A stretch of 64,000 nucleotides of DNA, taken from assembly GCA_004369045.1 (NCBI GenBank), contig ML213517.1:564757-628756 (forward strand), given 5' to 3'. This DNA is from Heliocybe sulcata. Taxonomy: Eukaryota > Basidiomycota > Agaricomycetes > Gloeophyllales > Gloeophyllaceae. Positions within the stretch are counted from its first letter, which is position 1; each line of letters starts with the position of its first letter. The notes beneath the pieces were generated by a model. It searched no databases, was not told where the DNA came from, and worked only from the letters and a program-made list of their open reading frames with translations. The position numbers were made by a program, and so were the translations under genes. This document shows positions 1 through 64,000 of this stretch, in pieces.

Positions 1-1027
1 TCCTTGCAGGGCATGAGGTGAGTCTATTGCACTAATTGCGCGCTTTATGCCTCACCAAGTCCTAGACGACTGCCCACACGCTATGTTTTGCTTTGGGTCT
101 TCTTGCTTGTTACCCTGAGGAGCAAGACCTCCTCTATCAAGAAGTGAAGAATAGTGCGACGCCGGACGAGTTACCGGTTTGTAGGTTTTATCATTGCATG
201 TTCTATGCTAGTCTTGACTCTGCCTCGCATCAGACCTTCGATAAGATTAATTCATATCCTCGTTGTATGGCGTGAGTCTCGTCACCCTTCGAAGAGCACA
301 GCTAAAGAAGAATCGTCATTGTGCCTCTGCAGAGCGCTCTACGAGACGTTGAGGTTGTTCCCTCCGGTAGGTGCCACTTAAGCCACTTAACAGCCAATAT
401 CGAAGCCAGCACACATGCAGGTACCGGGCATACCGAAATACAGCGCCGAGGACACTACTCTGACTACCACCAAGGAGAGCGGAGAGAGCAAGACTATCTC
501 CATACCGGCTGGTGTGGATATTACCATAGACTGCATCGGTTTGCACCACAATCGTCAGTAACATCGTAGCCTTCGCTTACATGACTAAATACTAACTCCT
601 TGGTGATAGCTCGGTATTGGTCTGATCCGGACACATTCAGACCAGCCCGCTTCTTGGAGAAGGACTGGCCTAGGGATGCCTTCATGTCCTTCAGCGGGGG
701 TGAGTCCGTATCGCGGCTCGAGAAAGTCTACCATTGTTGATGTCTGTATAGGTCCGAGAGCGTGCATCGGCCGTCGATTCTTTGAATCGGAATCCGTGGC
801 AATGCTGGTCATGCTTGTATCGAGATACAGGATCGAGGTGATCGAAGAACCGCGGCATGGGTCGGAGACTTTGGAGCAGAGAAACGAGCGTGTGCTATCC
901 TGCAAGCTGGGACTGACTCTAACGTGAGCAGCCTTCTGAATATGTTATCCTGTACGACTGATTCGACTCTCATTTTCCCAGACCCGTCCGAGTCCCGTTG
1001 GTTTTCAGGCGAAGGGATGGTCAATGA
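1..1027 (+). CDS. Cytochrome P450 monooxygenase, 3' part (5' end outside window)
   Basis: This is the C-terminal half of a microsomal class II P450, a heme monooxygenase using electrons from P450 reductase. The window opens inside the I helix: bases 1-17 give LAGHE, followed by a GT-AG intron, and the next exon (66-176) continues TTAHTLCFALG. Further exons are 234-271, 333-366 (the K-helix ETLR), 421-553, 610-699 and two more. The PERF-like segment RPARFLEKDW precedes the heme-binding loop FSGGPRACIGRRF, where Cys is the axial heme ligand. The last exon ends in VPLVFRRRDGQ with the stop at 1025-1027. Sequence and intron positions match the complete P450 at 53095-55864, so the two are paralogues of one family. 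The substrate cannot be told. The reading frame is intact across all visible exons, so it is probably functional. Confidence 0.93.
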
Positions 1028-1248
1028 AGATGGCACACATAAATGTCGAGAGGCCAACGAAGCTGATATGATTTTGCGCATACTATTAGTTAATCATCTA
1101 TATGCTGTCGTGGTTTCCAGATGAGAGTAACCTGAAGCCACACTTTCCAGATCTCGGAACCCCGGGAAAGCTGTGCACTCTTAGGCCGGCATCTTCCGGC
1201 TCCTATCCCTCCCGCCACATTCAACTGAGCTTGATCCCCAGGACCAGG

Positions 1249-2548
1249 ATGCGAGCCCGCTATACCCCGGAGCAACTTGCTTTCCTCCGCAAACACCTAC
1301 CCGAGTACGAGCGGCGCAACACGACCTTCAAGAGAGGCGAGGCCAAAAAGTATGCGCACGATACAGCGCTGGAGTATATTGTTGAGTTTGGGTTGCCCGA
1401 GGAGTTGCAGGGGAGTGAGGAGGCGGAGGCTAGGTTGAAGGAGGTGGGTTACCCTGTATCTTTCGAGTTGGACTGATTGTCAAGTGGGAGTGGATAGCAA
1501 GTGTATAATTGGTACAAGAATACGACAAAGAGAACGCGGAGGAAGGCGGAAGATGAATGTGAGTGAATGCCTACGACATTTCCGGGTGTCCGCTTATACC
1601 GTTGTAGTTCTGTCATCCTTCCGAATCACACCTCAAATGCAATCGTATGAAATGACAACTGTGTCTAGCCCTATCGCTGGGTCGTCGACGCAAGTGATGG
1701 CCATGGATATTTCCTCGGACTCGCCATCCATCAGCCAGGCCACACCCGTCTCAGCTGGTGCTGTAAATGGGACTGCAGGAACGCCACAGCCATCTCATGC
1801 TTCTGTGACAAGCCCTATTACAATGAGCCTTGCCGACGCTCTGAACTCCGACGCCACGGACCCTGCGACACTATCTGCTTGCATGCAAGCGCACGCACGA
1901 GCTCGTGGTGGTCCTACTCCATTAAGTGGGGTAATCGATACCCTGTTCGAAGCAATACATAATCAGACGCGGAACAGGACGGGTCTCGCAGATCACATCA
2001 CGATCAGCACGACTACTGAACCATGCTATATGTTATTGCGGCGGTACAAGGAGGCTTCGGCGCTCTTTCCAGCTGCTGTGATGCACGCAGGGTTATCAGG
2101 GCCAGCTGCCGCGACAAAGGCACTCGAGATGAAGCTCCGAAAAGCTGCGGTATGGGTGCCGACAGTAACTGTTACTGCCAGTGGCAACAAGAAGGACGGG
2201 GCGGACTCCATGGCCGACGAGCTGGCACGGATCAACACAGACCGAAGACGGAGAGGCGAATTCATGGTGGACTCTTTCGTTCACTCCGCTGCGGTCGAAT
2301 TGCTGCTCCTGACTCGAGAAGGTCGGTGGTTCTCCGAGTCCACGGCGAGGGACGCGATGTGGGAGTCGGATGAGTCGGAGTGGCTGGCAGGTGCTATCAT
2401 TTTGCGCGGATTCATTAGGTGTAAGCCTTTGGAGAATCCGAAAAAACTGGAGTATGAGAGGTGGATTAGAGCCTATGAGGCTCGGTGGCGGGAGTTCAGA
2501 GATGAACATCGGCAAGCTATGATGGCTGTAAGACTGTCCCTTCTCTAG
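1249..2548 (+). CDS. Hypothetical protein with agaricomycete N-terminal Lys/Arg-rich module
   Basis: The function is unknown. The model has three exons: 1249-1443, 1498-1558 and 1608-2548 (1197 nt, 398 aa). The introns are GT-AG (GTGGGT...GATAG and GTGAGT...TGTAG) and all phases agree. The first intron removes an in-frame stop and joins the N-terminal module (RYTPEQLAFLRKHLPEYERR) to the conserved-looking VYNWYKNTTKRTRRKAED. From memory, this arrangement (a helical segment, a short WYKNT element, then a basic stretch) heads many Agaricomycete proteins of unknown role, where it may bind nucleic acid. After it comes a Ser/Thr-rich linker of about 90 residues, then a largely helical C-terminal part with GRWFSESTARDAMWESDESEWLAGAIILRG-like text split here only for description. 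No catalytic motif is visible. It may be a lineage-specific nuclear protein; that is inference. Confidence 0.7.
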
Positions 2549-3012
2549 TTGCACCAGATACTGACGTGGATGTATCGTCAGGAGATACTTATGGGTGCCA
2601 AGCAGGACATAGCTAGTGGCTGAGCGCTGAGGCTTGGCTGTAGTCCAAATCCAATGGATTGGCGTAGATACTGTTGCCTTGGGTTACAGAGTATTCCTCC
2701 TGATCCCGTCGAATATCTAAGATGTTTAGCTCGCATCCTGAGCGCTGAGCTCTTGAAGCTTGAAGCTTGACCCGCGATACTCGCTCGGGACATGATCTTG
2801 TTCGACGCCTCCGGTAATCCTATGGATAACCGGATAATCTCAAGTAAATCTTGATTACGTAAATCAGATGCTCGGATCTCTTGCCAGAGTCAAGTCCTGT
2901 CAAGTCCTCTTGCCTTCTTTCATGCTCTGCGAGCCTGTTGAGAGCGTCGGCGTTGGTGTATGAGCCCGACGGACTTTGCATACTAACGTTCCCGAAATTC
3001 CGCAACTGAGTT
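2549..3012. other. Intergenic, no gene seen
   Basis: No coding exon could be supported in this 464-bp gap. It holds short direct repeats (CAAGTCCT twice near 2890-2906 and TTGAAGC twice near 2753-2766) and is presumably the BRF1 promoter. No clear TATA box was seen. Confidence 0.6.
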
Positions 3013-5456
3013 ATGGTGCGTATCCTGTTAATCACGGAATTCTGCAGTGCTGAGTTGCTACCAGCCTGTCTGCACGGATTGCGGAGGAACTGTCATCGAA
3101 TACGATGCCGCAGCCGGAAACGGCTTCTGTGTACTATGTGGTACTGTCATCGAAGAAAACACAATCGTCTCGGAGGTGACGTTCGGGGAGACGTCCAATG
3201 GAGCGGCCATGGTCCAGGGATCATATGTCGGACTCGGGCAAAGTGAGTGGCAGCGATGACCAGACGTGTATCCATGGCGTTGATTTCACTAGCCCGAGCT
3301 CGCATGGGCGGACCACTCGGCAACAGAGGAAGTACTGAATCCCGAGAGCAGACGATCGCGAATGGTGAGGATATGCTGTGTGAGGTCCAGGCACTTACTG
3401 ACTATACTCTCGAAGCGAGCAGAAAGATTCAAGGTATCGCAAATGTCCTACGTCTGTCCGAGGTGGTTTGTTTAGCCGCGACGCGTCTTTACACGCTGGC
3501 TGTGGAGCACAAATTCACGAAAGGCCGAAAGAGCCTTAATGTTGTAGCAGTATGCTTATATGTCGCTTGTCGGCAAAAGGAAACCAAGAACTACATGCTA
3601 ATAGACTTTTCAGATCTGCTGCAGGTATACTTGTTCGCACTCCTTCCCTTCCGATGCGCATATACTTACCTTACGGCTTCAGGTCAACGTGTTTGAGCTG
3701 GGTCACACCTATCTGCAGCTAGTACAGACTCTCAACCTCCGTCTACCTCTCGTCGATCCGTCCCACTACATCTCCCGCTTTGCTGCCCTCCTTGAATTTG
3801 GCGAAGAAACCCACAAAGTCGCCATGGACGCCGTCCGTATCGTGCAGCGGTTTGACCGCGACTGGATGACGAAGGGGCGACGTCCCGCAGGCATATGCGG
3901 CGCCTCGCTCCTTCTCGCTGCGCGCATGAACAACTTCCGGCGGTCAGTGGAGGAAATTGTTCAGGTCGTAAAGATCGGGGACATGACGCTCAGGAAGCGC
4001 CTCGAGGAGTTCAAGCGCACGGGCAGTGCGGCACTGACGGTGAGCGACTTCAGGAACGTGTGGTTGGAGGACGAGATGGAGCCCCCGGCATTCACGCGGG
4101 CGAGGGAAAGGGAGGAGAAGGAGAGGGAAGAAAGGGAGAATCCGGAAAAGGCGAGAGAGGCGAGAGAGGCGAAGGAGAAGAAGAGAAAGAAGGGGAAGAG
4201 AAAGAAGAGAAAGAGAGGCGAGGTTAGTGATGAGGAGATGGAGGGCATGGGGGAGGCGGTGCCTATGGATATCTTGCCCGCTGAACCAGAACCGCCGCGT
4301 CCTCAAATTGATCCTGTGCTCTTAAACCAGGGTATTCTAGCTGGCACTGCGATGGAACCGTCCCTTGAGCCTCCGCAGGGGCCGTCTATGCCACCTCCGC
4401 TCTTCTTGCCAGAATATCATCCAGACGACCCTCCGATTGACCCCAGCACCGCCAACATCGACCCTGCTCTCCTGCCCTCCCCTACACAACATCCATCTCA
4501 CTCCTCCAGTGCGGACATGCTCACGCTAACTCCACCTCCACCACCCGATCCAGTTGACCAGCAGGCAAATGAAGTCCTCGCGCAGGAAGTCGCGAGTTTC
4601 CTGCTAAATTCGCAGGGAACGCAATTGACGGAAGTCCTCGATGACCGTGAACGAGCACGGTTAGCTCAGATAGGCGAAGTAGACGAGCTCATGGGATTGG
4701 ACGAAGCTGAGCTGGATGGGTTCATACTCAGTGAGGACGAAGTTAAGATCAAGGAGCGCGTGTGGGTTGAGCTGAACAAGGAGTATTTGGAGGCAATTGC
4801 AGGTACGTATATGATTGAGTTCGATGCAAAGAATTCCTGTCGTTGACTAGTGGCCATAGCTAGAGGAGATCTACAGGAGTCGGCTGAGAAGAAAAGCAAA
4901 AGCAAGAAGGTTCGTATCACGCTGGGAGCAAAATTCTGCTTCATCTCAGTTCCTCGTCCCGTTTCTTCCTGCTCACTCCTCATGCTTCTTTTAGCGACGC
5001 AAGACGGATAATAAGCCCAGAGACGCATCCACGCCAAGCGGAAGCACACCAGGCGAAGCCGTCCGCAACCTCATCAAGAAAAGCTCGAAATACAGTAAAC
5101 GGATCAACTATGATGCGCTCAAAGATATCTTCGACAAGACTGACGATGGGGCAGAAATTAATCTCGACGACAAGGACGACATGTATACTCTGGATGACAA
5201 AGATGACAAGAGCGATGGTGAGGGCATGCTTGTCGTGGAAGAGGGCGGAGGCGGCGTCGGCACGCTCTCCCAGCCACCTTCCGTGCGTCGATCGCCTAAC
5301 GCGCCGCAAGAACCGGTGCCGATGGACGAAGACGTCGAAGACGAGGACGCTGAAGGCGAGGAGGACGATGACAAGGGTGGAGAATATTCCCGCTGGCGCA
5401 CCCAGGAGGGAGAAGAGTATCACAACTGGGAAGACGCGTACGAGCAGGAAATTTGA
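3013..5456 (+). CDS. BRF1: BRF1, TFIIB-related subunit of TFIIIB
   Basis: BRF1 recruits RNA polymerase III to tRNA and 5S genes as part of TFIIIB (with TBP and Bdp1) in the nucleus. Seven exons are proposed: 3013-3015, 3065-3242, 3293-3364, 3416-3624, 3683-4802, 4860-4909 and 4995-5456 (2094 nt, 697 aa). The N-terminal zinc ribbon is VCTDCGGTVIEY ... FCVLCGTV. Two cyclin folds follow: RLSEVVCLAATRLY ... NVVAVCLYVACRQKE and ISRFAALLEFGEE ... RRPAGICGASLLLAAR. A long, very charged K/E/R linker (polypurine DNA) comes next. The Brf1-specific C-terminal homology block is present (ELNKEYLEAIA and KYSKRINYDALKDIFD). An acidic tail ends the protein. The start is unusual: the only ATG that gives a full zinc ribbon is a 3-nt exon directly followed by an intron (MPVCTDCGG after splicing). 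Confidence 0.95.
4101..4223 (+). repeat. Polypurine tract inside BRF1
   Basis: Nearly every base on the + strand is A or G over about 120 nt. It encodes an E/R/K-rich charged helix (EREEKEREERE-like) linking the cyclin folds to the C-terminal Brf1 homology region. Simple-sequence character; it could adopt triplex structure, but that is inference. Confidence 0.75.
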
Positions 5457-5740
5457 TGCCTATGGTTCAAGTCTATCATTATTACACATTAACCTATTTT
5501 CATGTAGCAAACAGCAGCAGCCATGCCATTTCGTATTGGTTGGGGGAATCGAATATTGCGGTGCAGTCGTACATGCGGCATGCGGTATGCAGGGTGGGGA
5601 GGATAATGATAATGAGATTCAAAAGCGACAACAAAGAGCATCGACAACGAGAGCAGAACAGCGAAGAGTTTTATTGTCCCAGCAGCACCCATCACATCCA
5701 TAAGGACACAAGTTGCAATGGGTAGTCTGAAGCACTACCC

Positions 5741-7530
5741 TCACTTCCCTTGAGGAGGGCCACCACGACCGCGTCCCCCAGGCCCACCACGTCCACCACG
5801 GAAGCCGCCGCGCATATCACGACCAGGACCGTTCATAGGGCGATTGCTCGGCGGGCGCTCGCCCCGCTCCTTCTTAGTCTCCACAACAATGCGCGCCTGC
5901 CCGCCACCCTCCACGTCGATCCGGATACCGCCCTCCCCGCCGACAGGAACAGGCAGCGACGCGATGATCGCGCGCTTCGCAGAGTTAATATCCACAAAGT
6001 CGAGGAACGCGCAAGCCTTGTTGCGTACGATCTCGACGTCCTTGACTTGCCCGAAGCGTTGAGTGAGTGCCTGGGTCAAAGCCGTCTGCGAGACGTTCTC
6101 GGTCACGCCCTATTTCACGGTTTGTCAGCATCAGCAAACATGACATTCGCGCGAGCTATACTACCTTCACGAAACAAGACGCATGTGTGATGTTCTGCGC
6201 AGCAGCAACCGCGTTCTGCGGTTCCCGTTGCTGCGGACCCCTCGGCGGACCCTGTCCAGCCACGGGCGTCTGTGCGCTGCTCCTCGGCGTCATAGGACTA
6301 GTAGGCACTTCGCTCGTGCCCCGGCTCTCAGTCGCGACCGCCGCGCCCCACTTCTTCGCGTTATTCGCAGCGAGGTTCGCCCAGGTCTTGGGCTGGGGCG
6401 GCTGCGCGGGAGGCAAGGACGGGGGAGCAACAGGAGCAGGAGAGACAGTAGTAGCTGCGGGCTCAGGCTCGGGCGCGGTGGTGGGCGGCTCCGGGGTGAG
6501 CTCGGGCTTAGCCTCAGGCTCGGGTTCTGGTTCGGGAGGCGCGGCGCCGTTGCCGTTAACGTGGGGGGCAAGGGCGGCGGGCTCAGAGGGCGCGGGTGTA
6601 GCGGGTGCGGGCTCAGGGATAACAGTTTTGGGCGGCTCCTCGGGCACAGGCGTAGGCGCGGAGGGCGCGGGTTCAGGTTCGGGCTCCGCAGGCGGAGGTG
6701 GCGACGGACTGGGTTCGACTAGCGTAGGCTCCGATGCTTGCTGGACGGGTGCGGCCGCGGGCGTCTGGACAGCCGGGGCGGAGGCAATAGGCTCGGCCGT
6801 GTCGGAGGCGGCGTCGGACTCGACAGTCTCTTCCTTGAGGAAGCGGAAGATGTCGTTGAGGACGAAGTAGCCGTTGGGCTGCTCGGCGAGGAAGAAGGTC
6901 TGCACGAATTTGCGCCATTCTTCGCCGCGGTTAGACATTTCGCCGATGACTTGGATGATGATCCCGCCTGAGGCGGAAGATTGTGCGTCGACGGAGTGGA
7001 TGAATACTTTGCAGTCCTGGAAGCCTATCGAGGTGATTTTGTTGTGGATTTCCTGGGTAAGGGTTAGTGACACGATTGCAGATATCAGAACTGATTCGAG
7101 AGCAAAAGGACTGCGGAGACCACGCATATACCATCCAATCCACGGATGAGACCACTGATATCCTCGTATAAAAGCATCGGACACATCTGCCTGCATATAA
7201 CACAGACGAATGTGAGGTTATGCGAGGTTATCAACGATACCTGGTTATTGTTTGGCACTCTTCCATAGTTCAAGAGATGTCATGATACGCAGAAGTGGTC
7301 AAATATCAGAGATGTGCTAAACCACATACCTGTTGACCGTAACATGGTTTGCCGTCTTCTCCCTCAACGCCATGGATGAAGGTAGAGGCTTTTGTATAAA
7401 ACCGATGCAGTCTATTCGGCTGCTGGTTCACATAAGTGTAGTACTGCGGCACAAACTGCCATCCGACTTCAGAAGGTACGACGTTCTGGTGAATACTGGA
7501 AGATGTACTCGTCGTGGTCGTGTTCGACAT
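5741..7530 (-). CDS. G3BP: G3BP-like stress-granule protein (NTF2 + RRM + RGG)
   Basis: Fungal G3BP orthologue (Nxt3 in fission yeast, related to Bre5), an mRNA-binding protein of stress granules that also partners the Ubp3-type deubiquitinase. Exons on the minus strand are 7530-7330, 7052-6165 and 6109-5741 (1458 nt, 485 aa). Residues about 15-135 form the NTF2-like domain: VGWQFVPQYYTYVN, then GQQ|EIHNKITSIGF across the first intron, then VDAQSSASGGIIIQVIGEMS and FVLNDIFRF. A long Pro/Glu/Ala-rich acidic linker follows. The RRM is split by an intron (THASCFVK|GVTENVSQTAL ... ACAFLDFVD), and the tail is RGG-rich (MRGGFRGGRGG). The first intron is about 277 nt, several times the local norm. 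The gene converges on BRF1 with 284 bp between stops. Confidence 0.93.
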
Positions 7531-8223
7531 GGCGGTGTTCTAGGCAGCGTCAGACGACAACCAGCATGAAAAGCAGTTGCACTTACGGACCAGAAGACGG
7601 ATAGTAAGCCTATAATCTGTGATAGAGGAGGTGGGCGACGGTGAGCAATGGAAGGCTCGGTGGGTGCGATGACGGTGCGAGGGTTCCAACCTTTTCCACA
7701 AAACTTGGGCGACGCGTCCCGGAGCTTGCCGGTCCGCTTAATTACATAAGGAATTAATTAAATCTTGAATCTCCGCGAACGTTTGGCAACGAAGGGCCTT
7801 GTGTAGTCTTCTTGTAATAATAATAGAGAATCTATTGTACATTAGGAATCTGAGTGGGGTCATTGTACGAATAGCGTACATATCTCTGAATGTGGGTTTT
7901 CTCAATAATGACAGCTGATTGTACTGGAGTAAGCCTTCAGACAGACAACCTCAATCATTCGTACCGTATAATGGTTCAATCAACATACAGCCTCTCCTCT
8001 CGGTGATATGGAATCTTGGGTCCCAATGACTTGAATGGTAGAAATAAGTATGCTTGAAATGGGCAATCTAGATGCCATATAAGGAGTCGTGAGCATTCTG
8101 ACATCACAACACAGCAACTTCGGCTAACTCCGCTCCTAATCACGCTTCGGACAAGTAGATACTGCATGGGGCGGTGGCTAGTCTAGCATTTTCTTGTCTT
8201 TCACCGCTACCGCCACCATAATC
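7531..8223. other. Intergenic between divergent G3BP-like and het-C genes
   Basis: No gene seen. The stretch should hold the promoters of both flanking, divergently transcribed genes. An AT-rich element (TTAATTACATAAGG and TTAATTAAAT near 7738-7765) stands out, but no specific operator can be named. Confidence 0.5.
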
Positions 8224-11200
8224 ATGGGCGCAACCACTGGCAGCACAAGGTTTTTGTTTCTCATTTGTATACTATTTGTCTCCCTCAGCAGCGTGCACGC
8301 GTTCGGCGCGGGCAATATCCCTTCGTGAGTCCGGAGTTGTGGCGTCCGAATCTTCTGTTAATAAACGATCGACGGCTCTGTGTAGGTTCGCCTATCTGGA
8401 GGGCAAAGCCTTTAGACATGGCGATATTGTGCGTGTTCAGGCTTTCAGATGGCCTCAGTGCTGATGTTCGGATGGTCGATGTTTACAGGAAGACACCCTT
8501 GCCGAACTGATCAAGAAAGGCGGCGGGGGAGGAGGCATCGCCGCTCTTGGCAGCTTGATAGGGAGAGGAGGATCAAAATTTGGAGGCCTGGATGTGAAAC
8601 GGGTGTACTTTGGGTGCGTTGACATGCACCTGGATGTGATTTGTCTGGAATTTATGAAATATCTTTGAAGAAATTGGCTCAGGGACTACAGTCAGGTAGT
8701 TGATACGAGGATGGCTAGTAAGATGCTGTGCTCATAATGATACTAAATAGGCGGTCGACATCGCTGGTCTTAAGAAACTACAACTGGCGGTCCGTTTGAT
8801 TCACTTCCTCATCCTCTCCCCTGTTCCACCTCTTAATCAACGATTGCACTTAAGACGATCATTAACCTATGCATGATCCTCGGCTTCCTCGCGCACGGCT
8901 ACGCTACCCACGAGTTCGAGGTCACCGAGGAGAGGCTGGGGTGCTACCTCCCCGTACGTACATTTCCTCCAACTTTCCTCGCAGCGCCGTCCGATATTGA
9001 TTTTAATGCTTGGGCTGACAGACGGAGCACATCGACAACCCGAAAGGCTACGGCGAAGGTGAAGATGCAAGGAAGTACGATCGCCGACTCAGGGGGCCTG
9101 TCAACGTACGCCACTCATCTCCCGCTCTTCTATCCCATAGTCTCACCTGATTCATGTGTAGCCCCAAGAACTAGAAGTAGATCCGCGCACTGGTATGAAG
9201 AACTACATCGCGAACGGTGCGTCTTCCGCTTCTCTCCATCCTCTTTCTTCCTTACCTCTCTCATCCCTTCTCACACATTTTACCGACCATGAGCTCACTT
9301 CGTTCGACAGAGAACGGCTCGTGGGACACCTCAAAAGCCCTCGTCCGGCGCACACTCGAGCAGTGCATCCATCTCGGACGGCAGGCAAGCGCACAAGGGC
9401 GAAAGCAGGACCTGTATGAGAGTTATAGGCTACTGGGGCAGGCAGTAAGTATCCTCCTTCCCCTATTCCCACCTCCGTATGCTTCCAGACCCCCTTTTCC
9501 TGATAATTTGTGACTGCTCTGCAGTTGCACACCCTTGAAGACTTTCCTGCCCACTCGAACTTCTGCGAGCTCGCGCTGGTCTCGATGGGCCACCAGGATG
9601 TGTTCGTGCATGTTGGTGATCAGGTGAGGATACAGGCGGGTAATGGGCGGTGGGTTGCGCCGCTTGTAACCGGTGCGTACCCTTCTTATAGCGGACGGCC
9701 TCTATGGCGCCGATCAAGTAAGGGTCACACTGACGTGGATGCATAATTAGGGACGTTCGGGTCGAGCGATTTCATACATAGTTTGCTGGGAGGTGAGTGG
9801 TATTCGGAGATGATTCTGCATCATTCACGCGCTGATGTGCGATGTCGGAGATTAGAGGCGACCGATCACATCGTATGTCCCACACCTTCAAGTCTTCGAC
9901 TGACAGCTGACATAGGCTGGGCATTTTTAGAGCGAGGTAAACACGCCGAGTATTTTATATTAGTGTGCGTATGGCTGATCTTTTGATTTGACGACAGGCA
10001 TCCGTCTCTGACCTTAACCGCGAGCTTAACAACGCCACCGCAAAATCGCGCTCGATGGGAGGCGGAACGTCGCCTTCGGATGTTCTCCGCGACATGCTAT
10101 TTAAGCTCCCTGGTGGAGGTGGGGGTGAGATGTCTAGGGAGATGGTAAGTGGCCCGAAATTTACAGTCTAATTCCGAGTAAAAAATGCGTGAAGTTAATG
10201 TGTTGACGGCTGTACCTGACGTAGGAGAGCGTGGAACGGATTAGGGCGGGTCCCTCCCAGCCTGGGTCGAAGAGGCCTGAGGATATGAGCCCACAGGAAA
10301 TACATGCGGTGCTGTGGCAGGTTCTGACGTTTAGGGATTCTGGTGCGTCTCTGTGTCGTTGGCCTTATTCTTTGATTATAATCCTGATCGGATGAATAAC
10401 GTAGTTGTGAAGAAGATCGAGAAGACCATTGGTTAGTCTTATATTCAGGGTCAAGTGTAGATGGTGGTTTGCTAACATGGGTGGGGACGCGTAGAGAAGA
10501 TCCCTGGTCTGGGGCCGTTGATTGAGAAATTGATGGAGTCTATACAAGGTACGTGCTACGCTACCCTCTTTGCTGAGCGGTTTCGGTTGACACACGGGCT
10601 GTCCTAGTGTTCATCTACACGACTCTCGAGGTAAGCCGCGCCACGTATGAGCTAATAGTAGCAAGTTCTAAAGGAATGGATAGCCGTACTTGAAGCCGCT
10701 GATGAAAGTTGCGACGGATGGGTTGATGTCTGCGTCTGGGGAGGTCATTAATACGCATGATCAGTATGAGGTACGCCGTCTGCTCGCTTACCTTGGGTGA
10801 TGGCTCATTAACTGACGGCTCGAGTTAGGTCTTCAATGACCCGCGTGCTGTACGTGTTTTGAATATAATATGTCTGCTTCGTGTTGCTGATAGGATGGCT
10901 GATTACAGTCGGATCCGACCCATTCATTCTTGAGCAAGGACCACTTCGTACGTCAGTCACACCGAGTGGCTAGCCACTGAAGTTCATGTCGTCTCCCTCT
11001 TAGAACCTTATTCTGAATGAGCCCGCAGGGCAGTTGGCTAAGATTGTAGTGGTATGCATTTATTCTCCAGCTGGGATGATGTTAATATTAGACATGCTGA
11101 CGTTGTGGATTATATAGGCTCATACTGTCAGTCTGGTTGTCAAAGCCTGGGATGACCCCAACATGAACGTGCACCAGGTCACCGAGGATATCCTGCAATG

Positions 11201-12126
11201 CCTGTATGTCCGTTGCTCTGCGTTCATCCAACCCTTCAATTAAGTTCTCTGTCCATAGGTTCCACCCGGACTTCAACAACCCCTCCTCCCAAATTCAGAC
11301 CAGAATGCTCCAATTCATGCGCGAATGGGTGCAAGGCCTCGGGCACCGTCAGCAAGAGGTCCTCCGCCGGCTCACGAAGAACGCCGTGCGCAGCCACGAG
11401 AACATCCGTCTCCCCGGCGAAGGCGCGGCTCACCCAACGGGCCCAGCCTACAACGCTGGTATGAACGCGCAGCACGATATTCAGGGCTACGTCTCCGGCA
11501 TCCCGGGCTTAAACCAAGCGCAGAATCTGCTGGGCAAGATCGGAAATCGCCCGGGGATGGGCGTAGGGAGGGAGGTTTCCAGTCCTGGTCCGGGATATCC
11601 GGGCGCGGCGAGCCATGAACACGGGTACCCTGGAGCGACGAGGCCACCGGTGTCTTCTTATGCTTCGGAGCCTCCGAGCACTGGGGAGGCGGCTGGGTAT
11701 TATAACCAAGGTCAGGGCCAGAACTCGTACCCGCAGGCACCTGGTGGTCCCTCGTTCCCGTCCGTACCCGATTTCCCGGGAGGAGGCGGGGACGCGCCGC
11801 CTCCGCCCGCGCACCACACACGCCCGCACCACGGCGGACATGGGCACCATCAGGACTCGTCGTACCAGCCTGGGTACGCGCCGGCATATTCGTCTCCGCC
11901 GCCGTTCCCGGACGCGGGAGGGTATGCACCAAGTGGCGGTCCTGGTGGGCCTCCAGGTGGATTTGCACCTCCCCCAGGTCCGCCTGGCGGCTCTGGGTTC
12001 CCTGAACCTGACCCGTGGGGGCAGCCGCCTGGGGGCCCTTCGTTCCCGCAGGCGTACCCTGGGCCCGGGGGCAATCCGTATAATCAGTATGGAGGGTTTA
12101 CGGATAGTCGGGATCAGAGGTGGTAG
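8224..12126 (+). CDS. het-c: Het-C family heterokaryon incompatibility protein
   Basis: Het-C (Pfam Het-C) proteins in filamentous fungi are best known from vegetative incompatibility in Neurospora and are widely conserved; the basic cellular role is unclear. About 15 short exons with small introns encode it. An N-terminal signal peptide is visible (FLFLICILFVSLSSVHAFG). The family signature follows: YLEGKAFRHGDI, EDTLAELIKKGGGG, DVKRVYFGNWLRDYSQAVD and INLMILGFLAHGYATHEFEV. Then come YESYRLLGQALHTLEDFPAH with VSMGHQDVFVHVGD, and a helical region through VVKAWDDPNMNVHQVTEDI. The last exon ends in a long Gly/Pro/Tyr-rich low-complexity tail, typical of the family, closing DSRDQRW with a TAG stop. 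The HTLEDFPAHSNF motif resembles metal-binding zinc phospholipase C-like folds; that similarity is noted, not proven. Frames are intact in every exon checked. Confidence 0.93.
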
Positions 12127-13156
12127 AGCGGGCGAATCTTGAGGTCCTAGCCGCTTCCTCGAAGATCCCCCATGCCGGACTGCAGTTGCCTTTCGCCTAC
12201 GCACATGTTACTGGCGATAATGGCCGCGGGCTCTGGGAAGAGGCGGGGTCGGGTTTCAGGGAAATGAACGTTGTGTAAGATCATCATCCGCGTTGTATTG
12301 TTCCTTGGGAATGTCGTAAGAGTATTCCGCTGTATCGATCATTCTAAGTATAAGATCCTATTCCGAGTTCGAGTGATCGTGACCCGTCTGATCAGATGAT
12401 ATTCCATGATACTGTACCGGCCTGCTGTTGGCGAGGGGCGCGCCTGAGGAAGCAATGAGGAGCGGGCAGCATTCCTGCTATGGGTGACCGACAGGCACAC
12501 CACCGTACGCGCTCGTGGTTACAGGAAGCGGGCAAGCATGTCCGGATGATTCTGGAACCGCCAAGTGGTTCTGGGACGGCCAGCAAGGCCGTTAGGGAAT
12601 CTCTAGTTCAACTCGACTCTCAAATAATGCTGTCCGACTTCTACACCTGGACTCGAGTAATACAGCTAAAGGGTCGTCGAAGCATGAGAACCTTCGAGAA
12701 TGACTTATAAGCAAAGCGCGAAGTAGACCAAGTTTGTGGGTCCCCGTGTATTGAGCGGGATCGCAACCGATATTGAGCGACCTTCCGGAAGTCAGAAGGT
12801 CGGCTAGTGGCGGCCATCATGCCAGTACAAAGGAGAGGTGGAGAGTGTGGATATAATGCCAGAGGACGCTTTCTAGTTGCATCGAGTCCGCAAGAAAAGG
12901 AACAACAAATTGAAAGAAAGGCTGCATAATACCCTTCTGGCTCTAGACTGACGGTAATGAATTAAATGACTGGTGCAGTATATACCGGCGGCTGGCATCA
13001 GCGCAGAAGGATCTTGACTCGTCGAATGCTATTAATAGTCCACAGTCTCGCTGTCTATAGAACGGCACCTTAGCAGCACTCCGCCGCAGTCTTAACTCTC
13101 ATCTCCACGTTCATTCACCCACCTAATACTTCATCTTCACACCACAACAGACGACA
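12127..13156. other. Intergenic, about 1 kb, no gene seen
   Basis: Short open stretches occur (for example 12480-12710 +) but lack conserved motifs, initiation context or splice-supported extension. The last 100 bp before 13157 are pyrimidine-rich, as often seen just upstream of fungal start codons. Confidence 0.55.
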
Positions 13157-13783
13157 ATGCTGACCCGTGTCTCCTCGCCCGACTCTCCCCTTTCCTCGCC
13201 GCCCACCTCGCCCGGTCTCCTCAGAGTCGCCGACGTCGCCTCCCTCTTCATGAAGCTCCGCCCGGCCTCGCACAAGTCGAGCAGTAACCACATCGAGTCC
13301 TCCTCTGGCCCGGAGCACATCACCCACCCCGTGCTCCAGGGCGACCCCAGCGTCGGCGCGAAGAAGCTGCCTCTGATCCAGGAGGAGACATTCGCAGTCG
13401 CCGACGCGGTCGACGTCCCGAAGCTCGTGCGCGCCTCTAGGTCCGCCCTGCTCGAGAAGGCCGAAACCTTGGGTGCGAATTGCTTGGTTGACGAGCGGTA
13501 CGTTCGCTTCATATAGTATATCCAATGAACCGTAACTCATTAAGGGACGATTAGGTGGACATGCACAGTCCATCCGACGAGGTCGAGCGGCAATCATACG
13601 ACGTATAAGGCCCATGTAAGCTTCTGCCGTTGTCTGATAACGCGTCCTCTCGCTCACCCCTTAATACAGGTGACATACGAGGCCTCCGCAGCCCGCACCT
13701 CCCGGCGCGACCCGCGCACACCACCAGCCCTCGAGAAGGCCCGCGGCGTCCCCGGCCTCATGACCATCCTCGAGCGCCTATAA
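13157..13783 (+). CDS. Small hypothetical protein, 171 aa, remote YbjQ-like pattern
   Basis: Three exons, 13157-13497, 13555-13615 and 13670-13783, join with agreeing phases (516 nt, 171 aa). Both introns are GT-AG, and a pyrimidine-rich CACAACAG-type leader precedes the ATG. The protein has a Ser/Pro-rich N-terminus. Its middle, VRASRSALLEKAETLGANCL, resembles the repeated helix-strand pattern A-L-x(n)-A-x-x-LGAN seen in small YbjQ/heavy-metal-binding-like proteins. It then has W-T-C-T-V-H-P and a Tyr/Ala-containing strand (TYKAHVTYEASAARTSRRDP). Similar short proteins with LVDERW ... HVTYEA text are, from memory, common in Agaricomycetes, without assigned function. No signal peptide or membrane segment is visible. 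It converges with the MAP kinase gene. Confidence 0.72.
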
Positions 13784-14567
13784 TTCTCCCTCGCGCCTGT
13801 TCACCCTCACGCCTCAGCTCGGACAAACTTGGGACTTCAGCAGTTGTACCAATATTTCAAACGTTCAAGACTTTAAAAAGTAGTGGTACACCACTGCTCA
13901 TCGGACCATGTCTCAGACTTCTTCCATGTTCCGCGTGTACGACTGAACCTTCTTGTACGATGAGTAGCTCCGTAATCCCTTCACATTCACGTTCCCATAC
14001 GTTAATTTATCGCCTTCGCATGTCCCCCACGTTCTTTCCGACCCCTTGTAGTAGTTTTCCTCCTAAACAACGTAGCATACACCGGATTTTCCCAGCCGCG
14101 GATTTCTTAATGGTAGATTAAACGGTAATTCATTATTGGAACTTTCTGATCTCTATTGTGTGGTAAATGACCAAACCCATGACCGCCAGTGCATACTACT
14201 CAAGCTTGCGCGAACTGCAATCTCTGCAAATCGGAACGACCCTTGTGGGCCATTGTATTGCATCACATAGCCCTACAGTACATAGCACATCTCTACCGAA
14301 CGTCCCTCCCCAGAAGTGTCCCCCGCTCCCCCCATCCATGGCACGGTATTCAAGAAATCCAAATGAGATGTCATCATTGCTTTCGAAGTATGCAAGCGTG
14401 CGTGTAGCGAGCGGCGTGAGTGCGATCGGTAAAAGTTACAATCGATACAACGTGGTATTCATCCCTCCCTCCCTCCTTCCTCGTAGCGCCGACGATAGAT
14501 CAACCTAAAGTATTGCTAGATATGCAGGATGTTAGGGTGGGCGTTACGGGTGGGCCGAAGAGGAGCC
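13784..14567. other. Convergent intergenic region
   Basis: 3' flanks of two convergent genes; no gene supported. It contains a short CCCT/TCCC simple repeat near 14462-14480. Confidence 0.5.
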
Positions 14568-16110
<1,543 letters not shown>

Positions 16111-19100
16111 CGCCGAGAGAAGAAGGGAAAGGGTAGAGGATAAGAACGGGTTTGGGAACAAAAGCCAATGAGACGGCAAAGCTGTTATATCTCGTTTCTT
16201 GTTCTCCAGGACAACGCCCGCGCCATTTACAGCATATGCCTCCTGAAAAGGGAATTTGTACCCACCCCCTGCGATCGGCGGGTTGCTTGCTCACAATTGC
16301 GGTTACGGTGAAATTACCATGGCGACGCTGTTCTTGGTATACCATCAGGTTGATCTCATGCGACGGATGTGTAGGCGTTCTGTCTATTATGACAAACGTC
16401 TCCGAATGTCAAAGAAATGACAGGTCGTATGTCGAAATCAGTGCTACTCAGTTCCGTAATTTCCAGATAAAAATAATCCAAGTACAGCGTACGCACCTCG
16501 GTCGTATTTGCGCCGCATATGCCTGTGCATCGACGTCTCTCGACTACAATGTACGTCAGAGATAATCAGGGCCATCACGGCTTCGATGTAGCAGGTGAGT
16601 CGTGGTGAGATGGATAGGCAATCCATCATTCAACAAACAATGTCGCCTTCATATCGGCGTCTTGCTGAATACAAGCTGGCAGATGAATGATTTCGACCTG
16701 TGCATCAGCGGTCAAGAAGGAGTGGCTCCTCGAGAAGGGCTATACAATGCAGTTGATACGGCATTCAAAATCGAACTGGTCATGACGTACGTGCGCCTAT
16801 TCTCATACCAGCTTGGAACCATCACTAAGATACTCGCAGCTATGAAGATGATTTTTATCATAAAAGTACCTCCACTTGTGATGCTCCAATCGCTGGGGGC
16901 CGACGGCCCTCAACCAGGAGCACTTACTGTCAGATCGGTCCCGGAATATCAGATACGTCAGTGCTCTGGGAAACGGACGCTCACAATAAATCCGAGGCGT
17001 TGGAGGTCGCAGCAGCCGAAACATCACTAAGGGCTGAGTTACCGTTCAAGGTCCTCACGCAGACTGATGATCTTTCCTCATGTTTTAAACGAGGCTGTCC
17101 TGATCCTGACTGGCGAGACTGTCAGAAGGAACATACTGACATTTCATCAATCCACCAGAAACTCGAATCATACAGCCCTCGAGATCAAGCAGGTTGGTGG
17201 CGCTGTTGCACGTAATACTAAGGGCCCGCGATGTTCAGGTTTGCAGGACCGGTGCTGTCATGCTAAGCATCGCATGCTGGTACCTCTGTAATCAAGCGTT
17301 CCCTCTTCCACCTACCATGATCAGAACTCAGCCTGTCTGCGATAGCACCTCCGCGTCCAAAGGCAACAGCTGCGAACAACTGAGAACCTCGGGGATCCAG
17401 CACTCCAGTGTCTAGAACCCCGAGGACGCGAAATTGCCTCTCCAGATCAATCCGGAACCGTTGATCTTACCCTCGTCTACTGCGCAGCGGAGTGTCTATC
17501 ACATTCATCACATCGACAGTCAGCATCTATGCATTGTCCAGGAATAGCTCCTAATCTGCCGGTTGGGTAGGCTGTGCAAGTTTTGTTACTCTGAGATACT
17601 GCAAGTGAGCTTGGTAGCAATGTCCGCGAGGGCTGCCGCTGACACGCAGAGCCTTCGACTCTGGAATTGACCATCTATCAGACACAAGCTCTGGCTCATT
17701 ATGTTTCAAGCCTATTAGACGACAAAGGCGACACGCACTGGTATTTTATCTTATCAACCGCCCTGGGTCTTGATCATCACTGCACTGTCTACGAAATTAT
17801 ACCTTTGTGCGAGCTTTGTTTCATATCATCCCTTGCGCATACATCACCTCGACTTGTCTGCGCCAGTGTCATATACCTCTCTAGGCTGTGCACGTCACAA
17901 TGCCGTGCGGCGTGAGTGAACTGCCTGCGGACGACGTTGCTACAGTGTATGCTGCCACCGTTGCATCCAAGGCTATTCGAATCGACGGCTTACAACGGAA
18001 TACAAGGTTGCTTCTACTCAGCAGGACCTACAGGAGCGCTGCTTTCATGAACTCTGCGCGGACCCAGGCGCGATATCGTACGGCTCTGCGATACAATCCA
18101 CTTGTCTACTGCATGGGCAGTGATATTCCTGTGTCTCTACAGGTGTTCTCCAACTCTATGCGGAACCAGGCAGCGGAAGGGGTCGTAGATGCTTCTTCGC
18201 ACCCGGATAGCTGTCTAAGACTCGGAAGGTAATCTCTGCTGAAGAAGACCCACCAGAAAAGAGCACTATTCTTCGAGGAGATGAAAGACCATGCTTTGGA
18301 GCGAATCTGGGAGAGATTCAGCTTATAACGCTTTCGGCGCGAAGTTCGTTCCAATCTGCAGATCTTGCAGTCTTTCCAATGCAAGAGCGGTCTGGATGGA
18401 GGTCCACGAAGTGGCGATCATATTCATGCCTTATGCGGCCAAATTATGAGCTTCTCAAGAAGATGGGTGGAAATGCGCATGCTGAGCGCAACGAGGTCAG
18501 CACCGCTCAGGCAGACCCGGCCCATGACCGTATTTTGAAGTGCGACAGAGCCAGAGGACATGAAGGCGGTAGAAGACCTCAAATTCTCGAGGGGTAGCAA
18601 GCGCGAGCGATGTCTGAACGACCGTCGATAGGTCAGGGCGTAGCTGGAGTCTCGCAGAGCAGAGCACCATGACTAAGTATGGCTGTTATCGCAGAACTCG
18701 ATGGTCTCGTATAGAACGGAGGTGGCTACAACGTTCCACTGCTGGTTAACCAGAGCCACAGAGCAGGGGGAGCGCATATTTTTTCTTCATCGCCGTTGAG
18801 TGCCATGTTGAGGCGTGTTCTTGATGGCCCGGATGTGACCGCCGAGTGGCACCAAAAGGCCGATGGCAAGGTTGGTAAAATATGGCGCTAAGGACAGTCA
18901 CCGGAGAATCACCCAGGTTAAGCCTGCAGAGGTCTGAAGCAATATTAATGATGGTGTTACTAGTGAATGAACGAGTATGGATCGCTCTCGCATGTTGCAG
19001 TCGGGAGACATTAATGCAGACTAAAATTTCCGTCATCTGAGCTCCCACGGACAGAAACTGGAACAGACAGCTGTGAAGATGGTGGAAGGAGTAGACCGTA

Positions 19101-19274
19101 CTGTATTATTTGTGACATAACGTGGACGCGACGAGGCATGGCGCGCGTAACGTCGCGAGGCTCACGGTCACGTGACTGCGACGCGTTTCGTTTCTACCAG
19201 TCGGCGCTTAAACCACATCTTACCTGTCTTGCTTCTTGCCATCTTGTGGCTGCTGGCCATCCTCTTAGAACTCG
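16111..19274. other. 3.2-kb gene-free tract
   Basis: No continuous coding model could be made. Stretches around 17880-18230 and 18370-18600 on the + strand stay open for 70-110 codons in places but show no recognisable domain and cannot be joined by consensus introns. No terminal repeats, tRNA or simple repeats were seen. The tract probably holds decayed sequence plus the promoters of the divergent MAP kinase and RAD52 genes. Confidence 0.5.
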
Positions 19275-21373
19275 ATGGCTGGCGCGTTTAGCGGGCATCT
19301 TGTGAATACCTTTGAGCAAGCTAGTCAAGTTCGAGCGCCATTTGGTCAACCAATAAATCCCAATTTGTCGATAAACGGCGCCATGTCGTTCAACCCCCAA
19401 GCGCACGGCAGTTTCATGTCATCGCAGCCCCCTTTGTCCTTCGCAAATGACCAGTCAGCATATATGGACTTGTCTCAGGAAACCGCACGAAAAGTCGCAG
19501 AACTCCAGGCAAAGCTCGACATGAGGCTTGGGCCAGAGTACATCTCTCAACGACCTGGACCTGGCGGAGGTCCGAAGCTCACCTACGCAGAGGGTTGGAA
19601 GATCATCAACCTTGCAAATGAAGTCTTTGGCTTCAATGGGTGGAGCTCTAACGTCGTCAGCCTGAGCACAGACTTCATTGATTTCAGTGAAGAATCGAGA
19701 CGGTATACGGTGGGCGTTACCGCGGTCGTGAGGGTGACATTGAGGGATGGGGTGTTTCATGAGGATATTGGATATGGGATGCTGGAGAATTCAAAGTCCA
19801 AGGGTGCTGCTCTAGACAAGGTGAGTTACAAACACCTAGCGGAATTGTTCGTTATTATAGTGCCGGGATATCACAGTGCAAAAAAGAAGCCGTCACTGAC
19901 GCCATCAAACGCGCATTGCGTAATTTTGGAAACCTCCTCGGGAATTGCTTGTACGACAAAGCGTACGCCCAAGAGGTAGTCAAGATCAAAGTGCCACCCG
20001 TGAGTGCCCTCTTCCTTAGTACAGCTGAGCGTCAATCATTCCATATGTTTCAGCCAAAATTCGACAAAACCAATCTGTACAGACGCCCAGAATTTGCGGA
20101 TCCGGGCTCTAGTAATGCTGCTCCGTCGATATCGAAAGTTCCTAATCCCTCATCTACTGGTGGAGGCCCTCCTTCCATACCGCACATATCACATACGTCT
20201 GTCAAGACTGAACCGGGCGCATCCACCTCAGCTCTGCCACCAAGACCAGCCCAGGTAGCCCAGCCGAACCCACAGCCCCCGGCAAATGTATCCAAGTGGA
20301 AGGGTAAGGCGCCGGATACGTGTACAAGACCCGCTGCGCAGAGCAACAACATCAGCGTGGCCCAGAGGACCGCATTCAATGGACCTGTTACTGCTGCTCC
20401 GACCAGAAATGTGCCGGCTCAACCCAACAATCCAGTGGCGCCAGACAGAGTACCAGAACCGCAACAGAAGCGAGTGACCTTTGCCCCAGGACCGGTATCG
20501 ACATCCACCCCCCAACCCCAAGACTCTGGACTTGCAGCAAAGGACTCGTTCACCTTCTCCTCAGACGACGACGCGTTCCAGCAGGTCGACTTGGGCCCCG
20601 CGGACTCGGGAGTGGGCGGGCACGTCGATTTTGACGAGGGGTGCGCTGGGGTCGACTTGTCTGCTGCTTCTGTGCAGGCGCGCTCGGGGTCGCCTGTGCT
20701 TTCTGGATCGAGGGCGGAGGTTGCGAATTCGGCGCCGAGCTCCGGGCCGCGAGGGCTGGCGCAGGGGTCAGGACAGCATACCGGCGCACGGGGTCCAGGG
20801 CAAAGTTCGGGACAGGGAGCACGGAACCAGGCGCCGCCCGGCGTACAACCTGTCGACACCGCTAATGGTGCCAACAACACTTTGCCTTCGAGCTCTGAGC
20901 AGAATACCGGATCGCTCGCTCCAGGGCAGAGACCAGGCAACCAGGTACCGCCCGGCGTCCAGCGTGCCAACCTTCCCAACGGCGCCACCTCGACTTCACG
21001 ATCCCGCGCAACTGCCGCTGCCATCCATGCAGCACTGCAAGACCAAGGTGGACAGCATACAAACCCGTCCACGGCTGGATTGAGTTCAAGTCGTCCACCT
21101 GCTCCGTCTCTAGGCGGGTTCCACTTCCCTCCGGGCATCAACCGCGCAGACCCTAACCAGCTGGGAAGACAATCGCGCGCTCGTCCGTCCGGCGAACCAT
21201 GTCCAACGGCAGGCATGAAGCGCCCAGCGGAGGCAATGGCTCCGCCCTCGCGGCCTCTACGAGGGGGTCCTGGGATGGGACTTGGACCGCCACAATTTGG
21301 GATGGCAAAGAGGGAGCCTTTTGCTGATCTTGAGATCGGAGAGGGAGGAGATGTGAAGAGAGTGCGTAGGTGA
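19275..21373 (+). CDS. RAD52: RAD52 recombination mediator
   Basis: Rad52 loads Rad51 on RPA-coated single-stranded DNA and anneals complementary strands in homologous recombination. Exons 19275-19820, 19877-19999 and 20054-21373 (1989 nt, 662 aa) have agreeing phases and GT-AG introns. The N-terminal ring-forming annealing domain lies at about residues 70-225: LTYAEGWKIINLANEVFGFNGW, SRRYTVGVTAVVRVTLRDG, HEDIGYGMLENSKSKGAA, EAVTDAIKRALRNFGNLLGN and CLYDKAYA (each quoted as a separate piece). The long C-terminal part is Pro/Gln/Ser-rich and disordered, where yeast Rad52 carries RPA- and Rad51-binding sites; its small-scale repeats (GVQ/GPGQ/PSS phrases) are low complexity. It converges with MAK5, 439 bp between stops. 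Confidence 0.95.
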
Positions 21374-21812
21374 AGTTAGAGTGGTCACGGCGAGACAGAC
21401 ATTCCTTTCGCTTTGTCCTGTTCTTCGTGTTTTGAATGGTTTCGTTGCATTGCATGTACTGTACTTATATTGTTCATACTACCTACAGCGGATGGTTATT
21501 TAGTCGTTCGTGCGGAACGTAATTGATGCTACCTTTTGCTAGTGTGCTTGTCGGAAACGGAGTCTTCGTTGCGCACAAGCTAGTCAGACAAGGGGATATA
21601 GAAGTTCTGCGGAACGCATTCCCGGGATATTCGCGAGCATTCTCTTACACTTATACCAAATAGATTGATCCAGCCGCAAAGATGTTGCTCTTCGGAACCG
21701 AGGACTTAAGTAGTTGCGGAAACGGACATGGATCCCATAGAGTTCGAGGTATGCCAGCAGTGGCACTGGTAAGGACAGTGACCTGGAAGGATGATTCAAG
21801 GAGACGCATGCA
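21374..21812. other. Convergent intergenic region (RAD52/MAK5)
   Basis: 3' flanks only; no gene or repeat seen. Confidence 0.5.
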
Positions 21813-24690
21813 CTATGCCTCAAACCCGTTCCACTCGTCATGCACAACCTGTTTCTTCGGCTTCTTTTTCTTAGCAGTTACGAGTTCGTCAGCCGCATCA
21901 CCCTTCATGACGCCTAGCATGGTCTCATGGTCTGCAACCAACCGATATCAGTCAACGCAGCCCTCGAAGAGCACAAGGATAGAAGACGCACGGTTGTGGG
22001 CGAGCATGTCATCGACAATGGGTCTACTGCCTGAGGTGATATACTTTGCCGAGATCCCCTTCGCGAGCAGGGGCTGCGCGAGAAGTCGCTTCAGCTCCGC
22101 TTTGAGAGCGCCGACCTTGGCACTGTCCTTGCGCTTCTTCGTAGGGACATCCGCGTCCTCGTCGTCGCTAAGGTAGCGAACTCAGCGTTCTCGGTACGTA
22201 TCACTGCGAACACAAAAGGTTCACCTGGGCGCAAAATCCGAATCCAACTGGATCTCCATGGCCTCTGCCGCCTCCTTGATCCAATTCTTCTCATAATTCT
22301 CCTTCTTCACCTTATGCTGTGCCTTATCGACCTGCTTTGCGACCTGTACTCTCGCCTTTAGTTTATCCAGCATGTGCAAGTCGACCATCATGTCAGAGAT
22401 TTCGCTTTCGTCTACCATGTATCGTCACTACGCTGCACCGACAGCGAGTACTCTTAGTAGCGACATACCTCTTCCAAGGCTACCGAGCAATGCCCTGACC
22501 ATCCTCCGCTCGTCAGGGGCACACATGAGCATACTGAATCCCTTGCGCATTGCACGCGCAGTACGTCCGTTACGGTGCACATACACATCCGCTGAGCGGG
22601 GAATCTGGTAGTGGATGACGTGGTCTACGGCGGGTACGTCCAAACCACGAGCGGCAACGTCCGTTGCAAGAAGGATCGAATTTTGAGTGGATTTGAAGCT
22701 GCCATAGGAATTGTCAGCAAAGAGAATGGACGGTGGGGGAGGAACAAGGCAAACGCGCACCGGTCGAGATTCTTGAGACGCTGCCGCTGCTCCAGCTGAG
22801 AATGCAAAGGGAAAGCTTTGACGTTGAGTAACTCCATCAGCGGCATTAGTCGTCGAATTCCGTCGATGGATGACAGGAACACGAGAGATCGCCCTGGGTA
22901 TCGCAATAGAAAGTAATATAGATACACATCCTAAGAGGATCAGGGAATGTCAGATCCGCGATAGTGCAGACATCGAGTAATTCACAACTCGCCTTGTCAG
23001 CGGATAAACACTCGATCTTGCCCTCCTTCAGAGTCGAGACCACGCCACCCTCGGGGCTGAGATCGATCACCTCTGGCTCGGGGTCGCGGAAATCAAGGCG
23101 CAGCAGAAGGTCGTCTAGTCCGAACAGTCAGCTCGGATTGTACTAAGAGGTGAGGATGGAACGAGTCACCTAGAGTAGACGCAGGCTTCGTCTTTGCCGG
23201 CTTCGACCGCTTGCGAATCTTCAAATTGCGCTGTAAATCCTTGCTCATAGTCGCAGAGAACACAAATGTCTGCATATGCTCTTTCTCTGCCGGGCTCTCA
23301 ACATCCTTGCCTTTCCTCAGTTCTTTGAATTCGGGATCCGTATCTTCCTGTCTGCACAGCATTCCACTTGAGTCTCGTCGCCAAAGAAAATTGAGAGAGA
23401 AACGCACTGAGAACTGCGCAAGGTCAAGCGCAAGATATGATCCAACTCCGCGAAGTGACCGGCTTGTACCATCCGGTCAGCCTCGTCGAGGACGAGGAAC
23501 CTGAGATTTTTTATCTCCCTGGCGAGCGTGTCATCCTACTTGCGTTGTCGTTGTCAGCCTATGTCGTACTATCATAGATGGTTGCCGAACCTCTTCGAGA
23601 ATATCCCAGAGTCGCCCGGGAGTCGCCACGAGAATATCAACGCCACGATCAAGGATGCGACGCTGCTTTTGCGCGGACATGCCACCCACGATCGCGGCGA
23701 CGCTAACGGGCGGCGGCGAACGGGCTTTGGATTTTGCTTGGCTCGGACCTGGCTCGCTCGCTTCTCGTTTCTTCTTGCTTTTACCTTTTCCATTGTCGAG
23801 CACCGATTCACTGGACGGCGTAGCATCGAGACTGACTTCGTTGAGGCAGGCGTTGAGATGCGAAGAAACTTGAACGGCGAGTTCTCGCGTGGGACAAAGA
23901 ATCAAGGCTTTTAATGTCCTTTTCGACTTTGGGGATCCGCGCACGCGACTGAGAAGGTGATGGAGGATAGGGAGACCGTATGCCAAGGTCTTTCCTGAAC
24001 CCTGAAACCAATATTCGTGAAAGAGATGCTTTGGCCAGAGAAGCGGGGGAACGCACCGTCTCTGCCACGCCGACAACGTCCCTGCCGGACAATGCAAGCG
24101 GGATGGCGCGAGACTGGATGGGAGTGGGCGCCGTGAATGTCTGTGCATATATTGATCGCAGTAGTTGGGTATGCAAGGGATAACTTTGCCATGCAGGTAG
24201 AAGATTCGCAGCTACTTTCTCGTCAGAGTCTCTTCGTGCATCTCTCTGGCGAAACTCACTGTCGAATGGCAGGCATTCAAGAGCCTGTGCCTCAGGCTCG
24301 ATCTCCTGTTCAAGCTCGTCGCTTTGCGCCTCTGCTTCATCGTTCCTTGCGTTGGCTTCGGGCGCCACAGCTTCACCCTGATCTTCTTCACTGTTCGGGT
24401 GCTTGTCTCCGTCGTTCGCAATCTAATAGAAATGAAGCAGGAACCCGGGGTAGGCGGACTTTACTCACATTAAACTTTGCGACTCTGCCTCCCTCCGTCT
24501 CCTCATAGACAACGTCGACTCCTTCTACCTCTTCCAGCTCCAATATACCATCCTCTGCGCCTAACCACGCCTCTTTCGACCTCGACACGGTTTTCCAGGG
24601 TAAAGTGTCAACATTCGAATGCCCAAGCTTAGGCCTTTTCTTGGACAGATTTGACTGTTTAGCCTTGCGTTTATTGATAGGATATTCCAT
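21813..24690 (-). CDS. MAK5: DEAD-box RNA helicase Mak5/DDX24
   Basis: Nucleolar ATP-dependent RNA helicase needed for 60S ribosomal subunit assembly. Minus-strand exons give the Mak5-type N-terminus ([16 protein letters not shown], then [15 protein letters not shown]) and an acidic linker. The helicase core follows: [20 protein letters not shown] (Q motif), [15 protein letters not shown] across an intron (motif I), [10 protein letters not shown] (Ia), [14 protein letters not shown] (Ib), [10 protein letters not shown] (motif II, DEAD), FVFSATMS (III) and HRNGRTARA (VI). The tail is basic, ending [18 protein letters not shown] before the stop at 21815-21813. Insertions between motifs Ia and Ib (a Ser/Lys-rich stretch with [13 protein letters not shown]) are typical of Mak5/DDX24. 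The start is the ATG at 24690-24688 ([12 protein letters not shown]). Confidence 0.93.
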
Positions 24691-26576
24691 TTGATTCAGT
24701 GCCGACAGTTGTGTAGAGTTTCGTTTTGCGCGCTCAGCAGGAATTTACCGAATTTGCAGACAGTGATCGACTCGAGGAGAGAGATCTCAGCTGGGAGATA
24801 TTGCGGATCAATAAGGGCAACCCCTATTTGCAAGCCTCAATCTACGTTCTAACTCCTTGCCTTCACCACGCTGTAAACTTTATCTTTTCATTGTGTGGGA
24901 GGACTACAGTCGATACATCTCTATGCCAGCGCTGTCAGGATTCACAAGATGCTGTAGGCCGACACGCCAGGAATGAGCCCACCGGCAGCATAACTGCCAA
25001 TTTAACTGATTTTCCTAGACTTGGTGGCGGACGTCTCTTTCATGAGACCGAGTGGGCGAGCAATGGATTTCCTAGAGTCTTTCCTAGCTTTCCCCGAATG
25101 ACTGCCCGCCCAAGCTCTTCACCGTATCATTAATGACCAATTCTTCAAGCCAAGATTCACAGCAGATCAGATGCTGGGCACCTTTGTTAGTGAGCCGTTT
25201 ATCGCCGTGCAATCTTCACTAGCATTCAGTAGCGGCTTAGGTTCTATAATAACAAAACGAAGCCAGGCGTTCTGACCATGAGGCCATGGAACGACTTCTC
25301 ACTCCCCGCAAGGCTTTGGGATGTTCAGCACATCTGGCCGAATACGGTCTTTCTCCCTTGAAGACCTGCAAGGACCTCTGGCGGCTTCCTTAACCGCGAT
25401 GTGGCCCGATATAACCAGGGTTAAGTTACAAGAGGATGCGCACCATGTCGCGATGTACATACGTACACCCGTCTTTTGAGGCCGGGGGAAGCTGAGAAGG
25501 CTGGCCGCATGTCCTAGTCGCACTTCTCTCCTTGGATGAACGAAGCGAGAGCATTCTAAGGTCAGCGATTCACTTCCACCATTTCTCAATCAGCCCGAAT
25601 TGGCCCGTTACGGAGAATTCCCGCATCTTATGGTGCAATACCGGTTGCGCAGTACCATGCATAACGTTTCGCTGGCTGAAGATCTCAAGACTTGCTACTC
25701 TTCAATGTATGATTACACGATAACGGTATGGACGTCCAGAATTCAGCTTTGGTTCTCATATCTCATATCGAAGTCCTCCACTTCTCCCTGCTTCGCTATT
25801 CCGATGATCGCATCTTACCGCCGTTTCTACCAAGGTCCTGCAGCTGTGAAGAGGCATATCCGGAATCCTGGAGATCCTATATCGCTCAGGTTCCTCTCAG
25901 AACGGTATACCGATCGAGGAAGTTAAGCTGGCCACGGATATTGGTCGAGGTCCAATCGTGTGGACTCTCCACTTCTTTGGATTAATGAACTAACACGTCT
26001 AGGATGGCTGCCTGAGAAATCTGCACGGCGGCACCTGCATGTCTGTACCCGGTATCCAAACATGCTGACAGATACGATTTGGTGAGAAAATGATATTCCT
26101 TTACAATGCCTGTTGTGGCTGATCAAGCCGATGGACGTCGAAGCCGCAATAACAAGAGAGCTAGGAGTGAAGGACTGCGACCTACAGGCCGTTAGCATGA
26201 ATCCACGTCACTCCCTGTTAATCGGGTTTGACGATGTGAGCACTTCCGACAATGTATGTATCATTGTTATGAATAACTAGAACTATACAATTTTATGTCC
26301 GTGTGGCCAACGGCGTCGGTAGTATGAAGGCAACACATGTAAGGGCTGAGACGGCCAGTGCAGAAATCGTAACTATGGTGAGAACATCTTGAAAGCCACG
26401 CATTCTGAACGCGGCTGAGGCACGTGACCGACGCGTCACCCCCTCGCGCTGCAGCCTGCGCCTGTCACAATTGTTACGTCCGTCTTCCTCTTCCACACTG
26501 AGCGATTGCCCAATCAGGTCTGTGGCTGCGATGTGGCGTCGCACATAGCACCTAGGAAACACTACAGCCATCCGCG
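24691..26576. other. 1.9-kb gene-poor tract upstream of STN1
   Basis: No gene model is supported. Around 25570-26200 (+) there are coding-like shards in different frames but no domain or consistent splice pattern. It presumably includes the promoters of MAK5 and STN1. Confidence 0.45.
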
Positions 26577-28883
26577 ATGAAGGACACCCCTCCCACTGAA
26601 AGAAAGAGACGACTGTCAATCTCGAAGAGGCGCCGTGTCGAGCCCTCGAAGTCTGACTCCTCTTCAGGCCCGCATGGCGGTACTGTACCGAGTTCTACTC
26701 GCTCTATGCATTCGTCTGCAGAGATATGGCGATGGAGCTTGACAAGATCGGCAATCACGACTTGTTTCGTACGAGACGTGCATGAAATGCAAGAAAGCGG
26801 TTCCAAGGGTGAGCATTCGTCTTGTTCTTAGATAGTGGCCCTTAAATCGGTATTCCCTGTCCTAATTATCCTTATAGAACACGACTTTTTCTGGCTCGGC
26901 AACTTCCCCTGCAGAACTGTCGAACTACTCGGCATTCTCGTAGGTGTCCAAGTATACGAAAAGCGTGTGATCTATACGCGTAAGTCCGTCACGACATCTG
27001 GCTCATAGCCCCCGATACGACGTGCGGATCTTCAGTCGACGATGGAACGTCTACTATCGACTGTGTACATCGACCTGAACCCCCTCCCGTGCCGCCAAGT
27101 CCCACTAAACCCAAGTCGTCCTTGAAAGGTAAGGAGAAATCAGATCCTTACAGAAGACCGTCCTCCCCGAAAGCGGACAAGGAAGAGCATCTATGTCTAT
27201 TCCCGGAGCCGCTTGAGCCTGTTGGCCAAGTCGGGGCGACTGTGCGAGTCGTCGGACGAGTCTTCACGAAATATAATTCTAGACAGATTCATGCTGGCCA
27301 CATAGGTATGGTACCGTAATTAATCCCGTCGGTGCTGTCATCTCAATGACAACGCTCAGATGTGTGTATTCCAAGAAACGACGAGATGCGTCACTGGGCC
27401 CAAGTCCTAGTGCTACACAGAGAAAAGTACAGCCGTTCGGATCCGTTCGTGATCCCGGCACCTAGTGTATCCGATATGGCTTCCAATGAAGTCCCAGACA
27501 CTATGCAAGAGCTACCTTCTCATAGTGATCCACCGCAGACTCCTTCTCGACGGTCCAAAGCTATCCCGAGCACACCATCTACAGCTTCCTCAGTCTCTGC
27601 GTCAAGCCCAGTCAAGTCGCAATGCGAAGAACAGGTAGATGATACCAATCTGGAGGGGAAGAAGGTTTGCTAATATAATCGTGCCTTCCTAGACCCGATC
27701 TAGGCTGCGACATCCATCTCGTTTGCATAACCGGGACCTGAACCTCAACACTTTCCGGATATACGTAAAGCACTACATGGACAATGCTCCGCCAGTGGCT
27801 CACGCCGATAACCCATATGATTGCTCGATCTGCAGCGTCTCAGAATATTGCTCGCATCTCAAGCCCTCTTTCTCGGATAATTCCAGGCGGAATTCATTCG
27901 ACATCCCAACCACACCCACGAAGTCGTCTGTATTGAATACTAGTAGACTTGGGGAAGAAACCCCAAAGGCTTTTGCGTCGGCTCATGGATGGCATGAAAC
28001 TACACCTCGGGCGCCGCCTGATATGAAACCCTCGGAACGATCTGAGCAGCAGAAGCTGTACGGTTTTACATTGTCGTATCTGCGGCGCGTGCCGGAGCTG
28101 CGTCTGCTAGCCAGGCGTACGGTGGAGGCTGAGGCAAAGCGGAGAAGGCGCCAGGAACGTCTTGACGCCAAGCAATCGTCCTCCACTTTCCCCGCATCCT
28201 CTCATTTTGTTCAATCACGCTGTCAACCCGAGAATGTCGATGGCGAGAGCCGACGATGCCCTACCGGGACATGCTCGGGAAGCGGGGAACCTGCTGGACG
28301 TAAGATGAAGCGTCTATTCTCAGTGACAATCCTCAAGCTCTATGAGGAAGGCAGCATCGTGCTGTGGGATGGCTCCGCCCGGCCACTTCCCAGTCTGCGG
28401 TACGGATCTCAGAGCTGTGTGAGTCAAAGCCAAGGTCTCTGGAAGGTATCCATGAGCACGGCCTCCGCATCGCTGTCCGTCACGTCTACGACTTCAACAG
28501 CTTCCATTGGTGGCGGAGACGAGGAGGAGGCTGATAGCGACGGCGACCTCTCGGATGTACCCTTGAAGGAGGAAGCTTACGTGCCAGTCACCCCGGAGCT
28601 TTTAGCTGGGCATGTCGAGGCGGCTATCAAGAGTTTGACGGAACGTGCATCCCGTGAATCTCAGGCTGCCATGTCTACAAGCAAACATGCTTCATCAGCG
28701 TATCGCCCTCGGTCAACGGTAGTGCCCGGGCCTACCAAAGAAGAGATTGTCAAATTCCTGAGGCGGGGGGATGAGCGGTGGGCAAAGATAGGGGACTGGG
28801 CCATCGGAGATGCTTTAGGATTATTAGAGAAAGAGGGTAGAGCCTGGGACGTAGGTCGCGGAAGGTGGGAGCTGTGTCTATAG
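26577..28883 (+). CDS. STN1: Stn1-like telomere capping protein (CST complex)
   Basis: Stn1 is the RPA2-like subunit of the Cdc13/Ctc1-Stn1-Ten1 complex that protects telomere ends and aids lagging-strand fill-in. Exons are 26577-26808, 26878-26979, 27036-27305, a fourth from 27360 to either 27634 or 27664 (both in phase), and 27693-28883. This gives 689 or 699 aa. The OB fold is clear: CFVRDVHEMQESGSK, HDFFWLGNFPCRTVELLGI, LVGVQVYEKRVIYTLDDGTS, VGATVRVVGRVF, and HIDVCIPRNDEMRHWAQVL. The fold is interrupted by a Pro/Lys-rich insertion of about 45 residues, as is common in fungal Stn1. The C-terminal half has RDLNLNTFRIYVKHYMDN, a divergent segment with CSICSVSEYC, and winged-helix-like parts (FSVTILKLYEEGSIVLWDG and EEIVKFLRRGDERWAKIGD). 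Disordered linkers separate them. Convergent with the TenA-like gene. Confidence 0.86.
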
Positions 28884-29109
28884 AGATCTCGTACAACAAT
28901 TTCGCGAAACGTTGGCTTCAGAGACGTTTGGATGTATTCCATTTATCTACTGCTTCATCGAAGAAATGGTATTACGGGCGCAGTTCTACAAATTAGAACA
29001 CGGCGATTATGCTACATCGTATTTATGCATATGATACACATACAGTTACAGTTTTGGTCATATTTTTGAGAAGGTTTCCTTGCTCCTCTTCAGCCCGGGG
29101 GCCGTCAGG

Positions 29110-29911
29110 CTACGCTAACTTCATTGTCTTCTCTTCCCCACTCACAGGCCAAAACGCCTCTTCGAGCTCCACGACGCGAGCCCAGACCTCTTCTGACTTC
29201 CTCCAAGCTTCGGTACCGGCCGTGATACCCAAGTCATTGACAAGTTCAGCAAGGTCATCAACGAACTTGATGAAATCGGGGTTCGTCCAATTGGACACAA
29301 AATTAGACACCGCGGTAGTGGTGGGATTCAGAGCCTGCGTTGCTGTATATTTATCAAGGACAGAGCCGACATATCGCCATGCATCCAGGTATACCTGTCG
29401 AAAAGATAAGTGGCCCGCCGGCAGAATGCCAGAGATCACTTGCCCTCTCCATGGCCCATAAAAATACTAGACCGTCTTGTAGCGTGCCAAGGGCGGCAAC
29501 GCGCAGCATCTCCGCCGTGTAGTCCCTTGTTGTCTTGCGCTCCCTCCATCCGTCAACATCCAGGTTCCATTCCACGGACGTCTCCTTGAAGAACCCCACT
29601 TCCCTCACCACGTTCTCCAGCGCGTACGTTAGTACTTTCAATATACGCGCATTTCTGGCTTCTGCACCGGAGTTGATACCATCCGTGGAGGAGTAAGGTA
29701 TTTTTGCAATAAGCAATCCGATGAAACGCGGATATGCGTGAGCAGCGTAGAGCCGGTCTTGAGCAAGCCAGAAGGCTAACAAGTCATGACTGACAGTTCC
29801 GCTACCGCAGGCTGTCAGAAAATCATGCTCAACCGCGGCTGAGTATGGCCTTGCAGTGGATAGCGAGACAAGTCTGCTTGTAAGAGTTTCCTTAGCGAGA
29901 GGTGCGGTCAT
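29110..29911 (-). CDS. TenA/THI-4-like, heme-oxygenase-fold protein
   Basis: TenA (thiaminase II) proteins salvage the pyrimidine part of thiamin; the fold is an all-helical, heme-oxygenase-like bundle. Two exons, 29911-29444 and 29394-29110, give 250 aa, about the usual length for the stand-alone family. Visible blocks: PYSAAVEHDFLTACGSGTVS, HDLLAFWLAQDRLYAAHAYP, WNLDVDGWRERKTTRDYTAE, MLRVAALGTLQDGLVFLWAM, ERVYLDAWRYVG and VVELEEAFWPVSG. The late Glu in ELEEAFW matches the conserved Glu of the family. The position where classical TenA has its catalytic Cys (the L-L-P-C-x3-Y-x-x-I region) reads LVFLWAMERVYLDAW, without Cys. It may therefore be a TenA_E-type or non-thiaminase member. The single intron appears to use a GC donor (AGG|GCAAGT). 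Confidence 0.85.
29395..29443 (-). other. GC-AG intron of the TenA-like gene
   Basis: On the minus strand the exon ends ATGGAGAGG, the intron begins GCAAGT and ends TCGACAG, and the next exon starts GTATACCTGG. The consensus around a GC donor (AG|GCAAGT) fits exactly. The alternative GT inside it would break the family frame (VYLDAWRY). Length is 49 nt. Confidence 0.75.
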
Positions 29912-30124
29912 AGTAGGATTGATCGCGACATATTCCTAAATGGCAGGTCTTAGTATTGGCGGTAATTATAAAGCGCTCTTTCGGAGTTCGAATCTCAGCC
30001 ACAGCATAGTTCGAGCTCGACGCAGTCAACCGCAGCGACACATACGACGACGACAACGACATCAACAAGGGATTTGGTTTTAACGCGGCTCTATCTTCCA
30101 TATTTTACTCTGCTTTTGAATACA
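29912..30124. promoter_or_regulatory. Short divergent promoter, TenA-like / YRA1
   Basis: Only 213 bp separate the two start codons, so the two genes must share one intergenic control region. It has no clear TATA box. Placement is inferred from the gene starts. Confidence 0.55.
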
Positions 30125-31114
30125 ATGGCTGCTGGATTCAATCGATCTCGAAAGCCATATACCGTGCGCCACACTTGTTTCTCTTTCAGACTTCAGACCG
30201 ACTGACTGCCTCTTAGCGGCCAGAAGCGCGGGCAAGAGCTCCGGAAGGTTCTTGGATGCACGACAAGGCACCTCCCAATGTCGTCTCTCGGCCTAGCAAC
30301 AGTCGGTCGACCGTGGAGGGCGGACAGGTCAAGCTCCTTGTCTCAAACCTGCACTACGAGATCACCCCCAAGGATTTGATTGTTCGCTTCCATTGTCCTA
30401 GCAGGACTTAGCAGATGGTGACTGAATGCTTTCAGGCGATATTTGGGCGGATAGGCACGCTCGTTCGCGAGCCCATAATCAAGGTTTGAGAGTCTGAATG
30501 ACCCGAGTTCACCACCATGTCGACTCCTTTCGGTTCAATTTTCGAAATTATAAAGTACGATCGCAGTGGCCGATCAACAGGCGTCGCCATCATACATTAT
30601 GAGACCGCTGAAGAAGCCGCGAGAGCCAAGAAACAGTTTGAGGGAGTTTTGGCCAAAGGTAAGGTTGGAGTGAGACCTTGTGCAACTCTGGTTTACTCAG
30701 AACGTCACTGTGACAGGTCAAGAAATGACCATCGTCTACGACACTGCGCCGACTTTCGGGCCGCGAAGAGATCGACGTGCAAGTGCACCCTCGTCGCTCA
30801 TCAACCGAATCCAGAAGCCCGGGCTCTTGGACCGGCTGAGTCAAGATGATATCCGCAGCAGACCGGCGCCTGCCTCGTTCGTGTTCCTACCATGTCATCT
30901 TGCTGTCCATACTCATCATGTGGCGCGGGCTGACAGAAAATCTGGTCCCGGACCGATCCGTTCACGAGGAAGAGGTGGTGGGCGCCCTGGACCCCGAAAG
31001 CCCAAAACTGCGGAAGACTTGGACAAGGAACTGGATTTCTTCATGACCGATGGTACCAAGGGATCGACTGGTCCTGTGCAGAAGGCTGCGGAGGGCGACG
31101 TTGAGATGACATAA
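30125..31114 (+). CDS. YRA1: mRNA export adaptor Yra1/ALYREF
   Basis: REF/ALY proteins join spliced mRNA to the Mex67 export receptor as part of TREX in the nucleus. Exons 30125-30163, 30217-30381, 30436-30483, 30556-30658 and 30717-31114 sum to 753 nt (250 aa) with all phases agreeing. A basic N-terminal arm with FNRSRKPY comes first. The single RRM has RNP2 VKLLVSNLHYEITPKDL, then IAIFGRIGTLVREPIIK, RNP1-like YDRSGRSTGVAIIHY and EAARAKKQFEGV. A basic RGG-type linker (SRGRGGGRPGPRKPK) precedes the family's C-terminal UAP56-binding box TAEDLDKELDFFM. That C-terminal box and the RRM together make the call firm. Confidence 0.93.
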
Positions 31115-34100
31115 AAAACGCGGATTGTCCCGTTCATATGACCTTGCGAGTATTGTATATGCTATCTGTTGTTCTGTGCTGCTCTTAATTGATCCTCGTT
31201 CTCTGTTCCGTCACATGGTGTGAGACGCCATCGCTAGGCCCGCGTAACGGTAACTGCATGTTTACGAGAGAGGCAATGCCTATTGCTTGGGCAGACACCT
31301 TTGTGTGCCGCTGTGATATTCCCAGGTCCCTTTGCCTGAGCATCATTTTGTTAGCCTCCAAGACGAGGCCTATTTCCGTCAGGTACGGCGGTATATGCTT
31401 GCATTCGCCCTTATCACCGTACTCTGGGTTCCGAGTAGGTCAATTCAATATCCGAATCGTGAACCCGTCGCGTTGGACGGTTCTTACGATGTCAAATGCA
31501 TGAAGGCGTGGTACGTGGCCGCTTGGTTCCAGATTTCCTTGCCTGCCGGCGCCTCTTTTCTCACAGTGCTCCCGTTCCCTAGCCATTAATGCGAATCATC
31601 GGTAACGTGGACAGCGGTTGGATTGCACGGAGGACGGGCCAAGTAATGCAGGTATTCGCGTCCCGCAATACGGCTGGAGCACTCGTCATTCCGCCTCATC
31701 AACAATACAGACCCAACAATTCGTAATGCCCGTCAGGAAACCCGTCACCTGCCTATTCAAAATACCTATGTTCCCATGTCACGATGCCAGCGCCAGGCTG
31801 GCCTATGGCCCGAGTGGCATGCCCATGTCCTAAGTGTAATCTTGCTGTTAAGCTCGTTATACGTTTGATGGCCGGTATTACCGGACAATCCGCTGTGAGT
31901 ACGGGTGGCGTTGATAAACTCCTCTAGCATTTCTGACCGGTCCCCTGGCTCAGCGGCAGGCTCTTGCGGATGCAATATGTCGTCCCTGTTCGTAAACCTG
32001 CATGTTGGTAGTTGGGCAGTTCGGCCGTCTTCCTAGCGCCGTAGGAGGCCCGAGCTCAGCTCTGGACTGTATTGGACCCTGAAGTCTGATTGAAGATTGG
32101 TGCTGTTTCTCTGCCTGGCTTCCCCTGGGGTACACGCAGCGGGAGAGATTCTATTCAAGCTGAGTATCAGTTGGACGACGGCCAGACTCTCAAGGCTCTG
32201 TATCGGCCCATCAAGTAGCGGTCGGGTGCAGGGCCTTCCAGGAAGTAGTGGTGTAGAGCATCTGTCTTTTCGAGGTTCGCCGTTGCCCAGGCCTTCCCCT
32301 ATCCGCCTCCAAAAATAACGTCAGCCCTGACTGTAGTGGGGCCATTTATTACAGCGGAAGGAATTCCGTCCACAATCAAGGTATGTGGACGGGGCTCTAT
32401 TGATAGTTGCTCTAATGAGTAGCTCTCCAGGCACACGTCGTGGGCTTCTCGAGTGGATCTACCTCTGATATAATCGCAGAGGAGGGCCTTTGCGGAGCTC
32501 CTCGTGCTCACCGCCAACACCAATGCGAGTCCCGTAGGTTTGGACGGCCTGGTCTAGCCGTTCTTACTCGTTGCTCAATCATTGAACATGGATCTATTGC
32601 CGCTGTTCAGTGACTTGTGATCGGTCACGCAATTGCGCGCCGTCCTCTTTTTTGAAGTCCGTGCTGCTGGGAGTACACACGGGAAGATTCCGTTTGGCAT
32701 TCTCGTCCCGGTGCGATGGGACGTCTTCCTGTGATCCCGAACTAAATCTACGAGTGCCAATGCAGCCGCAGCTTCAGTTCATTCTAGAACGGGTATATGG
32801 CAGTGACGTCAAGTCCCATTCAGAACCGAGTTGTATTGCCCATTCTGATTGTCTCGGATTGGCTCGAAATCCTATTCGGTTGGAAGCACTAGTACCAGGG
32901 TTGTGACTGATCCGCCGGCTGTTTGGACGAATTCCGTGGTGGCTTTGGCGATGATTACCCTACCTCTAGGACGCCACCGAACTAAACACTCGATGTCCAC
33001 GTTTCACCAACGGGTCACCGGTCAGGTTTGATAACAGTTTGCCACTTGAGTTTCTTTTGACCTCATTTGCGCAGCTGCGCCATGAGAATGCGTTTCGTGT
33101 TGGCTGGGATCAATGCCCTGCAAATCTTCTTCGGGCCCGACAGTGTATGCCGTGACCCTGACTTCCCAGGGAAATGTACGTCTGAAAGTGAGTACGTTTA
33201 CGAAGGGGACGCGGGTGGCGACAGCTGAAGTTCGAACAGGGCTTCCGCTACGTATGATTGCACCCACGTATCAGATGTCTAGGTACGATGTTCCGCGGCA
33301 AGTGGTCCTTTGACATACTTCCTGGACGTCTGCGTTCAGGTGCACGGGCAGTATAGGCATTTCGTGCTGGCTCATGGCGCGGATGCCTCCATTCAAGTTG
33401 TATTTCTATCCTATGAAAGCTCTGGCTTTCGAGAAGAGTCTATCATGCATTGGAATGCTCCAAGGTCTAGGTCAGTACCATGCCTGCGGCTCTCCGGCTC
33501 GGCGTTCTTGTCTCACAACTGATGGGTTTACCTCACTCATCATTCTACAGCTGTCCTGAGTGGCATAGCCGCTGAGTTCAAAACGGAGGTTTTCGTCGTG
33601 GCCAACCAAACTCCGAAATATTCAAGCGGGGTATCCGACTTTGAAACCTTTCCTGTGAGGCTGGTGAGACACCTTGTCTACATACTTCTCGAGATGAAAT
33701 GATAACTATCGATGCACTAGCGGTGTTTTCTACCCAACCTCATGGGGCGGATATCGTGGGCACCAACAACCTACTTGTCAGACGAATAAGGAAGGCTTCT
33801 AGGAGCGATCCGCAGTGGCGAGGAAGCTTCTCAGGACATTCCCACCGCATGGTACGCTTGTATTCACGATCGACCGTGGTTGACATAATGTTAGCAAATG
33901 AAGCCTTGTGTTCCAGCAACTGCAATGAATGAGCCAAAATGGAGGGCTGTCAGTTTGTTCCGTGTTGATTTACTATATCCTGCCCGAGGATGGCGCCCTG
34001 GCCTTCATGCTCGGGCATTCATCTCTAACTTGCATGGATCTTGGGGACAGACTATAACCAGTCTTCTGGGGCTGACACTGCACCACCCAGCCTTCGTCGG

Positions 34101-34224
34101 AAAGTACTCCGGCTCACCGTTGCGAGCGTATATAACGATCCCTTGTTTTCTTCGTTAGGAACCCGCACATAGCTCACCTGGCCTCCTTATCTCAGCAGGT
34201 TAAGGTTGAAGCTGCGGCATAATC
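31115..34224. other. 3.1-kb gene-free tract with coding-like shards
   Basis: No complete gene could be modelled. Short + strand stretches read as if once coding, for example around 32308-32375 (ITSALTVVGPFITAEGIPS) and 33550-33663 (AEFKTEVFVVANQTPKYSS), with possible splice signals nearby. Stops lie between them and no family was recognised. No repeats at the edges, tRNA or simple repeats seen. Confidence 0.45.
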
Positions 34225-35904
34225 ATGGGTAAGATGGCCAGACTCTAGCGGCATCTGTGGACTCTTGCTGATCGGCTTCGTCATAGGTTCTCTCACACAG
34301 ACACAGCACAACCTATATTTGTCCGGACATACCTCGAGCTCCTGGGCTCAGGATGCACCATCGTCCTCCACGCACCAGTGGTCGGAGCCAATGTATCATA
34401 GGAACGACCCTCAATACGGCGCCACCTGCTCGGACTACAATGTCCTCGGTTCGCTGCAGGTATATCCCTCGGACTACTCGGTGGCTAGCGATTCCCCCGA
34501 TCCAGAATGCCCGCCTCCCGGCATATGCATCCAGTCATCGTCTCTTCGACTAGATACTCGGTCGTACACACTCTCCGACGCACTCCGTCCTAGGCACAGC
34601 GATTGGACGGCCTCGTCTCCCCCTCCGCAGAACAGAGGCAATCAATCACATCAGTTATCGCCGGAATCTGAATTTTACCAATTCCATCATACCCGTTCGC
34701 CATCCATCGACAGGTCGCTGACCACGACTCCCTCCAACGCCGATCTCGAGGAAGTGTCAGAAGGAATAGGTGCCAGGCAGCGGGTGATACTGGTGAAGGA
34801 GGAGAATGAAGATCCCCTGGAAGGTCTATTCGTTCTCGAGTCACAGAGTCTTCCAGCATCGGAGGTCGTGGAGACTGCCCCTAATCTGCGGTTCCGGCGT
34901 CAAAAGACACCGACAACAGAAGCGATGAGGAAGAGGATGACAGTGTTCCATGTGAACCCTTTCGCATCTTCCCGAGTCTCAGCGTCTGCGTCCGCAGCAT
35001 CTCCCAACTCCAAACAACAACCCCTCGACCCCGCCTTTCTTACGTTCCAACTTGTCAACGACACCCTCGAGCCTGTCGACGATCCCGAGATACAGTTCTT
35101 CGTCACGTTTGTCGACGAATGCGAGTACGACGACGAGGACGACGATGGGGATGACCCTGGCCGTTATTCATGGCCTCACTCCGTTGTCATCAAACGGCCG
35201 AACGATGTCTCTTCCATGAAGCAGCTCGTCCACGTCGCCAATCCGTTCAGCGAGTTTACCGGATTGACCGTGTCTGGCAGTCCTGGGGATAAATCGCATG
35301 ATCGGGATACGCCCTCACACCCCTCCCGCAGTAAACTGTCCTCTTCCTTCAGGTCGAACCAAGCAAGCCTAGCCAGCAAGAAGAAACCCAAATTGCACGA
35401 GTGCAATATCTGTCACAAAGCGTTCCCTAGACCGAGCGGCCTGTCCACGCACATGAACTCGCATTCAGGGGACAAACGTCAGTCCGCATCATTCTCTGTG
35501 GCATATGAAACTTAACGCATGACAATCCAGCATTCAAATGTCCGATCCCAACGTGCGATAAACATTTCACCGTCCGCTCCAACGCGAAGCGCCACCTCCG
35601 GACGCACCGTTCTCTCTCTCCATCGGACCCCATATTCGGCGGTTCCTCATCAAGCGCGTCTGGCGGGGACATTGAGTTTGACGCCCCCGTTGTCACGGAA
35701 GTGCATGAGACGGGCCCGAAGCGTCTCCGTTGGACAAGGCCAAGCGTCTCACTACGCCCGATCAGTGAGCTCATCAAGAGCAGGCCAGACAATGAGTGCG
35801 GGCCTTGGGACGGCCGCAGCTCTTCGAGCCAGGCGTCGGACAGATCGTACGATATGGACGACGTAGAAGAGGGCGGGAGGTCAGCGAGTGAGATGACAGA
35901 CTGA
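34225..35904 (+). CDS. C2H2 zinc-finger transcription factor
   Basis: Probable DNA-binding regulator with two adjacent C2H2 fingers near the C-terminus: CNICHKAFPRPSGLSTHMNSH and CPIPTCDKHFTVRSNAKRHL with RTH after it (spacings C-x2-C-x12-H-x3-H and C-x4-C-x12-H-x3-H), joined by SGDKPFK across an intron. The model is 34225-34228, 34287-35477 and 35531-35904 (1569 nt, 522 aa). The N-terminal 370 residues are Ser/Pro-rich and disordered, with an acidic patch (DDEDDDGDDPG) that may activate transcription. The start is an ATG-G exon of 4 nt followed by GTAAGA; the alternative is the first internal Met at about 34391. The target genes are unknown. Convergent with AIP1. Confidence 0.85.
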
Positions 35905-36168
35905 GGGTCGTATATGGTATGGTACTTTGTGCTTCTTCCTTCATGTTCTTCTTTACCGTCTCTGTATACCCAACCATCGAAAACAGCTCTTCTCGATGAC
36001 CGCTATGATACCATACAAATGTTACGAATTATCCCCGCACGACGTCGAGGCCGCATAGAACATTCGTCGCCTCGCCATGACGCGTGGTCCTTGGTTTATT
36101 GTACTGTACGTCCGTACCATTGGCATTGGTTAAAATACAACTAGTAGTACATTCTCGTAGAAACACGA

Positions 36169-38882
36169 TCAAGCATGGAACGTGACCTCCCACAATCTTG
36201 CACATGCGTCCGCGCCCGCACTCACTAATTTCCCTGCCTTTCCATCGCTCTCGAGCCAGAGAACAGAGTTGATACCTCCCGGCCCAGCATTCTTGATGGC
36301 GATGTTTCGCAGAGGCTTCTCCACACTCCAGACATACACATGGGTATCCAAGGACCCAGAGGCGCAATGCCGGCTGTCCGCAGTCCAGCTCAAGGAGTTT
36401 ATTCTACCGGAATGGAAAGACCACCGGGATGTGACGGCCTGCATGAGCGGAAAAAAAATTAGCATTGTCAGATAGAGTCTCCCGAGTGGGAGGAAGTTCA
36501 ATAGTGACCTTCCGTTCGTTGACATTGAATAACACCACTTTTCCGCTGGACTATCATTAGGATGCGTGAGCACGGTGTCACCAACATTTGCCAAGACGCA
36601 AAGCTTACATCGCCGGCTGCCAGGTAGGTACCATCTGGAGAGAACGCCACGGCCGTGACGTTCCCCTTGTTCCCCTCGAGTACCGCAAGGTCTTTCAACG
36701 CTTTCCCATCCCACTCGTGCAGATGAACTTTCCGATCCTATAATTCAGGCAAATTAGTTCATCAACCTGCGGACGTGTGATCGACGTGTCTGCTTACCTC
36801 GCCCCCAATTGCCACGCGCGTCTGATGTGCTGCCACACTGCTGGGCGCATATCCGACAGAAACGTCCGCGACCTTCTGATTGGATCGGATAGCTTCAATG
36901 GCGTTCACTTCGGCCACGAAGACCGTGCCGTCCGATGCTGCCGCCACCGATCTGGGCTGCGATCCTAACGACGAAGAGGCAGGCCTGTCACCCGATAAGT
37001 AACCGGGCGGTTCTCATGGAACACCAACCATCCCATACGCACGTGAAGTTTCTTTGCTCAATCTCGCGCAACTTATCATCGAAGCCGACGGAAACGACCT
37101 TTCCATCGGGGGCAGAGGACAAACCGGTCACGAGGCTCGTGTGGCCGTCACCGGCGACGTAGGCGGTTTCCCCGGTCCCAGCTGAGAACTGGACGAGGCG
37201 GCCTTCGGCGGTGCCAGCGAGGAACGTCTCGGACGAAGTTGGCAGCGCGGCGGTGATAGCCTTGGTCGGGCCCTGTGGAGATGGCAGTGATTTCAGCGAT
37301 AACCACGGGTGCAGCGAGGCTCGCTACGGGCATCGGGCATGAGAGGGACGCCACGTACGTTTATTATGCGTGTGGGCTTGTCTCCTACACGTGGGTCGAA
37401 TGCGTTGAGGTCCCCCGACATGGACAACGAGACCAGGCTTTCTGGTGTGAGCCACGCGTTTCCTACTTGCTGGTAATTAACGCCGGTTCCGACCTCCCAG
37501 CTGGATGTAACCTTTCTGGTCTCGACGTCCCCTACGCACGAGGCAGGATAATCAGTATATAGTCGGCAGATTGCGAAAACAATGATTTACATAGCTTCAC
37601 GGTGCAATCAAGCGACGATGTGACTATTGATTTGTTATCGGGGCTCCAGCTGCACGCCATCTTCCAGAGCACGATCGAGGAAGCGTCAACAGTCAGCATG
37701 CTAGGTAGCCGGTCCGGTAACTTACAATAGAGCCCTTGTGGCCGCTGTCTTCAAACTCGCCCAGGGTGTCACCGGTCTTCCCATCGTAGATGAATATTTT
37801 GGCGTCTGAGCCGACACTGACAAAGTGGTCCCCACTAGGGGAGTATTTCACATCTTGAACAAACTTGGTATGGGTCTTGATCGTCTGGGAAGGGGACCGG
37901 ATCACTCTTGACCCATATGACTGAACTCTATTGAACCTTCCGTACCTTGTCGAACTTGTACGGTGTACCTATGGTGAGTGGATCACGATTGTAAGAGCAT
38001 GGTCGACGTCCGCCGATCTCACGGCTCACCTTGATGGAAGATTATCTGCGTGTCATCAGATGCTGTAGCCGCCCGGAAGGGGCGCTGGGCCCGGATGGAG
38101 ACAGCATTAATGACCTGATGGAATGGATCGGTCAGGACGATAGCCCGGAAGGCGCAGCCACGCGCACCTTCGAATGACCGATAATTTCGCCGGTAGATGA
38201 TCCAGTGTCCATCATGAAGGCATGGCCGAACCTGCAGCGGAATTAGTGCTAGGAAACCGAAACAGTCTCCTGGCATACTTCTCACGACCATCTCCAACAG
38301 CAATAATCCGTTTGCTCTCGCCATCCCAGTCAAGATCGTTTCTATGAGGATACCACTAGTAAGTGGTCCCACGTACGTACAGAAAAAAGAAACAGGCGAA
38401 CATTCTTCCCGAGATAACCTTGTATTCACCCTTGAGACTGTTGTCTTCACCCACAGTGTCCCAGACGCGGACTTCGTACCGCGATGTTCAGTAAATCACG
38501 AGCGTCTGGCACGGACCAGGCTCACCCGTTCCAGACGCATCCCCTGAAGCACAGTAGTAGCCCGAAGGTGAAATCCGGGCGACAGTGGCGTTCTGCGTGT
38601 GTCCAGCATACGCGGTAGCAACAGCCGGATCCTGCGCATTTGGGTTGGCACAATCAAGTTACATTTTTTCGGAATCGTGACACCACGTACATTCAAGTCC
38701 CTGATCTAACGGATGATGCCCGACGTGAGACAAGTCCGGCAGCATTCTTGGAAGACGAAACGTACAATCACTGTCTTTCCGTTCGTGTATACGATCTTGC
38801 CTTTACTCGCGCTGAGCTTAGTAGATGCCCCACGGGTGGTTGTCGGGTTGCACGGGTATAGTCTCGCAGCCTTGAAAGACAT
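36169..38882 (-). CDS. AIP1: Actin-interacting protein 1 (AIP1/WDR1)
   Basis: AIP1 binds cofilin-decorated actin and speeds filament disassembly. It folds as two seven-bladed WD40 propellers, and the 600-residue-scale gene here fits. Many small minus-strand exons are used. The start MSFKAARLYPCNP leads into TKLSASKGKIVYTNGKTVI|IRDLN, DPAVATAYAGHTQNATVARI and SPSGYYCASGD. WD repeats follow: KVVNAVSIRAQRPFRAATAS, FVQDVKYSPSGDHFVSVGSD, SIVTSSLDCTVKLWDVETRK, NVTAVAFSPDGTYLAAGD and RINSLSWTADSRHCASGSLD. The end is GADACARLWEVTFHA. Spliced joints read smoothly across blades, so the gene looks intact. It sits head-to-tail behind MAD3 on the same strand. Confidence 0.95.
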
Positions 38883-39203
38883 GTTTGCAATTGCAACTAG
38901 CCGGAAATACTAGAGCTGTGTACAGATGGTATATGGTTACGATGGAGAGATCGACTGCCTGCGGCAGAGCACAGGGGTTCGGTGATCTGGGCGTATCTGA
39001 TCTGTGCGACTCCGGGATCTTCGAAACCTTTCCCGACAATGGAATTCCTCCCTCCTCATAGCGCCGACTACACGGAGGAACACATCGTATCGTACATACA
39101 TCAAGCACAAGCTCTTGTCATGAAAACATTATTATCAACATGCGTCGTCACGCCAGTCGCGGGTCTCACTTCCGTGAATCAGGCTGAGATGTAGCTGATT
39201 TAC
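38883..39203. other. Intergenic, AIP1 promoter side
   Basis: 321 bp between the MAD3 stop and AIP1 start, both minus strand. No gene seen. Confidence 0.5.
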
Positions 39204-41552
39204 CTACAGATCGTCACCCTCCAGATCAGGAAGCAGCGCCTTGTCGTAATTCTTGAAAGGATCCCTCCTCAATGCTTCCGCCTCCGTGGCTGCTACTGCA
39301 TCCGTAGTCCCAGCCTTCTTGATTTTAATCACTGGTTCGTCGGCGGAACTGCTCTGCTCAGCTGGGTTCGCCGTCTTATGGGAGTCAGCCTTACGAGCTC
39401 GATTGCTTCGGATAAACATGCGTCTCCTCACCTCGTCTCGGTAGGGCATGAACGTACCAACGCCCTTGCTCTCCGCTGCTTCCGCATCGACATCGCTATA
39501 CGGCGTAAAGCTGCGGGACTTCGCCATTCCTGGTGCTGGAACCGCTGGCCCAGCGTCGTTGTCGCAGAAAGGCGTGAAGCTACGCGTCTTCTGTGCAGAT
39601 TGAGACGGTCCTGCTACTGCCTTGCCCTTATTCTTCTCGGTCGGGACTGGCGGCGGCAGCATGCAGTTGACGTCGTCCCCCTCCGGCTCAGGGTCTACGT
39701 ACACCGGGATCTTGGCAGCAGTTGCTTTCGCGGACGTCTTCTTGCTCTTCTTGGCTGGTGGCATATTGCCCGCGTCTTCCTCTGGCTCGGGATCTACATA
39801 CACCGGGATCTTGGCTCGGTGGGATCTGGTAGGTACCGCGGCTGCCTTATTCTTCCTTTTCTCCGGGAGGGCTTGAGCTGGTATATCATTCGGACCGTCT
39901 TGGTCTGGCTCGGGATCAACATAGACAGCCATCTTGGATGCAGTCGATTTGCTAGCCGCCCTCTTGCTCTTCTTCGCTGGTGGTGCGTCATCGGCGTCGC
40001 CTTCCTCTGGGTCAGGATCTCTGTACACAGCCATCTTGGCTGCACTCGATCGGGTAGACCGCGCGGGCGCTTTGCCCTTCCCCTTTAGTATTTGTGGGCC
40101 ATCGTCCGCCTTGTCTTCCTCTGGCTCTGGATCAGTGTGCGCAGTCATCCTGGCTGCGACCGATCTGGTAGACCGCCTGGGCACCTTCTCCTCTGACGGT
40201 GCGGGTGGCATATCATTCGCCCTGTCTTCACCTGGCTCGGGAGCTCTGTATACCGCTGGTCTTACTGCAGTGGATCTCTTCGACCTGCTCGTTGCTGACG
40301 CGGCTTTGCCCTTCTTGGCCGGAGGTACGGGAGGCGGTGGCATCTCCTCAGCGCTGTCTTCTTCTGGCTCGGGATCCACGTACACAGCCACCTTGCCCTT
40401 CTTCTTCTCCGTCGCTACCGAGGGCAGCGGCATCTCCTCTGCTCCGTCTTCTTCTTTAACCTCCTGTTCCGGTTCGGGATCTCGATACACCGCAATCCTA
40501 GCGGCCGTCCCTGCAGGTGCAGCCAACCTCTTGCCCTTCCCTGAGTGTCGAAGCGTCGTCCCAGCCAAAGGCTTCACCTCTGGAACGTTCTCCTTTACCC
40601 GCGTGACCCGGGTCCCCACGTCCGGGAAGGGATTGATGGTACTCGATTCGGATGCTTCGCCAGTGGGATCGACGAATACTTGGAGGCGAGCGTTGGGCCT
40701 CGGACGAGGAGCAACCGTAGCTAGGGGTGGGATGTCATCTTCGTGAGGAGCGTCTGCAGCAGGGCGGGAAGTCGAGGCCGGTCGGGCCTTGGTACCCAGT
40801 GCCTTTCTCGACGTGGATGCCTCTGCTCGAGGTTCGGGTGCAGGGTCGTCCTCGGGGGAGGGTACCGGTGCTGCAACCATCATGCGCTTCTGAAACTCAT
40901 CGTGTTTCTTCTGCAGCCGCTCGAGTGGTTGTGCGTCGCGATTAATACCGAGTACATAGATTTTGTCGGCTTCTTCCCGGCTGTGAAATGTCACACACTA
41001 CAAGCGGCATAAGAGCATACGAGACACTCACCGCCGGCTCCTCTCCAGCGCCAAGGCAAACTCCTCATAGAGCAATGCGTATTTCGTGCCGATATCGTTC
41101 GCCAGACAGAAGCGGTAGATAATCGTGGGTCGTTCGATATAACTCGCATAAAGAACCCACAGCTTGAGATACCGTATATCGCTCCTCCACCTTCCATCTC
41201 TATCATCCTTCAACACCCTTGTAGCTTCTTCGAGCAGCTCCAGCAACCCCGACTCCGCGCTCTGCCCCTGCGGGTAGTTCTCCACCGTCCAGTACACGAA
41301 GCGGCAGTACGCCTCGAGCGGATCGTCGTCCTCGTCTTCCATGGCCACTTCTACGTTGATGCGGAGGCGGTTCTTGGTGGAGGCAAGGCGGGCTTCGCGC
41401 TGCGCGTGGGGGATGGAGAGGATCGCGGACAGGGCGGTGACGCGGCGGCCGGCGGCGATGGGCTGGATGTTCTCTTTGGCGGCTTCGAGGACGTCGCAGT
41501 CGACGATCGCGGCTGGGTTGGGGGCGTCGTCCACGAGGGCGGGAGGAGCCAT
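39204..41552 (-). CDS. MAD3: Mad3/BubR1 spindle assembly checkpoint protein with extended ABBA-like array
   Basis: Mad3 is part of the mitotic checkpoint complex and inhibits APC/C-Cdc20 as a pseudosubstrate. Exons 41552-41032 and 40980-39204 (2298 nt, 765 aa) join in phase 2. The first KEN box is at 41477-41469 (AAKENIQPI). It is followed by the Bub1/Mad3 TPR fold: DPLEAYCRFVYWTVENYPQG, YLKLWVLYASYIERPTIIY, TKYALLYEEFALALERSRR, and EEADKIYVLGINRDAQPLER. Then an ABBA-like site LQVFVD (40685-40668), the second KEN box (KENVPEVKP, KEN at 40595-40587), and eight spaced xAVYxDPEPE-type repeats (40496-39693). Three F-x-P-[FY]-x-D motifs close the series. No kinase domain follows, so it is the Mad3 and not the Bub1 member. 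The ATG at 41552-41550 is preferred over an upstream in-frame Met because it sits just before the conserved part. Confidence 0.93.
39435..40685 (-). repeat. ABBA-like motif array in Mad3
   Basis: Twelve hexapeptide motifs lie in one frame, minus strand: LQVFVD 40685-40668, IAVYRD 40496-40479, VAVYVD 40391-40374, PAVYRA 40259-40242, MTAHTD 40148-40131, MAVYRD 40034-40017, MAVYVD 39932-39915, IPVYVD 39809-39792, IPVYVD 39710-39693, FTPFCD 39578-39561, FTPYSD 39509-39492 and FMPYRD 39452-39435. The middle eight are each followed by [DA]PEPE-like acidic text and a Lys/Ser-rich spacer, with starts 99-132 nt apart. The last three match the published ABBA pattern F-x-[ILVP]-[FHY]-x-[DE] fully; the others differ mainly at the first position. 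Confidence 0.85.
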
Positions 41553-42926
41553 GGGAGGACGATGATGGCAGTGCTGAAGACAAGATCGCGAGTGGATCGC
41601 GTTGAAAGAAACGATGGTCACGTGATCGCGTTCCATCAGAGTGGTACTGTCACAGTGTGGCGCGACCGACTGACGCGCCACGCTAGGAAAACTCCTAGTG
41701 TCTTGATGAGACCTGCAAGCTGCCGTGAAAGATAACCTCTTGTGAAACACACGAACTCGAGCTCCGTTGGTGAGATATCTACTTTTGGTACTCACGACAC
41801 AAAGGCCCGGGTCGCAGCCACGATGGAGAAGTCATTCTCGACTTACACGCCTTCGTCAAAATTAAAGCGCATGAACCCTGTATGGCGACTTAGCAAATCA
41901 ATACATTTAGTTTGCTCTACGACCGACATTTTGCGGTTTCTAGAGGCCATTCAATGCAAGATGATTTCGTGTCAATACTAGCTGGTGTGGCTCTAAACGA
42001 ATGCTGCGACTTTGACTGTTACCTGGCCATGGGTTAGTTGCGTCTGGCCCTCCGGTTATCTTCTCGAGATATTCATCACTTCCATCGCGTGTTTGCCTCA
42101 CCCATCAAGAAACTCGACCGTATGCCGTACATATTCACATAAACTTACCCCAGTTTACTCCATATGGATGACACGATGCCCTCAATCATAATGATTACGA
42201 TCATCTTCATCCAAGCTTCCGTGTTTTGGAGCCTCCAGCTTACATCCGTAGCTCGGTGGCAGATAATTGGCCACACTGATTTACGTCAATTCTGCTTACA
42301 ATATGCTAGTCAGAAATGTCGAAGTCATAGTATATGTATACTGAAGGAGGGAGGATCTGAGGTGACATCATTCTACTTGCTTCTCAATCCTTACAAGTCA
42401 CATTCCTTCTACTTCAGGAGATTGCACTTCCATATATGGAATATTTGATGCAATGTCGTCTGCTTCGATATTCCGTTCCTGATAAATTCGGAATATCTCC
42501 AGGTATAAAAGCCTACATTCATCTTAAGCCTAGTCCGCATCTCTTGCCCCCATCCCGCGAGGCACCCTGGGCCTGTCTTCAGGACCGCGCAAGTTACGGG
42601 CTCTTCCAAGTAGAAGACTGGGCGTCGTCTACCGATCCCTCCTTCGACTTCCAAGGCACGCCTAACTTCAGTATTACAAAAGATGTTTCCATCGATTCTC
42701 AGCAGGTGCGTGTTATTCTGCCTGCAGGCTGTCGTGCTGCGTCCAAGATTGAATTAGCAGCCGGGTTACATAAGCGGATCTTGAAACGGCTTTTTTCGAT
42801 TGAGCGCCTCACCTGGCGTCCACCACGATCCAGCTGTATACCCAGAATACCGCTTTCTGAGCCGTCGCACTCGCCCGCGCACGGACCTGCATCTACTCAG
42901 ACTGTCGTATTCCTGCAGCTGTCACG
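41553..42926. other. Intergenic between divergent MAD3 and the Rrm4-like gene
   Basis: 1.4 kb without a supported gene. A TATAAAAG at 42504-42511 (+) could belong to the Rrm4-like promoter, giving a long leader that contains a short upstream ORF starting at about 42682 (MFPSILSRC). Placement of the transcription start is not visible. Confidence 0.4.
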
Positions 42927-45829
42927 ATGGCCACAGACTACTCCTCCATGCCTGAACCCGCCGGGCCCCAGCTTCACCCCTACGTTCACGAACCACTGCT
43001 GTACATCGGCGTCATGCCCTCTTATGTTACTGACGAAAATCTTGCTGGTTCACTACAAACATGTGCGCCCTTCCGCCTCAACCTCAATCGAGAACCGAAC
43101 ACCGGGACCATGTCTGGCACGATCGAGTTCAAGTTCCTCGACAAAGGCTCGTTTCACCTGTCCTTCGCAATGTGGCGTTAGTTGAACTGAGACACTTCAC
43201 AGCTGAGAAGGCCCTTGCCACGTTGCAATCACGCCCGATACCCGGCTTAGAGCCTCCAGTACCGTTGGTTCTCTCGCCCTATCCTCCCACTACCCCGCCT
43301 ACGCCACTCCCCCCTCCAAACGCTTCGCCGAGACTGGTCAAGCAGCTTCCGCCAGGTTACACTGACTCCCAACTGTACGATCTGTTTCGACCATTCGGAG
43401 CACTTGCGTCAGTGCACACGCAGACCAGCTTCGGGAAGGATACTGGGGTCGTTGAGTTTTGGAGAGAAGAAGACGCCCGACAAGGAGAAGAAGCGATGCA
43501 TTGCGCGGACGTCGAGGGATACAATATTGTCGTGCAGATGTATCAACAGAGACGAGGAGCCTCGAACGGTTCCGAGTTCAGTGTTAACGCGCCAGCTTTC
43601 GTCCCTTCGGGTTCCGTTTTCCCATACCCTGGACAGGTAAGCATTTGGACATCATTCGCGAAAACTCATCAAAGGACCACTATTTCCGTTGCCCTTCTTT
43701 ATCCAAGTTCTGACGTCTGACATTGTTGATCTAGTATTCCCCGCATTCGCCCCGCTCGCCCCGCTCCCCGCCACGATCTATTACATACTCGCCCCGCGGG
43801 CAACAGAACCTGCCTTTCATCCACGGTCCTGGCCAACAGGTCCAAATGCATCAAGGCAGCCACAGTGGCTTAATCGATCCGTGCAATCTTTTCATTAAGG
43901 TGTGCATCCCGGATTATGACAAATAATCGCGCTCCTGAGAATATTATAGAACCTCGATGCGGGAGTAGACTCGAATGCCCTCTTTGCACACTTCCGCCAG
44001 GTAGTGGTCTCATCATTATTCAGTATGTCCCTACTAAAGACGGCTTTGCTACCAGTTTGGTCAAATTGTCAGGTAAGGCTGCACATCTTGACATGTCTTA
44101 CGCCGCCGCTTATGTGTAGCAGCGCGCGGGTGATGCGGAACGACAACGGGGAGAGCCGAGGGTTTGGATTCGTCTCGTACCAGACGCCTGACCAAGGTGG
44201 AGATCCTTCAGTGCACCTGTGACGCGAAGCTAACAGAAGACTTGCAGCTTCGAATGCGATGCAGTCGATGAACGGTGTCGTCCTCGGCTCGAAACCCATC
44301 GTCGTGCGCCTTCACGAGCCGAAGCAGCTGCGGCAGGAGAAGCTGGCGGCGCGATTTGCCGGTACCAATGGGCACCCAAGAACTGCGAGTGGAGCGACGA
44401 GTCCGACGGCTAGTGAGGGTGGCGAAAGTTATGTGGGTTGGGGGAGTCCCAGGATACACGCAGGTGGTTTGGGAAGCCCGCCGCATAATGGACATGGGGA
44501 GCATCCGCATCGGCTTAGGAGGGGGAGTGGGAGTTACTACAATGTAAGTTGGTTTTCTCTGCTAATTCTAGGAATGAACAGGCTGAGCTGGCGTTGAAGG
44601 CTGCGCTTGCTGGTACTCTCAACGTGCCCATGCGTTACGACGACCTGGCTGCTCTCTCGCCTGTGGTGCGTAAGGAGGTGCTCATGGGCGAGCTTAACCG
44701 CCGCGTCAAGTCGACGAGCACTGTCGCTCCGGACGAAGTCGATTCGGTCGTCGAATCTCTCGTCTCATTATCACTCGGCGACGTGGTGAACGTCATCCAA
44801 GACCAGGAAAAGTTGGAGGAGCATATTCGTAACGCACAGAACTCGCTGCATGTGAAGAAGGTTTCTACAAGAGAGAAGTCGCCCTCGCCCTCTGCGTCGC
44901 AAGATTCGAGGCTGTTGGACGTGAACACGCTGAATGCGACTGCGTCGGCACCGGAGCACCCGTCCACGCCCGTCTCGATCTCTCCCGCGATTTCGACGCC
45001 TCCGCGCACGTCGTCCCCATCAGGATCGGTTGCACCAGGCGGTAGTGAGCGCGACCGTATGTACGCCGCGGTGTGCAAGCTGGAGTCGTCGAAGCAGGCG
45101 GAGCTCACGGAGCTCATGATGAGCCTGCCGAAGCGCGACCGGGCCTTATGCTTGTTTAATATTGAGGTTCTGAGGGCGAAGATTCAGGACGCGAAGGTCG
45201 TGCTGGATAGCGACGAGGAGGAGCCGGCACCAGTGCCAGTGACGCCACAGGCGCGGAAGACATCGAGACCCTCTTTGGAGGAGAGTCCGAGGACGCCGGA
45301 GTTGTCGAGTAGGGGTCCGAGTCTGGCGGGCAGCCCTACGCCTGCGACACCGGATGCTGCGAGTGCGACGTATACGATTGCGAGCCTTGCGAGGTTGAGC
45401 GCTGTGGAGATTGTGAAGATTGCGAGTTCGCCGAGTGCGACGGGGTTGCCGCTGCCCAAGGCGGACCCGCTTGTTGTGAGGGCTACAGATGAGTTTATTG
45501 ATGGCTTGAGGGATAAGCCGATTCAGCAGCAGAAGCAGGCTGTCGGGGATAAATTGTGCGTTTGTTGATTGGATATATCTGTTCTTGCCTTCTTACGTGG
45601 TCCTGGTATAGGTGGCGCGTGATTAAGGCGTTTGGCATTAAAGGAGCTGTAAGTTTTGTAGTATCTCTTCTCCAATAGGGTCTTGTGTTAATTTGGATTG
45701 TAGCCCAAGCTCACCATCGCGCTCCTCGATCAGGAGGAGCTCCGTCCCCTTGCTCATCTCATGAACAGTTACCCTTCAGTACTCAAGGAGAAGGCTTTGA
45801 TTGCTCAAGGCAGCCTTGTCAGCAAATGA
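42927..45829 (+). CDS. rrm4: Rrm4-like RNA-binding protein (3 RRM + C-terminal MLLE)
   Basis: Closest in architecture to Ustilago Rrm4, which carries mRNA on moving early endosomes along microtubules. The ten-exon model is 42927-43146, 43203-43636, 43735-43899, 43950-44000, 44056-44072, 44123-44196, 44248-44543, 44582-45555, 45612-45648 and 45704-45829 (2394 nt, 797 aa), with all phases agreeing. RRM1: LLYIGVMPSYVTDENL ... GTIEFKFLDKAEKAL. RRM2: RLVKQLPPGYTDSQLYDLF ... GVVEFWREEDA. RRM3: NLFIKNLDAGVDSNALFAHF, RQFGQIVSARVMRND, SRGFGFVSYQTPDQA. After a linker come MLLE-like helices: RMYAAVCKLESSKQAELTEL with MMSLPKRDRALC, and the terminal KLWRVIKAFGIKGA plus LLDQEELRPLAHLMNSYPSV. The first intron is probably GC-AG and exon five is only 17 nt. 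MLLE domains would bind PAM2 peptides such as that of Upa1. Confidence 0.88.
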
Positions 45830-46886
45830 GCCAGATCTTCGTCATCTCGTTTGTTGCCATCATCTCCTGGAGTTGTTTGTCGTGTCTACCTCATCCTGTA
45901 TGGTTTCCAAGTCTCGGCATTACAAGTATTCCCGCTACATTAAGGGAAAGACGAACACGTCAGGATCTCTTCACTCGTTCCACATTGCTAATTTCCAAGT
46001 CCGAATATCTGCTGTGTATCCTATCCAATTGTCGTCTCAAGGTTGTCCATAGTATATCACTCACTTGCATTCCTTTGCTATATCCCCTTGGCTCGGCTTT
46101 TACCCCGTGTGCTGGTCTACTATCCTACGCTGCGTATCCTATCTTTTTTGCTTTTTTTACTTGTCACGACTTTTATGACGGTTTTGGGTTCGAGGTTCCA
46201 GAGGACGATCGATGCTGTTGGTGGAAGGCGTGGAATACATTTTGATGGATCAGTCTGCGTGATTGATTCTGGAGAGCAGCAGTGACTTCAATCGACATTG
46301 AGGCCTGAGGCACCGAGCGGAGGCCTTGAGCGCTCTGAGCGTTCACCGCATCCTATCACGCATGTACATATGATACAGGCTCGGGAGCTCCTCTTTGTAG
46401 GCTCGCGACCTTAAGCTCAAGCCCAACCTTGGCCCTTTGCTCGACCTGAGGGTGTACAATACTGCAGACAGTCACACACTTTTGCTCGTAGGTACGTCTC
46501 AGACTTCCCTCAAGCTAATACTCGACATGTGCCGTAGTCGACGCTCTCTCGTCTCGCAGATCCGATCCACATTCCATTCGACAATAATGGTTCTTGAAGA
46601 GGTCCTGGACATACGCCGCTTGTATACTGGAAATTCCCGAGGCATTTATAGCGGCTTGACATATGCAAGACTGGATGCTTTGCAGTCATTTTAAATGTGA
46701 ACAATATACCTACGCTCCCCGACTTGCACCTACTCCATTATGCATGCCACGACTAAAACGAACCATTTATTGATAGTAATACAATCATCGTTGTACAATA
46801 CTTTCCACCGACTCAGTAATGCTACAACACTGGTGTACAAATATTATAAAAATCTAAAGTTACGACGTGAGCGTCCTTTGTTTCGC
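45830..46886. other. Convergent intergenic region (Rrm4-like/ADH)
   Basis: About 1 kb of 3' flank with no supportable gene. Short pyrimidine-rich and AT-rich runs near 46140-46160 and 46830-46860 may be poly(A)-signal surroundings. Confidence 0.45.
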
Positions 46887-48140
46887 CTAGTACTTTGAGC
46901 AATCCAGGACCACCCGTCCTGCAATCTGCCCCTTCTCCATCCCCTCAAACACCTCCTTGAGGTCGCTCAAAGGCCTGCACTTGTAAAACACCTGCACGCG
47001 GCCGCGCGCGCCAATCTCCAGCGCCTCGTACGCGTCCTGGCGGTTGCCGACGTACGAGCCCAGGATGCTGATGCCCTTGAACACAGTAAAGAAGATCGAG
47101 GCGTCCAGCGTCGCCTCGCCGGGCAGCCCGACGGCCATGAGGGTCCCGCCGTTGCGCAGGTAGTCGACGGCCTGCGAGTAGGCGGCTCCGGTGGCGGCGG
47201 TGACGACGGCGGCGTGTGGGCCGAGGCCGTCGGCAGCAGCCTTGATGTCGGCGACGAGGTCCTTGGTCTCTCTGAAGTCGATCCACTTTTCAGCGCCGAG
47301 TTTTAGACAGAGCTCCTTCTTCTCAGCACCGGTATCTGCAAGCAGCCTGGTCAGACGGCGCAATCGAACCCGAGTCGAGCATAGCATACCGACTGCGATG
47401 ACACGAAGGCCCTTCTCGCGGGCGTATTGAATAGCCAGGTGCCCGAGCCCTCCGCCGGCGCCTGGGAGGACGATCCAGTCGCCGGTTTGCGTTTGGCTGT
47501 ACTTGATGGCGCGGTAGACGGTCACACCCTAACCATGCCAGAATCTCCCGTAAGAACCGAGTCCCCGGAGCGGAAGAACCCGAAGACGTACCGCGCAAAG
47601 AAGAGAAGCAGCCGAGGCATCGTCGATGCCTTCTGGGATCTTCGAGACGTGGTTGACGTAGGAGACGACGTATTGCTGGAAGGTGCCGTCGACGGTGTAA
47701 CCGCTGAGCTTGCAGTTGGCACAGCCTTGGGGAGGCTTTAATTAGACTGATGACCGAATAGGGAGGACGGGGTCGGACGTACATTGCTCAAGACCTTTCC
47801 GGCACTGTTCGCATTGCAAGCACGAGTCCGCGAGCCACTTGATGCCGACGCGGTCACCGAGCTTGACGGGGGACTGGGAGGTGTGCTCGCCGATGGCGAC
47901 GACGATACCGACGCCCTCGTGCCCGCCGACGAGGGGGTTCTTGGGCTTGACGGGCCAGTCGTGCTGCTTGGCGTGGAGGTCGGTGTGGCAGACACCGGTG
48001 AAGGTGAGCTTGACGAGGCACTCGCCGGGCTCGAGCTCGGAGGCCTGCTTGACTGGGTGGTCGGTCCTGACTTCGACGGCGGCGCCCGGTGCGGGGACGA
48101 CGGCGGCGACTTGGGTCTTTGGGATGTTGTAGGTGCTCAT
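46887..48140 (-). CDS. ADH1: Zinc-dependent alcohol dehydrogenase (ADH1 type)
   Basis: Medium-chain NAD+-linked ADH converting ethanol and acetaldehyde. Minus-strand exons start MSTYNIPKTQVAAVV. Catalytic zinc ligands are Cys in GVCHTDLHA and His in VGGHEGVGIVVAIG; structural zinc Cys residues are in SCLQCEQCRKGLEQC and ANCKLSGYTVDG. The NAD-binding loop is LPGAGGGLGHLAIQYAREKG, followed by LGAEKWIDFRETKDLV and GTLMAVGLPGEATLDASIFF, and the end is GQIAGRVVLDCSKY. All ADH landmarks are present. The start at 48140 is preferred because a TATA box lies about 96 bp upstream. An in-frame open stretch upstream of it contains that TATA box and so is probably not translated. Convergent with the Rrm4-like gene. 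Confidence 0.94.
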
Positions 48141-48235
48141 TTTTGAGTGAGGAGAGAAAGCTCGATGGGGAAGTAGAGCTGTAGATCTGATGAGTGGTCT
48201 GAAGAGATGAGGAGAGCGGAGGAGAGCAGACCGAG

Positions 48236-48243
48236 TATTTATA
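48236..48243 (-). promoter_or_regulatory. TATA box of the ADH gene
   Basis: TATAAATA on the minus strand, within CCTATAAATACTCGG, about 96 bp before the ADH start codon. It is followed by a CT-rich leader (repeated CTCTCCTC), the arrangement of strongly expressed fungal glycolytic and fermentative genes. Confidence 0.75.
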
Positions 48244-49099
48244 GGCTTGGAGAGACTCTTCACAAACGACATCTTGCCGACGCTTCTGAATTCCGAGGCG
48301 TGGTGTCGGCCTGGCTGTATCCGATATAGCATGAGTGAAGGATGTCCATATGATATCAGTCCAGACTACAAATTCGACATTCCCTCCCTATCGTGCCCGA
48401 TTGTCAGTCACCTGACCATCCGAGACCGTCCTTCTCTTCACTATCAATTCATATTCCATCATCTGACTATTTCGGCGTCCCTTCCGTTTGTAAATCCTGT
48501 ATTCCGCAAGCCTTTGGAGGCGTCGGATAGTACGCCCTCCTAGTAGCTGCTTGAAAGGCGCTGAGCCTGGTCTCTGCCCAGCCACGTCCAGCTGACTTAA
48601 CCAGTCATATGGTCTGCGCGCAGCTCTGCAAGACGAGAGGGGACTGCATTGCTCTGGACCTGGCGAGTATATTGTAGTCAATCCAGAGCAGTCTGCGGAA
48701 CACACTAAGGCGGGTTCCTGATGCGACTCCCCCGAGGGCTAGAATCGGAATCGGGCGGACTGGAGCGTTTGCCATCAAGGTGGCTGTGTAAGAATACTTC
48801 CGACGCCACACCCGTGTGGCGCGACAAGAGTTGGCGGACGAAGGTGCAATCTTTGAACTTAAACTTAGGCAAAGTGTTATCTAGAACTATTGCTTGTATT
48901 CGCAGACGCCAACGCTACAGTAAATATTAATGGTGTCAACACTAGTAGGCAACGCCCCGTGTCCCGTGACCTCTGTCGCCGTCGCGTATTTCTTGGTTTG
49001 TCCCAGTGACCCAGGACTCAGTACTCAGTAGCCGTAATGCAAAAGATCAGATGGAATCCCACTCTACCGGGTCGCTTGAACAAGGATCAATCCAAGCAA
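48244..49099. other. Intergenic, no gene seen
   Basis: About 0.9 kb upstream of ADH. It probably holds ADH upstream control sequence; no coding exon, tRNA or repeat was supported. Confidence 0.45.
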
Positions 49100-51530
49100 T
49101 CCCATGAATCGAATCAACGCCCAACCCGAGGACGTCCTACCATTTGCGTCGGAGGTTGACAAAGGGCGTGCTTCCTTTGAAAGGATGCGTATGGACGCCT
49201 TCGGGGATGCTCATTCTCTCCAAGGACATTCTTGTCATGTTTGAGGATATATGACGAGCGCAGTTCCAGAAGCTCACCCTTATCTCGTAGGCGACGCTCA
49301 TGAAATGCAATGTACAGCTCCACCAAAGTATCTCTCCACCGCTCTAATGATTTTGCATAAGAGAAAGGGATCATCGGGGGCACGAGATCGAGTAAAAGGA
49401 AGGATTCCTATGTTAGGTGATGTGCGCGAGCTGGTACCCGCTGAGTGCAATGTCAGGGAGCTCGAGAGTTCGCAGAGCTTGAAGACGGACTGTTATGGAA
49501 GAGCCACTCCATAGAGTTGTAGGGACAGGCTTCTAGCACATCCCAGTCCACATCGAGGCGCTCCAAGAACGACCAGTGCTTCATCATGGGAAGAAGTTGC
49601 TGAACAACCTTGCACCGCAGACAGTCCTTTGACAAGACGTACTCCAGTAGCACGCTGGGAAAAGATATAGCAAGAGGAGTTACCACCAGGCCTCGTCTCG
49701 AATACGGTCCTGGAATCGAGGTCGATGCAACGAACGTAGGCGCACGATGACGCCGGCGAAACGCCTCCCAGACAGCCTTGACACGGGATTCCGCGGGAGC
49801 TCATCGTATACTTGCTCATACTCAACAAAGGGCGAGGTAAAGAAGTCGCCGCGAGAGCCGGAATGAGTGAACCAGGAGGCAATTCGAAGCAGAACGTGTG
49901 GAGGAGCGGTTAACTTGGGTACTATCAAGCGGTCCGCCGCAGCGTGCGCCGTTGAGTCAGGCGTCTCCGCTCGCATCGCTTTATCATGGAAGAGTAGGTA
50001 ACAGGTTAAGAGTATCATTGCGGATGATTCGGTGACGAGCCTTAGGAACCTTGCACAAGACCCAGAACGTAATTCCAGGTCTGAGAGCTGGGTACTGAGG
50101 ACCCATGAGATGTTTTCTTACTATGGCAAGGACGAGAGCATGGGAACGCAAACGGTGCTGTGCGAGGCGTAATTTGCGTCCATGTCGGTTATAGGACACG
50201 GTACCGAGCTGCGTGCCGATGAGGGATCCGTGATGATGATACCTTTCAGCGAGAGCAGACCGCGGCCGGACACAAACACGGACATCCCGTGCCATACGAA
50301 GAACCCTCTTTCCCGAGGACGCGGATAAGTATGACATGGCTCGTCAATCAGAGCAACCGGCCGTTGAATTCTCTGATAAATTTGAAAACGTCCACGACGA
50401 AATGAAGTGGGAACCGCGGAACGGCGACATTGTTGAGGTCCGGGGCATTCTGATCTTGCCATCCACGATCCATGTTCAAGAACCGGCAACACACTGGCAA
50501 GCACTATCCAAAAGTATGCGTGCGTAGCTCAGAGCCCTCCGCAACCAATCGATTACCACTGACCTTCCATCTGTTATCCATGGGTAGCAGACAGAAGACA
50601 CCGATGCCGTAGCCAATAGCAGAGCACCTTTGAGTCAGAGTCACCGACAGATCCAAGCACCGCGGACGATTTACAATGGACCCCGCAGCTCCGGCTCCTT
50701 GACTTCGCAAGCCTTCTTCAGCGCTTCCCATGCGTCAGGCCTTGTCGAAACAGGGTAATCCCAAGCAGATGCTCGAGTGAGAGCGAAACAGCCATTGCAA
50801 GCTCTTATCCGCGAACCAGGGCCAGAACGCTTGCGAAAACTGGAGATAAGTCTGTAGAGATGACGCATCGGCGGTCCGCAACCGCCTCATTCAGGCGATT
50901 CCTGGGACGAAGAAGACATTCCCAGCCGGGCAGCGCTCCACGGAGTAGCACCTCCGTCTCGATCGAAGTGATACGACGTTCGTCGCAAACAGAGTAGCTC
51001 GAAGAGGGACTGATTTACTGATGTCGACAATATCGCGGAGGTACAAGCCTTGGACAGTGGTCGTCGGCACTGTTACTTTTAGCGGGACTGGATACCGTCG
51101 CCGTATCCACACATCCCGATAAAGGTTCACGATAGCTTCACCGACACGAACGTCAATCCAGCTGCGGCCATTCTCGATCATACGGAGTAGCGCATTGACA
51201 GCTTGACAAGGGGGACCGTCGCTCGCGTTCGAGAACGGTACTCGCTATATGCATTTGTGCTTCCGCAACATCGAACCGTAGTCCCGGGAGCGTTTCACGT
51301 CGAGATCGTGTAGCTGCAAGTCTAGGACATTGGCGCGACGCTCAAGCAGCTGTGAACTTTCCGCATCACAGTCTTCAGGCTAGCGCCTTAACTCGCCCAC
51401 AGAGTCAGGCAGTGCTTGCAAGGTCTTGCAGACCCTTTCAGCCCAGTCCTAGTAGACCTGGACAATATTGTATAGGACTGGGGCAGCAACTTCATTCCAT
51501 AACTTGTTAACGAGCACCACAGAGCCACAG
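49100..51530 (-). pseudogene. Decayed F-box-type gene
   Basis: On the minus strand, beginning near 51520, one frame reads SVVLVNKLWNEVAAPVLYNI and continues DWAERVCKTLQALPDSVGEL and ESSQLLERRANVLDLQLHDL. In-frame stops occur after VQVY, after GELRR and again after KHKCI. The first phrase is the typical end of an F-box (L-V-x-K-x-W-x-x-x-A-x-P-x-L-Y) seen in large agaricomycete F-box families. Further fragments on the same strand follow in shifted frames: GRSWIDVRVGEAIVNLYRDV near 51170, IASWFTHSGSRGDFFTSPFV near 49870, and LERWRDTLVELYIAFHERRL near 49350. No intron model removes the stops. F-box proteins recruit substrates to SCF ubiquitin ligase; this copy is most likely dead. Boundaries are approximate. 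Confidence 0.42.
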
Positions 51531-53094
51531 TTTTGAACTCCTTGTCGAAGTCAAATGCTTCGTCGTGCAGCAGGCTTGCGAACTGCTTGTCTATCAGTCT
51601 AGGCGGGCCATACGGACGGTCAGGGTGGCTGGTCGGCAGTGCACACTAGTGGTCTGGAGAGCTGAAACGATGACATTGCGTACCGACTTGGAGAGCTTGG
51701 GCGGGATGTCCCACATCGAGGGTGACAGCATGAGGAACGACATTGTAGACTGACCGCTGATAACGATGTCGACAGGCTTCCTACCCGACCGAGAAGTCAG
51801 CGACTGTCTGCCTAGTGTGATAATTGTCGCACCCAAGGAGACCGACCATTAATGCACGGACTCACAGGCGTTTGAGCTCGCGACTCACGTCCTATGCTCA
51901 AATAGAATGAGACAGCTACGTATCCTTTCGATTCAGTTGAAGCCAATGCTGGGATGAGGATCCAATGGATAGAAGGCCAAACGAGAGTCAAGGCGGCAGG
52001 CAGGAGATGCTGCAGGCGAAGCATGAGAATTGGGAATCGATTGCCCGGGGTCGAAGAGGGTGTAGGTTGTGCAGAGGAACCGATGAGACCAAAGCGCTTG
52101 ACACAGCCTTTTCCGGGAAATTTCAGAAGGTACATATATTGCTGGTACGCAAGGGAGACACCAATAGGTCGGAACACGCAACCAAGGCCTCGCAAGGTAT
52201 TGCAGACACACTAGACATTGAGAGACGCCATCCAAGTCATGGCGAAGCGGTCGTACCCGCTACTTGGCAGACCAACCCCGATCAGGATGTCTGCCAGACT
52301 CTCGTTCAGATATGCTCGCATGACAGAGAAGGCCAATTCATACCCTATCAGCTCACAGCCAAGAGCCAAACTACAGCAGCTTCTTCGATGATCAACAGGG
52401 ACTGGTGCCAACGTTCGAATCCCGCATGTTCAAACTTCATTCGCATGTACGGTTGGGCTGTCTGGCTAGCCCCCACGAAGTGTCGACGGTGGGGGGTACT
52501 GGCCTAAAGGGCGAAGGAAGTAGCGAACACACAAAAGGCTCTCAGACTCGGGTCCAGGGCCATCCTGTACGTTCCTCTCGCTATCCTCCGCTGGCAGTGC
52601 CCACAACTAACGTTCACCTCCATCTCGCGAACCTTGACAGAACCACATCCAGCGCTGCCGACATTAGACAAGCATTTGGGGTCAATTATGGCATAGGCGC
52701 AACGGACAACAGAAAGTGCAAGAGACACGACGAACAGCGAGAGCACACAGCCTTCTGCGTTCTCATGACTCTCGGATGCAAATGCGGCCATTCTTTCAAG
52801 CGCCCTTGAAGCGCCCCGTCGGGTAAAGCACAAACCAATAGAATCCGGAAATTAGGCACCAAGACTCATACGCAGGCATTTCCTCGGGACCTACGCAAGT
52901 AGCCATGAATCAAGCCACTGACAGCGTCCCGAAATAACAATGCTGGGAATTTCTCCGTCAGTGTTGCGCTGCCTTTCCCAGTTCCGCCTCCGCTCACCGC
53001 CTCCTTGTGATTACCAGTTCTTTCTCCCGCCCGACCACCACCAGCACTACCCGGAACCTCCTAGTTCTCGTCTGCTCAGTCGGACATCGCCAAG
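51531..53094. other. Gene-poor tract upstream of the P450
   Basis: Contains a further minus-strand open stretch (51836-51594) with RSGRKPVDIVISGQST, reminiscent of the W-x-x-R-S-G-x-x-P-L-D-I motif in F-box family C-terminal regions. It is possibly a second decayed relative. No intact gene. The last 150 bp are the presumed P450 promoter. Confidence 0.35.
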
Positions 53095-55864
53095 ATGATC
53101 CAGAACGCGCTCTTTCTCGTGCTCTCCATCCTCGGGCTCTACGGTCTCCAGCTCTTCATTGGGTACCGCCAGGGCGTCAAGAATATCGGGTGCGTCTCTC
53201 CTTCCTCTCTTCTCCCCTTTTCTTTCCGGTCTATTGATGCATGCGTATCATCGTGTAGCAATCATCCTGGCTACCGCACGCTCATCAGCGGCTCGTCCTT
53301 CCTAGGCAACTTCCTCCCGCCCATCCCGGGTATCGCACCAGGGAGGAATAGTCTGTTCAGGAGAAAACATGAAGGTACGGTCGCATCTCCCTCGTCCTTC
53401 TTCCCTATTTTCCTGTCCAATTTTCGACCTTTATTCTGTGGTGGCGCTCTTAAGGTCTTTACTGACGATAGCGTGCAGATCACGCCAAGTGGGGATGGGA
53501 CGTTATCTCGACAGTGCGTTGATCCTTCGCTCTCCATATACATTCAGAGTACCAACGTGTGATAGGTCTCGGCGTGGCCTAGAGTGCGATCCGGATATAG
53601 GCTTGCAGACGCAGCTGTTATCAAGGTAGACATTCTATCCCTAAACTCCCTGCTACTTTACTTGTATTTTGCTCTTATATGCTCTTTACGCCTCTCCCTC
53701 CCACAGTTTGTTTACATGTCCCTCTCTCCCATCTTCCCGTTCCGCCTCACAGTCCATACTCTTGCTACCCATCATTTCTCCCCTTTTCCACCTCCACCGT
53801 CCTGTTTCCCGTCTAAATCAACCATAACTTACCAGCCTTCCTTGAATTGTAGGAAGTAACCTCCGCCCGCGCACGCTTCCCCAAGCCCGTTAAGCAGTAC
53901 AGCGTCCTCACCTTCTTCGGGCGTAACATCGTCGCCAGCGAGGGCGAGGAGTGGAAGAGGTATAGGAAGATCACTGCGCCGAGTTTCTCAGAGGTAGGCA
54001 CCTCCTTTCCACATTACTCCCTCCCAGCTCTACATATTTCTTCTTTCCTGTCATCCCCACTTCCACTTCCCGTATTGCCTCATCACCGGGACTCCTCGCA
54101 TGGTTCCTTCCTATCTACCCGTTTTGGCTCCTCTGACGTTCATTGCCACTGACTCTTTAACGTCTCTAGCGCAATAACAAACTCGTCTGGGACGAAACCT
54201 GCCGCATCATGATGGACATGTTCGACAACGTCTGGCAATGGAAGGACGAAATCAGCGTCGACCACTGCGTCGACCTCACTCTTCCCGTACGCTCCTTTCC
54301 CCATCTCTCTTTTCACCTCCCCAGACTGACCCCTGTCTTCTCTCCTCGAAATACATTAGATCGCCCTGTTCGTGATCGGCGTCGCGGGCTTCGGCCGACG
54401 CATCAGCTGGAACGACGACATGAAGGTGCCCGCCGGGCACAAGATGACGTTCAAGGATGCTTTGCACATTGTCTCTACGGACGTGTTTCTGAAGCTGATT
54501 GTGCCCAAGTGGGCCATGGGCTGGACGGAGAGGTTTAGGAACTGTCAGACTGCGTTTGAGGAGCTCCGGGTGAGTACAGTACCTCGCTCTCGCCATAATT
54601 CGCATACCATCTTCGTCGTTGTGGGAGACGGACGAGGGCTGATATGAGACGTGGGTAGGAATATATGCTCGAGATGATTCGGGCCCGCCGAACTGCGGAG
54701 AAAAAAGAAGAGCGCTATGACCTCTTCTCGTCTCTCCTGGACGCGAGCGAGGACGATAGCGATGGGGAGGCGAAATTGGCGGATGAGGAGCTGCTCGGTG
54801 CGTCATTTATCGTTCCCTCTCGACAGCGAATTCACGCGTGGCTTGATGCGACAGGGAATATATTCATCTTCCTCGTCGCGGGGCACGAGACCACCGCGCA
54901 CACGCTGTGCTACGTGTTCGGCCTCCTGGCGTTGTACCAGGACGAGCAGGAGATATTGTATCAGCATATCAAGAGCGTGATTCCTGACGGGCGGATACCT
55001 GTGCGTAGCTCCTCCTTCTGCATTGCTTTCCAGGTGTACTGATAGGCGCAGACGTATGAGGAGATGAACAAGTTCACGCAGTCGATGGCGTATGTCCTCT
55101 CCTCTTCACACTCTATACCAAGAAGAAACTGATAGGCTGCATTCAACAGTGTGTTCTACGAGACCCTCCGGCTCTACCCACCCGTCCCCGCAATCCCGAA
55201 GCAGTCCGCAGAGGACACAACTCTCACAGTATCGAACGCATACGGGGAGAAAACCGTCATCCCCGTGCCCGCGGGCACGGACTTGGTCATCGCTACCCCG
55301 GCGCTACATTACAACCGTCAGTAGCCTTCTTCACCTTCGCCTCCTCATGTCTGGTTCCTCACGATGATATCATAGCGAGGTACTGGGAGGACCCGCATGC
55401 ATTTAAGCCGGCGCGGTTCCTGGAGAAGGACTGGCCGCGAGACGCGTTCTTGCCGTTCAGCGCAGGTACGCTCGCATATATCGACCCTGACCCTCATTCC
55501 GATCTGACCCTGCCACCCTCGATCTCACTCAATCACTCTGCGGGCAACCCTGAATCCCTCACGAACCGACGCATCCCTTCCTACCCCAGGCGCCCGCGCG
55601 TGCATCGGGCGGCGGTTCTTCGAGACGGAGGGCATCGCGATTCTGACGATGCTCGTGGCAAAGTACAAGATCGAGGTGAAGGAGGAGCCGCAGTTTGCTG
55701 CGGAGACCTTTGAGCAGCGGAGGGAGAGGTTGTTGGCGAATAGGCCGGGGTTGACGCTCACGTACGTTCACCTCACTCTGCCTTTGCTCGGAGTCCGTTG
55801 CTGATGCGCGTTTGCATGCTTTAGACCGCTGCGGGTCCCCTTAGTCTTCAAGAGGCGGGTCTGA
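53095..55864 (+). CDS. Cytochrome P450 monooxygenase, complete
   Basis: Class II microsomal P450. About 13 short exons are used. A hydrophobic anchor comes first (MIQNALFLVLSILGLYGLQ), then YRTLISGSSFLGNFLPPIPG, KQYSVLTFFGRNIVASEGEE and WKRYRKITAPSFSE (the WxxxR C-helix). FVIGVAGFGRRISWNDDM follows, and the I-helix proton-relay motif is in NIFIFLVAGHETTAHTLCYV. K-helix ETLRLYPPVPAIPK, PERF-like FKPARFLEKDWP and heme loop FSAGARACIGRRFFET with the Cys ligand close the core, ending RVPLVFKRRV. It shares sequence and intron sites with the partial P450 at the window start (GHETTAHTL, VFYETLRL versus AALYETLRL, LEKDWPRDAF), so the two come from a local family expansion. The substrate is unknown. 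It converges with ERG6, 237 bp between stops. Confidence 0.95.
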
Positions 55865-56101
55865 GTGACGCTTGGGCCTTGAAGACTGTTGTGTATATGT
55901 ATCTTTTCTCAGTTTGTATAATGGAATCCGGGGAAGGATGTAGGCGACACGTGGGACCATCTTGGACATGTAGCCAATCAGCATGGATAGCAGCGGAAAC
56001 GAGCGGCGTATATGTACAACGACAGCGAGAATTATCTATTATGGGAATTCACCTAACTATTCTAAGCACGCAAAGTCCCTTATAACACCCAGGTATGCGA
56101 T

Positions 56102-57377
56102 CTAAGAGCTCTCGGGCTTCTTTGCGATGACAAGGTACATCGGCGTGAACAGCTGCGAATCGACCTTGTCAGCTCAGGCGCTTACTCAGCACGTTCAAGA
56201 CGTACCTTCATCTGACCACCCTTCACCAGCGCGTCACCAGCCACCTTCAAAGACTCGCCAACCTCCCACGTCCCCTTGGGCAGGAGGCCCACCATCTCCG
56301 CGATGCGCATGAAGTTGTGGGTCACCAGCTTGCCGCTCCAGCTCATCCGCCAGACAGTGAAGTAATCCCAGGGCGTCTGCGCCTTGCGGATGTCGCCCTC
56401 GAGCGGGTAGTACCAGGGCACCTCGTCGGGGCGGTCGGCCAGGTCCTCCTCGTGCAGGAGCTCAAAGCCGACGTTTTTGACCGCCTGGCGCGCGAGGCGG
56501 ATGGGGCGCATCTCCGGGATGCCGTTGCCGAACTCGATCTCGTGCGCGAGCTCCTTGTGCGAGGGGACCGTGGGGTCCCAGGAGTCGGTCATGCACCACT
56601 CGTAGACGCCGAACTGGGGTGGAAGATAGGAAGATCAGTAGCCGGAATAGGGAGGTGCACAGCCACGTACGATTCCGCCCGGCTTGAGGACTTTGAAGAT
56701 CTCGCCGTAGACGCCCTCCCATGTTGGTGCGTGGACGGTTGCTTCAATCGCATAGACTAATTGGGCGGTGAGTATACGGGGACAAGAGCGGCGATCGAAG
56801 ACGTACCGGCATCGAACGAGTTTGGCCCGAACTGCTCTGAGAGCTTCATGAAGTCGCCCTTGACGAACTCGACCTGGCCCTCGAGGCCCCCCTCCTTCGT
56901 GTACTTGCGCGCGCGCTGGATCTGGAAGTCGTTGTTGTTGAGGCCGACGACGTGGACGTCTGCGAAGCGGGCGATCTCGCGCGCGGGGCCGCCGACGCCG
57001 CAGCCGACGTCGAGCACCCGCATCCCGGGTCGGAGGACCATCTGCGAGGCGAGGTAGTGCTCGTGGCGGGCGAGCGAGGCCGCGAAGGCCTCGCCCTTGT
57101 AGAAACGGGAGAAGTGGAATGAGCGGGCCCAGCCGTACTCGTACAGCTCGGTTGCACCGTCGTAGTAGCCTGTGCCGCAAAGCTGTCAGGACGGTGCAAG
57201 TCTAGGAGTTTAGATAAACGCACCGTTTACGACATCGGTGTAGTTGTCGAGACGGTTCTCGGTGTCTACCTTGTCCTCCTTCTTCATGTCCTTTTGCCAG
57301 AACGCAGTGTAGTTCTCGATGCGCTTGCCAACGCGGCCATCGCCGTTGGATAGAGTTGCTACGGTGCCGTTGGACAT
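56102..57377 (-). CDS. ERG6: Sterol C-24 methyltransferase (ERG6)
   Basis: Erg6 transfers a methyl group from S-adenosylmethionine to C-24 of the sterol side chain in ergosterol synthesis, at the ER and lipid droplets. Minus-strand exons start [19 protein letters not shown]. Blocks in order: [34 protein letters not shown], sterol region [31 protein letters not shown] motif [75 protein letters not shown] and the C-terminal sterol-MT domain ([20 protein letters not shown]), ending [15 protein letters not shown]. All expected motifs are present. The start ATG is at 57377-57375, preceded by what looks like a 5'-leader intron region. Confidence 0.96.
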
Positions 57378-60300
57378 TTTGACCTATCGAGCTGAATGTT
57401 GTGTCAGTCTCATACAGGGCTATTAACGACGACCAAGATAGATCAGAGACTTGAATGGTTCCCGAAGGAAGCCTCCCATATTGCGCGAGGCATGTCGATG
57501 GTTTTGCAGTATGGTTTGCATCATGGAAAGATAAAAAATACGGAGAGTACTCACAGGTAGAGTAATTGGCTGGAGGGGGTGGTTGAAGGAGTGACGGCGC
57601 TGCAAGAGGGATTTAAGAGGGGCAATTTACAGGAGCCTGAGAATCGGCATGGGTTGCTTAAAGAAACCCAAAAATCAGGTCATACAACAGGTACCGTCGG
57701 CTGAAGCCGACCACGCCTCTTGCACTTCCCACTTTCCAATATTCCTGTCATCTCCTTCCGTGTCAGTACGGCTTCCGAGTCGCCTTGATTGTTGAATTTT
57801 GTTCTCTACGGCCGCCGATGTGCTGTCGGGACATCGCCCAACCTGTAGAGGATTCGCTGGTGGCGAAACTGCTGATGGTCTTGTGACCATGCCTCGCGTT
57901 CACCGTCGAGGGTCTTTGGGCAACCTTAGGCGCCACTATTACGCTCCCGTTAGCCTCAGCAACATCAACTAGCTAGTGGCAATCTTGCCACCATTCAAGA
58001 CGGAACAGAAAGACTAGCGGATCATTGCCGTAACGTTTGCCATGTCTCTAATCCTTGTCTCTATTCGGTTCTCCTCCGCCTCTCCTCCACTTCAATCTCC
58101 GGGGCCTGATCACTTCCCTACATCTCGCAATGTCTCGTCGGTTCAGGATCCGCATCTCTAATACGAGGAGAATCTTTGCGCCAGAAATCCCAGCAACTCT
58201 GTCTGCCAATGCACAAAAACTTTTTCGTGTGAGTAGTACTGTACCCATCCCGCAGCGTGGCCTCCGGTGCCCCGGCTTACTATATCTGTACTCGGCTCTC
58301 CTAAGTCGCTGGTGGCCCATCATGACGTTCGTATAGCTTATCCGGCAGATACTGTTAAGGCAGAACTACTGGTCGTTTTGCCACTGCTTGGGGGTGGCTG
58401 AGCGAGATCGAATGCTGAAATTTTCGTATGAGCCTTCAGGTCCTCCTGGCTTTTCAGGATCATGCTTTCGGCCTCTTACATTAATAGCGCAATGTCACCG
58501 CTGATGTATCGATGATTCAGCGGATGCACGTTTAGGCGCGGAATACATCATTGATGTACAGAGTGGAAACTCCTCGTTCCGAGGGCCCCTATGTATTCCC
58601 TAACCAGGGTCTCCGTCCATCTAACCTCCGCCCGTGGGTGGTTCTCGTCTTCCGAGCTTTAACGCCCCAGGAACGTCGAGTTGCCGCCGGCTCACGGGAT
58701 GCTTCAGCAAAGGCATGACCACCTGGACTGCTCTAACTAGCGGGTGCAATCCCGCCAGCGCATGTCCCCACCTATGGCAGGAACGCAGGACCCTACATGG
58801 CATCAAATCGTGTGGCCGGGCTCCCCGCCACTGCTATATCCTTGATCGCGCTGGTATCCTTTGCCGCGGACTATTGGCTGCGAAGAATCGTTCCTGTGGA
58901 CCTCTCGACCTCTTGGAAGTTGCTGCTTCGTCCAGCTGGCTTGTGGCTCGTCTCTCCAGTTGTACGTCCCCTGACTTTGTAGTACGATTGCCGAAGTCAT
59001 TCCCGTTACGAAACCAGCTGAAATGCAGCATCGTAGTGATGGCGAGTGCCTCTCTTGCTTGCTAAGCATTGACAGGCGCTGGGAACCCGCTCGTCCACCA
59101 CCAGTATTGGGACTGAACTCAAAAGATGATCCTCCTCCCGTAACTTAGACCTATCCCGCGCGGACAAGGTCAACTATATATACAATTCCATCTGATATCA
59201 TGTCGCCTCCCTCTGGATCTGATGTAGACGTCTGGAAGAGCATCGAAGAATATGGAATATAGATCGTAGAGTCCGCCTGCTGCACCTCGCATTATACTCC
59301 CATGTTTGCCATATGGCTAACAGCTGTGAGGTAAGTATATCAAGGAAGTTTCGTATTCGCTTGCTCAGCCTGGATTCCATACAGATGCAAAGTCCTTCCT
59401 GCCGCACATAAATGTTAGTTGGTGTCTCGTTCGCGCCGCATCGAGCGGTTGTATTGTGCTGTACATGACTGACCGAGTCTGAGGCCGATCGCGACGTCCG
59501 CATCGAGCAGGACGGTTGTCTTACACGCATGTTGCCACTTGGTTCTCCTTGAGGAGACGCGAATACCTCGCCACTCCGACAACAATATTATTGTCTCGAA
59601 CATGCAGTCGCAGATCGCAAGCCACTGCCGGCTCATGACTCAGGCTCTAATAATACCGTCAACATTAATGCAGTGCGGTTGCCCTGGACTCTGAAGCCCT
59701 CCTAGCTATCCCGTTCGGCGACTAGGAGTCATGGCCAATGTACAGGTGTATGCTTCCGGGTTCTCGATCCCGGTCCGAATGGAAAATCCGCAGTAGGCAG
59801 GTGCCAAGTATCACCTTCCAGGACTGCCATTCAGATCCGTATAAGTACCTTCAGGACGGCGGAGCATGTGACGGACACCGGTTGCGTTAGTGCTCGCCAC
59901 CGAACCTTTTCCCGGCTAGTCTAGCAGCGAAAATATGGCTACCAGAGCGCAGTCCCCCAGGGTTGTACAAGGTCCGAATTGCTCGTCAGAAGCGGCAGCC
60001 TGGGGACGTCGCCTTGGACGGCTGGTACTACAGCCTATATCTGTGGAAAGCACCTATTACGGGTTAGAATACCTTAACGCGTTGTAGTAACATGACCTTC
60101 CCGCACATAGACCGATCAGTGCGTCGCTGTCGGAGTGGATGCTCTGAGGCTGGTGACCGGTGAGGGCTGACTGTAAGGACCATCCGGCTCGACACAACGC
60201 AGACGTTGGAGGGGAGTGTTGCCAGCGATGTTTAGGGTTCGGTCCGGAAGCGTGCCATATAGTCAAAGCTGTCTGTAATGGATGGTCGGTTTTCTTAAGT

Positions 60301-60682
60301 GCAGAGCACGATGAGCACTATCGTTGCCGGTGGCGCTCCATCTTGAAAAGCTTGGTCGACAGCAGCCTAGTATCAGACTCTTGTGTAATCAGAAAGGGAA
60401 AGCATACTCGGAGTGTTGCCGTACGTGATTTGGACGCAAATGCCTTCGGAGAAGGTGCGTGGCCCTGGATCCCGAGGCGCGGCGGTACCGTCAATCGGTC
60501 GCTCGTCCTCGCAGCAAAGACCCAGCGTGGATTAAGGGAAGTCGTGTCATAGAAGCGAGCAGTCGTGCCATGGCGTCTTGCCGAGCGTCCAAAGCCATGT
60601 TTAGCCTCCATTACTTGGATCAGTGTTCTTCTCTTTTCTTTTGTTCGGACAAGGTATACGGTCGGGCAGCAATTCACAATCG

Positions 60683-60741
60683 CGTGTTCGCTATAGCTGG
60701 TCGGGCAATGCAACCCTGCAAGACCAACTATAGCGAACACG
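60683..60741. repeat. Hairpin-forming inverted repeat, 20-bp arms
   Basis: Left arm 60683-60702 (CGTGTTCGCTATAGCTGGTC) and right arm 60722-60741 are reverse complements at 19 of 20 positions, around a 19-nt loop. Each arm contains the palindrome CTATAG. There is no open frame or known element around it. Confidence 0.8.
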
Positions 60742-61048
60742 TGAAGAACCCGGTTCGGTCGATCAGTTTTCTTCAGAACTGGTGCAATATACCCCAAAGA
60801 CTTTCATGAATAGGTCATACCAGTCTAGGTGTAGAGAATTCGAAGTGGTCAAGCATTTAGTACTTGATGTTCGACGAAGCTGGGTATGTGGAGGAAGCAG
60901 TATCGATGAGGCCAGGGCGCGGGAATATATAGGCCTGGTGGTGAGTCCCTATTAATTAGCGTTGCCCGTCAGTTGCCGCGTTGACGTTGCCCCATCAACG
61001 CGCCCGTCGATAATTACTGTAGCATGCTCGACTAGGAGTAACTTCTCC

Positions 61049-61146
61049 CGAACGCGTTCGCGAACCGCGACCGCGAACCCGAACGTCACGAACGTCGAAG
61101 CCGCACGTGACGGTGCTTGTGGCGTTTGTGTCTGACGTTCGCGAAC
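61049..61146. promoter_or_regulatory. Palindromic elements upstream of the coiled-coil gene
   Basis: CGAACGCGTTCG (61049-61060, containing the MluI-box-like ACGCGT) overlaps GTTCGCGAAC (61056-61065). GTTCGCGAAC recurs exactly at 61137-61146, 81 bp on and about 98 bp before the start codon at 61244. Repeated ACGTCACGAACGT-like text lies between. Possible binding sites for a dimeric factor; inferred from symmetry only. Confidence 0.45.
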
Positions 61147-61243
61147 GCCCCTGTCGACCAGACGTTCTCCTCATCCCTCACTCTATCAACATCATCGCCC
61201 CGTCGCTCATCTTAAATCCTTCACCTTTACACACTCCGCAGCC

Positions 61244-61728
61244 ATGGTCGCCATCGGCCCCCAGCCTGACTTCGCCCACATCTCGGACAAATTCCGCCAG
61301 CTGTCGGTGCAGTTCTCGCACTGCCAGAACATCCCCGCCCTCGACGCCGGCAACGCCATCCTGGACGCCATCCGCGCCCTCCAGCAGAGCATGAACGAGC
61401 GCTTCGACGCCATGGACCGCCGCTTCGACGAGCGCTTCGACGCCATGGACCGCCGCTTCGACGAGCGCTTCGATGCCTTGGACCGCCGCTTCGACCAACG
61501 CTTCGATGTCTGGGACCGCCGCTTCGATGCTATCGACCAGCGCCTCGACGCCATGGACCACCGCTTCAACGTCGCGCAGGAGCGCACCCAGCGCCGCATC
61601 GACATCCAGTACGTCCTTCCTTCTGCCCTCCTTTCTGCCATCACTTCCGTAAGTAATCCCGACTAACCCGTCACTCGCACAACAGAGACCAAAACTCCCA
61701 AGCCCCGAACAGTTCTGAAACCAACTGA
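61244..61728 (+). CDS. Small hendecad-repeat coiled-coil protein
   Basis: Two exons, 61244-61608 and 61686-61728, give 135 aa (408 nt, phases agree; intron GTACGTCC...CAACAG). The N-terminus FAHISDKFRQLSVQFSHCQN with IPALDAGNAILDAI is followed by near-perfect 11-residue repeats (ERFDAMDRRFD), then FDVWDRRFDAIDQRLDAMDH, RFNVAQERTQRRIDIQ and a short polar tail. Eleven-residue periodicity with F, A/M and D at fixed places predicts a right-handed or slightly unwound coiled coil. Comparable short proteins with a QNIPA segment and repeated coils are, from memory, common in agaricomycetes; function unknown. No signal peptide. Confidence 0.72.
61397..61528 (+). repeat. Four 33-bp tandem repeats in coiled-coil gene
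   Basis: Units start at 61397, 61430, 61463 and 61496, each encoding an 11-residue [EQ]RFDxxDRRFD unit. The first two are almost identical at DNA level and the later ones drift. This suggests recent slippage or unequal exchange. Confidence 0.85.
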
Positions 61729-62881
61729 GAGCGCCGCTCCCCCCAGCCACCCCACCCCCCCAAACCGGTGGCGTTCTTCGTGTGTCAGCGTTAGTCTACT
61801 TCATGTTTTTGCCTTGTCAAAGTCTCTCCGGCGGCTGGCTCTATAAAGTCTAGATTTCTTCCTTGTTCCATAAATGAATGATCAGTCACCGACGTCCCAC
61901 GATTGATGCGGCCTCCGGTGATTTTCATTGGAATACTGATCATGAAGGTCCGTACACTGCAGGAAATTTGGGAGTTCGAAATTCCGCGAGGTGTCCGCGC
62001 TCTCCGAGTCGCGCCACGATTGTGCTGCTGTGACACCACGCGCACGTGACCATCGTCACAGTTATCGTTAGTGTCCTGCTTTCTCCGGCCTGTGTTCCTT
62101 TCCTCCGTGCGATACTTCCTCTACTTGCAGGCAAAATTCGTAAGATTTTATTCATAAAAATTATATGGAGTTTATTTGCTGAGATTGCGGTGTCAAACTC
62201 TCATCAAAGCTATAAATCACGTCTGATATGTAGCTGGGCTTTGAAATTAATCAGTTGGTAAACTTTGGAGAGGGACAGAGTGTTGGACAATGTCAGATAA
62301 ATTTTGGCCAAACTCAGGATATTTTTTAAGCTATTCATAGCAGAAGATGAGCAGAAGTAAATCACAATATCAACCAGACTTTTGCAGCCACCAGCACAGC
62401 CACCAAAATATTATCTAATGAGCCCTTTGCGGCTGACTTGTTCTGCTACCCGGACACCCCGGAATTTCCATTTCCTGGATGTCCTCGTATACTGGCACTC
62501 GTACAGCGTTCACTCAGAAGGATCGTCCGAGTTGCGAAGTCCACTACTACTGTGCATATAATATTTTGCTGGATACTATTCTTCTACGGAATGTGCGGAA
62601 CAGCGTGGCTGATACAGTCGGTTATCCTGGACGTATTTGCCAAGCCTGGGTGTCGTCACTACTGCTCACCTGGTGGCACCCGCATAATTGTAGGGAATCC
62701 ACGCGCCCGTTGTGCTATGGAGGTACCACAAGAATGTAGCCACTGTCCTATACTTCGCCTCGGGCGGCTTGCCGGAAGAACCGAAAACCTGGCTTCACAC
62801 AACACCGTATAAAAATACATATGCCAATATGGACCGCGAGACAGCGGCGTCGCTCAGACGGGTCTCCTCTCAATTTACACC
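61729..62881. other. Intergenic with an AT-rich island
   Basis: No gene supported. About 62130-62420 is clearly richer in A and T than the surrounding sequence (runs such as TTTTATTCATAAAAATTATA), without terminal repeats. The MFS promoter must lie at the right edge. Confidence 0.45.
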
Positions 62882-64000
62882 ATGTCGGTTCGCTCGGATA
62901 ACTACGAAGACGCGTTCGCTAACAGGGAGAAGACTGGCGGCGTTCTGGATGTCGAAACAGTGGCTCAAGTACGAGAACGCGCTGCTCCGAAGGACGCCGG
63001 CGACGAGGTTTCCCCAGAAGAGCGCCGGCTGGTACGCAAGCTTGACCGCAGGATTCTGCCCTTTGCATGTCTCATGTACCTGTTCTCCTGTAAGTACGGA
63101 CAGTATCAGCGTCTCTGATGCCTCAGATGGCCAGATAATGTTTGAACGACCAGATCTCGACCGAACGAATCTGGGTAACGCCCGTCTACAAGGCTTACCC
63201 CAAGACACCTTACATGGCGACCCGACTGGCACCTTGTTCGACTGGGTCAACTCGGCTTTCTTCTTCTCATATGTACGTCCGTATTTCACGAGGATGTTTC
63301 CGCGTAAAGCTGATACACTTCTTGTTATACGATAGATCTTATGCCAGATTCCGGCGACTATCATCTCGAAGTTGTACCCTCCTCGAGTGTGGTTAGCATG
63401 TACCGCTATTGGGTGGGGGATATGCTCCACACTCATGGTACGGACGAGTTGCATTACTTAAGATAATGTCACTAATGGTTCAGTAGGCCGCCGGATATAA
63501 TCCTCAGGGACTGATCGTTGCGCGCATAGGTATGGGGTTCTTTGAAGCTGGATTCGGCCCCGGTATTCCGCTATATTTCTGTAGGCGAATATCCCAATGC
63601 TACTTCTCTTGCAATAATGACGTACGGAGTGCAGCCCTATTCTACACAAAAGAAGAGATGGGTCTAAGGATGGCGTACTGGTTTGGTTTCGCGGCTGTAG
63701 CAGGCGCGTTCGGTGGAGTGATCGCTTTCGGCATCCAACACGCACATGCAGCTATAGCCAACTGGAGGCTACTGTTCATCATTGAGGTTAGCAATGTCAC
63801 GCAGTGCTTGCGTTGTTTCAGCGCTGAGTGAGATGTATCAGGGTATCCCTTCCGTGTTGCTCGGGCTGGCAGCCATGTTCTTCCTTCCGGACCGCCCTGA
63901 AATGTCCAAGATATTCACGCCTGAAGAGCGGATATTAGCGGTGGAGAGAATGAACAGGGATGCCTCTGGTGACGTAGGGCTGACCTTAAACAAAAGTGCG
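62882..64000 (+). CDS. MFS transporter, anion:cation symporter (Dal5/allantoate permease-like), 5' part
   Basis: Plasma-membrane proton symporter family carrying small organic anions such as allantoate, nicotinate or related acids; the exact substrate cannot be told. Start MSVRSDNYEDAFANREKTG is a cytosolic N-terminus. LVRKLDRRILPFACLMYLFS continues across an intron into YLDRTNLGNARLQGL, the family's first-helix signature. Then WVNSAFFFSYILCQIPATII, GLIVARIGMGFFEAGFGPGI (helix 4-5), ALFYTKEEMGLRMAYWFGFA, AGAFGGVIAFGIQ, ANWRLLFIIEG and IPSVLLGLAAMFFLPDRPEM follow. After FTPEERILAVERMNRDASGD (the central loop) the gene runs off the window, so roughly the N-terminal half is present. Several short GT-AG introns are used. 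Confidence 0.92.

What the first reader, a model, noticed from the sequence alone, without database searches (positions are those of the whole stretch)
39435..40685. Mad3 carries an expanded array of ABBA-like Cdc20-binding motifs
Seen: after the first KEN box and TPR fold, Mad3 has LQVFVD, then KEN2, then IAVYRD, the layout of the known ABBA-KEN-ABBA cassette. The second-site motif then recurs seven more times as [MIV]-x-V-Y-x-D-P-E-P-E units with Lys/Ser-rich spacers (two of them degenerate: PAVYRA and MTAHTD). Three full F-x-P-[FY]-x-D matches follow. Established: ABBA motifs (F-x-[ILVP]-[FHY]-x-[DE]) in BubR1/Mad3 bind the Cdc20 propeller and normally occur in small number. Inference: the array could raise local avidity for one or several Cdc20 molecules, or act as a phospho-tunable comb. 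The conserved flanks (DPEPE) suggest selection on more than the hexamer.
Basis: partly seen in the sequence, partly recalled or inferred. Interest (0 to 1): 0.78.

Follow-up and report, generated by a model that had tools for sequence, protein, structure and literature searches.

The report
Mad3 with many Cdc20-docking motifs
A fungal-type cell-division checkpoint protein carries a long row of short motifs that look like docking sites for its target Cdc20 and appear to be kept by selection; such rows were already reported for this protein in basidiomycete fungi, but I found no test of what the extra copies do.

Summary
The minus-strand gene at 41552..39204 (one inferred 51-base intron, 765 aa) is a Mad3/BubR1-type protein (Pfam Mad3_BUB1_I, E 1.5e-35; best solved relative S. 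pombe Mad3). After KEN1 and the TPR region come ABBA1 (LQVFVD), KEN2, eight [MIVP]-x-[VA]-[YH]-x-[DA]-P-[ED]-P units (six intact, two degenerate) and three strict F-x-P-[FY]-x-D motifs. The 552-aa tail holds 11 relaxed ABBA matches; shuffles average 0.14 and 0 of 20000 reach 11. Synonymous sites between units are strongly diverged, yet the core has pN/pS 0.33 (V, Y, D positions 0.14) against 0.96 in the upstream spacer, which argues for selection on the docking core. The kind is not new: Tromer et al. 2016 (PMC5204127) report ABBA motifs 'in repeat arrays (e.g. [quoted passage not shown] Human ABBA272 reads ITVFDE, so an aliphatic first residue is ordinary. An ideal-chain estimate gives the extra copies only about 1.5-fold on one anchored Cdc20, so capture or recruitment of further Cdc20 seems likelier than avidity. 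No eukaryotic relatives could be fetched; cross-species copy number and Cdc20 contact remain untested.

The parts
39204..41552 (-). Mad3 gene: two exons (41552..41032 and 40980..39204), inferred intron 41031..40981; 765 aa
   Evidence: Pfam Mad3_BUB1_I E 1.5e-35; phmmer to 4aez_C S. pombe Mad3 E 6.5e-35
41469..41477 (-). KEN1 (aa 26-28, AAKENIQP)
   Evidence: aligned to SKENIEP of 4aez_C and SKENVQP of human BubR1
40797..40808 (-). RKAL (aa 232-235), D-box candidate only
   Evidence: RxxL pattern; not otherwise tested
40668..40685 (-). ABBA1, LQVFVD (aa 273-278)
   Evidence: aligned residue for residue to human ITVFDE
40620..40637 (-). INPFPD (aa 289-294), extra relaxed ABBA match between ABBA1 and KEN2; may be chance
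40587..40595 (-). KEN2 (aa 303-305)
40470..40496 (-). ABBA2 = array unit 1, IAVYRDPEP (aa 336-344)
40365..40391 (-). array unit 2, VAVYVDPEP (aa 371-379)
40233..40259 (-). array unit 3, degenerate, PAVYRAPEP (aa 415-423)
40122..40148 (-). array unit 4, degenerate, MTAHTDPEP (aa 452-460)
40008..40034 (-). array unit 5, MAVYRDPDP (aa 490-498)
39906..39932 (-). array unit 6, MAVYVDPEP (aa 524-532)
39783..39809 (-). array unit 7, IPVYVDPEP (aa 565-573)
39684..39710 (-). array unit 8, IPVYVDPEP (aa 598-606)
39561..39578 (-). strict ABBA, FTPFCD (aa 642-647), with an internal TP site
39492..39509 (-). strict ABBA, FTPYSD (aa 665-670), with an internal TP site
39435..39452 (-). strict ABBA, FMPYRD (aa 684-689)

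Best explanation
[quoted passage not shown] Shown here: the anatomy, the excess over chance, and the conservation of V, Y and D between units while synonymous sites diverged. Inferred: ABBA1, KEN2 and unit 1 do the usual work of holding two Cdc20 molecules in the checkpoint complex bound to the APC/C, and the further intact copies are weak, interchangeable Cdc20 docking sites on a flexible tail. They raise Cdc20 capture (recruitment, rebinding or holding of extra Cdc20) and so adjust checkpoint strength by copy number, much as MELT repeats do in Spc105/KNL1.
For: Mad3 family and layout. Gaps ABBA1-KEN2 and KEN2-unit 1 of 24 and 30 residues, against 26 and 33 in human BubR1 (my count: ABBA 272-277 and KEN 304-306 in the alignment, ABBA340 by its name). 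Human ABBA272 reads ITVFDE in 5khu_Q and 6tlj_S, so an aliphatic first residue is compatible with Cdc20 binding. Core pN/pS 0.33 (all eight units) against 0.96 in the upstream spacer; positions 3, 4 and 6 of the hexamer 0.14 in all eight; 0 of 2000 column permutations reach the core-spacer difference in pN. 14 of the 18 F or Y residues of the tail lie in the named hexamers, 15 with INPFPD (my count from the list). Arrays of ABBA in basidiomycete MAD reported by Tromer et al. (PMC5204127, section 4 read). Human ABBA272 and ABBA340 peptides bind Cdc20 and the motifs are needed for APC/C inhibition (PMC5179498, passages).
Against: No binding data and no Cdc20 of this organism. Position 1 of the hexamer, one of the three non-polar anchoring residues in the Acm1-Cdh1 structure (PMC5717348, passage), is F in none of the eight units (I, V, P, M, M, M, I, I). 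P-x-P of the flank is kept in eight of eight units, also in the two with a broken hexamer, so another partner may read the flank. The KEN2-flanking tryptophans described by Tromer et al. are absent (no W in aa 214-765). The spacer columns are aligned without gaps and may not be homologous, so their ratio near 1 is partly expected. The test compares copies within one gene, not orthologues. Kinetochore recruitment through Mad3 would need a Bub3 link, and no GLEBS family was hit at E up to 1.
Confidence: 0.66

Rival explanations
1. Avidity on the same Cdc20: the copies only raise the effective concentration of an ABBA ligand at the one or two Cdc20 molecules already held by KEN1 and KEN2.
For: The ABBA groove lies between blades 2 and 3 of the propeller, and modular weak sites are the accepted picture (PMC5179498 and PMC5717348, passages).
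Against: An ideal-chain L^-1.5 estimate gives only 1.52-fold for six intact units and 1.60-fold with the three strict motifs, relative to unit 1 alone; distant copies add little. The estimate ignores charge and any second anchor.
Confidence: 0.35
2. Neutral repeat growth: a coding repeat expanded and drifts; only the first unit matters.
For: Two of eight units are degenerate; spacing varies from 33 to 44 residues.
Against: Core pN/pS 0.33 and positions 3, 4 and 6 at 0.14 over all eight units with pS 0.71 at those positions; column permutation 0 of 2000.
Confidence: 0.15
3. The flank is the selected part: the repeated basic-hexamer-acidic block serves another partner, for example a nuclear import receptor reading KKSKK-like patches or an unknown reader of PEPE, with the ABBA likeness partly incidental.
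For: P-x-P in eight of eight units; flank pN/pS 0.23; net charge +3 to +6 in the 14 residues before the hexamer and -3 to -7 in the 13 residues from its sixth position on, in all eight units. KKSKR/KKSKK occurs in the spacers before two units.
Against: Positions 3, 4 and 6, those mutated to kill Cdc20 binding in PMC5179498 (legend), have pN/pS 0.14, lower than the flank's 0.23 and than positions 1, 2 and 5 (0.76) over all eight units. Three further ABBA motifs lack the PEPE flank.
Confidence: 0.17

Closest known systems
ABBA repeat arrays in MAD paralogues of basidiomycetes, Physcomitrella and stramenopiles (Tromer et al. 2016, PMC5204127; section 4 read)
   Same: Mad3-type protein with ABBA motifs in a repeat array besides the ABBA1-KEN2-ABBA2 cassette; third position often proline, as in the FxP[FY]xD motifs here
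   Different: Section 4 gives no copy numbers or unit sequences for basidiomycetes; the V-Y-x-D-P-E-P unit could not be compared with their figures or supplements, which I could not see
Human BubR1 ABBA272-KEN2-ABBA340 cassette (Di Fiore et al. 2016, PMC5179498; passages)
   Same: Order and approximate spacing; aliphatic first residue (ITVFDE)
   Different: Human BubR1 has three ABBA motifs; here ten intact (ABBA1, six units, three strict) plus two degenerate; no tryptophans around KEN2
MELT repeat array of Spc105/KNL1 (Roy et al. 2020, PMC7292645; abstract and outline seen)
   Same: Many copies of a checkpoint docking motif of varied strength; copy number bears on checkpoint strength; degeneration of copies
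   Different: Different motif, partner (Bub3-Bub1) and protein

Membership tests
Mad3/BubR1 | N-terminal TPR homology region | tested here: met
   Pfam Mad3_BUB1_I E 1.5e-35, 122.2 bits against cut-off 31.4; 4aez_C E 6.5e-35
Mad3/BubR1 | KEN1 before the TPR | tested here: met
   aa 26-28, aligned to KEN1 of S. pombe Mad3 and human BubR1
Mad3/BubR1 | ABBA1-KEN2-ABBA2 order | tested here: met
   aa 273-278, 303-305, 336-341; first residues are L and I, not F
Mad3/BubR1 | Tryptophans flanking KEN2 (Tromer et al.) | tested here: not met
   No W in aa 214-765; in the alignment human W295 faces D294 (F292 lies two residues before) and W313 faces L312. Taken as a detail of the cassette; the family call rests on the TPR, KEN1 and motif order
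Mad3/BubR1 | No kinase domain (MAD paralogue) | tested here: met
   No kinase family in the 765-aa protein at E up to 1
Mad3/BubR1 | GLEBS Bub3-binding motif (kept in some MAD proteins) | tested here: inconclusive
   No Pfam hit at E up to 1; the motif is short
ABBA motif | Strict F-x-[ILVP]-[FHY]-x-[DE] | tested here: inconclusive
   Met by three motifs (642, 665, 684) and by none of the eight units, which have I, V, M or P first; the functional human ABBA272 has I
ABBA motif | Binding to the groove between blades 2 and 3 of Cdc20 | not testable with these tools
   No Cdc20 of this organism and no complex prediction available
ABBA repeat array of basidiomycete MAD | Multiple ABBA motifs beyond ABBA1 and ABBA2 in a MAD protein | tested here: met
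   Five further intact and two degenerate units plus three strict motifs, with the relaxed first position for the units
ABBA repeat array of basidiomycete MAD | Host is a basidiomycete | not tested

The most novel reading that the evidence does not exclude
The array lets one Mad3 hold several Cdc20 molecules at once, a stoichiometric Cdc20 sponge in which copy number, and the mix of intact and worn units, sets checkpoint strength; the basic-hexamer-acidic unit is an extended Cdc20-binding module, and CDK phosphorylation within the two FTP motifs switches a separate C-terminal pair.
Probability: 0.25. Interest if true: 0.65.

Novelty: new member of a known kind. Interest (0 to 1): 0.36.

Why it matters
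If the extra copies hold more Cdc20, the usual picture of one Mad3 and two Cdc20 in the inhibited APC/C would not be the whole story in these fungi, and checkpoint strength could be tuned by motif number. The gene offers several units of one motif in one protein, with two worn copies as built-in controls. As a discovery it is modest, because ABBA arrays in basidiomycete MAD proteins are in print.

Tried and rejected
Own-genome search: no genome held. Relatives of the TPR region (aa 1-207): viral contigs 10 pattern matches, none confirmed; genome contigs 86 pattern matches, none confirmed. Both collections (viral; bacterial and archaeal) are poor places for a fungal gene, so this says nothing about orthologues.

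Tandem repeat finder at DNA level: nothing. A hidden intron removing part of the array: a pattern search limited to in-frame lengths found one candidate in the tail, 96 bases from aa 682 on, outside the eight units; if real it would remove FMPYRD; not ruled out, and other kinds of intron were not sought. Duplication history: adjacent units are only slightly more alike than others (mean identity 0.43 against 0.38); no order inferred. MadaM motif of Tromer et al.: its sequence is not given in the text that I read, and one search found no other paper; not tested. Structure prediction was not run: one sequence without relatives, mostly tail, would say little, and a complex with Cdc20 was not possible.

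Pfam hits below cut-off: Toprim_3 over aa 360-430 (17.2 bits, cut-off 27.2), taken as composition noise, and Mad3_BUB1_I_2 (13.2 bits, cut-off 37.6).

Full report
Observation. The minus-strand reading frame gives a 765-aa protein with one inferred 51-base intron. The eight units start at aa 336, 371, 415, 452, 490, 524, 565 and 598, with spacing of 35, 44, 37, 38, 34, 41 and 33 residues. Units 3 and 4 are degenerate. Three strict motifs follow at 642, 665 and 684.

Identity. Pfam Mad3_BUB1_I covers aa 68-186 (E 1.5e-35), and no kinase family was hit at E up to 1. By sequence (query aa 1-361), the best solved relative is S. pombe Mad3 (4aez_C, E 6.5e-35); human BubR1 (5khu_Q, 6tlj_S) aligns over query aa 14-327, including KEN1, ABBA1 and KEN2. 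In that alignment LQVFVD faces human ITVFDE at 272-277, so a first residue other than F is found in a motif shown to bind Cdc20 (PMC5179498, passages). The tail has no tryptophan, so the two tryptophans that Tromer et al. describe around KEN2 are missing.

Chance. The relaxed pattern occurs 11 times in the 552-residue tail; 20000 shuffles average 0.139, with a maximum of 3. The strict pattern occurs 3 times; shuffles average 0.013, with a maximum of 1. In the 534 other ORFs of at least 60 aa in the window (55119 aa, shadow frames included) there are 19 relaxed and 0 strict matches. Among those, two hold an [YF]-x-D-P-[ED]-P string, at 55060..55710 (+) and 22849..23127 (-); each has it once.

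Selection. Comparing the eight units codon by codon (28 pairs), synonymous differences are high in every stretch measured (pS 0.59-0.71). Non-synonymous differences are low in the core (pN 0.21, ratio 0.33) and high in the upstream spacer (pN 0.57, ratio 0.96) and downstream spacer (pN 0.55, ratio 0.85). Hexamer positions 3, 4 and 6, those mutated in the control peptides of PMC5179498 (legend seen), have a ratio of 0.14 in all eight units; positions 1, 2 and 5 have 0.76. In the six intact units the two sets have 0.00 and 0.65, but those units were chosen for having V, Y and D, so the 0.00 is by choice and the value for all eight is the fair one. Shuffling columns between core and spacer reached the observed difference in pN in 0 of 2000 trials. 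Spacer columns may not be homologous, so their ratio near 1 is a weak yardstick. The acidic flank is also constrained (0.23), and P-x-P is kept in all eight units. Position 1, an anchoring residue in the Acm1-Cdh1 structure (PMC5717348, passage), varies among I, V and M in seven units and is P in one.

Unit design. Each unit has a basic stretch before the hexamer (+3 to +6 in 14 residues) and an acidic one from its sixth position on (-3 to -7 in 13 residues), in eight of eight units. The tail's SP/TP sites are at 215, 643 and 666 only; the last two lie inside FTPFCD and FTPYSD. [RK]-x-[ST] sites stand in the 14 residues before five of eight units. A CDK-tuned comb is therefore not supported for the array, while CDK control of the two FTP motifs is possible.

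Mechanism. The cassette ABBA1-KEN2-unit 1 has gaps of 24 and 30 residues; human BubR1 has 26 and 33 by my count. [quoted passage not shown] For the extra copies, an ideal-chain estimate gives only a 1.5- to 1.6-fold gain at a Cdc20 anchored by KEN2. That makes plain avidity a weak reason for keeping them and favours capture of further Cdc20 or recruitment of Cdc20. This step is inference. The MELT array of Spc105/KNL1, where motif number and affinity set the balance of checkpoint strength and responsiveness (PMC7292645, abstract), is the nearest functional parallel.

Prior knowledge. Tromer et al. 2016 state that ABBA motifs occur 'in repeat arrays (e.g. [quoted passage not shown] They list MadBub duplications in pucciniomycetes and in agaricomycetes (excluding early branching species). 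I searched for other work on such arrays (20 of 20 papers listed; 20 of 36 listed; 1 of 1; 12 of 34 listed; 1 of 1). In the titles and the beginnings of abstracts listed I saw none about testing such arrays. I opened seven papers in all: section 4 of PMC5204127, the abstract and outline of PMC7292645, and passages of PMC5179498, PMC5409178, PMC5717348, PMC9357983 and PMC11286163. Most subscription journals are not held, so absence of a test in print is not shown. The present gene is thus a new member of a known kind; what is added is the unit sequence, the count and the codon-level sign of selection on the docking core.

Limits. No genome is held for the window, no eukaryotic relatives could be fetched, and no Cdc20 complex could be modelled. 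The organism was not established here. The last strict motif depends on there being no intron near aa 682.

Noticed in passing
window 37500-38900, minus strand: Next to Mad3 lies what looks like an intron-rich WD40 gene; a 91-aa piece (37696-37968) hits Pfam WD40 (E 1.3e-06). From recall its N-terminus resembles the actin-interacting protein AIP1; not checked.
   Followed up: partly
window 3605-4843 (+), 19763-21370 (+), 6159-7217 (-), 46890-47528 (-): ORFs hitting TFIIB/BRF1, Rad52_Rad22, NTF2 and zinc-binding dehydrogenase families: ordinary eukaryotic-looking genes.
   Followed up: no
window 39561-39578 and 39492-39509 (-): FTPFCD and FTPYSD share an RSFTP[FY]xDxDA block and carry the only SP/TP sites after aa 215: a second, small sub-array that CDK might switch.
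   Followed up: partly
window 22849-23127 (-): An ORF holds [10 protein letters not shown], a lone look-alike of the array flank; whether it is a gene was not tested.
   Followed up: partly
window 40620-40637 (-): INPFPD between ABBA1 and KEN2; in the alignment its D294 faces human W295, the tryptophan before KEN2, with F292 two residues before.
   Followed up: partly
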